64,000 nucleotides of DNA. Source: Amphirosellinia nigrospora. Taxonomy: Eukaryota; Ascomycota; Sordariomycetes; Xylariales; Xylariaceae. Under the pieces are notes generated by a model. The model had not been told where the DNA came from. It ran no database searches and saw nothing but the letters and a program-made list of their open reading frames with translations. Position numbers and translations under genes: made by a program. Of the stretch, positions 1 to 64,000 are shown in pieces (within the stretch, counting starts at the first letter, position 1; every line of letters begins with the position of its first letter). The stretch is from assembly GCA_004123355.1 (NCBI GenBank), contig SCHM01000004.1, positions 4,801,017 through 4,865,016 of the forward strand, read 5' to 3'.

Positions 1-304
1 GAGAGTCTTTCAGCATCTGCTCGAAGATAGCATCTAATGCCTGAAATAAATCTTCGTTTTCAAAAAGCACGTGGCCCTTATCGGATTGTATATATTTCAG
101 GAGATGAGGTTGCTGAAAAGTAGCATCCAGATCAGTGAACACTACAATACCCTCGAGGTTCGATTTAGTTGTTCTGCTGAGGTTTATATGTAATGTTAGC
201 TGGTACTAAATGTGGCGTGCGTTAGGTAGCTGCAAATATAACATAATTAAGATATTAAACCTTGATGGTCGTATCCAAAACCCTTCGGTGCGCGGCATAG
301 ACAT
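1..304 (-). CDS. 5' end of an unidentified leftward gene (partial)
   Basis: A reading frame on the minus strand runs off the left edge. It can start at the ATG at 304 (M-S-M-P-R-T-E-G-F-W), giving a 44-base first exon to 261. A possible intron at 260..177 has a weak GTTTAA donor but a good GCTAAC branch point and CTCAG acceptor. The second exon, from 176 to the edge, stays open for 58 codons and reads through F-T-D-L-D-A-T-F and ends near F-E-Q-M-L-K-D. The two exons join in frame. I recognise no family in about 70 residues. It is divergent from POL5, with about 300 bases between the starts. The start and donor are uncertain. Confidence 0.4.
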
Positions 305-608
305 ATATCTTGGATGTTAGTTAAGCGACAGACTTGGGGTAGGCTTCGAGGCGACCCAGTCAGGTCCTGTTCTCACCGCCTAACTCTTTGGAAAATATAG
401 GGAGCGGTGAGAAAGTCCCTGCATATTTTGCCGGGCAGAAAAATAGTTGCCCCACCACCCCGGTCGCATTGCTTAGCTCAAGCTTCGAGCCATGAATTAT
501 GTGCTGTGTGTATAAAAGCATTGATCTCCATTGGGTAGCATATTCCGATGACATGATATAAGTTCCCATTCTCTCCCCAAAAGTGATTAAACTAGAGAGC
601 TGCTCATT

Positions 609-3600
609 ATGGGAGGAAAGCGCAAGCGCGGCGCCAACAAGGCCGGTACCACGAACGGACAGCCGACACAGAAACGTCCCAAACCCAATGAAGCCATCAC
701 AAACAGCGCCGAATCCAAATCCCTCGACCTCGATAAATCCCCCTTTGCAGACGAAAACACCGGCGAGAACCGCAAGCGCGAGGCTAAGATATATGACTTA
801 CTTGGAAGTCTCGATAACGAGGAGCGTCTTGCCGCTGCCGATGCGCTGGTTATAGCATTGCTCGCTAGTTCGGAGCTCGCTCTGAAGAGACATCTTGAAA
901 AGCGATTGTTTCGCGGCCTCGCAAGCTCCCGCAATGCGTCCCGCCTCGGCTTTAGCCTCGTTCTCACCGAGATTCTACGCCAACTGTTTGGGCCATCGGA
1001 AATGGCCAAGACCAAGTTTTCTGGACTCACCTTTGACAAAGTGCTAAGCGTGTTGGTCGATGCAACGACGATCGGTGGAAACGTACCAGGCCAGGAAGAA
1101 CGAGACTACTACTTTGGTCAATTATTTGGTCTGCAATGCTTTGTTGAGGCTAAGATACTATTTACAGACAGCACTAGGTGGCCGAAAGCCCTGGAGTTGT
1201 TGCTCGAGATGGCCCAGAAAAAGGTCTGGATTCGATCACACTGTGGCTGGGTTATAGTGGAATGCTTGCCGCAGATGGGACAGGAAGGAGCGGAAGCGGC
1301 GCTTCAAAAGTTCTCTGACATTGGCTTGGGGAAGACGGCTGAGGGTGTCGGTATCTGGCTACGCGCTCGGAGTTGCTATCCAAGCATCAAAGTCCCATCG
1401 AAGCCTTGGGCTGACCCGTTAAGTCCTACTGCGCTCCCAGAAGTTGCGCGAGTATTGAAAGAGAATGTTGCGAACGATACTGGTGAAGATGCCGCGGCCC
1501 CGAAACTAAAACAGAGCAACTGGACAGCGCAACTTCATTTTGTGTGGGACTTAATCTTGGCGACCTTGGTAGAATCGAGCACTACAGACAAAAAGAACAT
1601 AAAAGAGCAAGCCAAGCTCTTTTGGACAACTGTGATTGATGGTAAGCACTGACCCTGGGTTCGCATTTTGGTTGACTCGTACTCGTGGCTCACTACTAGT
1701 AGATGGGCTCTTCTCTAAGAATGCTTCGGATGGTCAGAAGTTCCGCGGATTCATGATATTTCAGAAATATCTTCATGGCTTCGCTTCGGTAGATAAGTCG
1801 CTGGTCAAAGAGCTCTTTACGCGCAACTTGATGAAATGCTTGATTAATCAAGCGGCTAAGGAAGATCGCTATCTTCATCGCGCGGCTTTAAAAACTCTTC
1901 AATCAACCGAGAAAGCCGTTGAGTCTCACCCTGAGCTCCTGATACCTATCTTAAAAGAGCTGATAGGTAAATTTGGTCTCTACGACTTTGATCAACGCAC
2001 TGCTTCTAAGACGCTCGAAAACCTATTACAATGGGTCACCCCAGCCAATTCAAAGAAGGTTCTTAAGCTTCTTCGTGAGCCTGTTTTGCACTTAAACGAG
2101 TAAGATGATCCTAATTCGCGTCGTCCGTGTTTATTCTTACCCAATTCTAGCTCACCCGACGATGCTGAAAAGCTGCGACAAGCTTATGCAGACTACGTTT
2201 TTAAGATGGCCATTCAGGCTAAAGCACCCGACACTAACGGTAGTGACTCCGACGACAAAAATGCTCTTGAGATCGGTATCAAAGAGCTGGCGTCTTGTGC
2301 TTATTCTACGGAAGAAGAATTCATACCACCCTTTCCGAAAAGACTAGGGATATATTTCGCAGCCGACTCTCCTCTGCTTTTTCGAAAGTATCCAAGCAGC
2401 ATAACAACACGAAATATCTCTGCGATGCTGTCAGATCACTGAAGCCGACGGCCGTAGCAATGAGTGACGAGATTGAGGCTGAACGCAAAGGTGCCTTGAA
2501 AGTGATGGCCAAGCTCCTCAAGTCACCCACCAAATCAGGTAATAGCGATAGCGATCTGTCCGCTGGGCTTGCTCTACTTTATGCAACTACTCTTTTACAA
2601 TTGTACAACGGTGCGCCAGACGCACTTAGCATCCTACAAGACCTCGAAGCTTGCTCCGAGAAAACGAGGAGCAAAGAAGCCGGGGCCTCAGAACTTCTGG
2701 TGGAGATTCTTCTTGCTTTAGTGCCCCGGCAATCACCTATGCTGCGTCAAATTAGTGAGCAGGTTTTTGAAGCATTTGCCTCACAGATATCATCTGAAGC
2801 CCTTCAATTCCTTGCAGAGCATTTGCTAGCCGAAGAGAATACAAGAGGTTACCAGGCCTTGTTTGAAAACGGCGACGAAGATGCAGAGATGGATGACGCT
2901 GCAGATTCCGATTCTGGTAACGGTAGCGGAGGGTCGGATGAAGACGAGATTTCTGAGATCGGCTCTGACGTTGAGTTTGTGACCCTAAATGGAGCAGATA
3001 TGACGTCAGACGGAGATGTGGACGAGGAACACGGTGAAGGAGACGAGGAGAAAGAGAAAGACGATGACGATGAAGAAGAGCCTGAAGACGCCCGACTTGC
3101 TGCACTGGATGATGCCCTTGCCAAAGTCCTCAATAGTCATCGCCTCGATAAAGATGAAGATGCTGAGTCATCCGATGATGACTCAGACATGACCGATTCT
3201 GAGATGATGGCATTGGACGAAAAGCTTGTTGATGTTTTCAGGAGTCGGATCAAGAATGCCAAGAAAAAGGACGAGAAGAAAGACGCCAAAGAGTCTGTCG
3301 TTCTCTTCAAGCACAGAGTGTTGGATTGGCTCAACATATACGTCAAACAAGAAGCGTCGAATGCTCTTGCCTTCAGCCTTCTGCTACCACTTTTGGAACT
3401 TGTACGGACGACGACTACTAAACCACTCGCTAATAAAGCGATAAGCATTCTCACAGATTTTTCTAAGGCGTCCAAGAAGACCCGCAGCAAAGATACGCAA
3501 GTTGACGTAGAAGATCAGATGAAGCTGTTAACAGATATCCACAAGGAGGCCTCTAAAGATAATTCACACGCTTTTGGTAAGGCTGCATCGACGGCAAGTT

Positions 3601-3782
3601 TATTGGTCGCATCCAATTTGTGGGCTGCTGACCAGGAGAACGTCGATCGCATCAACTCTGCGTATGCAGAGACGTTTACGGATTGCCAAAAGGGCAAAAT
3701 AAAAATACAGGGTGCTTTCTTCTCCGACTGGGTGAACTGGGGTATGGGCCACGCCAACAATAGTAATAGCACAGGGGAATAG
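609..3782 (+). CDS. POL5: POL5 / MYBBP1A-like nucleolar protein
   Basis: POL5 (called DNA polymerase V, but acting in rRNA synthesis and ribosome assembly) is a nucleolar HEAT-type helical protein. The start M-G-G-K-R-K-R-G is followed by the conserved K-I-Y-D-L-L-G-S-L block. The exons are about 609..1641, 1703..2099 and 2151..3782. The introns have GTAAGC and GTAAGA donors; the first acceptor could also be three bases upstream. A long Asp/Glu tract lies at about 2870-3220, as is typical of the family. The conserved stretch L-S-E-K-T-R-D-I-F-R-S-R-L resumes one frame away at about 2335, beside a CCC/TTT run, so one base seems missing there. Otherwise the gene is complete, at about 1,020 residues. 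Identity is by family recognition; the frame change is probably a sequence error. Confidence 0.88.
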
Positions 3783-4692
3783 AAGCTACTGGGCAGATTT
3801 GTACCTCAAATATCTAGAGCTTCAAAAGTTGTTCTCTGATCATCATGGATACCCCTCGAACACAAGCTTACATGTAAAAATATATATATGGATATCCCCT
3901 GACCTAGTCAACGTCCCATTCAAACGATCCTATAAACTCTGAACTCAATTTGTCGCCGTACTAGCGAATAATTGCGCATTTATTTTTAATGAGTGATCGA
4001 AACCTCACATTCTCTTATCTTATCGAGGTGCCGAGTTCCGTATAGTGGCACTGCGAGGTGATGCAGGTGGCGTGTATCTTTTCTATCTACTCGCCTATCA
4101 CATACTCGTATCATGTCCATGAGAATGTCAAACCAGAGTAGCTCCAATAGAAATTAGTAGATAAACGAGATCGGGGACCAAGGATAGACCCGCGACCCGG
4201 ATCTGGATCGCTGCGGTATTACGACAAAAATCGCCGAAAAGGGGGCGGTTGGGAGCAAATGTAGGTATACTACAGTCGGTGCATAACTCCTGCTACTCAT
4301 CAAGGCGTTGGGGGTTGAATAGGGCCATTTTCTTTAATTTTACTCCTTATCTAAGTAGACTACCTACTAAATTTTATAGAAAGAGTGGCGTTCCCATTCG
4401 TTACTTACGAGTCTAAGACTTTCTCGACGTCTTTGGTCTAGCTTGGCCCTATCATCGCACTTCCATCACGAAAGCATACATCTATAGCACCGTACGGGAT
4501 CGTTGAGGGGAAGGGCTTTTCTTTTTTCGTCTTGTGTCCGTCCCGTCGGTGAGTGTTTTACGCCAACACTCGACATCGTGTCGTTAAGAATAAGAGATGT
4601 CGACGTGCAGTATCTATAAATCAATAATCCTTTCGCTTTCGGGTTGTCCGATTAGGTATGCCTGTTCTACATGATTTAGACACAGCCGTACC
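3783..4692. other. intergenic, 0.9 kb
   Basis: Spacer between POL5 and the next rightward gene. It should hold the POL5 terminator and the promoter of the membrane-protein gene. I see an AT-rich stretch after 3880 and pyrimidine-rich DNA around 4500-4560, but no convincing gene or RNA. Confidence 0.5.
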
Positions 4693-7237
4693 ATGAACGC
4701 CCTCAGCGTCGGGAGTTACTTCCCGCAACTTGCCGGCTTGCCAGTCGATCCGCCGGATCCGCGACCCGCCTCCCTCGGTGGCCAGAGCTTTACGCATTGC
4801 TGTCTCATCGCATTAAACGAGTCGCTTGTTGTTCGCGATGGGAACCTCTCGTATGCTAGTTCTTCTTTCGTCGACCCTAGTGTCTCTATTGAGGATCTGC
4901 TGGACGCGGCGCAGAATAAGGCGTTCCCGTGCGGGGCCGAGTTCATCGGCGAAAAAAGGGGTGCGCCGGTTATAAGTGGTACGTAGGAAGGCTGACTGAT
5001 TTGGCTTTACTCCCTGGATGAACATCGCATATTAAGTTAATAGTATTGTTCTCCTTGGATTCGTGTTACTCACATCTCACTCAACGATCTCTCTAACAAC
5101 CGATAGTGACATATACATGGTGCAGGGAAAAATGCCCAGGGTGGGAGATATCGCACTTCAACGTGCTGCAACAATGGGTCGGGCCCCTAGTCCAATTCAT
5201 CGTACCGTGTCTGGCGTTCTGCACCAACGTGCCGCGGACGCGGAAACTCGCGATCCCGGACATCGTGTTCAAGGCGCACCCACGGACTGTCGTCGGGTTC
5301 GCGACGTACTGGGTCCGCCTCCTTGGCGCCCTCGTCATCACCCTGCTCGACACGGTGGTGTGGCTGTCTATCTGCTTCGCCTTCGCGGGGCCTATGCTTC
5401 TCAGCGCGGTTTACGAGTATGCTCTCGACCGCAAGGTCCTCGAGTTTCTCTCGCCGCCCAAGGGAAACCCGCCTAAGATCCCGATGAGACTACGGGCGCA
5501 GTTGTTGTTGGCTGTCGTCTGTGGGAACATCCGGATGGCGATGCGCGAGAGGGCGGATGAGGGTGGTGGGCAGGCTACCCGTGTTGATAGTGGTTTGGAC
5601 GACCCTGAGAGCAAGACGGCTGTGTCCCATTCCCATAGGCTTGTACACAACAGTATCTGGAAGCGCATCATGACTATGGTGGATGAATACGAGGCGATGA
5701 GGATGGATGGAAGTGGGAGCGTACCTCGAGTCGTCTCGTTGCCCACTAAGCTTAAGTCATTGTTGAATTCTCAAGCGAGGTGAGTTCACCCATCATACTT
5801 ATTGAGTCTTTTCGGGGCCGCTTGCTTATTTAGCTTTACGTGCTGGTAGTTTTGGATCAACCGTTGGTGCTTCGATATTGTTCTTCGTCGGTGGTTTCAT
5901 CTACACCGTCATAGACAGCGACAGCAGTTTAGGAGATAACGATACGGCCCATGCTCTGGCACTCGGCATGTGTAAGTCTGCCACTCCTCAATTGTATACT
6001 TGCCGGCACTTCCCCAACACCAAATTCTGATCCTGACTGAGGTGCAAGGGTGGATGGTGATACCATGCCTAGCAATCATAGCCTGCGCCATGCTCGCGGC
6101 CAACAGCCCAAGCACCCTCGACGGCATCGTCTACGACGGCGCAAACACGGCGTCGCCCGACGAATACGAGGCGAGCTTCCTAGCCTCGCGCATCCAGGCG
6201 GCCAAGGCGCACAAGCCAGTCGCCGCGATCCTGCGAGTGGTAGAAGGGTACAATCCCGTCGAGACGGCGTTCGAGGGCCGCTTCCGCACGGTCACGCTCT
6301 GGAAGCGCGGCCTGAACAAGCGCAACTGGGTGCAGGAGGCTGTCAATGACTACGAGGACTCCATGACGCTCCATCGCCTGGGCAAGGGGATATCGCCCCG
6401 CAAACTCCGCGCGAGGCTCACGCTGAATGCTCTGGATTGCTCGTATGTGGCTGTTGTGTCCCTCTTTCTAGTCCTCACGCCGCGGAGTGGGCTTTCGGTA
6501 AGCTGAGTCGTGTTGCTCGATCCCCTCTCTTTATTGTCATGGTTTCGCATCTTTCCGTGTTGTATAGCATCCGGATGGAGGAAAATAGAAAAAGTTCATC
6601 GCTAATAAACCACACTTATATCGCGTAGTGCCGTACCTTGACATATCTCGTCTATGCTATTAGCCAGGTGTGCGAGATGGTCCTGTGGTCTCTCGCGGCG
6701 CGGCTTCGGATCAAGTACGGCAACCGGTGGTCTGAGTCGACTCCGATTGCCAAGCGTGTCTGTTGGTACGGGCAGGTATTCGTCGGATTCTTTTCAATAT
6801 TCGCTGCTGTAGGAGGATCGATCTTACAACTGCTTGGTGTGTACAGAACCTGTCTTTGTCAAGTAAGAGATCTGTCTCGTCTCGATTCAAACTTATCATA
6901 TTACCGTCCTACTGCAGTATTCATATCCTTCCCTGAAATAAAATGAGGGGGTTTTCTCGGAAGACCAAAGAACGCGTGCTAATATTCGCTTTTCCTTTCT
7001 ATCTCTCAGGTCCCCGCGACATTGTGGCCGTACCTAAATAGCCCAGACGTCTATTTCCCACTAAGCACCAACAGCCGAGCTGCCATTGAAGCCGCCGAAG
7101 CATGGTGGACCGTCACCGGAAGCACCGCGGTTGGCTTGATAAGCATCGTCACTGCACTCGCATGGTGGCATCAACGGCGGTTACGGAAGGTGTTTAGGGA
7201 TGAAGCGGACAAGCTAGAATTCGACGAGATATACTGA
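4693..7237 (+). CDS. polytopic membrane protein, unknown function
   Basis: Six exons join in frame without any break: 4693..4978, 5107..5779, 5850..5971, 6049..6497, 6629..6862 and 7010..7237, giving 663 residues. All donors are GT and all acceptors AG. The N-terminal 95 residues are soluble-looking. Exon 2 opens with a Cys motif (W-C-R-E-K-C-P-G-W). At least seven hydrophobic segments follow: two or three in exon 2 (around W-V-G-P-L-V-Q-F-I-V and V-I-T-L-L-D-T-V-V-W-L), one in exon 3, one at the start and one at the end of exon 4, one in exon 5 and one in exon 6. The C-terminus is short and charged. I know of similar uncharacterised multi-spanning proteins in Sordariomycetes but cannot name a family, so transporter, channel and sensor all remain open. 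The exon structure is well supported. Confidence 0.75.
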
Positions 7238-7631
7238 ACTGGTCATCCCAAATCGCGCCGAGGTCCAACGGAATCGAAGGCCTGCGTGCATTGGAATTTA
7301 TCACTAGGGGCATCCTTGAGTTATTAGTAGCGTTTGCATTCCATTTTGAAGATAAGATATTGAATTTGCGCGGTATAGCTTGGCTATGCTAACCTCGGCA
7401 GATTTGGTTGGAAACCGTAGGTGTTCTAAGCACCAAATGCATCATCAGTATTGGATAAATATACATAGATCTCCGTAATAGACCCGTCCCAAATAAAAGC
7501 ACCGCGAAAGTATGTAGTATGATGATTGCCCGTCTAGGATAGATTAACTCCAAACAATGCACGAACTGATAATGCGGGTATCTCAACTTTTCCGAAACCC
7601 TAACGCCGACGCCATCTAGCAAATCAACCAT
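7238..7631. other. convergent intergenic spacer
   Basis: Shared 3' region between the membrane-protein gene (rightward) and DRN1 (leftward). It should carry both polyadenylation regions. No further gene seen. Confidence 0.5.
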
Positions 7632-9397
7632 CTACTCTTCTAGACTGAAGTTCCACGGTTTGAAAGCGGCCTGGAACCTCTCGACGTCCTCAACCTCCTC
7701 CGCAGTGGCCTGGGCTACGTCACGCCACGATAATCGGGCTTCGAGGCCGAGAAGCTTTGCCATAACTCGACGGCCAAATTGCAAATCAAAACGGAAACTG
7801 TCGTCTAGCCGCATGACAAGCTCCTTGCTCTGGATGCCGGTTTCTCCATCATCAGACCAGATCCACACACGGAAGAAATCGCTGGGTTCGTTGATAGCGG
7901 GGCCGAGATTCGTTTCCTCAAAAGTGGGATATTTCTGGTTCTCGGCTTCCACTTTGAAACTGGCCTCAACAAGGCCCTTACGAATCAGGTGAAACGATAC
8001 AGGCATGAACTGCCAGTGAACGTGAATGCCCCTTTGGCGACTAATTTCCCAAGTGACAGCACCAAGTTTGTGCTTAGACTGTGAAGCTACCATCGCTTGC
8101 ATAGCTTCCTTGAATCGGGTCATCTCTGTGAAAACATTATCGGCGTCGACCCCCATCGCCTGGAATGTGGGTTCGTGAGAGAGCGGCACGATCAACTGGT
8201 GACAAGGGAATGAGAGACCTGAAGAGGCAAAATAATCCTGACTGGGGAGGGGACCTTTGGCGGTGGTCACATATGCTTCTGTGCCAATGCAGCAGATCAT
8301 GTGCGTATTTATCTCCACGTTACTTAGGCAGAAGAAGCAGCGATCTGGGCCGGGGGGAGGCGATTGTCTGCGCCGCTTATGCCGACCGCCCTCACGCTGG
8401 CCGCGACTATCGCCAAACCGGTTGAATTGTCCGGCATCATTCGGCGCTGGGCGCTTCTTTGTCTTGGAGAGAAACGGGGAAGGGGTACAACCGGCAGGTA
8501 CAGAAGTGATAGACTCTGCAGGGGCGATATTGAAGGCATAGAGCGCTTTGGCTTTGGAGGCGTTGCCGAAGGGCGCTAGTGATATGAACCGAGTTATGGC
8601 CTTGTTGTCGGACTCGTCACCGGTAGGGGTGTGTAAGAACGGTTCACGCTCGTAGAAAAATGGGCCAGGTGATGCCGAGAAGTGGTATCGTGGTTTCAGC
8701 GCGGCGCAGAGCTCTGCTATCTCTTCTGAGGCTAGTATCGTGTCCTTGTTTTCCGGTGCGACGGCTACACCAGAGTTGACTGTAATAGCCGTGGGCCAGG
8801 GCGTAGTGAGGAGGATATCTGCATTGTTGGCGCCTCGTAATGCCTTCGCATCGCCGGATGTATGAAAAGGAAGGTGCTGTTCCTTTGACTGGCCGCCGAC
8901 GATGGATGCGTCTAACGCGCCACCCATAGTGACGATGCGCACTCCATCGGATGTCTTGGTTATGCTTCGCTTGCCGAGATAATGGAGATTCTCGCAAATC
9001 TAGACATATACACGTTAGCACAAAAGAAGTTCCGGATCGGTCAAGACCGGGAGAGGTGCAATTTGGATCTCACATCTTCATCCTTCTCAATGCGCTCAAC
9101 TACGGCCTGGGGCAAAGGTGATGTGCCGACGGTAAAGTAGGTTGAAATAGGCACGCGGATCGCGCCGTTTAGGAGATTGTTGAGAATTTCGTCTTCTTGA
9201 TCGGCGGCGAAGAGATTGCCGGTGACGATGGCGAAGGAGAAGTTCTGCTTTTTATGCAGTGTCTCCAGCTTTGCGAAAGCCTCTTGAAGCTTACCAGCTG
9301 GGCTGCCGAGTACAAGCCTGTCGAAGAGGTGGTTAGTAGTCTGTAAGTCACTAAATGTTTGCTTGACAGGAATAAAATCCTACACTTTGGCTGCCAT
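7632..9397 (-). CDS. DRN1: CwfJ-family protein (DRN1 / CWF19L1 homologue)
   Basis: This family works with the lariat-debranching enzyme and late spliceosomes in the nucleus. Three exons read in frame: 9397..9384, 9317..9074 and 8999..7632, giving 541 residues. The N-terminus is a metallophosphatase-like domain (V-L-V-L-G-S-P-A-G-K-L, then I-V-T-G-N-L-F). The middle has a basic linker (K-R-R-R). The CwfJ-C1 domain begins at C-F-F-C-L-S-N and continues with H-Q-L-I-V-P-L-S-H, and the H-V-H-W-Q-F-M-P histidine motif of HIT-like folds is present. The CwfJ-C2 region ends with F-K-P-W-N-F. The 14-base first coding exon is easy to miss. The start lies 406 bases from the UTP20 start on the other strand. 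No breaks. Confidence 0.88.
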
Positions 9398-9803
9398 GGT
9401 TTGCGACGGGAGGTGATGCTTGGAGTAGGTGGCAGGATATTTAGAGATGTTTATATAACACGGCGCATGATGTTGGTGATGCAGAGCTCGAAGCGCGGCA
9501 GCTTAGGTGAGTGCCCATCTAGGTACCTGCCTACCTTATGTAGGAAGGTCTGCTATGTGCTAGCGTGCAAGTGGAGTGCAGAACCTTATATTGTAGGTGC
9601 CTTATCGCCCTTATCTGCCCGCATTAGCGCTCCCGAGCTTGAAAAAAAGTTGAGTTCGGGGACTTCCTTCCCTAGGATGCGATTTCAATGGTGGGGCGAG
9701 TGCTTGCAACTCTCACATTCTCACATATCTACCACTCTTTGACAGGCAGGCCCTCTGCTGCCAACCATATTCTGCCGAGTGTTTGGATAGGAAGGTAGTC
9801 AAG
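9398..9803. promoter_or_regulatory. bidirectional promoter between DRN1 and UTP20
   Basis: About 405 bases separate two divergent start codons, so the promoters must lie here or overlap. The stretch has a TAGGTACCTGCCTACCTTA-like palindromic element near 9519-9538, a motif type that recurs in other spacers of this window. No TATA box at a convincing position. Confidence 0.5.
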
Positions 9804-12800
9804 ATGCCAGCAACACAATCTGGACGGGTGTTTAAGTCCCGCAAGGGCAAAACGGCAGGGACGCCACATCAGAAGAATCATCGGTGGGAGTCCTTCACGA
9901 AAAAGATATCCAAGCTCCATTCGCTCGATCCGCTCCGCCGCGTTCGCCGCCATGACCTCGACACCGAAGACCTCGAGGCCACTACCTCATATCTCAGGAA
10001 CGGCTTGGAGAAATGGGCCGAGCTCAACCTCTCTAAGAGATTTACCTTGTTCAAGCGGGAGCTACAGCCTCTCTGTGATAGCCTGCCGCAAATACTGCAT
10101 TTCGAAGAGCGAATTATGGACATTCTCGACAAATATATATCAGCACAAGACTTGGAATCGCTAGAGCCCTTGCTCGACCTCCTGACGGCCTTTGCGCATG
10201 ATCTGGGTACGCGCTTCGAGAAGCACTACTCACGGGCGCTCTCTCTCATCATACAACTCGCCAGTCGGCCCCAGGACGCAGCCGTCGTGGAGTGGACGTT
10301 TGCTTGTCTGGCCTTTTTGTTTAAATATCTCTCGAAACTCCTCGTTCCGGATTTGAGGCCAACCTATGACTTGCTTGCGCCATTGTTGGGGAAGGCTCGG
10401 AACCCGGCCCATATTGCCAAGTTTGCTGCCGAGGCTTTGAGCTTTTTGGTGAAGAAGGCTGCGGCCCCGGCAAATAGGGAAAAGGCACTGGATCCATTCA
10501 TTCAGCACGTTCGTGATGATTTTGCTGCTAGCAGGGACAGCCGACATTTAGAGTTATATTATCATGGGCTAATGACCATGTTTGCAGAGGCGATAAAGGG
10601 TCAGGGCTATGGTTTGCATACATCCGGACCTGATATCGTCAAGGCGTTAGTTCGTTCCGTGCCAAATGATCAATGCCTTTCTTTGGAGCCGATTAACTGG
10701 TCTGAAGTTGTCTGTGGCGTGCTTGTCAGTCTAGTTCACCACACAACCTCTGAGACATTTCTCCCGATTCCCAAAGCCATTGCCGATGCAGTAATGAGCG
10801 ATGAGTCTCGGGCTGAGCTTCCTCTGCGTAATGCTCTCTACATCAGATGTTTGGGGGTAATATCAGGTGTGCGGAAGGGTACGCGCATTGCTGACTGGCA
10901 GCCTATTCTTATCGCTCTGTTGCAATCTCTTGAGCCCATATCAAAGAAGCCTGGTATCCTCGAGACAGCTCAGTCAACAGCTGTATGGCAGCAAATCCTC
11001 GTGAATACTGCTATAGTGTGGCAACAGGCGCCGATGGATATAATAATCCCCTACATCACTGAATTTACCGCTGTTATGACTCGTGAGCCATTGATCACTT
11101 GGTTTATACCATTCTGCTCGTATTTCTCCGATTTGGACTATGCCCGCTTCCGGAGCTTGTTCCTAAAGTCGTTTCAAAAGTAGGTTGTTACACCTGTGTC
11201 CCCTACAGCAATGAAGCTAATTCAGGGTGTAGATTCGTGGTCCAACATTGGTCCCAGGGCTCTAACCAGGACATGCTCTGTGTCTTTTTGCCGCACATGA
11301 TCGAGTCTCATGGTTTACCTAACTCTGGGGATACAGATGCATTCTCATTACCGCAATCGTGGCAGGATCAGATTGTCAGCAAATTCGAGCGATTAGAGGT
11401 CTCCCCTTTCCCCGAGCAAAGTGCATCGGGCGCATACGATAAAGACCCCAAAACGTGGCGTGACAAATGCTTGCCTAAATATTCAGCCTTACTGCGTCTT
11501 TTAGAGTTGACTACTGTTCGACCGTCGACTATCGGGCCTATCGCTGACGTTTTGTTAAGAAAGCTAAAGCTTGCATTGAGACCCTCGCACTCCCCGCTCA
11601 CCGAAGAAGCTCGCTTTATCGTTAGCCAAGGCTTTTCTGCTTACCTTCGAATGAGTAAGGCAACTGGGCAACTGGACTCTTCCCTGGCGCCACTGCTCAG
11701 AGCAGCCACTCCCCGATATTATCGTCTGACGGGGTTTCTAGAAGCGCTACTCGTCTATGAAACGATGAATGTCCGTGATGAAAGTCCACAGTCTCAGAGT
11801 GATGACAGCGCAAGTCCCGAGGGAGAACTGGATCCATTCCTTCATTGCCTGATTCAAAATTTATCAATGCCATCGCATGATCATCGACTAGCGTCTTTAC
11901 GTCTGCTTAGCAAGCTTGATATAGCGCCAGATGAGCTAGAATGCCTTGCACTTATGCTGCAAACCGAAGAGACTCCCGTGGATCTCCAAAACGGTCGGGC
12001 TTTGTCAATGCATATGCGTAATCTTGCTGTTGCGTATCCAAACTTAAGCGAAAGCTCCTGGCTTCGGCATGCTATACCTTCCTTTTTGTTTGGGCTTTTG
12101 ACGGTACAAATGACGCCTATCTGGGATTCTGCGGTGGAATCTTTAAAACAAATCAGCCAGACAAAAGTTGGAGAGGATGTTATTTGTGAAATCGCCTTCA
12201 AATGGATCGACATCCCATCCAAGCGGTGGAAGGTTCTAGTGGCGCTACGATTGCGCGCAAATACGGCCAAACTGACTTCGAATGCACAAATCTTTCAAGC
12301 CTCCACAGCCGAGCCGAGGATGCGGATCACGTAATCAACAACGCCTCAGACCTTATTCTAGAGTTATTCGAAAGAGGTCAGGAAACTGTCCCAGAAACAC
12401 CCGTCAACGCACGATCGCAAGCTCTCAAAGTCTTCTTAGCTTCGCCTGCTCTTGCGGAACGGAGATCTCGAAAATTAGTCCCTATCTTCCTTTCATGGAG
12501 CTTGGCACCTGAGGATGAAGATGTCCAAGAGGAAGTGGGCGAAGTTGGTGCAGATAGATCATGGTCTCTTTTCGATAAGAAGACTATGATTGGGGTGTTT
12601 GCCCAGTTCTCAAACCCCAAAGTGCTTTTCCAAAGTCAGCAAGTTTATGATGCGCTACTCGTGTTGCTTTCGAATGGTGACATCGAGGTACAAAAATCGG
12701 CCCTCAAGGCTATTTTGACATGGAAGCAAGAAGGTGTCAAACCGTACCAAGAAAGCTTAGAATATTTACTCGATGAAGCTCGGTTTAAAACGAACTCACG

Positions 12801-15800
12801 GTACTTTTCCAAGGAGACAAACAAATCCAGCCCGAGCATAGAGATGAGGCAATACCTGTGTTGCTCAGACTCTTGTATGGACGGACCATTTCCAAAAAAG
12901 GCATTGCAAGTGGACGCAATGGGCTACAAGCAAATCGTCTTGCGATCTTAAGACAGCTCAGCGTGGAGGATATGGGAAGCTTCCTTGACATTTCCCTAGG
13001 AAATCTCCTGAATATTCAGCTGGCTGGAAAACCGACTCTCTGGAACGATGTCTTTCAAAGAGAATTCATGCCCCTTCGGAAACAAGTTGGATTTCTCAAC
13101 ATGATGGAAGCTATGATTAATGAGCTTGGAACGAGCGTCATAGACTATATGGACCGGATACTTTCTGCGATTTTATACTGTTTGGTATCATCTTGCCGAA
13201 AACTGCAGAAGGCTACCGATGAGGTAGGAGAAGAAGAAGAGACACCATCACAGAATTCGCTATTACGAACTGTTCGCAGTACTGCGCTGAAGTGTACTAT
13301 CTCGCTACTGCAAAACGCCCAAGGTTTTGACTGGACCCCTTACCGCGGGATTCTGGTCAAGGAAACAATAAGCCCGCGCCTCGATAAACTTGCTATCGAG
13401 AATGCCCAGGGGATATCGGGGATCTTGCAACTACTTTCTACGATTTCACAAATACCAAGAACGGTAATGTTCTTTGCTGCGGATGATCGGATTATTCCAC
13501 AGTTGATGCAGTTGGTAGCCTTTGCGAAATCCAAAGATGACGTTAGAATATTTGCCCTGGGCATTTTGCGCAATTTGGTTAAATTGTCTCAGCTACCAGC
13601 GACCGAATGTGAATTTAACGAGCTGATTGCTGAAGAACTCATTGACCCTAACGTGAACCTTATTTTGGAAACTGTTGGTCAAGTTCTCAAGAACGAAGAG
13701 AACCTCGGCAAAGATCTTCTCTTTGCATGCGTCGAAGCTGTCGTTGAACTATCTCCAATGGTTCAGCAGTCTCATCACGTTGGAACTTTGATCAGTGTTG
13801 CTGTATTCCTGCTAGATCAATCATCTAAAGTTGTTAGCCAAAAACCAAGAGCATCATATTGCGGATGCTTGAAAATTTCCTTGCATTGGAGGAAATGGTC
13901 TATGAGCCTAGCCTGTTAGACCGGATTTACTCGACAGTGGCATCACTCTATAGCTTCTTCCGAGATCGAGCCAGTCGGGAAGCCCTTTCAAATGTCCTCG
14001 CCGTGTTGCTTCGCAGAGAGAACAGAACGTTTGATATTTCCGAGCTATGCACAGATATCAACGCTTTCCGCCGGAACCGTATCGATGAACCTGATTATGA
14101 CAAACGTCTGGCGGCATTTAGGTCCATATCGAAACCTAGAGACAAGCCATTTACGCCAAGAGAATGGGAACCATTGATATACAACATGGTTTTTTACATT
14201 AAACATGATGAAGATTACGGCGTGCTGTCGGCAAATTCTGCAGACTGTCTTTGTAGTTTCATCGATGCCGCCGCGTCTTCAACAGTCATGAGAGAAGACT
14301 ACGTCAAGATGCTTTCCACTATTGTTTTACCGTCAATATACTCTAACGCTAAGGAACCATCGGAAACTGTTCGGCGAGAAACTATGAAAGTGATGGGATA
14401 TTTGATCTCTCAGATGCCAACCTGGAGCCCAATATCTGATCTGGTAACACTTAATCCCTCCCAGACGAGAGAGATCCCGACCCTAGCTTTTTTAGCAATA
14501 TTCTCAACCCTGCTGCGCTGAGACAGATGCGAGCGTTACAACTCTTGTCCAAAATTAGCGTTCATACTACTCTGAATAGCAAACATGTCGCGCAATTCTT
14601 CGTACCTCTTCTAGAGCACTTCATCTTCAACCGGCCGGGGTAGTGATGACCATGGCGTAGGTGCTCAGGCAGCGACAACTATATCAGATTTGGCCTTTGC
14701 TTTGGAGTGGCCGCAGTATCGGGCGATCTTGCGTCGGTACATAGGCTACGTTGAGACCAAGCCGGAGGCCCAGAAGCAGTTAATCAGGCTTCTCGGCAAG
14801 TTTGTTGACACTTTGACATCTGCGTCAAGCGAGAAGCATGCTGACAGGATGGACATCTGTGATTCCTCAAACCGTAAGTCGCATCTGTCTAGCACGTTGC
14901 CTTCTCTTGAAAAATTCAATGAAGACGTGCTCTCCAATATTTTACCGCCTCTTTTGAGTTACATGCACGAAAAGGACGAAACAACTGTCAGCTCGCGCGT
15001 TCCTGTCGGAATCATTCTTGTTAAAGCTCTCAAGCTCCTTCCTGAGGAGTCTTTGAACCAGAAGCTACCCGGTGTGCTGACGGATATCTGCCACATTCTT
15101 CGGAGCAAAGCATTGGAATCCCGTGACATGGCACGCGATACGCTTTCTAAAATGGCCTCGCTGTTGGGGCCGTCATATCTTGGATTTGTCCTGAAAGAGC
15201 TTAGGGGCGCATTAACCTCCGGTTATCAACTTCACGTTTTGTCTTACACCATGCATACTATCCTGGTGGCTGTCATACCTCAGTTTCAGCCAGGGGATAT
15301 CGATTATTGTCTCAATGATATCATGACCATTATCATGGATGACATCTTTGGCGTTATCGGCGAAGAAAAAGATGCTGAGGGATACACCAGCAAAACGAAA
15401 GAGATCAAGAGTAGCAAGAGTCAAGATTCCATGGAACTTATTGCCCGGTCTGCTTCGGTCAATCGCCTAGGTGACCTTATCGGCCCACTCCGCTCATTAT
15501 TACTCGAAAAGCTCGATCTTCGTATGGTCCGAAGGATTGATGAGCTACTCTCAAGGATCGCAGCTGGTCTCATGGGGAACTCGGCTGCTGCAAGTCGAGA
15601 TACACTCATTTTCTGTTACGAAGTTGTCAGATCCAAGTATATGCAAGCCAGAATGTGCAAACTGAATCGAAAATGGACCCAAGATCAGGCGGTATTTGTC
15701 CAGAAGGGTGCAAAGGGGAGCGGTGAGCGGAGCACTACGAGCAAATACACGTACAACTAATCCGATTTGCCATTGACATGCTGCGAGCTGTTCTAAAAAA

Positions 15801-17853
15801 ATTCGATACCTTGAGAACCGCAAGCAATATAGCAGGTTTAATACCAATTCTTGGGGACGCTGTGGTTGGAGGAGAGGAGGAAGTCAAAATCGCCACTTTC
15901 AAGCTTTTGAACATCCTTACCAAAGTTCCTTTCAAGACTGACGACGCGTCAAGCTCTACAAGGTTGCCGCGAAAGAAGTAACAAAATGCATTTCAACATC
16001 GACATCCTTGGCCGGAGAACTTGCCCAGGCTTCACTCAAGTTAATGGCTGTTATACTTCGAGATAGACGCGATGTGTTGGTCAAAGATGCGGCAATTGAC
16101 ATGCTACTCGGCAAACTCAAAGATGATTTGACAGAACCACTCCACCGCCATATCACATTCAATTTCCTACGCTCGGTCCTAGACCAGAAGATTGAAACCG
16201 CTCTTGTCTATGATACTCTGGATTACGTCGGCAACATTATGATCACGAATGACGAAAAAACACTCGCGACTTAGCCCGCGGGGCTTTCTTCCAGTTCCTG
16301 CGAGATTATCCCAAAAGAAAAACAGATGGGCAAAGCAGCTCAGTTTTATTGTTGCAAACTTGAAGTACGAAAGGGAGGGTGGCCGTCTTTCTGTCATGGA
16401 AGTTATCCACCTTTTATTGATGAAATCAGCCGATGATTTTGTCCAGGAAGTTGCTACAAATTGTTTCATACCATTGATCTTGGTGCTGGCCAACGATGAT
16501 AGCGAAAATTGTCGACTAGCCGCTGCTGAACTTATCAAGGAGATTCCGCAAAGCCGACAAAGATCGAACATCTAAATTCTTAGGCCTTGCGCGAAACTGG
16601 CTTGAACAGGATGACAACCGTCTGTTCTTCAGCTTGCGATACAATCATTTTCCCTATACTTTGAGGCCAGAGACCTTCATCAAGGGACAAAAGGATCTAG
16701 ATCGTTTGCTTAGTGCTATAATTATCGTGTTAAGCAACTTTTCTACTTGGACGAAGGAAGTAGACCTCATAAAGATTGTCCTACATACTATACGATTTTG
16801 ATTACAAAACATCCAGCCACTACCCTGGCTCATGATGGACTATGGCGGCTGGCCTCAACGCCTCTTTCACATTCCGATACAATTGTCAGGACATCTGCAA
16901 CGCAACTAATCATCACATATTTAACCGACTTTCACAACAATGCCAAGGATATCGATCGCACGCAACGTATTGTTGGATCATATGGCCTACAGTTGGACCA
17001 AGCAATGATCGAGGGTCTCATGACCGGGGCTGTTAGCGTACTAAACCCGGGCGTGATGGCACGTTGGAAGAAGCAAGAGGGCAAGAAACTCGGCGGTAAA
17101 GATCTTAGTGACGTGAGCAGCGACGTTCCAGCACTACAAGAACCAACAGATCTAGATGAAACACTCGCAGCAGACGCTAGCCGAGTGATTATAATGCTTA
17201 GCAAGTACCTAGATGCTGGTACTCGGAACTCGAATGAGGCAGAGGACGCAGCTGATGCAAATGATGATGAAGGAAATAACCAGGAAGCTGCGGATGAAGC
17301 CGAGGATGAGGAGTGGGAAGGCCTTGACACCGAATATGAGAATAGCTCGGAGCAACAAATTTCTCTATACAACCTATGCACCTGGCTTTCCGATATCATG
17401 ATCGAGGAGACACGGCCTCGAGCAGCAGCGCTGATCCCCAAGGTTGCGGCACTTGACATCATCTCAATCCTTGTCGGGACTCTCCGGCAGATAAACTACA
17501 GCCCTCCTTACACAGTCTGCTGATCCCACTACACCAGCTAACCGACACATCCATCCCAATCCCATCCACAATTGACGACGCGTTCAGACGCGGCACGAGA
17601 CGCTCCGTAATAAAGCAACGGAGTGATGGACGCGCTACAGCGCAAATTTGGCACAGCCGACTACACGGCGGAGCTGCTGGCGGTTCGCGAGCGCGCCCGC
17701 CGCCGCCGAGAGGGCCGCTCCCGCAAGCGTAAGATCGAAGCCGTCATTCAGCCCGAGCGCTTCGGAAAATGGAAGCGTGGACGCCTGGAGAAGAAGGTCA
17801 AGAGTCGCAGGGAGAAGGGAATCCAGAATCGCAATCGGAGGCACCAGTATTGA
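9804..17853 (+). CDS. UTP20: UTP20 (U3 snoRNP / SSU processome), frame-broken
   Basis: UTP20 (DRIM) is a very large HEAT-repeat protein of the small-subunit processome, needed for 18S rRNA maturation in the nucleolus. The start M-P-A-T-Q-S-G-R-V-F-K and the block R-W-E-S-F-T-K-K-I are typical, as is the basic C-terminus (K-W-K-R-G-R-L-E-K-K-V-K). The span of about 2,660 codons fits the family. One clean intron is visible at 11180..11232 (GTAGGT donor, TAG acceptor). After about 12.2 kb the conserved protein jumps frame repeatedly. Changes lie near 12270, 12805 (T run), 13836 (A run), 14478, 14636 (G run), several at 15650-15700, then 15755, 15955, 16257 (A run), 16311, 16543, 16630, 16690, 16772, 17485 and 17600. 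No large piece is missing. An acidic stretch lies at 17220-17340. Probably an intact essential gene with residual sequence errors. Confidence 0.85.
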
Positions 17854-18343
17854 ACTGACTCCTTTTCTTGCCAAGTGTGATTTCAGTGCTCAGAGGGGAC
17901 TGATGTGTTTGAAATAAAGGAGAATGGATTTGCCATGTATATAGATGAAGACTGTTGTGTCTGAGATAATAAGAGTCGAATATACTGCAGACAAGACTTA
18001 GGTAAATTCCTAGGTGTCTCAAATAGAAAAAGGTGAAACATGTGCGGTGGCGTTATTGGGTCACCTATTATTAAATATACTATCAAACGGAGTAGATTGT
18101 GCATCTGTGCTTAGATGTATGTTCGCTAACATCATACTTACGAAACATAACTAGCTACAACCAATATCTTTTGTAAGCTTATTACCAGTCAGTCCTAGAT
18201 TTAGACGACCCATGCTAATCAACTCAACTAGACCTAAAATCAAGTTGTTCCTAACGCCACATGAATCTTATAGATATAATTGTACGTGTATATACAAATT
18301 TCGGAGGAGGATGGTGATACAGAATTCCAGGTACGCCGTCGGC
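17854..18343. other. convergent intergenic spacer
   Basis: Shared 3' region of UTP20 and the leftward ZIM17-like gene. AT-rich with several AATAAA-like stretches; no gene seen. Confidence 0.45.
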
Positions 18344-19518
18344 TCAGTTCCGGGAGGAATTATTCGGAATAACTTGCAAAAACACAGGCCGTGAGAAGCC
18401 ACGCCGTTGGGCAAGACTCCGGGGAGGGTCAGGGGATCCTTCTACCTCTTCGGGTATTCCGCCAGGCGGTCTTCGCTGAAAGACGTCAAAAGGGCGCAGC
18501 TGGACAGACATCTGAACTCCACGGCCATCTTTCACCGCGACGAAACGGAAGTAGTCGGAGCGAGCGTTGGACTCGGCTTGCCGTGATTCTTCTTGTGCGG
18601 ATTGATCTTCCCAATATCCCCATGCGGTTTGACCTTTCCGGGCGGGTTCGCCGAGAGTTTGCCAGGTTGGGTTACGCGCTTCACGTTCTCTCAAGGCCTC
18701 CAATTCCCTTGGCCACGTTTTCTCTGGGCCTTCAATTCCCCTTGGCCACGTTTTCTCTGGGCCTTAAATTCCCCTTGGCCACGTTTTCTCTGGGCCTTCA
18801 ATTCCTTTCGGTCACGTTTTCTCTCGGGCTTGAATGATTTGGTGTGATATTGCCGACGGGTCGACGGTGTAGGGCTCTGCTGAGAAACTCCCTGCACGGA
18901 AGGGCGGGTGCCTGTATCGCCAGCGAGAACCAATGTCGACGGTGTGGGATCAGTTGCTTTGGATGATGGGTCCAGAGTCTCTCGCAGCCTCCTGGCCTCG
19001 TCCTCTTCCTCCCCCCTCTTCCCTTGTGATGCCGTGCCTGTGCGCCCGGCACCAGCCGAGTCGGCCGGGGTATCTTCCCAGAACTCGATGTCACCGTCCT
19101 CGCCAAGGGTGCCTCGCTTTACCAGTTGACCTTTTTCCCGCAAGAGATCCTCCACCGTGATCTTGCGATCGCCGAAGATGTTCAGGTGGTCGCTCATGAT
19201 GTGACGATTGCGGCAGCCCGGGCAGGTGATGAGGACGGACCCGTGATGATAGCCTTGTTTAGACACGGTATGCGAGGAGCGCTCGCCGCAGGGGGCACAT
19301 GTGAAGGTTAACTCATAATGCGGCTCGAGCTGCTTTCGCGTCTTGGTCGCATTGGGGGATGGCGGTGGTGTCGGCTTGGGTATAGCGTGGGCGAAACGGC
19401 ACCCTACGGGCTGGAGAGTTCGGGGTAGGCGAGGATGAGGGCGGAGGAGAGGAGGAGAGATGGTGCTTGGGGTGCGCAGTATCGACGCCAGGTATCTTGA
19501 GGCTATTCTGGACGCCAT
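18344..19518 (-). CDS. ZIM17: ZIM17/TIM15-like DNL zinc-finger protein with repeat tail
   Basis: ZIM17 (HEP1) keeps mitochondrial Hsp70 soluble in the matrix. The start at 19518 gives an Arg/Ser-rich N-terminus without acidic residues, fitting a presequence. The DNL zinc-finger domain follows at about residues 65-150: H-Y-E-L-T-F-T-C-A-P-C, then L-I-T-C-P-G-C-R-N-R-H, then D-H-L-N-I-F-G. So both CxxC pairs are present. Downstream come a low-complexity linker and a basic 11-residue repeat (K-R-G-Q-G-E-L-K-A-Q-R) copied three to four times. The frame as written stops at 18691. The last repeat copy lacks one G of a GGGG run, and with it the tail would continue to 18344. The long tail is unusual, since the domain usually lies near the C-terminus. 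The domain is secure; the end is less so. Confidence 0.8.
18682..18836. repeat. 33-bp tandem repeat inside the ZIM17-like gene
   Basis: Five units, the last partial, start at 18682, 18714, 18747, 18780 and 18813. On the + strand the core reads CACGTTTTCTCTGGGCCTT, followed by an AATTCCCCTTGGC tail. Units are 33 bases, so they keep the frame and encode an 11-residue basic repeat. The first unit listed is 32 bases because its C run has three Cs where the next two copies have four. Units 2 and 3 are almost identical, which points to recent expansion or homogenisation. Confidence 0.9.
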
Positions 19519-20403
19519 TGTTGCGAATGCTTGTTAGCACGAAACCAGAAAACCAGAAGAAGACTACCTCTACAGTACCCAGGTAGTACCTTGTCGACAA
19601 TAAAATGCCACCCCTCTCCCCAAAATCATATCTTATCTTGAATTCTTATCGATAAGATCAATGGTAATGCTACCTGTAAGTTAAGTAGGTAACACTGGGG
19701 TTGGAGGGGCAATTTGATAGCGGGACAGGTACCTAGGTAGCTTATGTACATGTAAGGTCGTAGGCAAGTTCAATTTTACGTAAATGTACGCAAGCAGTGA
19801 CTTATATTTAAGTACACCTCGATTAAAATAAGTGTTCCAGTGAGTTAGACCCAAGACCATCATCACCAAATAGCTTTCTCCCATACATCCACCTTACATC
19901 CACCTACACCTAAACATTGTCTAAGCCGATCCGATCGAAGCGGCATTTGAATTTGTTCTATCGACCGCTACCCAAACCGACTCGTCTCCATCTCGACTGC
20001 CTAGTAAACAAACTACCCGCTTCACGTCTCTCATTCTCCGGCTCCTGCAGCCTCGGTGAATTGCCCTCCATTCTTCTCATCAACGTCTCTATATCACATC
20101 CCTTGACAGTCTAACTAACTAGTGGGGCTCGTTCTACGTAGTCTGTTTCGCCACGCCATACGCCATACCCTTTAGTCAAATCTACACTACGCGGCTCGCG
20201 TCTTGACGGTCACCCTATGTCTTGCTCGGACCTCTAACATCCAACGACCTAACTGCTCGTTGACACTCCTACCCCCACCCTGTCTGTCGATCTCTCGACT
20301 CGGCATGCGAACGCCTCGATCTCCTACATTTCTGTAGTGCTTACCCCAGCTGTCGTTTCTCCCACCTACCATCGACCGACTACAAGCAGCAGAGGTGAAC
20401 AAA
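19519..20403. promoter_or_regulatory. divergent promoter region, ZIM17-like / CUL3
   Basis: 885 bases between divergent start codons. It holds a GGTACCTAGGTAGC element at 19728-19741 and, after 19900, a long pyrimidine-rich stretch (many CTC/TCTC runs) that probably forms the CUL3 promoter and 5' leader. No gene seen. Confidence 0.5.
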
Positions 20404-23047
20404 ATGATTACGGGGCGGGGGTGCGGGCGGTCGCGGAGGTCGCATCCGTCCTCCTCGTAGGTAAGTCAGGCTTCGTCCCGGTCCAGAATGCGCTATCTGC
20501 TCGCAAACGTTTACTAAGCATGGGCATCTGATAGCTCGCACCACAGTCCGGCGACAAGAACGAGTTAGAGCTTTGCTGGGGAAAACTCCGCGGCGCATAC
20601 AGGATATTCACACCCAGAACGCCGGGAACCTCTCCTTCGAGCAACTGTATCGTTATTCGTATAAGATCGTGCTTCTGAAGTCCGGCCACCTGCTCTATGA
20701 CCGCGTCAAGGAGTTTGAGGAGAAGTGGTTTGCCGAAAAGGTCATGCCCCCGATCTCGGCGTTAATTACGAAACACCTCGTCAGTATAACCCTAGACGGT
20801 GGACCGGGCATCAGCGTTGTTGAGCGTCGTGCTATGGGTGAGAAGTTCCTCAAGGTCGTACGCAGTTCCTGGAAAATCATAACGTATGCATGAACATGAT
20901 CGCAGACATCCTGATGTATCTTGACCGTGGATACGGTGAAGAGCACCACGGCCATCCATATATATCACCACGATCGTTTGTTTCGGATAATATATTGCGG
21001 GCGAATCTCGGTGCTACCGGCACCAACTACGATGTTTTCGACATACTCAATGCCACCATCATCGATCAGATTAACATGGAGAGGGAGGGTGATGTTATAG
21101 ATAAGGCGCTTTTACGCAGCTGCATCTCGATGCTCGAGAGCCTGTTGAAACAGACAAAGAGAGCGAGCTCGAGCGCTTTATCTCACCACTTTCGAACCAT
21201 ACTTCATACGAACAAGTCACGACTTCTACCGCGCCGAGTGCGAGAGATTACTTCGCGAAGCGAACGCCAGTACATGGCTACGCCAAACACAGAGGCGACT
21301 AACTGAAGAGACGGCGCGCTGCCAAACCACCATTTCTCCCTTGTCAGAACAGAAAATCGCCTCTGTAATCGACGAGAACTCATAACGAAGCACCTAGAAG
21401 AGTTTCTGCAGCTTGAAGGTAGCGGTATCCGGGCTATGATTGATGATGATAGAGTCGAGGATCTGAAGATTTTATATTCTCTCGTATCACGGGTCGATGA
21501 CAAAGTCCCAGCTTTGCGCAACGCCCTAGCTATTCGAGTCATGGAGCTAGGAAACGAAATTGAACAAAATCTCAACAATACCGACTTCAGCATCGTGCAA
21601 GGAGCCTCCAACGAGAGCCTCCTGGTGATGGGAGAAGTCCAAGCCCAAGGCGCTGAATGCTGCGGCCCAGCTCACAGCAGCCGCGATAAAGTGGGTGGAT
21701 GATGTACTCTTATTAAAGGATAAGTTTGATCAACTGTGGGTGGAATGCTTTGAGCGGAAAGCCGCATCGAAACGGCACTGACGCGAAGCTTTTCCGGGTT
21801 CATCAATAGATTTGATCGAGCCTCTGAATTCGTTTCACTTTTTATTGACGATAATCTCAAACGTGCCTTAAAGGAAAAACCGAAGCCGAAGTCGATATTG
21901 TCCTTGACAAAGCTATCACGCTTCTCAAGTACCTGAATGAGAAGGACAAGTTCGAATCGTACTACCAAAAGCACCTCGCTCGTCGGTTACTCCATGGCAA
22001 GTCAGAAAGCCAGGATATAGAGCAAGAAATGATATCTCGGATGAAGCGGGAACTGGGAAACAACTTTACGCAAAAGTTTGAGGGTATTTTAGGGACATGA
22101 ACACGTCCGCGAAACTACTGAACAATACCGAAATCATGTTCGCGGTTTAGGCGAATTAGATGAGAGACAGATTGATTTAAGCATATCAGTTTTGGCTGGC
22201 AATAACTGGCCTAAGGAAATCATGGGCAGCTACGGGCTTATCGGGGAAACCAGATCGAAAGCCACCTACCCTCCTGAAATTCAAAGATTGCAAAATAGCT
22301 TCTTGAATTCTACATCAAGAATCGAAACGGTAGGGTCTTGACTTGGGTTGGAAGTGCTGGTTCGGCAGATATCAAATGCGTATTTCCCAGACTTCCTGGT
22401 AAGACTTCTGGGCCATTGAGCAAAGACCGGCGTTATGAGATCAACGTTTCAACTTATGGTATGATCGTGCTGATGCTCTTCAACACCACCAAGGAGGGTG
22501 AGAGGTTATCATTCGAAGATATCCAAGCCGCGACCAATATTCCTCAGCCGGACCTAGTCAACACTCTGACCTCGTTGTCCGTAATTAAACAGTTCCGCAT
22601 ACTGTTAAGGAGTCGCAGACAAAATCCGCTGCTAAACCAGGCGACCGATTCACGTTTAACCGTGAGTTCGTCAGCAAGACCATCAAGATCAAGATTCCGT
22701 CGGTCAATGCTGCCAACCGGGTCGAAAATGACGAAGAACGCAAAGAAACCGACGAGAAGAACCTAGAAACTAGAAAGCATGTGGCCGACTCGGTCATTGT
22801 TCGGATCATGAAGTACGTCTTGTTTTATCCATTGTCTTGGTTTATTTATTAACAACCATTCTAGGCAACGTAAAGAGCTTGGTCACACTCAATTAGTGAA
22901 TGAGGTGATCCAAGTCCTGAGTGGTCGCTTCAAACCAGATATGTCACTAATTAAAGGGCAAATCGAGTCTTTAATCAGTCGAGAATACCTTGAACGAGAC
23001 GAGCTTCCAGACGGCTCACCCGCTGATAAGTACAATACGTAGCTTAA
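20404..23047 (+). CDS. CUL3: Cullin-3 (CUL3), frame-broken
   Basis: Cullin-3 is the scaffold of BTB-type ubiquitin ligases. The start M-I-T-G-R-G leads into a Gly/Arg-rich N-terminus, an intron at 20461..20534 (GTAAGT; TACTAAG branch point) and the family block N-L-S-F-E-Q-L-Y-R-Y-S-Y-K-I-V-L. Cullin repeats follow (D-I-L-M-Y-L-D-R-G-Y), then the cullin-homology segment F-E-S-Y-Y-Q-K-H-L-A-R-R-L-L. A second intron lies at 22813..22864. The C-terminal winged helix has R-K-E-L-G-H-T-Q-L-V-N-E-V, with the neddylation region just upstream. The frame changes at about 20425, 20600, 20890, 21150-21330, 21640-21790, 21870, 22100-22330, 22600 and 23036. At the end, one missing T converts the standard Y-N-Y-V-A terminus to Y-N-T-stop. 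About 835 residues, probably functional. Confidence 0.85.
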
Positions 23048-23859
23048 TGGCGCTTGTTCCAGTTAACGGATCTTCACCCCAACCTTGCGATAGGCTATGT
23101 TTTTACGCATATGATTGATTCTACAGCGTACGACCCGCATGAGTGAGCGCGCATTGGTAAGCGGTTCTGGTTTTAGGCTTGCATGGGCCGGCGTATTGGG
23201 CGATCTACAGGTTTGTGTCCTAAGTGTAGAAGTGGAGGAAAATCAGCCTAAGTTTCTAAAAGTACAACTACGACATTGAGTGATACACGACAATGCGCCA
23301 TAATTGAGCCTTTATTGGCCTGTAGCTACTTACGTTCATCGTTGTTGTATCTTGGTTTCTAGCTTCATAGGCGGACTCGGCCCTCAAGCTCCTAGTTTAT
23401 TGTCAAGTTGAGTCCTATATACGGGCCGTCCCGATGTATTCGAGTTTGATCTGAGGTCTTCATCGACTTGAGCTGGCGGATGAAACAAGGACTATTGTCC
23501 AGACAACAATTGCTACTTTCCTTCATCTACGTTCAAACTATCTCGTCGTCTATTTTGAAGAGGGACAATTATGCCAGGATGCATGGGCTCAGAATTTTGG
23601 CCTTCATTATCAAAAGTTCAAAATTCATACAAACAAAGCCTTGCATCCACTCCTACACTATGCGTCCGAACAACGAACAATTCCTTTATATCTACAACAA
23701 TTGGTTTTTATTCATTTCTTTGTCTTACAAAGGACAGTCAGCTAAACCATGTATTTGTTTGCTTCAATCTCGCCTCACCCCTTGCCTATAGATTTGGCTC
23801 GATGCCCAAAGAAATGGCTCCTATTTTTCTGGTTTCATTCTTCACCTCTTCTCAAAATA
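23048..23859. other. intergenic, 0.8 kb
   Basis: Spacer after CUL3. No gene supported before the ATG at 23860; the later part is T- and A-rich. Confidence 0.4.
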
Positions 23860-25493
23860 ATGATCAGCACATTAAAACAAAGCCCACTGCGTCTCGAAAA
23901 CCTCGGCCACGTCTCAGGTTTCTACGGCAAACTCCCAACAATGAAATCTTGGTCTCCTGACGAGTCAATTAACTTTGACAATACGAATCACTTCCGCCCA
24001 GAGGATAAGCCGTACGTTACCCAAATTTCTCTCAATACGTCTCAGGTAATACCTGCGAAAGGCGCTCCTCAAGTTCAACATCCTGACATCTTGAGGCCAA
24101 GAACCCCCTCACACCTATGACCGAGTATCGCAGTGAGAAAACACAGATCCACCCAAGAGCACTAACCCCAGGACTCGGGCGAACAGTTAACCATCACAAC
24201 GATGAGTCAAACACAGAATCTGCTAATGGATTTACACGCCAGTCGCTGACGCCATCGTACGCTCACACCCCCTCGCACCCAATCACATCATACTCAGCCA
24301 AGCCAAGCGAAATATCACAAGATTATTTCACTTGTACCTCAATAAGTCTCTGTGAGAGTCCAAGCACTTATAGTGAAAATGGTCACAATACGCGTAGCGG
24401 TTACAGCATCGCGCCCACCCCCATATCGGCTTATTTACCGACACTAAATGGGCAATCAACGCGGGGGATAGCTTTTCGGAAATCAATGTTCAGCGGCCAT
24501 CTCAAATCCAACCGTATCGCCCACAATCACAGGTCGATAATTTAGTGTCGTCAAATACGCCTACTCTCATCTCTCCCATTTCAGCAACCCATCCTACACT
24601 CACTCCACTTCTCACGCCTACTAGCCCTTTTGGATTTCGATCCTGTCAAGCGAATACCCTTCCCCTTCCCCTGCTTCTCCCTCTTCCCTGCGCAGTCGAT
24701 CGTCCTCTGTTTCGTCGGTCGGATATGGCGCATTTTCTCCTAGTCCCATTCGCCCAAAACAAGCCTCGTTTGTGGATCGCGCGCGCGCCCGTATTGAGCG
24801 AGGCTTAGTTATGACAGGCATGCGACCTCCGCCTAGTTTCAAGGTAAATAACGTGTCCAGGTCAGCTTCAAACAGAATGTGGAACAACGTCAAGAGTTCA
24901 ACTTCCACTGTCACTCTACCGGCGGTCGAATCATCTTGGGTCCAGGAGAGCTTTGGTGGCGACAAAGAGACAAGTGGTAGGCAGTTCGCTGCCCCTACCT
25001 CATCTGTTGAAACACAAGGAAAAAGGTATTCACGGCAAGCTTCTAGGCCTTCCACGCCTCCCACGCCCACCCCGGCGCCACGCTCACTTAGGAAGGGGGT
25101 ACCCAGCTTACATATTAATACAGGATTCACATATATGCCGCCCCCTACAGGCGTTTTTGAGCTTGAGGCGCCACTAAACAGTCCTTGTCGAGAGATTAGT
25201 GACAATTCTTTGTTCCTCGACCATGGTACTAGTGACATCCGCCCTCAGACCAGGTCCTCAATTTTATTCATGGAACAAACTTCTGATAACCGCCCGAATT
25301 TGCCTTCCCAACTTTCACAACGCAAATCGGTTAAGAGACGCAAACTGTCTCGAAAGCAGGGTATTACGCAATTAAGGTAAGTTGGAATCAAACCCTACAA
25401 TATCAGGATGAGTTATAAATTAAAAACCCGCTAACCTTGTGCCATTTTAGAGAGAAGAGCCAAGCCACGATTTTTTATAATTTACGCTCCTAG
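23860..25493 (+). CDS. low-complexity protein of unknown function, frame-broken
   Basis: Not recognised. A frame opens at the ATG at 23860 (M-I-S-T-L-K-Q-S). It continues as a Ser/Thr/Pro-rich, probably disordered protein in three frames, with changes near 24117 and between 24540 and 24770. The longest clean piece (24772-25376) has R-P-S-T-P-P-T-P-T-P-A-P-R and, near its end, a basic K-S-V-K-R-R-K-L-S-R-K-Q that could be a nuclear localisation signal. A well-formed intron at 25377..25450 (GTAAGT; GCTAAC branch; TTTTAG) joins a short last exon ending at the TAG at 25493. The intron supports a real gene. No catalytic motif or membrane segment is visible. A regulatory or scaffold role is possible but unsupported. 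Confidence 0.5.
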
Positions 25494-26296
25494 TTAATGC
25501 CCAAATTTTGGCTCGGGGTGTCACAAGGGCTCTGATTAAGGGCTTGGAATAGGTTCAATTTGAGTAATAAACGGCTATGGTGCCAAAGGGGCCATATAGA
25601 TCTAGGTTTCCTTTTCCCCTCGGAGGGGAGTTCGAGTCCTTTTATGCTTAGAATTCCCTTCCTTTCCTTTCCTTTCCTTTCCTCTACGGGACCGAAAGTT
25701 AAGACCTCTATAGCCGGTGAGGCGAGTGTCTCGGTGTTCAAGTTCAGCTCGGTATCTGCTTCTAAGACTCACGATAACTTCGTACGACTACCTCAGCCTC
25801 GTAGGGTAGTATCTCGCGAGCTCCGTATAGGACCCTGTGTGGCACTGTATTGCGCACTGACCAGGGTCCGTGTGACACGGGGATGATCGGTGAAAGATCG
25901 CCTCCTTAGGTAAATTAGTTGACTCGAGAGAGTATATGTACAAGAATGGTACGTATCACGGCCTACTTACACTAACACTAATAGATAGTCATCCTACATT
26001 TTTATTTTGTCACACAACTACGAAGAATGGAAACATAGCGTCCAAAAGAAAAACTATTACTTATATATACGAGGATAAACAAATAGTTAATTTATATTGA
26101 AACCTATTGTCTACTTCAGTAACTCGTAAGCGACTCCATAATATACTTGTGTACTATATTTAACCCTGTTTTAGTCCTATATGCGTTCGTATACATCCTG
26201 CGGTAACAAAGTAGCAAGCAAGACTGCCCAGATCGTATGAAGGCAGTCACATACCAGCAGGGCCTCCTCCGGCGAATCTATAAGTTGCGAATGGTG
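25494..26296. other. intergenic, 0.8 kb
   Basis: Convergent spacer before the GH131 gene. It holds a short TTTCC microsatellite and AT-rich DNA at 25980-26170. No gene supported. Confidence 0.4.
25657..25682. repeat. (CCTTT)n microsatellite
   Basis: About five copies of a CCTTT pentanucleotide in a row. Non-coding. Confidence 0.85.
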
Positions 26297-27330
26297 TTAT
26301 AGCGAAACGCAACCATTAGCGCTATCCTCGAGGAACAAGCCGCCGTAGATCTGGCCTTCGTTCAAGTTCTTCTCCTGGTACCCTACGTTCACCACGTCGG
26401 AGCTCTCGGTCGGCTTCTTCAGGATGCCGATCTGGTACTGACCGCCGCCCGAGTTGTCGTTGTACAGCGCCGATGTGACGCTCTTGAGCGCCTCGTCGTC
26501 TTTGGAGTAGTAGACTTGGAGGGTGCTGTTGTAGGGGTCATGTTAGCTACCGCACGCCCGCTCGCTTTCAATGTGTTTTGAAAGAGAAGGGTGATTGCTT
26601 ACTTCTTGCCAAAGTCGAGCGTGATGGCAAAGTTCTGCCATGCCGTCTCGTCGATTGGCGTCGACCAGACCTCGTGTTCTGCCGGTTCAGGACCTTGAAG
26701 GTGTTCTTGTCGCCGCCCTTTCCAATGAGCGTCCCCGTCTGGAAATTGAATTGGTTCGCGCTGTAGTCGGACGACTCATGCCAAACGTTCTAGAGGCAGC
26801 CGTGAGCCCGGGTTTTATTCCGACTGTGGCCTATCGTCTAGCTGGAGGGGGCGATGAGAGAGAGAGAGAGAAACTCACCAGATACTCGTGCGTCAGGTTC
26901 AATTTCCTCTGCGGGTCTTGCTTAACGCTGAAATGCAGCGTGCGGACGCCCGTCGTGCCAGGTCCGCCCTCATTGGTGTCGCCCTGGATCTGCAGGCCGG
27001 CACGGCGGAAGCCGTTCTGCGTCTGGAAGATGGACTGGTCGTTGACGGTCACCTCGATTGCCTTGGTGGTCGCGTTGTCGAAGCGCGAGCTCGTCACGTT
27101 GGGGAACTGCAGCGTCTGGCTGAACTTCTCGTCCCCGCGGATGTAGTCGGGGTTGAACGGGCTCGTGGCGTACGAGTCGAAGTCCGTCGGTATCAGGGAT
27201 GACTTCACGAACCCGTTGAGCATGACCGGGCACTTGATTGCCCCTGTCCCGCGCTTCTCGGGGGCGAGGGCAGTGCCGAGGATAGCGCCACGACAGCTAG
27301 GATGCTGCTCAGAAGAGTAGTTGAAACCAT
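26297..27330 (-). CDS. secreted glycoside hydrolase family 131 protein, frame-broken
   Basis: GH131 enzymes are fungal secreted beta-glucanases with activity on beta-1,3/1,6- and 1,4-glucans. The start at 27330 gives a signal peptide (M-V-S-T-T-L-L-S-S-I-L-A-V-V-A-L). Typical blocks follow in order: F-D-S-Y-A-T-S-P-F-N-P-D-Y-I-R-G, then N-G-F-R-R-A-G-L-Q, then T-T-G-V-R-T-L-H-F-S-V, then L-N-L-T-H-E-Y. After an intron (donor just past H-E-Y-L) come Y-S-A-N-Q-F and W-Q-N-F-A-I-T-L-D-F-G. After a second intron come N-S-G-G-G-Q-Y-Q-I-G-I-L-K-K-P and the C-terminal block ending D-S-A-N-G-C-V-S-L. Frame changes lie near 27263, in C runs just after the signal peptide, and near 26690. No cellulose-binding module. 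About 290 residues. Confidence 0.85.
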
Positions 27331-27974
27331 CGTGCTCCGATTGGTATGGCTAAACTTTATTTTGCTGAAGCTATCTTGGAGGTCTGTCACGATTAATCGA
27401 AGCCATTGTGACCTGGGAAAACCTGGCTTTTTGTGTATGAGGACATCGTGGCCAGCGTGGAAAGCCGCACCCGACGGTCCGGCTCGTCTCGTTTCTGAAC
27501 GGGCAGATCGAAGATCAACAATATTCTGGGGGGGCGGGCGAATAGGGACATCTCGTTCCGTGCAATATATCCTAGACGGGACGGTTGGGGAAATGTGGAG
27601 GAGGTCAAGGGCGTTTCGGAAACGTGCTTGTTCGTGCCGGACGATCATCCTTAATTGGGCATTGTGCCTGGCTAAAGCAATTCTTCCGCCGTTGTGACGA
27701 ATGACGCGATCCCGAGAATTAAATAATTATGCTACGCAAAAGACACGGTATTCGTCGACATTTATGTAGTCTTGGAAATGCCGGTGGGTTTGGGAACAAG
27801 AAACAAAAGTTGTATATTAATACTAATAGCACTGCGTATTAAGTGTCACTATGGCTTAATCATATATATGATCTATGTTGACAATAGGAAAAGTAAATTG
27901 CGCCCCAATGTTCTAATGAGACCTCCTGTTGATTTTGCGACTCAAATAGGACCCGATGTTATTCCAAATCTGTT
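27331..27974. promoter_or_regulatory. spacer upstream of the GH131 gene
   Basis: 644 bases between the GH131 start and the end of the next leftward gene. It must hold the GH131 promoter; the part past 27720 is AT-rich. Reading frames here are short and low in coding signal. Confidence 0.4.
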
Positions 27975-28320
27975 TTAAGAGGGCAACCAAAGTCTTTTTA
28001 GGGGGATCTTTTCAGGAGTTTGAGGGCGACGAACGATGCGAGGCCAGTCGCGACTTCGATCTCTTGACAATGACCTGTTCCGTCCTTTGTTTCTTAGATC
28101 GTCATACTAATATCAGTTAGCATTAGGGAGCAAATAGGAGTTAAATCACTTCGGAATTGAGGATATCCTCGCAACTTACAAACCGATCGAACTCTTCTTG
28201 TTCTCGCCTCACCCTAGCGAGTATGCGCGTCGTATACGACTCTGCTGAGTCCGACGACGATGAAGATGACGACCAGCTGGAGACAGTTCTCCTACTGTAT
28301 CGGCTCTGAGGGCTGGACAT
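27975..28320 (-). CDS. small spliced Ser/Arg-rich protein, 90 residues
   Basis: Two exons, 28320..28180 and 28106..27975, join in phase around an intron with a GTAAGT donor, a GCTAAC branch point and a TTAG acceptor. The product begins M-S-S-P-Q-S-R-Y-S-R-R, has a run of seven serines, then R-I-L-A-R-V-R-R-E-Q-E-E-F-D-R-F, and ends K-I-P-L-K-R-L-W-L-P-S. The second half has S-R-D-R-S-R-D, an SR-like element. No family recognised. The exact splice signals and the open second exon make a real gene likely, though a longer 5' part cannot be excluded. Confidence 0.5.
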
Positions 28321-29406
28321 TTGCTTAGCGTGATGTCTAATGATGATTGGAAGTTCTTACGATGGAAGATAGATTTTTCAGAAATAATACGCGTTCGCAC
28401 TCGTGAGTAGAGGGTAGCTTGTAAGTTTAAGTTTATTTTTGACTTTCAAGATCTAGGTTTGGGAGAAGTGAAGCAATTTAAACTTCAAATTCCCAAGAAA
28501 TCCCTTTTCTGTTAGATGTAGCTCGATAATGAATTTCCATCCATTATCGAATAGGGATAAGGCGATTGTGCACCAAAACGTTGTTTCGCAGACAAAGAGC
28601 AGCTTAGAATGTGGTTGATAAGGATGCGAGACAAGGCCTTTGTCGCGCACTCTCGCGTATTCTAATATCAATGATTGAGATGTAAACTGCTTCTTCGTCC
28701 GAGTTTTTCATTATGAGGCATGAAGGCTTTTGTATTTCTCGTTTGATCATAATCAGCTTATTTCATTATTGGTCTGAACAATTGGCGTCGGAAGATTCGT
28801 ACGTTCAAATGCCATGCCTTTAGAAGGGGGTACCAGTAGTTCTTCAATATGATTCGTGATAGCTTTCTCTCTTATCTTAATATAGTAGATACTGTGGCGT
28901 TCATCCCCGGACTTCGTCCCCTTGAGCCTTAGTTGTGCGCAAGAGCTCTGCGAGGCGGTAGTGAGGGATACCGGGTATCGTGAACCGTAAATGTCAGACG
29001 CGAAGAAAAAGAATATTATGTTTTAATCTAGATTTTAGGTCGTTCATGATAAGACTATATTTTATCTCTAAGGGGATCTAAAAACCATGCTAAATTTAGC
29101 ACATGGGTATTTTTGGCTGCTTGAATTATTGTATCAGAAACTCGTAATGAAATAGTGGTCTACTTCTATTGTTCACAGCAATTGGAGCCCGAACGCCAAC
29201 GTTAGAATATATAAGATTGCGTCTTGGGTAGCTTAAAATCATGTTAATGTACGTATGTAAGCGACTGTATACGGCCGAGTCTCCGCCTTGACAACGTTCT
29301 ATCTTTTGATAATGTGATACTATAAAGCTGCAGCTCTGTTCCGCGACAAACCATCTCAAGTTTCCAAAACCTCTCATGATAAGGGTGGTAAAGTGAGACT
29401 CAATTT
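28321..29406. other. intergenic, 1.1 kb
   Basis: AT-rich spacer between two leftward genes. Several short open frames, none with coding character that I can support. Confidence 0.4.
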
Positions 29407-30504
29407 TTACCTTTTTCTACTGAGGTTTGCAATGTAATACTCTAATTGCTGAGTGAACCCTAGAACCGGTTGGGACCGCGCCACTTCTTTAATCGTCGTA
29501 GGTACATAACCGCTGAAGCTACCCTTGACGGGCATGGAACCGATTCCAGCCGCCTCCTCTTCTACCTCCTCGGCAGTTTTCCATCTAACAAAGTACGCCT
29601 TTGGAGGATTTAGGCCGGGGACAGTATTCAATGCTGCCCAGAACTTTTCAACCTCCTTGGCCCGGCAAGCTTGGGAACCGTTAAAATCCTTCAGGTGAGC
29701 GAAAGTGATATCATTTGGAAGCTTCTCATCAAAATCGTGGCTCTTGATAGCTTGCAAAAGCTCTCGGTTATAGTCGATTATGTCTTCGTCGTCTCCGATG
29801 TCGTCTCTGAAGCACTTGTAGTCTTCAAGTACACGCTTATCCGCCGTCTTGTTGTTGATGAGGATCAGATAGTCTTGCAGTTGAACACTGCTATATGCTA
29901 AAATGCCGAAAATGAGCTCAAAGGCGCTACGTATCTGACTCTCATCTGAATTGACGCTCAAATCCCGGTATCTCATCGCTTCCCAAATTTCCTCGAGGCG
30001 GACTATGAAGTGCGGCCACCAATTCACATCCTGGCTTTTGCTAGGGCTTGCCGTAAGCGTTTGATCGATTTTCCAGGGGTTGCGGATGTTCGTTATATGA
30101 AAGTTTTCGAGAAAATAATAGTCGATTGGTTTGACGCCGGTATCTCGGATCTCATATAGTGATAGAGGACGGGCAGATCCCACATGCGCAGGTCGCCGAG
30201 TCCGAACCCTCTCGTACAGTCTTTTTGCTCTTCTCTCCTTGTCACAGACTAAAAGGGGGGCGAAAGCAGTTTCGTAGTTTTCCACGATGCAGTCAACGCC
30301 CTCGTATGGGACACCTCCAAACTTGTGCTGGGGAAAAGGGCTGGGTCGGTGGGCAGCGAGACTGTCGCCATCCCAGAAGCTGATGTACACGAGGGTTGGT
30401 CTTTGGCAAAGGGCGGTGAATATTGCTTCGGAAACCGAATTCTCGAAGCCCACGCCTAATTCTCCAATCCTCCTGGCGATAACGTCTGGTGCTTGTTTCG
30501 GCAT
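29407..30504 (-). CDS. orphan 365-residue intronless protein
   Basis: A single uninterrupted exon starts at the ATG at 30504 (M-P-K-Q-A-P-D-V-I-A-R-R) and ends S-R-K-R. The product is soluble and mixed alpha/beta in character, with no signal peptide or membrane segment. Notable stretches are L-V-Y-I-S-F-W-D-G-D-S-L near residue 38, a basic patch (K-E-R-R-A-K-R-L-Y-E-R-V-R-T-R-R) near 90, W-W-P-H-F near 160, an acidic block (D-D-I-G-D-D-E-D-I-I-D) near 240 and a C-terminal Y-Y-I-A-N-L. I recognise no family. It lies alone between AT-rich spacers, 2 kb from the next gene. Length, lack of breaks and composition argue that it is real. Confidence 0.65.
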   Translation of the reverse strand: MPKQAPDVIARRIGELGVGFENSVSEAIFTALCQRPTLVYISFWDGDSLAAHRPSPFPQHKFGGVPYEGVDCIVENYETAFAPLLVCDKERRAKRLYERVRTRRPAHVGSARPLSLYEIRDTGVKPIDYYFLENFHITNIRNPWKIDQTLTASPSKSQDVNWWPHFIVRLEEIWEAMRYRDLSVNSDESQIRSAFELIFGILAYSSVQLQDYLILINNKTADKRVLEDYKCFRDDIGDDEDIIDYNRELLQAIKSHDFDEKLPNDITFAHLKDFNGSQACRAKEVEKFWAALNTVPGLNPPKAYFVRWKTAEEVEEEAAGIGSMPVKGSFSGYVPTTIKEVARSQPVLGFTQQLEYYIANLSRKR

Positions 30505-32531
30505 TTTGACGATAGGTGATGCGGCTGTTGATTTTGGTAATGGTGTTGATGCTCTTCCTGAAATATGCTATCTTGAGAAATAGCTAGCAATTAATACTTC
30601 ATAGATGTCTAACTTGGCAATGTGAGTTTGCGTATCACATGTTTTTCACTGTGATAGATGCCAACCAGTTATCTCTCAAATTTCATCCCTTGGTACTCCT
30701 GATGTCCGTATGATGTATCTCTATTGGTCGCACTTCTTTCGGCTTCCGCCTACGCCACTTATTTTGCGATTGTTGTTTTGGATTTCAAAAGGGATATAAT
30801 TTGGCAAACAATAAGTAAAGGAACCCATCCACGTAGTCATGCGACCGAGTCCTGATAGTAAGGGATCGGCTGCTCTGCCTATTACATATCAACACGATAA
30901 TTACTTATATTGCCCATATTTCTAAGGGAAATGCTATCAACATCTCGCGAGCCCAAATGATTAATGGTCTTGGCTAATTTATTTCATCAAAGAGCGATCC
31001 TAAGTTTAAAATCTTCTAATATCGTGGAACACATGTTGGCTAATTGGTTGCAGCATGTCGCGCATCTTGTAGCGATGCATACACGTCAGCAAATTTAAGC
31101 ATACGTCTGTTCCAGTTATCTATACCGTTGGGCGATAGCTGTTATCATGATGACAGTGTATAGATCATCTTAGTTCTATCTTAGGTAGTATAGGCAATAA
31201 AAAGTCGTCTGTACCTGGGAACCTCTCCTGTTCGGAAAAAGACTGAGTATTTTACGTGGCTTGTCGAATGCCTCCGAAGTGAAGATGGTTGTAACTATGC
31301 AAAGTAAGTTGGTCAGATCTTGCTATATGTCGCCCATAGCCACAATACCATAAATTCTCTGCAGTAGTAGTCTTTCTGTGGAACTGGCTCATCCCCTGGA
31401 AAGTATCTAGTTGCTTTGTGGAGTGTTATATCCCATGTCGATATTGATGATTGCTTCCCGATCGTAGTCCGGGTGAGGCTAGTTTGGAACTGTCGATGTC
31501 GCCCCAGCACTGCTCAAATAATACCGCAATTGAATCAAGCCCGCCTCGCGTGCATCCTACTAGTAGTCGCTACCTACCTAGAGTCTATTACAGCTAGCTC
31601 TACTGTCCTTTATGCACAATATAATGACTGCGCCCTGCATCATCAGTCTGATTGGTACAGACAGCGGCATGCCAGGTGACGATAGGTTACTCCTCACAAC
31701 ATGGCCCTCAGAGAGCTGTTTTATCATCCTCACGCGAACTGATTCAATTCGTTGGCACACATATCTAAGTGTAATCTATACAAGGAGATGAAATTTCTAA
31801 ACATTGTATGAAGCATTCAATATCCTACTCATTATACTAAAAAGTAATATCTAGGCGGCCGTTTATATAAATCTCCTGGCTAAGGCAAAGCCGATAAAAT
31901 CCATGTTCAGATTTGGGCTACTAAAACAACATTCATTAATTATACAAAATATTAATAGCGTTGCCAGGTCTACTGTGCCTACGGTCTACCTATATAGTCG
32001 TACGAACACGAACTTGCGTAGATCGGGCCCGAGCTGAAACGGCCGCCTTGCCGGGCGCGATAATATCTCTTAACGGTGACCGACAAGTTGAGGCAGGAGC
32101 CTAGAAACTAGAATTGACAGGTTGACTATGTCTCAACCAGAATGTGCTCAATAGTACCATTCCACTCCACGACGGGAATGGCGTTTATAAGCCACCTCTG
32201 TGAGACTAGGCGCTGACACGAAATACGGAGTAATCTGGGGTTTGACTAAGGTTAGCGAATCAGGATTTAGAGATCGGCGGTTAGTTATGTTATAGCCATT
32301 TCGCTATTGAAAGCGGTAGTATTCAAGCTAGGTTAGATGACAAGATGAGGCGTTTTTGCAGACGGAAACAGCCAATGAGGATATTCCGCCAGTAGCTTCA
32401 ATGTAGCTAGAGGAAAGCCGCATGATACATAAATGAGGAAGCGCCCGCTTCTGCAACTTGGAAGAAGTGTTGACATCAAATATGGTCAAGGTATACCTAT
32501 CTTAAAATATCGCGCCTTACCTCTCTCTACG
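30505..32531. other. gene-poor AT-rich spacer, 2.0 kb
   Basis: Between two divergent genes. Long AT-rich runs (30880-31000, 31780-31980) and no supported gene. It could be decayed repeat DNA; I see no clear repeat ends or transposase. Confidence 0.45.
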
Positions 32532-33023
32532 ATGTCTGACAAGAAACCGACTCACGTCCCGCCCGAACTCTCGGACCTCCACTGCTACACTGAAACGGAG
32601 GGCGTCATAACGACGACCATGTTCGACGTGCCGGGCTACAAGGTTGTCCGGGTCCTAGGCACGGTATATGGCCTCACGGTGCGATCGCGTAACATCGCGG
32701 CGAGTTTGGGCATGGTTCTGAAGAGCATGGCGGGTGGTGAGCTACGCTGGTTCACTAACATGGTGAGTTGTTTTGCGCGGGCGAGCGGGATGCAGAATTC
32801 CAGACGCTGACTTGTGACGCCGTCGTAGCTCTATTCTGCGCGAAACGACGCTATAACGCGGGTAGTGGCCGAGACAAAAGCTCGTGGTGGAAACGCCGTC
32901 ATCTGTATCCGCTTTGAATCCGGGGACATGGGGGGGTTTGCGCAGTGTTGCGCCTATGGCACTGCCGCCATTATCGAGAAAATCGACCCGGCCGTAGCAG
33001 CCCCACCGCAACTAGGGGCTTAG
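32532..33023 (+). CDS. UPF0145 (YbjQ-like) family protein
   Basis: Two exons, 32532..32762 and 32829..33023, give 141 residues. The intron has a GTGAGT donor and a TCGTAG acceptor. Family features are visible in order: T-T-T-M-F-D-V-P-G-Y-K-V-V-R-V-L-G-T-V-Y-G-L-T-V-R-S, then the helix around L-K-S-M-A-G-G-E-L, then A-R-N-D-A-I-T-R and G-G-N-A-V-I-C-I-R-F-E-S. UPF0145 proteins are small homo-oligomers described as putative heavy-metal-binding; their role is not established. The family is mainly bacterial but also occurs in filamentous fungi. An upstream ATG at 32433 is in frame, but the downstream one fits the family N-terminus. No breaks. Confidence 0.8.
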
Positions 33024-33555
33024 GCTTAGGGGGTGGGCCCTGAATCTACCCCGGATTGCCTGAGAACTTAGACTCCTTAGAACTTACTTACCTAGTGTGC
33101 ATACGTCTTGACGGGACACTGGATATGTACTTAATTACCATGTTAGGTCGACTACCTGCACACTGAAGGAGATCTCCTCAAATTTTCTAGATTATATTGT
33201 CGACAGAAAATACTGTATTTCAAACAAAAACAGGTGAGCAAAACTGCACGAGAGTTTATCGGGGTTGTGTTATGAGTACCGGAATGAGGTGACTTACAAG
33301 CCACAATCAATTCCAAGCTCGCGCCACGAACCCGCCCACCCATTCCGCCACGTCAAGTCAACCCGGAGTCAGTGCTGCCGGTTTCGTTCTCTACTCTCAA
33401 ACGGTCAAATACATACATACCCTTCCTACAAGACAACACAAACTCATCAATGCGATTAAAAAACTGGTGATAGATAGGGTCGTCACTGGTGAAAATGGGT
33501 ATGTAACTATACGTCATCGACATCGCGTCATCCCGAAAGAGACCCGGCAGCTCGG
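33024..33555. other. spacer upstream of dapB
   Basis: 532 bases, with the UPF0145 3' end and the dapB promoter. No gene seen. Confidence 0.45.
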
Positions 33556-36451
33556 ATGCTAACAAAGGAGACAGCATCACCACGCCCTTCACGCGACTCC
33601 TTCTCCTCCGTATCGACGACGAGCCTAGTCTTCGAGCGACTCGGCGAAAGAGAAAAGGCCAGTGCTAGTTTCAACGAAGGCAAACTCTCCGATCTCGACC
33701 ACGATGACTCGTTCAATACCACTGTTGACGATGACGAGCGGGACGCCTTCTTAAACTCGGCCGCCTCGCGCAAGACACAGGGCATGGACACCAAGCTCAA
33801 GCGGATACTGCTGCTGGCATCTGGTATCTTCGTCGCCATCTGGGTCATCGGCCTGGCCACCTTCATCTCTTCCAAGTCCTACCAGCACTCGTCCCAAAAG
33901 GAACATGACCCGACCGCTACCGCCTCGCGCGGCTCTGGCAAGCGTATAACCCTGGATCAAGTCATGGCTGGTTACTGGGGGGCCACCAGCCACCAAATCA
34001 GCTGGATCGACGGCGCTAATGGTGAAGACGGACTTTTGTTAGAGCGAGGCGCTGCCGGCAAGGACTTCCTTGTCGTCGAAGACGTCCGGAGCAGGAGTAC
34101 CGACCGTGTTACAGCCGGTGGTGCTCGGGTCACGTCTTCTAAAACGCTAATGCAGCAGGCCTTATTCGATGTCGGGGGGCAGACCCTATCACCTGAGGAG
34201 CTCTGGCCGAGCCCTGATCTAAAGAAAGTACTCATTGCGACTGGCATCAAACACGTATGGAGACATTCCTTCACGGCAACATATTGGATATTCGATGTCG
34301 AAACCCAGACCGCCGAACCCTTGGACCCCAGGGACGCGAACCGCAGAGTGCAGTTGGCACAATGGAGTCCCCAGAGTGATGCCATCTCCTTCACGAGCTC
34401 AAACAATCTGTACATCCGACAACTGGAGAGCAAGAAAGTGGTGCAAGTTACCAAGGACGGTGGGCCGGAATACTTTTATGGGATTCCAGATTGGGTATAC
34501 GAAGAAGAAGTCTTTGGTGATAACAGTGCTACTTGGTGGTCTAACAGCGGGGATTACTTGGCCTTCCTCCGAACCAACGAAACCCTCGTGCCGGAATACC
34601 CCATTCAATTCTTCATTGACAGGCCGAGCGGAGAGGAGCCTCCCCCGGGCCTAGACACCTATCCAGAAGTCCAACAACTCAAGTATCCGAAGGCAGGGTC
34701 GCCCAATCCTTTCGTCGATCTTCTGTTCTACGACGTCGCCAAGGGCGATACGTTCGAGGTACAGATTAAAGGAGGTTTTGATCAAGATGATCTTCTCATC
34801 ACAGATATTACATGGGCGGGGGATAGAGTACTTATCAAGGAAACCAACCGTGTGAGTGACATCATGCGTGTCGTCCTAGTAGATGTCCCTGCACGGACAG
34901 GCAAGACTGTACGCACAGTTGACGTGGGTAAAATTGATGGGGGTTGGTTCGAGATATCTCATGACACCACCTATATTCCAGCCGATCCCAAGAACGGCAG
35001 GCCAGAAGATGGATATCTTGACACCGTTATACATGACAACGGGGATCACCTTGCGTATTTCAGCCCTCTCAATGCGAGCCAGCCTATCATGCTAACCTCG
35101 GGTAACTGGGAGGTGGTCGACGCACCATCAGCGGTCGATTTAAAGAACAACGTGGCATATTTTATTGCGACCAAGGAGTCCTCAATTCAGCGGCATATCT
35201 ACAGTGTCAAATTCGATGGCTCAGATCTTAAACCAGTCACTGATACAAGTAAAGAAGGTTACTATGGCGCCTCTTTCTCTCGCAAGGCAGGATATGCTCT
35301 CATCTCCTACAAAGGACCAAACGTGCCTACCCAAAGGGTTGTCAGCACTCCCAGCAACCCCGAATCATTTGAACATATTGTCGAGGAAAACAAAGACCTA
35401 GCGGACAAGGCAAAGCAATATGAACTTCCCCTTCTTCAATATGGGACTATTACTGTGGACGATGTTGAGCTGAATTACGTTGAAAGACGTCCGCCACATT
35501 TCAATCCCAACAAGAAATACCCTGTTTTGTTTCAACAATACTCTGGCCCAGGCTCACAGTCTGTCGATAAGAAATTTACGGTTAACTTCCAGTCCTATAT
35601 TGCAGCTGCGTTAGGATATATCGTGGTAACTGTCGACGGTCGAGGCACAGGCTTCATCGGACGGAAAGCGCGTGTCATAGTTCGCAAAAACCTGGGCAAG
35701 TGGGAGGCTCACGACCAAATCGCAGCGGCTAAGATTTGGGCTGCGAAGCCTTACACCGATGAGACGCGAATAGCGATCTGGGGCTGGTCGTATGGCGGAT
35801 ACCAGACTCTGAAAACACTCGAGCAAGACGCAGGGCAGACATTCCAATACGGAATGGCTGTTGCCCCTGTCACCGACTGGCGATTTTACGACAGCATTTA
35901 CACGGAGCGATATATGCTAACACCGCAGCAGAATGAAGATGGTTACGATGCGACGGCCATCAATAATGTATCTTCACTTGCAGGAAACGTACGGTTCCTC
36001 ATCATGCACGGTGTTGCTGATGACAACGTGCACATGCAAAACACACTTACCTTGCTAGATAAGCTGGACCTAGCGGGCGTTGAAAACTATGATCTACACA
36101 TGTTTCCCGATAGCAACCACGGCATATACTTTCATAATGCGAATCGCATTGTATATGACAGTAAGTACCCATCTCATCGTTTGAGAAACCAGCATCGATA
36201 AGCCAGCTCTTTTTCTATATAGCGCATGCTAACGCTCTGCAGAATTGAATAATTGGCTCATCAACGCCTTCAACGGTGAATGGTTGAAGATAGCAAATGC
36301 GAAGCCCGCACAGGCTGTTTCAAAGGAGAAAGTGAAGAGGAGTGGCGTCGAAGAGTTGAAGGCAGGGGTAGAGGAAATACGAAGAGCAGGTGTCAACACA
36401 GAAGGCAAGCATATATTCCCGTCTGCCAGTTCATCAGGAGCACATTTGTGA
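33556..36451 (+). CDS. dapB: dipeptidyl aminopeptidase B (vacuolar, S9B)
   Basis: A type II membrane serine peptidase that removes X-Pro or X-Ala dipeptides in the vacuole; homologue of yeast Dap2 and Ste13. Exons 33556..36160 and 36243..36451 give 937 residues. The cytosolic tail has the family [16 protein letters not shown] block. One membrane segment lies at about 84-105. A beta-propeller follows, with [12 protein letters not shown] around its active-site glutamates. The peptidase domain has G-W-S-Y-G-G with Ser745, V-A-D-D-N-V-H with Asp822 and S-N-H-G-I-Y with His855, so the triad is complete. The intron is standard (GTAAGT; GCTAAC; TGCAG). No frame breaks in 2.8 kb, unlike UTP20 and CUL3. 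Confidence 0.93.
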
Positions 36452-36734
36452 TCATTGCATACAAATCGCAGGCGTTCGGGTCTTGGTGTTTAGGTTTTAC
36501 ATACTCCGCATAAACTACTTCCGCTAGCTATCTATAGCAGCAATTTTGTATACAAAATAGGAGCACCCTATATACATTGCATTATATCCCCCACAGCAGG
36601 CGGGGTTAGGTGATATCTTATGAGTAAGCTGCATTGGAACCAAACGCTCATGTTTCACGAATGTTGAAATTGTTCATCTACTCCAAATAGGTAATGCCAA
36701 GTCAGCCATCAACTAGACATAGGGTCACAGCACC

Positions 36735-37353
36735 ATGAGTCCCGTCACAGAAGTCGTACTATTGACGTTAGCAGCCGATGCGGACTTCTCCGTCCTCGCA
36801 GAATTGGCCAGCCTCCTAACGCAACAAGCGGGCTGTCTAGCCGTCCGGTCGTCTCGCGTACACGACGAGCCCGATAACCATGTTAAAGTGTACTACTTCG
36901 TCGACTGGGACTCTGTCGACTCGCACGTGGCGTTCACGCGCAACGAGGACGTGTACCGGCCCTTCCGCGACCTCATCGCCGCCGTCGCCGTGGGGTTTAC
37001 CCCACCGTACCACGTTGCGCTGGAGCCGTACCCGCCGGCCGTGTTTGATGGCGCTGCCATGGTTGGGACGGCGTGGTTTCCTCTAGGCGACGACTCTGCC
37101 TCCTCTGGAAAAACGGGAGAGGAAGTTTTTAAGCGATGGAGGGGTTTGGCGCGGCTTTGAGGGAGGATGCGGCGGGTTTGATGGGAAGGTTGTGATGGGG
37201 TGGGCTTTGGAGGATGGGGTTTTGTTCCAGGGGGAGATGAGTCGGGTTTTCTTCTTTGCGGCTGGGTGCGGGTCTGTTGGGGATTGTCTAAAGTTTAAGG
37301 GATCCGAGGATTGGAAGGGGGCTCTCGCTGGGGTTTATGGAATTGAGGGTTGA
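36735..37353 (+). CDS. ABM-like (dimeric alpha-beta barrel) small protein, frame-broken
   Basis: The ATG at 36735 opens a frame that resembles the fungal antibiotic-biosynthesis-monooxygenase-like group: a first beta strand (E-V-V-L-L-T-L-A-A), a helix, then Y-Y-F-V-D-W-D-S-V-D-S-H-V-A-F. The predicted protein stops at 37160. Downstream, another frame continues with F-D-G-K-V-V-M-G-W-A-L-E-D-G-V-L and ends G-V-Y-G-I-E-G at 37353. Two frame changes are needed, near 37133 and 37180, both in G runs. The whole product would be about 205 residues, fitting a two-barrel ABM protein. No catalytic residue can be assigned, and the family call is moderate. Confidence 0.6.
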
Positions 37354-38024
37354 GGGGTTTGGAGGTTTGTGTTGTGAGTGCTGAGGATTTCTCTGACTAG
37401 AGTTGGGGGTGGTTTTCTCTGGTATTATTGTGAGTTATAGGAATGGGTTTGTTAGATGATCATATATAGCAACGCTTTCTAAAGTGGACAGGACCCATGT
37501 GTCAGGAGCCATAAGCATTCAAGCTAGGCATGTTAAGTATGTAAAGCTCTATAATTCTTGTTTATACCTTTCAGAATAATAGATCGACCCGACTGATTGT
37601 TCCAAGAGCGACTGTTTATACAATTGACTTCTATATACGTTGCCTAGAACCTTAAAGAGCACCGTCAACCCTGCATCTGCTTTTATATCTGCCCAGCTGA
37701 TGTTCGTGATGCTGAATTTGCGGGGCGAGGGGTTAATGGGACATATCTTGGGGATGCCTGTGAATCGAGGACAGGAGCCGTAGCTGACTCTCCGACAAAA
37801 TTCTAAGCCGCCTTAGTATCTCATACCCCCTATGCAGCTGAGGCGCAAACGGCTCTTAGAGTCGGCGCAAAAGTCCGTTCTGCTATTCCCGGCTTCCAAT
37901 ACTACGCCTTACAGCTAAGTGCGACCTGGCGGCATTGAAGGTGAAGCTGACAATCCCTAGCGGTGAGGAGGCGGAAGATCAAGTTTCGGTATGTCGTGAC
38001 TTGGTACACTGAACATGGTTTCCT
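37354..38024. other. convergent spacer
   Basis: 671 bases between convergent genes; no gene seen. Confidence 0.4.
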
Positions 38025-39672
38025 CTACATAATTTTGATAAATGCGTCGGTTTCGTTCTTCGGGTATTTGTAGTTTTTGTAATCGTCCACCGTCTTGTTC
38101 TTGGCGTTTCTCTCGACTATGTCTAGTAGATCCTCGATGTCCGGTCGGTCCTCTATCTTAACAGCGACACACGCGGCAACCAGACTCCTGATCTCTGGGT
38201 CTAAATTGTCTATCCTATCTTGATGTTTGGCTGCTACGGCAGCCGGAGCCTTATACTTAATACTCAATTTATCGAGATCTGTTGCGAAGGAATTAATCCT
38301 CTTCGACTGTCCGTTGTATGTAATGTCCATCATCCCTGGTCCCCCAGAAACATTACCACGAAGTAATCCAAGCATTACTTCACCGATAGCCCGAACGTTT
38401 GTCTTTACCACAATGTCGTCTATCTCACTTCTTGGCATTAGTTTCGGTTAAGATTAGTATACAAGGCAAGGTAAAGACTTACTTTGCCCTGGCAGGCAAG
38501 TCCCGACACATGCCAAAATCTATCAGCTTTAGCAATGGGACTAACTCGTGCTCCAGAGGCTCCAACTTGTCGATCATGACTAGCAATATGTTATTTTATA
38601 TTGATATAACGTTACTCGGTCAACTTACTATTCTGGCCATGGAAATCGCCATGTATTAGGCGTGACTTCGGCGGTCTTTCGCCTCTCTGATCAAGTGGCG
38701 GTATGACTTCCAACGTCGGTTTCCCGCGCCCTTGTCTACCCAAGTCCCGCGGTGGCCAAGCCAATCCGACGACCATCCTACACACTTAGGGCACTAAGTT
38801 AACTCCATAATAACACTCACCGTTTCTTGGGTCACTTACGGCACAAGAATAAGGACCAGAGCAATCGATTAGGTAGAGGTTCATCAAATTCGGATCTCTT
38901 TTCGTAGAAATCCCACAAAAGGCCGTTTTCGATCCACTCCATTACCAGGGTTGGACCCTCCAGCGGTTTTATCAGTTTATTCCATCGGGAGCTGTTAATC
39001 ACGCGAGACGGTTGTGCGATATGCATAGATCCACGGAGCCGCTGCATAGAGAATTAGCCTATGCGATGTTATACTCCGGACTGAATCCTGCGTTACATCA
39101 AGGGCATCGATCTCTGTCTCTATGTTCTTCTTCCCCACTTCAGCCAACGCCCTCTTCATGACGAACCTATTTATCTTGGCTTGCTTCTTGGTCGGGCTGC
39201 CACCTAAAGTTGAGGGCCTACGTCGACGTTGTGGGCTAGTCAATTGTGAGTGCGGGGATCCGCGCGGTACTAGCTCTTCGAGAGGCTCTGCGCCAGGAAG
39301 CGCCTGGAGTCCAGGGGCTTGACTCAGGGGGTTCGTCGAGGAAGACCCGGGCGTCTTATCCGACTCGGTCGGCGAGTTCATCATCATCTGGATGGTGAAC
39401 CCCACTGCGGAATTCGCAATTAGAAGTCGCCATTTAACTGGGAAAGGTTCAAAGCATAGACAATTTCTCTCCGAGAAGAACGCCCCATGTTCATGGTGAT
39501 ACTAGAGCAAGACTAAAGCGATCGAGACACTACTTACTGACCCTTGGCTAACGATGCGCTCGAAAGTGAAAGTCTTGTCGGGCGCGTTTTCGAAAAAATC
39601 TTTTATGTACTTTGCGCCATTTATTGCTTGCTCCGAGACCCCTGACGCGCCCTCGATGGTTCTAATCGACAT
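38025..39672 (-). CDS. protein kinase-like protein with inserted N-lobe
   Basis: Five exons, approximately 39672..39537, 39405..38836, 38765..38629, 38579..38483 and 38430..38025. Kinase motifs appear in order. A glycine-loop-like I-V-S-Q-G-S sits at the first splice junction and G-F-T-I-Q-M follows it. The strand with R-F-V-M-K-R-A-L supplies a likely beta-3 Lys, and I-E-T-E-I-D a likely alpha-C Glu. The hinge is near L-V-M-E-W-I-E-N-G, the catalytic loop is H-G-D-F-H-G-Q-N, and L-I-D-F-G-M holds the DFG. About 70 Ser/Pro/basic residues separate the glycine loop from the beta-3 strand, which is unusual. The frame changes near 39050, and the first acceptor does not join perfectly in phase. 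Key residues are present, so it may be active. The substrate is unknown; similar stand-alone kinases are common in fungal accessory regions. Confidence 0.7.
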
Positions 39673-41416
39673 TCTCGCCTCGTTCGCATACTTCGAAGTC
39701 GCAGCTTATCTCATTCGGGCATATATTCCAGCCGATAATGGTGATCTAAGGGCTATACCTTGGCTGAGGCCGAGTAAGAATATCATTAACAATGGGATAG
39801 ACCTTCTTTATCTTTTAACAATGCATGTGGTCGTTTTCAGTATGACTACAAAGTCGATATTGCTTCTTTGTCTACATATCATAACAGGCCAAAGTGACCA
39901 TATTCGCCCTAAATTCTAACACTAAGTTGAGTAATTGACTACTAAATACTTCTTACTTGAGATCTTGCCCGAAATCTCGTACTAGTCGTAGTTTCCGAGG
40001 GCCACGTTTTTCCACCTGACATCTCTCGTCGCATGAATATCGCCATTTTCCAAAATATATTTAGATAAAATTAAACTGGCCAGAAGAGACCAAGCCACAG
40101 GGCTAAGTTTGACTTATAGCGAGACATATAGCTGGAAATAAGGGGTGATAAACCGGCCTCGAGACTTAGAAGGCTGAGACCAATGTTACATCAAAACACG
40201 CCATGAGCCCTTCAAATTCTAAGTACTATCAATAAACCCATCCTAGTAGTATATCATATAGGAGCATGCAGTTCACGTGGGTAATATCTATATAGGTATG
40301 CGGGCGCATTTGACTAGACTCGGGTGGTTAGACCCGATCGGGGCTCACTAACCTGTTGGTGTTTGGCATGCCCAACTCTGCTGTATCTTGAGCCAGCCTC
40401 CTTCTCCCACCAAATAAGCCCACTCACGGTCTAGATTCTATTGCTTCGCTAAAACCAACGTTGATACTAAGTGACCGTACTCTTAGGGCTGCATTAGCCC
40501 AGAATTCTCAGCTACCAATCATATTGATGGGCTGCCAGTTTGGGACCTAGAGTTCAGCTGAGATGAGATCTACCACCTCTCAGCTCGTCACGCTGAGGCA
40601 AGATATCAATCGTTACTCATTCGGTCTAGCCTAAACTGTCGTGCGATATCTGACTATCATTGTTGAGCTGAAATTGAAATAAACAATTTAGTATTGCCGC
40701 GCTTAAATAACCACATGAATTATCAAAAACACCATCACGCCTCTTGCGGGGGTATGATTTAGTATCAATATTGCGGGGTTTGAACCCTGACCATCTTGAC
40801 GTATCTATCTAAGAAATGGTATCTTCATCTAGCGTAGAAATCAATGCCCCTCAGCGGTACCTCACAAGCGCAGGCTCTACTTCGTTGTCTGTGACGACGA
40901 TAGGTTTTGGCTTCAGCGGCTCGACGAGTCAGCTGAGGATAGTCGGTAGTGGCGCCGATATCTTCTCGACTAAATAGCATTTACGGCCGTGCCGTCCTGT
41001 GAAGCATGTTTTCCAGCAGCTGTCTAAGCTGTTCTTGTTCTGTGGCACTTTAAAGGTCGTTCTGGACCACATTAGAATGGTACTTTTTACGCGTCTCTGA
41101 TCTCAATATACTACCTATCTCGCAAGCTCGATATCTATTGAAGTCGGGAGGCCGAGGGTCATTTTCAGGGCAGTGATAGACGAGTTTCGCCGGTCATCCA
41201 TGCTTCCACCTCTGGATCTATTGACCACGAGGCCTATGCGTAGATCCTCTATTACTAGATAGAGTCGAGATTCGAAGTATATAAAAATATTTATTTCCCA
41301 CATCCAATGGCAATATCTCAAACACCAGGTCCAGAAACCTCAGCAACTTCAACTAAACCAGATCGTCACTATAGCTGCTTCATTAACACCCTTCTCACTG
41401 TTACCATAATTCCAAG
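39673..41416. other. gene-poor spacer, 1.7 kb, between divergent kinase and protease genes
   Basis: AT-rich with scattered short frames and no supported gene. It holds the promoters of both flanking genes. A GGGTTTGAACCC palindrome near 40778 is the only compact structure noted. Confidence 0.45.
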
Positions 41417-43942
41417 ATGTCTGCTTCGGAGTACGCTGGTATGGCCGGGACTTGGTCCATGGATTTAGCTAGCACGGCACCCGATGCCAGATATTCATCC
41501 ATTCTAGAAGCAACTGAAGAGTCCGTGTTTGACCCCGACCATCGCTCCCTCGCCGATAAGAATGACTACAAAGATGGCGGAAAATATCGAGGTAAGCACA
41601 TTTGCCCTTGGTTTCCCCGCCTTGGGTCCCCTTTCTATCGTATAGTTAGATGGCTAAAGACCTCCCACAGCTATTGTCAAGCTTCAGATGCAATATGAAC
41701 ATCCAAATTCAGCTGAACCCATATGGGCAATGGGCACCGGCTGGCTGGTTAGCCCAGAGTGAGCAATTATTACACCCATTTTCCAATGACCCTCCAAATA
41801 GCCACAACTGACACCTATTATTACAGCACGCTTGTTACCGCGGGCCATAACGTCTATAGTTGGGTAGGGGACGAGGAAAAGCTCGGCCGCGCCGTCCACA
41901 TCAGGTGCTATATCGGATACCACGGCAGAGATTCAATTGATTCGCCAATTGTTCAGCAACGTGTCGCCAAGACTGTTGTTGCCCCGGCAGAGTGGCTAGC
42001 TAGGAAGGGTAATCGCCATCGTGACGTTGCCTTTATCCAGGTGGATCGTCCATTCGAAGGCAATCTTCGACTCTTTTCTTACAAACCTACCCCGAAGTTT
42101 GGCGATGATATGATCGGTGTCGTCGGATACCCTTCTGATAAGTCACTGGTTGACAAGGATGGGCGAGAAGAGAGAGGCGCTCTGATGTATGAAATGTTCA
42201 ACGATATTCAGTATAACCTGGAAGACAAGAAGAACAACCCTCTCCAGATGCTAAAGTATCGCATCTCTACCTTCGACGGTGAGTACTAATCGTTCAGTAT
42301 ATCTCGCGGTCGTTTCTAAACATTCCTCAGGCCAATCCGGAGCCCCCGTTATCCGCAAGACTGGGAAACAAGCAGTAATTGCTACACATGTCTACGGAGG
42401 TGGCGACAAAAACCAAGCAAGCGTCATTGGAGCATACGGTAACGACTACGACTTGTTGATCAGCGTTCTCACCAAGAGATACCCAGTGATTGGTAATCAC
42501 ACGGGAATCGATCTCGTCGAGCCTTCATTATATACAGGCAAGCCAATCACCGTAGTCCAACCACCATCAGCAGTGCCAACCTCCGACGCGACTGGTTTTA
42601 TTGCAGTCGACAACCTACCCAACAGGGAACAAGCTGAAGGGTTTCTCGAGGTGTTCAGGAATGTTGGCCGTATTGTCAGCACTGTTGGTCAGCAGTCCTT
42701 ACCACTTGTCTCGCCCTTGCTTGGTCCCGTAGGGGGGCCGGTAGCTGCCATTGCTGGAGCAGCTCTCGGCACTCTGGCTAATGCCTGTGCCGAATTTGCA
42801 ATAGACAGATCGGTAGCACCACTCAATGACATCAAACAAGCGGCCGCAGGCACAATGGAGCGTGCCATTGTAGCGGAAGCATCACTTCAAGCTGTTTTCA
42901 AGTTGGAAGATAGTGCGGTCACCAATAATATCATCAACAACAGTTAGTATTTCCTAGTCAATTATTATTCGACCCACCGACAATACCCTATTCACAAGCA
43001 ATTTCTTGCTCTCAATGGTAAATCTAACTGAGTACTTTATAGTGAGAAAGCTTTACACAGACTTGGCACCCAACGTCAAATATATTGCACCGAAGCTTGC
43101 CCCTGGCCTGCTGAGCTCGGTCTCCAAAATGGATGCCAAGAAGAGCTTTTGGCAGCAAGAAGAAGAACTATCCCGCAGGCACTCTCCGGGGCCTTTGAAT
43201 GGAAACTGGGTGGAATCTCAATCTAGCTCAAACGATTTTATTAACAACATGATGCAGCCACCTCGGCCCCGAGACGGCGAGGAGTCATTCTTTGAGGGTT
43301 TTGGCCGCATATTGGAAGCCGGCTTCCGGGCCGGAAAACCTCTACTTCGTGAAGGAGCCAAAGAAGGCCTTAGGCTTCTCAATAATGCCGTTGCGGAGTC
43401 CAGCTTCAATGCAGAATCTTGTCTTGATGACAACGAAGCCCGAGCCGCCGAGCTTGTGGCAAACCGCGCCATCATGGGTGAGGCTGCACTGCAGGCTCTG
43501 ATGAGCCTCAACAACGCCGAGCTTGCTCAATTGACTCTGGTGAATGAAGATGGGGACGTGCACGTGGAAGGATTTTTTGACTTTGTGAAGGACGCGGCCC
43601 AGAAGATTGGCTCTGCCGTCAAGGATGCTGGTCCGCTTGTTCTCAATACAGTTGTGCCCGCCGTCCCAGAAGCACTGCCAAAGCCTTCTACTGACTCGGC
43701 TCACCTGAAGCCATTGCATGGCGGGTTCCAAACGACACTGCGGAAGAAGAAATCTATACTCAGTATGATCAACGACGGCACTTTGAAGGTAAGCGTACCC
43801 TCCCACTGGGCGGGCATGGCAATGAAGGATGCAAAGAGGTACCGTACCGGTGCTTCGTCCTGCTGACTCCAATAATGGCTTGTTAACTTCCTAACAACTT
43901 TAAATCCACTTTCTAACGCATTATTTGCAGGTTGCAGCGTAG
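41417..43942 (+). CDS. V8/trypsin-like serine protease fused to hydrophobic C-terminal repeats
   Basis: Six exons join in frame: 41417..41591, 41671..41758, 41827..42278, 42331..42942, 43043..43788 and 43931..43942, giving 694 residues. If the last intron is retained, the frame stops at 43866 instead. Residues 60-290 form a trypsin-fold (S1B/V8-type) protease: G-T-G-W-L-V, T-A-G-H (His95), R-D-V-A-F-I (Asp154) and G-Q-S-G-A-P-V (Ser241). No signal peptide is seen, so it is probably intracellular. The C-terminal half has a hydrophobic Gly/Pro/Ala stretch at about 358-395 and two later amphipathic segments starting E-S-F-F-E-G-F-G and E-G-F-F-D-F-V. It also has a duplicated R-A-I-(V/M)-x-E-A-(S/A)-L-Q-A element. 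I recall similar proteins in Sordariomycetes as uncharacterised. Substrate and role are unknown. Confidence 0.8.
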
Positions 43943-44837
43943 TCAAACCTTTGACATGATGTATTCGCCTCCGCGGTTGAGTAATTCCCAGGCAATCACA
44001 TCCTTCACAGTCATTACTCGTTATTAGACTTACTTCAACCACTGAACCAAAACCCAAGCGACGCTGAGCCCCTAGCTGCCCCTATCCCGATAATCAGTAT
44101 TATCCGGAAAGTCACTTAGGTGAATATATATGAGGCGATCCTAAGCATTTGAAATATGGCGATGAAATAGTTGTCAAGGTAGCGAAGGTGACAACTATTG
44201 TGAATGAATATCTCTACGGATTCTACACAGGTCCATAGGGATCACTCTGTGGGAAACCCCTTTTAGGATCTTTCAAAAAATGTTTACTTTAGCTACACAT
44301 ATAACAAATTTGAACTTCAAAAGAGTTCTGATCTATCTAGGTGGCTGTGTTAATAGCAACACGATTAGATGCATGAGTAAGATCCCGGGCAACGGGTTTT
44401 ATATAAGACTATCCTTGGGAGAAGAAAATAATAGCACAAACCAGGCGGCAAGAAATTACAGTCAAGTAACTGCGCTACTGAGTCCTGATAGCCTTCCAAT
44501 TAGTCATGACATTATAGGATGATGAAACTATTTTATTATCTATGAATTGAATGTCATTCATCGCTACTTAGTAAGAACCTGCAATGTTTTCCTTTGTCTA
44601 CACAAATATCAAAGGGTTTGTCTTCACATTGATGTATTCAACAAAACTTACATTTTATCGTCACGTGTATTAAATTAATATAAAAGCCCAAGATGTGTAT
44701 TGATGACTTTTACTACCGACTGGTCAAGTTCAAGAAGTCGACAACCACCTCAATACTACGTGCCGCCATCTTAAGAACATACAGAGCCAAATAAAAACTC
44801 CAATATATTCCCAAGGTCTCTACTCTTAGATTCAGAA
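43943..44837. other. intergenic, 0.9 kb
   Basis: AT-rich spacer, with the promoter of the amidoligase gene towards its right end. No gene supported. Confidence 0.4.
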
Positions 44838-46381
44838 ATGTCCGCAACAAGCACATTACTTAACGAGCGTCTAACTTTTGGTGTCGAAATTGAATTTCTC
44901 ATCGCTACACTTCCACGGAACGAAAAGGACCCTCACGACAACATCAATGGGATTCCTCCAGCTCTACGATACAGACCCGGTCTCGAGGGAGCTAACCTTA
45001 GTGCCTATACCCATCGCAGAGTCCAGGCAGTCCTGGACGAGCTTCTTGGTAGTCTCCCTTTACCATCATGGATTGGGGGTCTCACGAATACCACAGTATT
45101 GGATACTTTTCGTAATTGGATCATCGATAGCGACGAGTCTCTCCTCCCACCATCTGGCGACATGCCACTTGCCGACACGAATTATACCTTTGTGCCAATC
45201 GAAATAGCCAGTCCTGTTCAATACGCCTCTCCGAGGGGTTTTGAAATTATCGAGTTGGTCATCTCTGTCATTGTTAGTCGTTTTCGTTGCATTGTGAACC
45301 CCTCTTGTGGGGTTCACGTTCACATTGGTTTAGGTTCATCTCGAATCCCGCTCGAGCACATAAGACGTATTGCTAGTCTAAGCTACGCGGTCGAGCCCCT
45401 TCTTGACACTCTGCAAAACCCACACGTGGAGTTAACTGGAATTGCAGGCAGCTTCGATATTTTTCGAATCTTGTGCATCAAGATCCAATCCTTGACTCCA
45501 AAGTTCCTCACGGCGATCCAAACTCGTCGGAACCAACGGCATTGGTGTGTACCTCTAGGAGGAGAAGACGGCACGGTGAAGAAACACTAGCAGTGAGGGG
45601 TATGAATAGTGACCCGTCTTACGTCGCCGCATTACTAGCAACTAGAGAAGCAGGACATACGAGCCGTTCACTACACCTGGTGATTCGAGACACACAACGC
45701 TTCTATCAAGCGATATTTTCGATGTCATTGATTCTCGGATCTCGGCCGTAGAGCTTCCCTCATCATCAACAGAACCGCCTTCCCGGCCAGGCAACGCGGG
45801 ATCCCCCGACTAGGAATTCAGAAGTATACTCGAGCTAGCCTTACGAGAATGAGTTTGCTAAATGAGCGCTGGGGGGCCTCACTTGGGGAAGTGATCTAGA
45901 CTGCCGCATCGCTGCTAACCCCGGTTTTAGTATGTATGAAGCTCTGGAACGTATTTATCGTCAACCATCCAGCTGTAATATCGGCCATATGCTTTGCGGT
46001 GTTGGATTCCCACGGATCGCGATTAGTTTCCACCACTACCTGTGTGCTTATTTTGAGCCCCCTAAGACTAGTCCGCGAACAATAGAAGTCAGGATGGGCG
46101 AAGGCTCTCTTGACGGCCGTTGGGTTGCTACTTGGGCTAAAATCCTTACCGGTCTCTTTAGGTTCGCTATTCATTCCTCGCCGAGCCAGTTTATCGATCT
46201 CTTGGCGAACTGTGAAAGGGCAACTAAAGTCGACGGAGCCTACGACGTTGTGGACCTTCTCGACGACGTCGGTCTCTTCGCTGAGGCGGTGATTGTCGAG
46301 GAGAGATTGATGGCTCACAAGGACGAGTGGGATCTGAGATTCGTGAACCAGACGCCTAGACTTCTCTTGAATTCATGTTAA
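44838..46381 (+). CDS. putative amidoligase (ATP-grasp-like/GCS-like), frame-broken
   Basis: The N-terminal 250 residues are clean. F-G-V-E-I-E-F at 14-20, I-E-I-A-S-P-V at 121-127 and C-G-V-H-V-H-I-G at 157-164 are the metal/ATP-site motifs of the Amidoligase_2 family, which is related to glutamate-cysteine ligases and forms amide bonds. The C-terminal part resumes in another frame at about 45930: G-V-G-F-P-R, then T-I-E-V-R-M-G-E-G-S-L-D-G, corresponding to the family's conserved E-x-R...G-T block. Between 45560 and 45930 the frame changes more than once, and a short intron could also be present. Total about 500 residues. The substrate is unknown. In bacteria these enzymes modify peptides or cell-wall precursors; in fungi they are common but uncharacterised. 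The family call is firm; the middle is unresolved. Confidence 0.75.
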
Positions 46382-48948
46382 CCATCTCATTGTTTATTCG
46401 AAGTAGTTTTTTATTGTTTTTTTGGTAATTGTTTTATGTTTTGAAGCAGGCAAAGGATATTGTTTTCGGGCCTAGCCGATTACGGCCCTAGTTTTATTTT
46501 TTTATCTTTCACATAGCAGCAATGGAACTAAACTTCAACTACAATGTAGCCTATTTCCTAGTGCCCCACGTGAAAAAGAATCTTCGTTGAATCGTGATTA
46601 GAAAAAAGCTGATCCTACGTATTTCTGTTTCATACACCTATTCTACATGCCACTCAACATTTGAGACACCATGATGTAACATTTCCTACTTTATTTCTCG
46701 GTAGTGGGGTTTTGTGGTCTCAGGAACAGTGCTCACGAGATGACTCTGCGCACCGAGACCCGTTTCGGAACACATGATAATTCTCAAACAAATACAGAAG
46801 CTGCTTTTATTCTCGGAAACACAAGAACGGGTCAGATCACCAAACTAATCTAGGCTTCCGCTATGTGCTACAAGTACGTACGCTACCTACCTACTCTATA
46901 CAGACCCCTTCCGAACAAGACTCCACCACCACCATAACCACCATAGACTTTGTCACTTTATACATCAACGTAAAGAAATCGTAAAAATATAATTCCAGTC
47001 GAATGTTATTATTCAAGCTTTATTTATACTACGGTTTAAGTTTTAGTTCGTTGAAATCAATAGTACAAAAATTATTTGTATTTAAAATATTAGCGTTTTT
47101 AATAATTTTAAGCAACAAATAATTTAGTTGTTTTTAATGTTATCATAATAAATGTCTCACTGTTAGAACCGCATTCATCTATTCTATTATATTATAGCTT
47201 TCTTTTATTTTTTAGATTTATTTTGATTGAGTTATTGGCGGTTGAAGTAGTAGAGTTTGGGTGGTGTATGGCATGTGGTGGAGTTTTGTTCGGACGGCCC
47301 TGCTCTATATAGATAAGCAGGTAAGTATAGCCGTTGGTGTCATTACCAAAGACGACAAGCTTGGCTTGGCAGGCTCGAGAAACGGCTGTAGGGATGCGCG
47401 TACAAGGGTCTGTTAGCATGGATGATGGGACCATTACGTAGTTTTCTAGCTCGGCAGAGGCGCTCGCAGACGGATGGTAGCATCGACTGTTATCTGGGTG
47501 TAGCATTTCACTGACCCAAAGCCGCCGATTCGGCCCGTGTTACTGCATCATCTACCTAGGTAGGTAGCCCAGATACGAGGAAATAGAAGAGGGGAAGCCT
47601 GTAGAGGTCTGTAAGCCACTGTCGGCCGACTCTGGGGACGATCTAGAGACACAACGAGTCTGAACAGCCAACCAAAACATGACGAGTGTAATATCTGTTT
47701 CATCTATGCCCGACTCGACATAACGAGCTGTCTCATTCTCTGAACGGTAGGTCGTAGTTCTGGTCGAAGGAAAGATTGACGATTCTTAATTGCCTATCTG
47801 AATGAGGGTATAGACAGGCGTACGCACGTAGGTACCAGGAGATAGCACCTGTTTATTCTACAGGATATGAGTGGACGGCGGTGGGCGCCGCGACCGGGGC
47901 TGTATCAATCAGGTTGTCAGATTCCTTTATCTCAGTCCCGAACTGACGCAGGGGCTTATCCGACGGCGCCACTTGTTTTCAATATAACGTGCGAAGAAGC
48001 CATCATAGAAGCGGTTCGATACATCAGGTTATGACTGCCGCCAGCCTTCAGAAGGTGTACTGCACAGTGAGCCGGGCAGCATGCCGCTAAATTGCTAGCA
48101 CACTAGCATAAAGGACAATTGACCAAACAGGGCAGAGGAGATTGTCCAAAAAAAAGAAGTTTAGCCACTAGCCTGAATCACGGTAGTGCGCCTGGCCGCT
48201 AAGCCTCCGCAGCCTGCCACCTTACCACTACAGGCCGCCGCGAGCATCTTTGACGGGGCCCCTCCCCACCAGCCCATCCTAAACCATCCAACTGCGTGTT
48301 TTGCACGCCAACGGCTGGCTGGCTCTCTCTCACACTTGCTGGTCTCGTCCTGGTCTGGTCAGAAGCTGGGCCGACTGGGGGCCAAACAACATCATCGCTG
48401 CTGGCACCACTTCAAACACAAACTCGCCATCCCCATCGATCCATCGATCCGCCGCTCGTTCCTACGACAACTCAGTCAGCATCAGCACTCGACTCGACTT
48501 GACTTCACCAATGCGCCTAACAACTTATTGGTCTTTGTCTGTCTGTCAAATATTTCGACACCCTCGCTCGTTACTGTATCGAAACCTTCTCTTCTCTCGC
48601 TATCGCGAACGCCCCCCTTTTACCATACCTAAAATTTATACTTTATTACTTTGACCTGACGCGTAATCCTGCACCCTCCCATCGCATTGCATATCGCATC
48701 GCACGCATCACCACACCACACATCAGCCCTCCGTTACCTATTGCTCGCATAGCCACGCCGCTTCCGCGCCGACTCTCGTCGTCCGACAAAGCTGCTGAAT
48801 ACGAAATACAACCGAGCTACTGAGGGATGTCGCACATTTAATCAGTTCTATATTCTTCAACGGAATCCCATTAAATCGCTTACCTATCTGAATCGCATCA
48901 TACCACGTCGACTCGAACACTCCCCTTGACATTGTTATTTGGGCCGCG
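46382..48948. other. gene-free spacer, 2.6 kb, with AT-rich core
   Basis: A strongly AT-rich block lies at about 46970-47230, including runs of poly-A/T. A small leftward frame at 47506-47192 (104 codons, ATG) has low-complexity composition and is not accepted as a gene. ACCTAGGTAGGTAG sits at about 47553-47567. A pyrimidine-rich stretch from 48400 to 48730 probably belongs to the promoter and 5' leader of YND1. Confidence 0.5.
46970..47230. other. AT-rich island
   Basis: About 260 bases that are mostly A and T, far from the composition of the flanking DNA. No open frame. It may be a decayed or RIP-affected element or simply an AT-rich spacer. Confidence 0.5.
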
Positions 48949-51050
48949 ATGGGGAAGAAGTGTGAGTGCTCATCACTACGCCCACAATCTCCTGTCACGA
49001 CCGGTTGCTGACTGTATTCCTGGTGATTAGGGCGCTATGGAGTTATCCTAGATGCTGGGTCTTCGGGCACCCGCCCCATATCTATCGATGGCAAGACCCA
49101 TCCAAGATTATAAAACATGCGTCTATAGAGGAGTTAAATACCTTGCCCAGTCTGAGAACTACTATACGAAAAAGATCCGGCCTGGGTCTCGACCTGGGGA
49201 GATCATCTGAAGATGTCGGCCCCGAGCACCTCGAAACATTGATTCAGAAGGCGAAGAAGAGGATCCCTTCTGACAAGCATGCCGACACTCCTATTTATTT
49301 AATGGCCACCGCAGGTGTACGGTTGCTTCCCAAGGACCAACAGCGCTCTCTCTTGTCTGAGATTTGTACATACTTCCGTCAAGAGAGCCAGTTCTCTCTT
49401 CCGGACTGTAACGCCCACATACAAGTCATTCCTGGGGAGACTGAGGGTTTGTATGGTGGTTAGCAGCCAACTACTTGCTGGGGGCTTTGAGAACGCGGAG
49501 GGACATGCGCATGGCAAGGGCCATCACACCTATGGTTTCTGGACATGGGTGGCGCCTCAGCACAGATCGCTTTTGCACCAAATACCACCGTGCCGAGGAG
49601 CATGGTAACGACCTCAAACTGGTACGGTTACGGACATTGGATGGGGCGTCCCTCGAGTACAAGGTTTTCTCTTCTACGTGGCTCGGTTTCGGCGTCAATC
49701 AGGCCCGATGCGTTACGTTAAACAATTAATTGACAGCATTCTCATCGATGCGAACATGAAGTACCCGACCCATGCTTACCAAGAGGTCTGCGCACCACCG
49801 AAACAGTGACGTGATCGATGGAAAGTCAAAGCAGCTACAACTGGTCGGCACTGGCGAATTTGACGAGTGTATGCGAACGACGAAACCTCTACTTGGCAAA
49901 GAAATGCCATGTGACGACAAACCATGCTTGTTCAATGGCCAGCACGTGCCGCCTATCGATTTCGACGTCAATCACTTTGTAGGTGTTTCCGAGTACTGGC
50001 ATACTACGCATGGCGTCTTTGCGACCAAAAGAAGACGACGCGGCATATGATTTCAACACGTATCAAAAGAATGATGGAGTTTTGTAGCCAACCGTGGGCG
50101 GGAATCGAATCTAGTATAGACGCGAGGAAAAAACGACCCTTTCAAAGAGGCACAAGAAGCCTGCTTCAAGGCATCCTGGCTGATCAACATCCTTCAGAGG
50201 GCATTGGCATACCCGGGTAGGAATAGAGGATACACCCACACCAGGCATCAATGTCACCAAGGCATTGGCGAGGCTGCTAAAGAAAGGGATTTTTGAACGC
50301 TTTCCAGGCCGCTGATGAGATAGACGATATGGAAATCAGTTGGACGCTGGGGAAGATGGTTCTCTACGCGGCAGGCCAGATCCCTCCCAGGACGACTACC
50401 TCTTACCAGTTGGATTTGGGAGCAACACCAAAGGCGTACCAGTCGATTTCCAATATGCGGTTCAACGTACAACCACAGCTCTGTGGATGCTTATGAAGAT
50501 GGTTGGTCTGACACGGTGATCGATCGCGCCAAATCCAAATCAGCGTCCGGGTTCATTATTTTTGTTCTAATTATCATTGCCGTCGCCCTCGTTTTCAGGA
50601 AACGAGATCGTCGTATGCCTATAACCCGAATCAATCATGCACTTCGCCGCCCCGCCGACCAGGGAGCCCCAAAAAGGGAGTGGCGGGTCTCAGTACTGAG
50701 GAGCAGCTCTTCGGTCAAAGAGCTCATCATTATGAGAGGGTGCTGGAGGAAGGTGATGTTGACCAGTTTGAGCTGGGCGATGTCTCTTCGACGACGACCA
50801 CTCGGGAAAGCAGTGCAGGCACTAGGTTTGGTCGTACCTCTGGGCTTGCCACACCGAAGCTTAACGTCGAGTCTTTTGATGACCTTAAAAAGCCGTGCCG
50901 AGCCATGCGATGGACCGAAGCGGCCTCGTCGTTAGGACGGAAAGCCGCGAGAGACTGGTTCCTCACATGCTCCACGCTGGCAGAAGGAGTCGGACGGGCA
51001 GTCCTACAAGGTTAAAGAGCCCGCAATTAAGCCCACTTTCGGAAGGTTGA
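48949..51050 (+). CDS. YND1: Golgi apyrase YND1 (GDA1/CD39 family), frame-broken
   Basis: YND1 hydrolyses nucleoside di- and triphosphates in the Golgi lumen, which supports glycosylation. The first exon is only 13 bases (48949..48961, M-G-K-K). After a GTGAGT intron, exon 2 starts at 49031 with Y-G-V-I-L-D-A-G-S-S-G-T-R (apyrase region 1). Then come M-A-T-A-G-V-R-L-L (region 2), G-E-T-E-G-L-Y-G (region 3) and L-D-M-G-G-A-S-A-Q-I-A-F (region 4). A membrane anchor (F-I-I-F-V-L-I-I-I-A-V-A-L-V-F) lies at about 50550-50600, followed by a basic cytosolic tail whose end reads L-K-S-P-Q-L-S-P-L-S-E-G at 51050. The frame changes at least eight times, for example near 49070, 49460, 49540, 49680, 49800, 50080-50290, 50500 and 50940. 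No domain is lost. About 680 residues. Confidence 0.83.
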
Positions 51051-51919
51051 TGGAGGCAGGCACATTCTCTGTATCTATTTTATTGCCCAAGCGCTGGGGT
51101 TTCTTTTGATATCAGGGCGCTGTACATTGTTGGCGGATCGGACTGATTCGGATGAGGGTTTTGACGGTATGACAGGTGTTAACCGGAATGGAGTTTGGCG
51201 TGATTGGAAGAATACCTATATGGATTGTCAGATTTGGTGTTGGAAAAATTGCATCATTAACTGTTTATTTTGAGCTATGGTTATTGCCGCGTGATTATAA
51301 TTATCTATCGTCTATAGATAGTAAGGCGCGCGCCATTTGGCGCAGTTTCCTCATTCTCCTGTCCGAAACCGAGGTTGCGCTGGTCCCCCGTTCGCGAAAT
51401 CTATAGCTGGCGGCAACCGCATATCTCACCTCAAGTTCCAGAGTAGTAGTGGTAGAGCATAGTTGTGATAGTCGATCTAGGGCTGCCATGATTTTCTCTT
51501 GTCCATTGAATACAGTTGGGCGCTTGATCGTCTGGAAGCCTAAAGAGCACACGAACGGGTACTAACTGCAAACTTCGATGCGACAATTTCCAGAATTCTC
51601 CACGTATCTAATCATAGATGGCCAGGTTTGGTCTTCTATTATCCGCAGGGTGAATCTCAGGAGGTCCCATTCTTTTTTCTCACTTCGTTCTTGCTAGCCA
51701 AGCGAAGCTGTGGTGGCTGCACAGATATCCAACTCTCTCACCATTCGTTTTTGTTCTCTGCCACACCGACGTATGTGCCGGACAACAAATAATCCATCCT
51801 CGGACGCCGCTTAGTTAAAGTCATACCGGCGCGCGTCGCTCGTGAATAATTCGAATGGTAGTCAATAGGGGTGTGCCAAATGCCCGCATAGGTACGTAGG
51901 TATCCATTCGATCGATCGA
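51051..51919. other. convergent spacer, 0.9 kb
   Basis: Between YND1 and the leftward Hikeshi gene. No gene supported; GATCGATCGATCGATC lies just past the Hikeshi stop. Confidence 0.45.
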
Positions 51920-52580
51920 TCAATCCTGCTGCCGCTCGAGGAAACCGGGGTCGTTCTTGATCTTGGTCTCGAATTTGCGCCACCACTCCTGGAACGCCTT
52001 GAGCGGGACGACCTCGATGCCCGACTCGCCGACCTGCCCGCTGAAGCTGGACAGGAAGTTGAAGGCGTTCTGGATGATGCGCTGCGCGAGGACCTGCGTC
52101 TGGGGCTCCCCTCTGGCGGGCACCAAGGCCATCGACTGGGGCTGGGGTTGGGGCTGCGACTGAAGCTGTTGTATCCGCTCGGCGACGCCCGCGGCCTCTT
52201 CGATGTCGATCCCTATCACCAGCCCCATCGGCGCCCGTCCCTCCCGCGCTACCACCACTGCCACCGCCGCCCCCGAGCTTGAACACCGCGCTCTCCTTCC
52301 CCGGCCCCACGCCCCCCAGGAACTTGAAGTTCGCCCCCGCCGACCCCACCCCCCGCCGCGAACGCCGACGGGTTCAGCGCTATGTAGATGGCCGCCGCCG
52401 TGTTCTCCGGGAGCGCGATCCCCGGCAGGAGGAAGACGGCGAGGTGTGCGAAGGGCTTCGGGTTCGTGGGCGTGGCGCTCGGGATGAAGTAGAGGAAGGA
52501 CGTCGAGTTGGGTTGGGAGGATGGTGCTGTTATGAGCGGTTGTCCGGCCGGCAGCAGGCCGAGAGAGGTTGTGTGGCCAT
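51920..52580 (-). CDS. OPI10: Hikeshi/OPI10 family protein, frame-broken
   Basis: Hikeshi carries Hsp70 into the nucleus under heat stress; the yeast homologue is OPI10. The start at 52580 (M-A-T-Q-P) leads, after a frame change near 52565, into the family N-terminus (L-L-P-A-G-Q-P-L-I) and I-A-L-P-E-N-T-A-A-A-I-Y. Then comes F-K-F-L-G-G-V-G-P-G-K-E-S-A-V-F-K-L, a Gly-rich loop and P-M-G-L-V-I-G-I-D-I-E. The C-terminal helix region is I-I-Q-N-A-F-N-F-L-S-S-F-S-G, followed by W-W-R-K-F-E-T-K-I. A second frame change lies near 52350 and a third near 52260, both in G/C runs. The Q-P-Q-P-Q-P stretch is a family-like variable linker. About 218 residues, single exon as far as can be seen. Confidence 0.85.
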
Positions 52581-53494
52581 GATGTGATCGCGCTTCGGTT
52601 AGATTGTTGTGTCTTCGTTGTAATTATGGAAGGGAGGAGAAGGTGTTCATTGGATTCACGGTTTGTCGTCTTTGGCTGGTCATATATCCGATCCGATCAA
52701 TCGAGCTGTGTCTCATTTGATCTTATGATATCCGAAAGGATAAAAAGTAGGCATCCAATTACAAAGGACGACACGTGTTTTTCGGGATCTGACCGTCGTG
52801 TCTTAAGTGAAGGGATCTGACATGTTTACTTTCGGGATTCAGGTCCATTTCCTGTACGACGTCACCGGGGGGAAAGGGAGAACTAAAAAAAAAAAAAAGT
52901 GAGTCTATTCTAAGAAAGTGGGATGGATGGGAAATGTTTCCCCGCATAACGCCGACACGAAAAAACCTGGTCAGACTCGTCGTCAATTGATGGTTAAACT
53001 TCTGACGGGGTTAGCTCACTACTCCAATAATTACCTAGGTAGGTTTTGGGGAAGCTTTAGTTTAGTAATGTAAATCGTAGATAAGGACGTACGTGCATCA
53101 TCAAGGTATAAAGAGTCGTGTAAAATCTGGTTGTAAGTTACCTAACCCGTGTTACTGCTTCGTGCAACGCTGGTATTACTCTCAGGAAATTCCATACGCC
53201 TCAGTGACGTTTCCAATTTGATCTCTCGAATAGTGTCGGTGACGAGGTTTACTGACTTTAGAGCGCTTAGAGCTTCTATCCTTGACAGTATCGGTTGTTA
53301 CATCTGATATCAAGTTCCCCAGTCCACTTCATCTATCAAGTCTCAACCTTCAGATTATTGCAACAAAGAATCGGTTACGTCTTAACTCTTTAATACGCGA
53401 CCACTGGAGTGTCTGATGTTCGTCAGATTCTACAACAACTTACACAACCAAACAACCAAGTTCCAGGGACATCCATCGATGAACACACGACACC
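52581..53494. promoter_or_regulatory. divergent promoter region, Hikeshi / Nudix
   Basis: 914 bases between divergent starts. It holds a poly-A run at about 52886-52900 and an ATTACCTAGGTAGG element at 53030-53043. If Hikeshi is heat-regulated as known elsewhere, heat-shock elements would lie here, but I see no clear nGAAn triplet array. Confidence 0.4.
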
Positions 53495-54685
53495 ATGGAG
53501 AAGAGCACGAGCTATCTTGATATTATTAAAGCGGCTGATTCGTGAGTTTTGTTTCATATGTTATCGTCCATACAGGCAGTCTAAACGTCTTTTTATTCCC
53601 ATTTTATTACCTTGTGTCACCTTATAAGTTTTGGGGTCCTCTTACTGCCGGTCACGATGTACAGAACAGCTAACAAAATCACAGCTTCCCCTACAAAGAC
53701 AAGGAGCCAGAGGCATACCACGAGCTCACCATGACCCTCTACAAGCTAGTCTGGAAGGATAACGATGGTCCCGTGCTAGGCTACATGCTAGCATCGACGT
53801 TGAACCGGCTGCTCGCCGTGCCGGAGTCTCTCCGCGGCCCGGTCATCGTAGACGAGTCGGCGCAGACCGTCCGCGCCTTCGAACAAGCCACGGAGCCGGA
53901 GCGCACTGCCACCGTCGGGGCCGTGATGCGATACTGGCGCGACAACAAGGTCTTCGACGTCCTTCGCGGCTGGCGTGACGAGCTGTGGCCCGTGTACGGC
54001 AACGACACCGAGGTGCTCTACAGCGTCGAGCGCAGCGGCACGGGCACGCTGGGCGTCATGCGCTACGGCGTGCACATGACGGGCTACGTCCGCGATGACA
54101 CGGCACCGCACGGGATGCGCATATGGGTACCCAGGCGGGCGGCGAACAAATCTACGTATCCGGGCATGCTGGACAATACGGCGGCGGGCGGCTTCATGAC
54201 GGGAGAGGACCCGTTCGAGTGCATGGTGCGCGAGGCGGACGAGGAGGCTTCGCTGCCGGAGGAGCTGATGCGCGACGGGCAAAGTTCATAGGCATGGTCT
54301 CATACATCAACATCACGGACGAGCGGGTGGGCGGCGAGGGGGACAGATATACCCGGAGACTCAATGGGTCTACGATATCGAGTTGCCCAAGGATCAGCGG
54401 CCGACGCCCAAGGACGGCGAGGTGTCCGAGTTCTATCTCTGGACGGTCGACGAGGTGCGCGAGGAACTCATGAAGCATCATTTCAAGCCCAACTGTGCCC
54501 TCATCGTTGTTGATTTCTTCATCCGCCACGGCATCATCACCGCCGCGAACGAATCTGACTATGCTGAGATTCTACAGCGTATGCGCCGAAAACATCCCTT
54601 TCCTGGACCCTACCAACAGTATGCAGCGTCGCTAGAGACGGCTGCTACCGCCCTCCCTGACGCAGCAGCTACTTTGGCTCCCTAG
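53495..54685 (+). CDS. Nudix hydrolase, thiamine-diphosphate-damage type (YJR142W-like)
   Basis: This subfamily carries an N-terminal domain (once called DUF4743) before a Nudix fold and is thought to hydrolyse damaged thiamine diphosphate analogues. Exon 1 is 53495..53541 (M-E-K-S-T-S-Y-L-D-I-I-K); the intron has a GTGAGT donor and the acceptor ends at 53684; exon 2 begins F-P-Y-K-D. The N-terminal domain includes F-D-V-L-R-G-W-R-D-E-L-W-P-V-Y-G. The Nudix box is recognisable as G-G-F-M-T-G-E, then R-E-A-D-E-E-A. The frame changes near 54285 and again near 54345; the conserved W-V-Y-D-I-E-L-P and the C-terminal half then run clean to 54685. About 375 residues. Subfamily assignment is from memory of the family layout. 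Confidence 0.78.
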
Positions 54686-54999
54686 CAGCTTGTCTGTATG
54701 CTCTCCTAACCGCATCTTCATAAGATCCATGGCTGCGTATATGTACAGTACAGTTTATGAATGATGTCGGTAGCGGGATGGCGACCGGGAATCAACGTCG
54801 ATATTAGTATGGTTATAAATTAGCCTGCATATAGAGTGGCGCAATGATAGCAACCACAAATCTATCACAAGCATAGCCTCTCCACTCGCATTCTCACTTG
54901 TTTTGCAACTGTAACTCTCTAGTTCCTCCCCAGAAACCCGTGATTATCGTATTTGCGTGAGAATTGGTGGCCTCGTAGTAGTAGGCGGTAGGGGCGTCA
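54686..54999. other. convergent spacer
   Basis: 314 bases between convergent genes (Nudix and RPB8). No gene seen. Confidence 0.4.
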
Positions 55000-55515
55000 T
55001 CATTTCTTCACGAGGAGATAAGTATTGTCAACCCGCAGCGGAGTAAGCTTCGCATAAGGCCCCTCAAGCATCATCAGTAGACCACCAAATGATACGTATG
55101 CGCGACTAATTCAGGTTTGTCAGTTTCCGATCTAGAAAGAATAGTGCTGAGCGTCCCTTCTCCAGACTCCCCAGGCAACTCACAGTGTCTGTCCCTCGAC
55201 GCCATCCTCAAACCTGTAGATTTTCCCATGACACACATAATCGTACATATCGGCCAGCGTAGACTCGCCCCGGATATCACGCCACCCTCTCTCTTCGTTG
55301 TCGCGGTTACCATCGAGGGCGAGCGTTGTCGCGAGAACGACCTGCAGGTTCTCGCCGACCAGACACGGGAACAGCTCGATGTTGATGTCCAGCGTCATCT
55401 GCGTCTGGTTGTCGGTCGAATTCGCCGTGATGCGCGCCACGCGATCGTATTTGGACTGGTCATAATCGGTTACGGTGAACGTATCCTCGAAGAGCTGCGC
55501 GTCGCCGGTCGCCAT
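55000..55515 (-). CDS. RPB8: RNA polymerase I/II/III shared subunit RPB8 (RPABC3)
   Basis: RPB8 is a small subunit common to all three nuclear RNA polymerases. Exons 55515..55184 and 55105..55000 join in phase to give 145 residues, the usual length. The intron has a GTGAGT donor, a CTGAATTAG end and is 78 bases long. Signature stretches are L-F-E-D-T-F-T-V-T-D-Y-D-Q-S-K-Y-D-R-V-A-R-I, then M-T-L-D-I-N-I-E-L-F-P, then G-W-R-D-I-R, then D-Y-V-C-H-G-K-I-Y-R-F-E-D. The last exon adds Y-V-S-F-G-G-L-L and L-L-V-K-K. It is clean, which contrasts with the broken neighbours ELP4 and Nudix. Confidence 0.93.
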
Positions 55516-56003
55516 TTTTTTTTTCCTGTCGCGGTTTGAGGCTTGTAACGCTGGGATGGGCTTCTTGGGTTTATGAACGCGCGAGTCGGGATGAGATTGG
55601 CTGGTGCCCGTGGTACAGCTTCAAATTTTAATGTATTTGGAGTAGGACAGGTGCCTGGGTAGTACTGTCACCGCACCAATGCGCGTCGCAATGCTCCGAG
55701 CCTCAAGGTTTATCAAGGGAGGCAGCCTTTATGCCGTGATGAATGAACCTAGGTAGCACACCTGAAAGCGGTGAGATCCGAGCTAAGTAAAAATTCACTG
55801 GGCTCTTGAAGCTCTGCCCCAAGAGGACCCCTGCAAAAAAGTATGGCGGGGTTCGTCGCATTCTGTTGTATCAGTAAGGTACTTACGACAAGCCTACCTA
55901 CAGGCTGCAAGCTAATGATAATCTAATTTTATACCTCTTGTATAATGATTTTCAATTAACTAGATTTCTTCATCTCATTTAATCCTCTGGCTATGCTGTG
56001 GTC
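55516..56003. promoter_or_regulatory. bidirectional promoter, RPB8 / ELP4
   Basis: 488 bases between two divergent starts of transcription-related genes. A T9 run abuts the RPB8 start, and GAACCTAGGTAGC lies at about 55745-55757. AT-rich near 55920-55970. Confidence 0.45.
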
Positions 56004-57212
56004 ATGTCGTTGAGAAACGGAATGCTGTCATCAGCAGCTCTGGCTCTAGCCAGGCTGCGCAAATCAAGACCGATACCACCACGCCTGTTCCTGGAGTCCG
56101 ACCATCGCCTCTAGATGGAAGGCCAACGACTTCCTCGGGAACTGCATCTTTGGATAATCTCTTAGCTGGCCACTCAGGCATTCCCATGGGCACCTCACTT
56201 CTTATTGGGGAGCACGGCACAACGGATTTTGCTGGCATGCTCCTTCGCTACTACGTAGCCGAGGGCTTGGTCCAGGGACATCAAATCCATGTACTTGGTT
56301 TAAACGAGGGCTGGCGAGCAGAGCTACCGGACTCTCAACTGATTCCAAATCTTCTAGCAAGTCAGAAGCATCTTCAGGAGATAAAATGAAAATTGCTTGG
56401 AGATATGAGAGCTTGGGCTCCGCGGGGCAGCGAGAGGTATGTTGCAAGCCAACTTACTATGAACCCGTCTATAGCCAGCTTACACGATCTTTAGATAGAG
56501 AAGCACAGAGAGCTCGGGGCGCATCTAATGCTGGCGTTGCGACAACTTTCTGCCACTCCTTTGATCTAACAAAAAGATTGTCTCCTGGTGATGTGAAGGG
56601 CCAGATCGGCTTCCACCAATCTATGGCTGTCCCTATCCCAAGAGCACAACCGACATCTCCATTCAAACTTTTCATACAAGATCTATCATCCAAACTGGCG
56701 AATTCTCCACCGTCGTATATCCATCGAGTAATCGTACCTAACCTATTGTCCCCAACCATGTACTCGAGCTCGTCTTCCCTTCCCCAAGAAATTTTACAGT
56801 TCGTGCACGCTCTAAGAGCTTTGCTGAGGCAATACCCCAAGGTCCTAACGGCTATTCTGACTCTCCCTTTCTCCCTTTATCCCCGGACGACGGGGCTGAC
56901 AAGATGGGTGGAATTACTGTGTGATGGCGTACTCGAATTCATACCGCTACAATCCACAACTATTCACAAACCTCCACCGTCTTCGAAGGGCGAGGGAAAG
57001 ACGACGAGAAAGTCCAAGGTCTGATCAAAGTCCACAGTCTGCCGATTTTCCACGAGAAAGGGGGAGGGTCGCACTCAGCATTGGATGATCAGTCGTTCAG
57101 CCTTAGTCGGTCTAGAGGACTGATAATAAAGCCCTTTTATCTCCCTCCAGCTGACAGCGATGAAAACGAAACTAAAGCAGGAGACGCCGCAAAGCCTAAT
57201 ATGGATTTCTAA
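56004..57212 (+). CDS. ELP4: Elongator complex protein 4 (ELP4/PAXNEB)
   Basis: ELP4 is part of the RecA-like ELP4-5-6 hexamer of Elongator, which modifies wobble uridines in tRNA. The start at 56004 (M-S-L-R) is followed by a one-base loss after an AAA run. The protein then continues with D-N-L-L-A-G-H-S-G-I-P-M-G-T-S-L-L-I-G-E-H-G-T, the degenerate nucleotide-binding start of the RecA fold, and L-L-R-Y-Y-V-A-E-G-L-V-Q-G-H. Further changes lie near 56165, 56375 and 57010-57020. The middle has M-K-I-A-W-R-Y-E and H-S-F-D-L-T-K-R-L, typical of PAXNEB, and I-H-R-V-I-V-P-N-L-L-S-P follows. The end reads N-M-D-F at 57212, as in fungal homologues. About 400 residues. No intron is needed. Confidence 0.87.
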
Positions 57213-57617
57213 GACTGCATCAGATACCTAACCTAAGCCTAGCGGGAAAGAACATACCCTCGTAGTTACATGATCCCAATCAATGCATATTCATTGGACG
57301 GATATAAGCATGAGACCCATCCTAGCCCCACACGTCACCAAAACCATTTTTTCCAAATCTGCACCAACCCAAATTTCTTACCAGCATTCAAACTCTAAAA
57401 ACAAGTAAGTAAACAGATGCTTTCTCTATGCTCTCTCCCCTTCTGTCTCTCTACAATGATTACACCCAATCAATATCTGTCAATCCACTGAATACAATTT
57501 GTTGATAACATTTACATCTGGTTTTTATGATCGTACACATATTTGCATCATCATTTGCGAGCACAGGAAATCTCATCAACTAACTATTTCCCAGGCATCG
57601 CGGTTGCCAACGTGATC
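57213..57617. other. spacer upstream of SEN34
   Basis: 405 bases, with the SEN34 promoter. Nothing else seen. Confidence 0.4.
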
Positions 57618-58598
57618 ATGGCTTCCCCGTCACACCGTGATCGCCCTCTAGTGAGGATATCAAAGGTCGCCGGGAGATATCTGCTATTCGACATAGACGA
57701 TGTGATGTATTTACGCAGGAACTACAACATTTGCTCAGTATTTGTGGAACTATCCCCCAGAACCCTCAGCAGAACGCTTTCATGGGTCTTCCCTTGGAGC
57801 TTATGCCTGAAGAAGCACAAGTTCTAATTGAAAAGAACGCGGCCTACGTCGCTGATGACGCAGTCTTCCATCAGACACGACTGGCGGCATTCGATGAGCT
57901 ATCACGACGGGCATACGTCCAATCGCTCAAGAATCAGGGTAAGAAGATGCAGATGGCTGTGATCGAGAACTATAGTCGCCACAGACCGGTTCCACAGGAA
58001 GGCAAATCAAAAAAGAAGAAAAGAAGGAACCACAGGACTTGTCCCCCAATCAGCTTGCCGAAGGTAATGCTGAAACAGATGAGAGCACTCGTCTCTTTGA
58101 TGATTCAACACCCGCACCCACCAAGAAAGCACCTAACGAGGTTGAGGGCTTCGTGCTCACGCCTACTACCAGCAATCATCTCTTACCGTCTCCATCATCA
58201 AGCTCAAACCTAGAGACCTCGGTTGCTGTAGACGTACCCGTATCCTATCCCCTGTTTGCTCACTTGCATGATAAGGGATATTATGATGCCTGGCCTTCGC
58301 TTTGGCTGTGATTATAATGTGTACCCGGGCGATCCTCTACGCTTCCATAGTCATTTTGTCGGCGTCCACTTTGGATGGATGAAGAAATCTCCATTATGGA
58401 TCTTGTTGGAGGCGGACGGCTTGCCACTGCCGTCAAGAAGGGCTATCTTTTCGGCGGTGCTGTAACCAACACGTCTGGCGACGAGAAGGATAGGGACGGT
58501 GATATATCGCGTGATGAAGAGAACGGGAATGTTCGGCAAAGTGGTGGCCCAGTGGCACCCCTGTGAGGACATTTTGCCTGGAATGGGCCGGAATGTAG
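57618..58598 (+). CDS. SEN34: tRNA-splicing endonuclease subunit SEN34
   Basis: SEN34 is one of the two catalytic subunits of the tRNA-intron endonuclease and cuts the 3' splice site. The ATG at 57618 begins M-A-S-P-S. Family blocks follow: I-S-K-V-A-G-R-Y-L-L-F-D, then L-R-R-N-Y-N-I-C-S-V, then G-L-P-L-E-L-M-P-E-E-A. After a charged linker (K-K-K-K-R-R) comes the nuclease domain: Y-P-L-F-A-H-L-H-D-K-G-Y-Y (catalytic Tyr region), F-G-C-D-Y-N-V-Y-P-G-D-P-L-R-F-H-S-H-F (catalytic His), A-V-K-K-G-Y-L-F-G (likely catalytic Lys) and the end F-C-L-E-W-A-G-M. The frame changes at about 57755, 58010, 58270, 58370 and 58550. About 325 residues. It is notable that an intron-containing tRNA gene is also in this window. 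Confidence 0.88.
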
Positions 58599-59174
58599 GT
58601 AGCTTGAGGCCAGAGGACAATATTAACCAATACGCATTGACTAAATTTGTGTTTTAAGCGTCTCAATCTCTATCATTATTAGTGATATAAACAGTGAGTC
58701 AGTTCAGCGTGCCGGTACATGTCTCGTTTGAACGTGTACCATTAGGTAACAGCAGAGCACTGGAACTAGGTATGATATGGCGGGAAGTCCCGCACTTGAA
58801 CCGTAAAGAAACTTTAGTTGTACAGCAATCATTAGATGCTTTCAATTCTTATGCGCAGAATTCATATTCTTAACAGAAATTCTATGATCATAAATGATTA
58901 CGGCTTGCAGTAGCTCAATCGATAATTGCAACGCCAAGATCGCATCGAAGCCATATGATTCGCTACCATTCTGAGGCAGTGTGTGTAGGTGTTTCCTAAT
59001 TCAAGCTTTCAAGTTTACAAGGGTAGCAGCGTACACGAAACACGACGTCATTGTCCCAGCTTTATTAGGTACTTGAACGCATCGCCTTCACTCGAGATTA
59101 AGTTCAGGGCGAGATCTCTGCACAATATCTGTCGCGTCGCCAACTAGACGCACCCACAATAAGTTACATACAAA
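58599..59174. other. intergenic, 0.6 kb
   Basis: Spacer between SEN34 and the hydrolase gene; no gene seen. Confidence 0.4.
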
Positions 59175-60246
59175 ATGTCTGAAGATAATAAACATACACC
59201 CGAAATCTCCATCCACGATATAGGACCGCCGCCCGTTGAGGAAGACTACGTGAACCCTGCAAATAAGAGTCCCCGTTGGCTTCTAGGCGCCCATGCTTTT
59301 ACGCTGCGTTTTCTAGCTAGCTTCGGCTTCAGTCTTGGTAACCGTTCAGGTCTACCTGCACCGCCTCCTACAGAAACAATATGGCTGAATTCCACACTGA
59401 GTAAGTGGAAAGGCGAGGAGACGATCAGCGCAAACGTATGGATCCCATCCGACGACGCACAGCCGTCTAGCTCTGAGAAAAGACCGGCGGTGATTAATTT
59501 CCACGGCGGCGGGTTTATCCTCGGCCGCGGAACCGATGATTCGCGATGGGCCGACGCGCTCGTGAAAGGGTTGGGTGCCGTGGTCTTCTCGGTCAACTAC
59601 CGTCTGGCGCCGAGTTATCCATTCCCGACACCGGTAGAGGACTGCACCGACGCCATTATCCAGATATGCCAGCTTGCAGATCGGTACAACATCGACACAG
59701 ACCGCATCATACTCTCCGGCTTCTCTGCCGGCGGGACTCTGGCTACGGGTAGCTGGATCGTCTTGCAAGACCCCGCGAGGTGGAACTACGAGATACGGGC
59801 ACCGATACCCAAGATCGCGGGCCTCATCCTCTACTACCCCCGCTTGATTGGACCTTGGACAGATATCAGAAACGAGCTGCCTGCAAAGAGCCGGACCTGA
59901 CATTGCCGAGCGGGTTGACGGATTTGATCGATGCGTCGTACCTGCACCCCCATCTCCCACGCCGCGAACGGACCGACATACGGCTGTCGCCGGGCCTGAT
60001 GCCCGATGAGTTACTAGACCAACTACCGCCTATCCACTTGTGTCTCTGCGAATACGACATGCTTCTCGCCGAAGGCCAGCTGTTTAGCGAGAGACTCGAG
60101 AAACACGGCAAGAACGTCAGCGTCCGTGTAGTCGAGGGTGAGAAACACGCATGGACAAACCCCTACCGCTCGGTCCGAAGGGCTCTGTTGCGTTCGAATA
60201 CGATATCGCGATAGCTGCCGCGAAGAGCTGGCTTCAACGATTATGA
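59175..60246 (+). CDS. alpha/beta hydrolase, HSL-type (esterase/lipase)
   Basis: The start M-S-E-D-N-K gives a soluble protein without a clear signal peptide. The oxyanion-hole motif H-G-G-G is at residues 110-113, the nucleophile motif G-F-S-A-G-G has Ser184, the acid is in C-E-Y-D-M-L-L-A-E-G and the catalytic His is in G-E-K-H-A-W. This order fits the hormone-sensitive-lipase family (alpha/beta hydrolase fold-3). Frame changes occur near 59843, in a C run, and near 60160. In the second case the frame that leads to the stop at 60246 ends A-K-S-W-L-Q-R-L, as expected for this family. About 350 residues. The substrate cannot be predicted; many fungal members act on small esters. Confidence 0.83.
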
Positions 60247-61611
60247 GAACCCAATTAGATCTGGAGACGGCCTACGAGACTACTTTTGTTCTCAACGGCT
60301 ACAAATCCGACTGGAAAGATGATGAAGATGATATACGGGAAATAAATGCATAGAAATGCACACAAGACATAACGCATCGAGGCATCTACAAACGCCAGGC
60401 CAAGGCAAATAAGGCCACTCCGAGAGATGAATGCTTTGGGCATCCGAAGAATTAGAACTCTTCAGTTCACAACATTCCTAATACTCATGATGCATACCAA
60501 GGCCGCGCCTCTGATACTTACGCATTCATACACTCTCGTAAACGATGTTTATTACCAAAGAGCACTACGATACCCACACATATGTTGTGAAGCAACCAAA
60601 CTCGGCGCCCGCTTCTCACACGGGTGCAAGGACCATTCTTATTTTAGGGGGCCTCTGATTCAGCTCTTGGAAGTGGAAGCATCCCCAAAGAGCGGTTAGA
60701 ATCTTCAGTGATTCGATTTATCGGCAACGGGGTGACAGGGTAAAATTCATACATGCTGTCTAGATATCTAGAGAATAATAGTAGATTAATATAACCTGGA
60801 ACGCTTATTTAATGCTAAATTCTTCAAGCTTCGTTGGGTGTTTTTATCGTAGTTCGGATCCTTCTCGGTTGTGAGTGACTGGTCTATCCCTGCCACAGAC
60901 GCCGCTGCGTCTGGTTTGCGGCCAGTGGTTCGCAGTTTAAAGTACTGGAACCAATATTCTGGCACCTTCGCATCAAGTTCTAGTATAACTAGGTAACCAG
61001 ACCAACCCCGTCTTCATCAAAAGGTACCCTATCATGTTCAGAAGGGTTCCGAAGCCATGCGTTGCGCTGCCGAAGATTCGCAACGCCTCTATCTCTTCCG
61101 GCGTGTGGATGTCCAGTTGCCCCTCGCTAGAAGCATTCATTACGCAGGTCATTGCAAGGGACAATGATGTAATCAGCTCTGCCACTCTGCCTTTCCTACT
61201 GCTCCCATTATTAGTAATTATTGGTGTCTGTTAGGAAATAGCAACTCCAGGTCACTGTTCTTGATTCCCAGCAGAATGGAAGTGGCCGGTCGCGTCATAT
61301 AGGCCTACCTAGGTAATTTGCTAAACCTTAATATAACTATAAAGCAAAAAACTGCTTATGCCTAACTTGGAACTTCCTCCTGGCGTTCTGATGCAGGCGC
61401 GATAAGGTAGCCTCCAGAAATGCATGCTGCTCTCACGATTGGTGTATTGGTGTGTGCATTGTGGGGCTGTTCATGTGGCTCTAGGTGGATCCCTGCGGGA
61501 CCCTGTACAGATCTGCGCCAGCCACCGGTACCTGCCACCACTAAGCAACAACATATTAGAAATAGATAGATAAAAAATAGGAAAAATTAAGCAATCGTTA
61601 TGCAATTAATA
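60247..61611. other. gene-poor spacer, 1.4 kb
   Basis: No gene is supported. A 70-codon leftward frame at 61185-60973 has a hydrophobic C-terminal half (G-Y-L-L-M-K-T-G-L-V-W-L) but starts with GTG, so it might be the last exon of a small membrane-protein gene with an unseen upstream part. CCTACCTAGGTAATT lies at 61304-61317. Confidence 0.4.
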
Positions 61612-61712
61612 GGTCTTGCCCGGGTTCGAACCGGGGACTCGGGAAATTTTCACAACACGTTTTGCAGCATTATTGTCAAAATCCCACGTGCTTACCACTA
61701 CACTACAAGGCC
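61612..61712 (-). tRNA. tRNA-Gln (UUG) with 30-base intron
   Basis: The cloverleaf reads on the minus strand. The acceptor 5' arm is GGCCTTG, the D-stem GTGT/GCAC, the anticodon stem TGGGA/TCCCG, and the T-arm CCCGG-TTCGAAC-CCGGG. The 5' exon is 61712..61676, the intron 61675..61646 and the 3' exon 61645..61612. The loop TTTTGA gives anticodon TTG (Gln). TTTTG can pair with CAAAA inside the intron, as expected for a tRNA-splicing substrate. The acceptor stem has one C-A mismatch at the third pair. A T-rich terminator follows about 25 bases downstream. The TTCGA loop and intact stems make this strong; the mismatch may be an error. Confidence 0.85.
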
Positions 61713-62542
61713 TAACTCTTATGGCAGTTGCTACACCGTTGCGATTGCCTTGCAAGGCACGGCTTATAAATTCGGCTTAAAAGCATAGCAGGTTTGCTAA
61801 TTATTTGTTATATTACAACTTGGAAGTAGGTATTGCTAAGCACCTAATTAACCTTGTGTTACCTAGGTATAGAAAGAACGATGGATAACTGCTAGATAGG
61901 GCAGCTGCTGGCTAGGATAGCCAACGGACAGGCAACATGTCAAGAAACACTTGCCCATTATACTTGACCTAGATGCATTTCCTTCTTGGAACACAACAGC
62001 CCATATTATAGATATTGTTACTTGTTTGAATCATTAATATAACAAAAGGACAAGCCTTTTCACTCCTCACTTTTCACTCCTTAAAAGAGTAACACCTTGC
62101 TTATAGCTACATGATTTAGCTGGGTAGCTGCTCCTTGGTGAGGGACTATTCTGGGACATGATTGCTACCTACTACTTGTCTAATATGAAGCGGGTATTTA
62201 ATGCAAAGCGGCGTTCACATGTCGTGCGGTCATTCGGGTCACGACCTAACAACCTTGGAACCCGGGAGGAACTCGGCGCGTTATGACCCGGCGGGGCAAG
62301 ATAAAGAGAAGACAAAACGGAAAACGTCTGGCGGGTCGGAAATCCCACCTCCGCGCGCGCGATGGCGACATCATACACCCTACCTCTGCTCCGATATCGA
62401 ATTATCTTTAATGCAGGTACCATATCAGCCTTCCAAGGTTATGTAAGCAATTTACATCCACTGTAACCTACACATAGGTCGTAATCCTCCCCTTATTTCC
62501 ATTCCTTTGCCCCCGCCGTGAGTCAGGGTCTGTCTTGTCTAT
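61713..62542. other. intergenic, 0.8 kb
   Basis: Spacer between the tRNA and the SDR gene. It is AT-rich to about 62150, then GC-rich near the SDR promoter. No gene supported. Confidence 0.4.
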
Positions 62543-63773
62543 ATGTCCCTCCATCGCACCGCGACCTCAATCCATCGCACGCTACGCACCCTCCTCAGTA
62601 GACCGGTCGTCCCAGGATTGCGTCACCCTCTTCAGAACCCCTTTCTCGGAAAATATTCCGGAATACTATCCCGCACCATGGCCTCGGCAGTCGCGAAGCG
62701 CCTCGCGGGCAAGACGGTCGTAGTCACAGGGGCGTCGTCCGGGATCGGCGCAGCACGGCGTTCGAGTTCGCGCGGACGGCCGCCCCGCGGGGTCTCAAGC
62801 TCGTGCTCACGGCGCGCCGCATCGACACGCTGAAGCAGGTCGCTGCCGACATCACTGCCGAGATCGGCGAGGGCAACGTCAAGGTGCTTCCCGTCCAGCT
62901 CGATGTCAGCAAGCCTGATGAGGTCCGTGGCTTTGTGGATAAGCTACCTGAGGAATTTAAGGAGGTCGATGTGCTTGTGAACAATGCGTAAGCCAACCTA
63001 CTTCTTCCTGGCAGCCTACCCTTTACCTACATCAATTACTTCTGATCACACCACAGAAGAAGAAGAAGCATATAAACGTGATGAACTACAATTAACATGA
63101 AATATGTATAGTGGTCTTGTCAAGGGCGTAGCTAGGGCGCCCGGATCGCGGAAGAGGACGTGAACACCATGTTCAACACCAATGTAACGGGTCTGATCAA
63201 CATGACCCAAGCGATCTTGCCCATTTTCCTGCGCCGCCCCAACGGCGGTAGCGGCGACATCATCAACATCGGCAGCATCGCCGGACGTGAACCCTACGCT
63301 GGCGGTAGCATCTACTGCGCCACTAAAGCCGCCGTGCGTAGCTTCACGGATGCCCTGCGCCAGGAACTTATCGCCTCGCGCGTTCGTGTGTTGGAGGTCG
63401 ACCCGGGTCAAGTTGAGACGGTATGTGCCATTTAAGCCCAAGCATTATTTCCTTTTTCTTCTTCTTAGGAGAGGATTGGAGTTGCGATGATACGGAGGAA
63501 GATATGCTGATGTTGATGTAGGAGTTTTCTGTTGTTCGCTTCTATGGCGATAAAGCTAAGGCTGACGCCGTATATGCGTAAGTTGTTATTTGGTCCCAGA
63601 CGGGGTTGGAATCTTGCTAACAGCATTCTAGCGGTGTTGACCCCTTGACTCCTGATGATATTGCCGAGGTTGTCGTATTCGTCGCCGGAAGGAGGGAGAA
63701 CGTTGTGATTGCCGACACACTCATCTATCCCAACCACCAAGCTGGTGCTGGAGTCATGCACAGAAAATCATAA
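62543..63773 (+). CDS. short-chain dehydrogenase/reductase (YMR226C-like)
   Basis: A classical [11 protein letters not shown] binds the cofactor dinucleotide, N-N-A-G follows, and Y-C-A-T-K carries the active-site Tyr and Lys. The layout fits NADP-dependent 3-hydroxy-acid dehydrogenases such as YMR226C. Exons end at 62987, 63420, 63577 and 63773, with GT..AG introns at 62988..63111, 63421..63521 and 63578..63631. Frame changes lie near 62750, just after the cofactor loop, and near 63145. The first ATG (62543) adds 45 residues rich in Arg, Ser and Thr that look like a mitochondrial presequence. A second in-frame ATG at 62678 gives the cytosolic-type start M-A-S-A-V-A-K-R-L. The C-terminus V-M-H-R-K-S is basic. 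The exact substrate is not certain. Confidence 0.85.
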
Positions 63774-64000
63774 AGAGCTGTAGATAGGCCATTGTATTTA
63801 ATTTGTAGATGGTATATTGATAGTGCAATACTACGAGGACCACAGGACATGATCAATGATTATACGATATATTTACCCGTCGTCACAGAACTAAGCGTTC
63901 GCCCCTACAATCTTACCTTCCAGATGTATTAATATGGCAAAGATCATTTCAAAGAGACCTGATATCAAGACAGGTTAGCTATGTCGTCATACCTGCTTGA
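63774..64000. other. window end
   Basis: 227 bases downstream of the SDR gene, AT-rich. Nothing supported. Confidence 0.4.

Follow-up and report, generated by a model that had tools for sequence, protein, structure and literature searches.

Gene organisation

The DNA analysed (the window) is a stretch of 64,000 nucleotides of Amphirosellinia nigrospora, and forms part of contig C6 in a genome of 48.1 Mb assembled in 11 contigs. At positions 41417-43942 of the forward strand it contains a gene which in a six-exon model (Table 1) gives 2085 nt of coding sequence and a protein of 694 residues. The five predicted introns are of 52-142 nt each, and all begin with GT and end with AG. Intron 5 is the least certain of these; if it is left unspliced, the protein would have a different short C-terminus. 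The predicted protein consists of a protease without a visible signal peptide, followed by repeated amphipathic segments in the C-terminal region. This is the layout put forward in a preliminary description of the locus, and our analysis bears it out.

Upstream of the protease gene there is a long ORF for a DPP IV-type dipeptidyl peptidase (33493-36198, +), and the next ORF downstream (44775-45587, +) has a match to a putative amidoligase (Pfam PF12224, E=4.2e-13). The families that Pfam identifies elsewhere in the window (DPP IV, UTP20, cullin and CwfJ) are eukaryotic. Rfam at its gathering thresholds gave no match between 38000 and 48000.

Table 1. Exons of the predicted protease gene and the features that they encode.
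Feature	Position	Strand	Content	Basis
Exon 1	41417..41591	+	N-terminal region, residues 1-58; acidic pro-like segment, possible maturation site E35/S36	Gene model
Exon 2	41671..41758	+	Protease domain begins	Gene model; Pfam Trypsin_2, residues 80-251
Exon 3	41827..42278	+	Protease domain: His95, Asp154, Thr236 (=190)	Gene model, Pfam, alignment
Exon 4, protease part	42331..42942	+	Ser241, His258 (=213), Gly261 (=216), then linker	
Exon 4, tail part	42331..42942	+	First repeat; amphipathic window 336-353 (holds E341/GFLEVF); Gly/Pro/Ala stretch at about 361-392	
Exon 5	43043..43788	+	First repeat ends, linker, second repeat; amphipathic windows 523, 542 and 620 (E523/SFFEGF, E618/GFFDFV)	
Exon 6	43931..43942	+	Final codons and stop if intron 5 is spliced out; if not, stop at 43866	

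The protease domain

The match to Pfam Trypsin_2 is well above the cut-off (E=6.8e-10; 40.3 bits, cut-off 27.6), while that to Trypsin is barely above it (E=0.00025). The catalytic residues His95, Asp154 and Ser241, described before as a complete triad, are found at those places in the six-exon model. A profile match over the cut-off, together with His, Asp and Ser in the expected order, marks the domain as a trypsin-like serine protease. No signal peptide had been seen earlier and none is visible here: judged from hydropathy alone, using 19-residue windows starting at residues 1-60, the highest mean Kyte-Doolittle value is only 0.15. Residues 1-56 carry a net charge of -6. The bond between Glu35 and Ser36 is, by analogy with Glu-V8 and BIGEP (PMC5508998, in part), a possible maturation point, although it is not conserved in the two related sequences, which are paralogues from the same genome.

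Searches of other libraries add little to this assignment. PADLOC matches are confined to the protease region (RT-Protease_XI and LmuA), and were taken as generic similarity to trypsin rather than as a specific identity. PHROGs and NCBIfam gave no match, and a tblastn search with the protease against plasmids found six records, all bacterial, at 24-28% identity. Matches to triosephosphate isomerase in the PDB, with E values from about 0.05 upward, were judged to be chance. Pfam finds no NB-ARC or NACHT domain in the same protein, which is thus not of the fungal NLR effector type; Table 1 of PMC4986451 gives 12 N-terminal classes for fungal NLRs, including Peptidase S8, and none of those in that table is trypsin-like.

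A probable glutamyl-endopeptidase-type S1 pocket

When the single sequence was searched against the PDB, the top match was a glutamyl endopeptidase, 4jcn, at a weak E=0.039. The alignment places STFDGQSGAPV over STVGGNSGSPV and ATHVYGG over GIH-YGG, and it is by way of this weak alignment that Thr236 is numbered as position 190, His258 as 213 and Gly261 as 216. A profile was also made, in which the window protease is joined by three rows drawn from two proteases that are its relatives in this genome. Against solved structures it finds the Bacillus glutamyl endopeptidase BIGEP (1p3c) over most of the profile length, with E=1.4e-6; enteropeptidase (3w94) outranks it in the same search, with E=1.1e-6.

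The bacterial glutamyl endopeptidases Glu-V8, BIGEP (1p3c) and Esp (4jcn), which we take to be S1B enzymes, resemble the window protein in being chymotrypsin-fold serine proteases with the triad, Thr/Ser190, His213, Gly216 and an N-terminal pro-like region. They differ in that they are made with a signal peptide and a propeptide, as described in the available part of PMC5508998, whereas the window protein is fungal, has introns, shows no signal peptide and carries a tail of about 370 residues. Since it shows no signal peptide such as the secreted bacterial precursors have, we refer to it as GEPase-like, and not as a typical glutamyl endopeptidase. The same source describes Ser or Thr at 190 together with His at 213 in the S1 pocket as the mark of glutamyl endopeptidases, and Thr236 and His258 supply this pair, on an alignment with E=0.039. 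It adds that Gln-specific proteases have His213 too, and that 3C enzymes typically have Gly216. The pair is therefore necessary but not sufficient, and, judging from these residues, Glu specificity is likely only. The apparently Glu-type residues Thr236, His258 and Gly261, and the Glu found before three aromatic starts in the tail (see below), go beyond what was noted in the preliminary description.

Proteases of this kind also occur in viruses. According to the available part of PMC5508998, viral serine 3C-like proteases, and likewise sobemovirus Pro-VPg, can have Glu specificity and process the chain to which they belong, an activity that is only predicted here, and Pfam gives a sub-threshold match to Peptidase_C3 (14.9 bits, cut-off 22). 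The gene could then be the relic of a viral polyprotein, with the protease joined to membrane or VPg-like segments, that was taken up by the fungus. This seems to us very improbable. The gene has five predicted introns, two of them at positions common to a paralogue on contig C5, and the solved structure found over most of the profile length is that of a bacterial glutamyl endopeptidase. In the 20 of 54 window ORFs that were scanned, there are no viral genes beside it and no viral polymerase family. Scans of the viral_contigs and genome_contigs collections upheld no relative, the pattern matches having failed in tblastn; these collections are without fungal genomes and hence silent on fungal homologues.

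The C-terminal tail

In the tail, residues 326-694, a module occurs twice, as diverged copies. They are 27% identical, and their alignment score of 61 is reached by none of 300 shuffles. Searched alone against Pfam, the C-terminal half matches no family above the cut-off; the three matches below it are to a frog antimicrobial peptide, DUF4781 and Collagen_mid, with E values of 0.098-0.25. One of seven segments tried, residues 619-646, resembles the frog antimicrobial peptide family PF08023 (E=0.032), with 15.2 bits where the gathering cut-off for membership is 22. The match begins exactly after Glu618. The likeness to frog antimicrobial peptide precursors, below the cut-off and in one of seven segments, would be at most convergent. 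Residues 619-650 alone gave no match in the PDB.

The usual hydropathy threshold for a transmembrane segment is about 1.6. The Gly/Pro/Ala hydrophobic stretch to which attention had been drawn earlier is real, but it peaks at 1.54 (in the window that starts at residue 362) and makes no clear membrane span, and a transmembrane reading of it was dropped.

AlphaFold was run without an alignment on the 125 tail residues of exon 4 and on the 248 residues of exon 5. Both models are mostly helix and both are unusable, with a mean pLDDT of 50.0 and 40.7 respectively; at such values they show no packed fold and speak neither for nor against a soluble one. The best sequence matches of the tail region in the PDB are designed helical proteins, at E=0.024 and 0.27, which is near chance. 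Helix in both models, helical proteins as best matches and the lack of a clear membrane span are what would be expected if the tail were a soluble helical-repeat domain that binds other proteins, as a sensor or substrate receptor, its amphipathicity being no more than ordinary helix packing. We consider this rather unlikely, since models of such low confidence show no packed fold and amphipathic windows are some eight times denser in the tail than in ten other ORFs of the window.

Related loci in the same genome

The family is present in at least three places in the genome: the window gene on contig C6, contig C5 at about 7164899-7169094, and contig C1 at about 11845676-11847264. The long copy on C5 (L010 4366-6595, +) has the same layout as the window gene, namely a protease, 44% identical, followed by pieces of the tail. 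Its divergently oriented neighbour (L010 2400-3470, -) is a second V8-like protease gene. By eye, the window gene and the long C5 copy have two intron positions in common, one before IVKL and the other inside the GxSG motif. The C1 locus (L011 3177-4765) has the tail module but no protease; after the module come about 140 residues which match nothing else in the genome at E<=10. The second tail copy of the window protein resembles a piece of this locus, with a score of 114 that none of 300 shuffles reach. Among module pieces across the three loci, several further pairs also beat their shuffles and others do not. Further upstream of the C1 module the DNA appears by eye to be strongly AT-rich, as it would be after repeat-induced point mutation. 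Nothing was found in the open-access literature on a protease with a tail of this architecture.

There are at least three frame changes in the C-terminal half of the C5 copy and at least one in the C1 gene. Such changes may mean that the copies are broken, that introns went unseen or that the assembly is in error. Read as decay, they would make the window gene one survivor of a decaying, lineage-specific family, intact but losing or lacking its function. We think this improbable: in the window copy the triad is complete, the S1 residues are present and the splice sites are plausible throughout its 2.5 kb, and the long C5 protease, at 44% identity, has also kept, by eye, the triad and the pocket residues.

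Amphipathic segments and the glutamates that precede them

Residues 326-694 contain four non-overlapping 18-residue windows with a hydrophobic moment of at least 0.6, starting at 336, 523, 542 and 620. Shuffled tails contain 0.164 on average, and none of 500 shuffles reach four. There are none in residues 57-300, and five in the 3750 residues of the ten other ORFs.

The two segments beginning with paired aromatic residues, known from the preliminary description, were found again as SFFEGF at 524 and GFFDFV at 619, and there is a third of the same kind, GFLEVF at 342. All three come directly after a Glu (E341/GFLEVF, E523/SFFEGF and E618/GFFDFV), so that three of the four amphipathic windows have a Glu-aromatic start, which lies inside or beside the computed window and not in every case exactly at its edge. 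The window at 542 has no such start. By eye, two of the three corresponding segments of the C5 copy are preceded by Glu.

The motif E-[GS]-aromatic-hydrophobic occurs three times in residues 326-694 and once in the 3750 residues of the ten other ORFs, and none of 2000 shuffles reach three. For a looser motif, E-[GS]-hydrophobic-hydrophobic, the observed count of three is equalled or exceeded in 14 of 2000 shuffles; this motif is found twice in the protease-less C1 locus, as EEGIFDD and EEGLFDA. Since the first motif was defined post hoc, after the sequence had been read, and the repeat copies are homologous, these statistics overstate independence. Glu is common at the start of helices. The C-terminal half contains 26 Glu in total, and a Glu-specific enzyme would therefore have many other sites in it.

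The net charge of the tail is -2 in residues 326-455, -7 in 516-612 and +2 in 613-694, which is unlike the strongly cationic lytic peptides. This, and the amphipathic windows themselves, would suit a tail that is neither released nor toxic, and which acts as a membrane-docking or oligomerising module, through which an intracellular protease with a signalling role is brought to a membrane or into a complex. The C1 module, having no protease and a different C-terminal stretch, is what would be expected of a portable targeting module. Such a function does not predict that Glu should stand right before three aromatic starts. We regard it as possible, while having our doubts.

Comparison with systems of similar logic

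The fungal gasdermin HET-Q1 and its protease HET-Q2 resemble the window protein in logic only, as a serine protease combined with a membrane-active part, the latter being predicted here. As far as the available part of PMC12881547 describes them, they are two separate genes, with a subtilisin-like protease and a gasdermin as effector. Pfam scans of the gene and of 20 of 54 window ORFs gave no gasdermin match, though fungal gasdermins may escape Pfam. The comparison with protease-gated cell-death proteins, drawn in the preliminary description, is partly supported as a matter of logic and not as membership of a family. Trypsin-like peptidase domains also occur in bacterial systems of intracellular conflict and death (PMC7159879, in part), a likeness to which the PADLOC matches belong. 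In contrast to these, the window protein has no STAND, vWA-MoxR or reverse transcriptase partner domain according to Pfam.

Proposed function

We hypothesise, with a probability of roughly one in three, that the product of the gene is a cytosolic, Glu-specific zymogen with a built-in membrane-active substrate, which would be released on activation and harm the cell's own membranes. The protein would be a GEPase-like zymogen of the chymotrypsin fold, with its substrate in the same chain. Because position 216 is Gly, as it is in Glu-V8 and BIGEP, we infer that another protease would have to remove the N-terminal pro-region before the S1 pocket is complete, and this removal would be the gate. The activated enzyme would then cut after Glu341, Glu523 and Glu618 and set amphipathic segments free, and these would insert into the cell's own membranes and damage them, as a response to non-self or stress. 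That the tail might be released had been suggested earlier, and the suggestion is made somewhat stronger by the Glu-type S1 pocket and by the Glu residues right before the three aromatic starts. Against our hypothesis, the paralogues do not share the candidate maturation site, and the C1 module occurs without a protease. In addition, His213 and Gly216 also occur in Gln-specific 3C proteases (PMC5508998, in part), and 3w94 scores as well as 1p3c.

A stronger form of the proposal is a single-chain, protease-gated membrane effector, in which each amphipathic repeat peptide is preceded by a cleavage site and one activation frees several of them. We think this form unlikely; if true, it would make the protein a cell-death executioner different in kind from gasdermin and HeLo proteins.

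Should the tail be neither released nor membrane-attacking, the gene still documents a fungal glutamyl-endopeptidase-like protease with no visible signal peptide. The repeat module fused to it is matched by no library searched here and is present elsewhere in the genome with no protease. If the tail does come free and attack membranes, the gene would be a one-gene fungal counterpart of protease-plus-gasdermin, with a new effector module.
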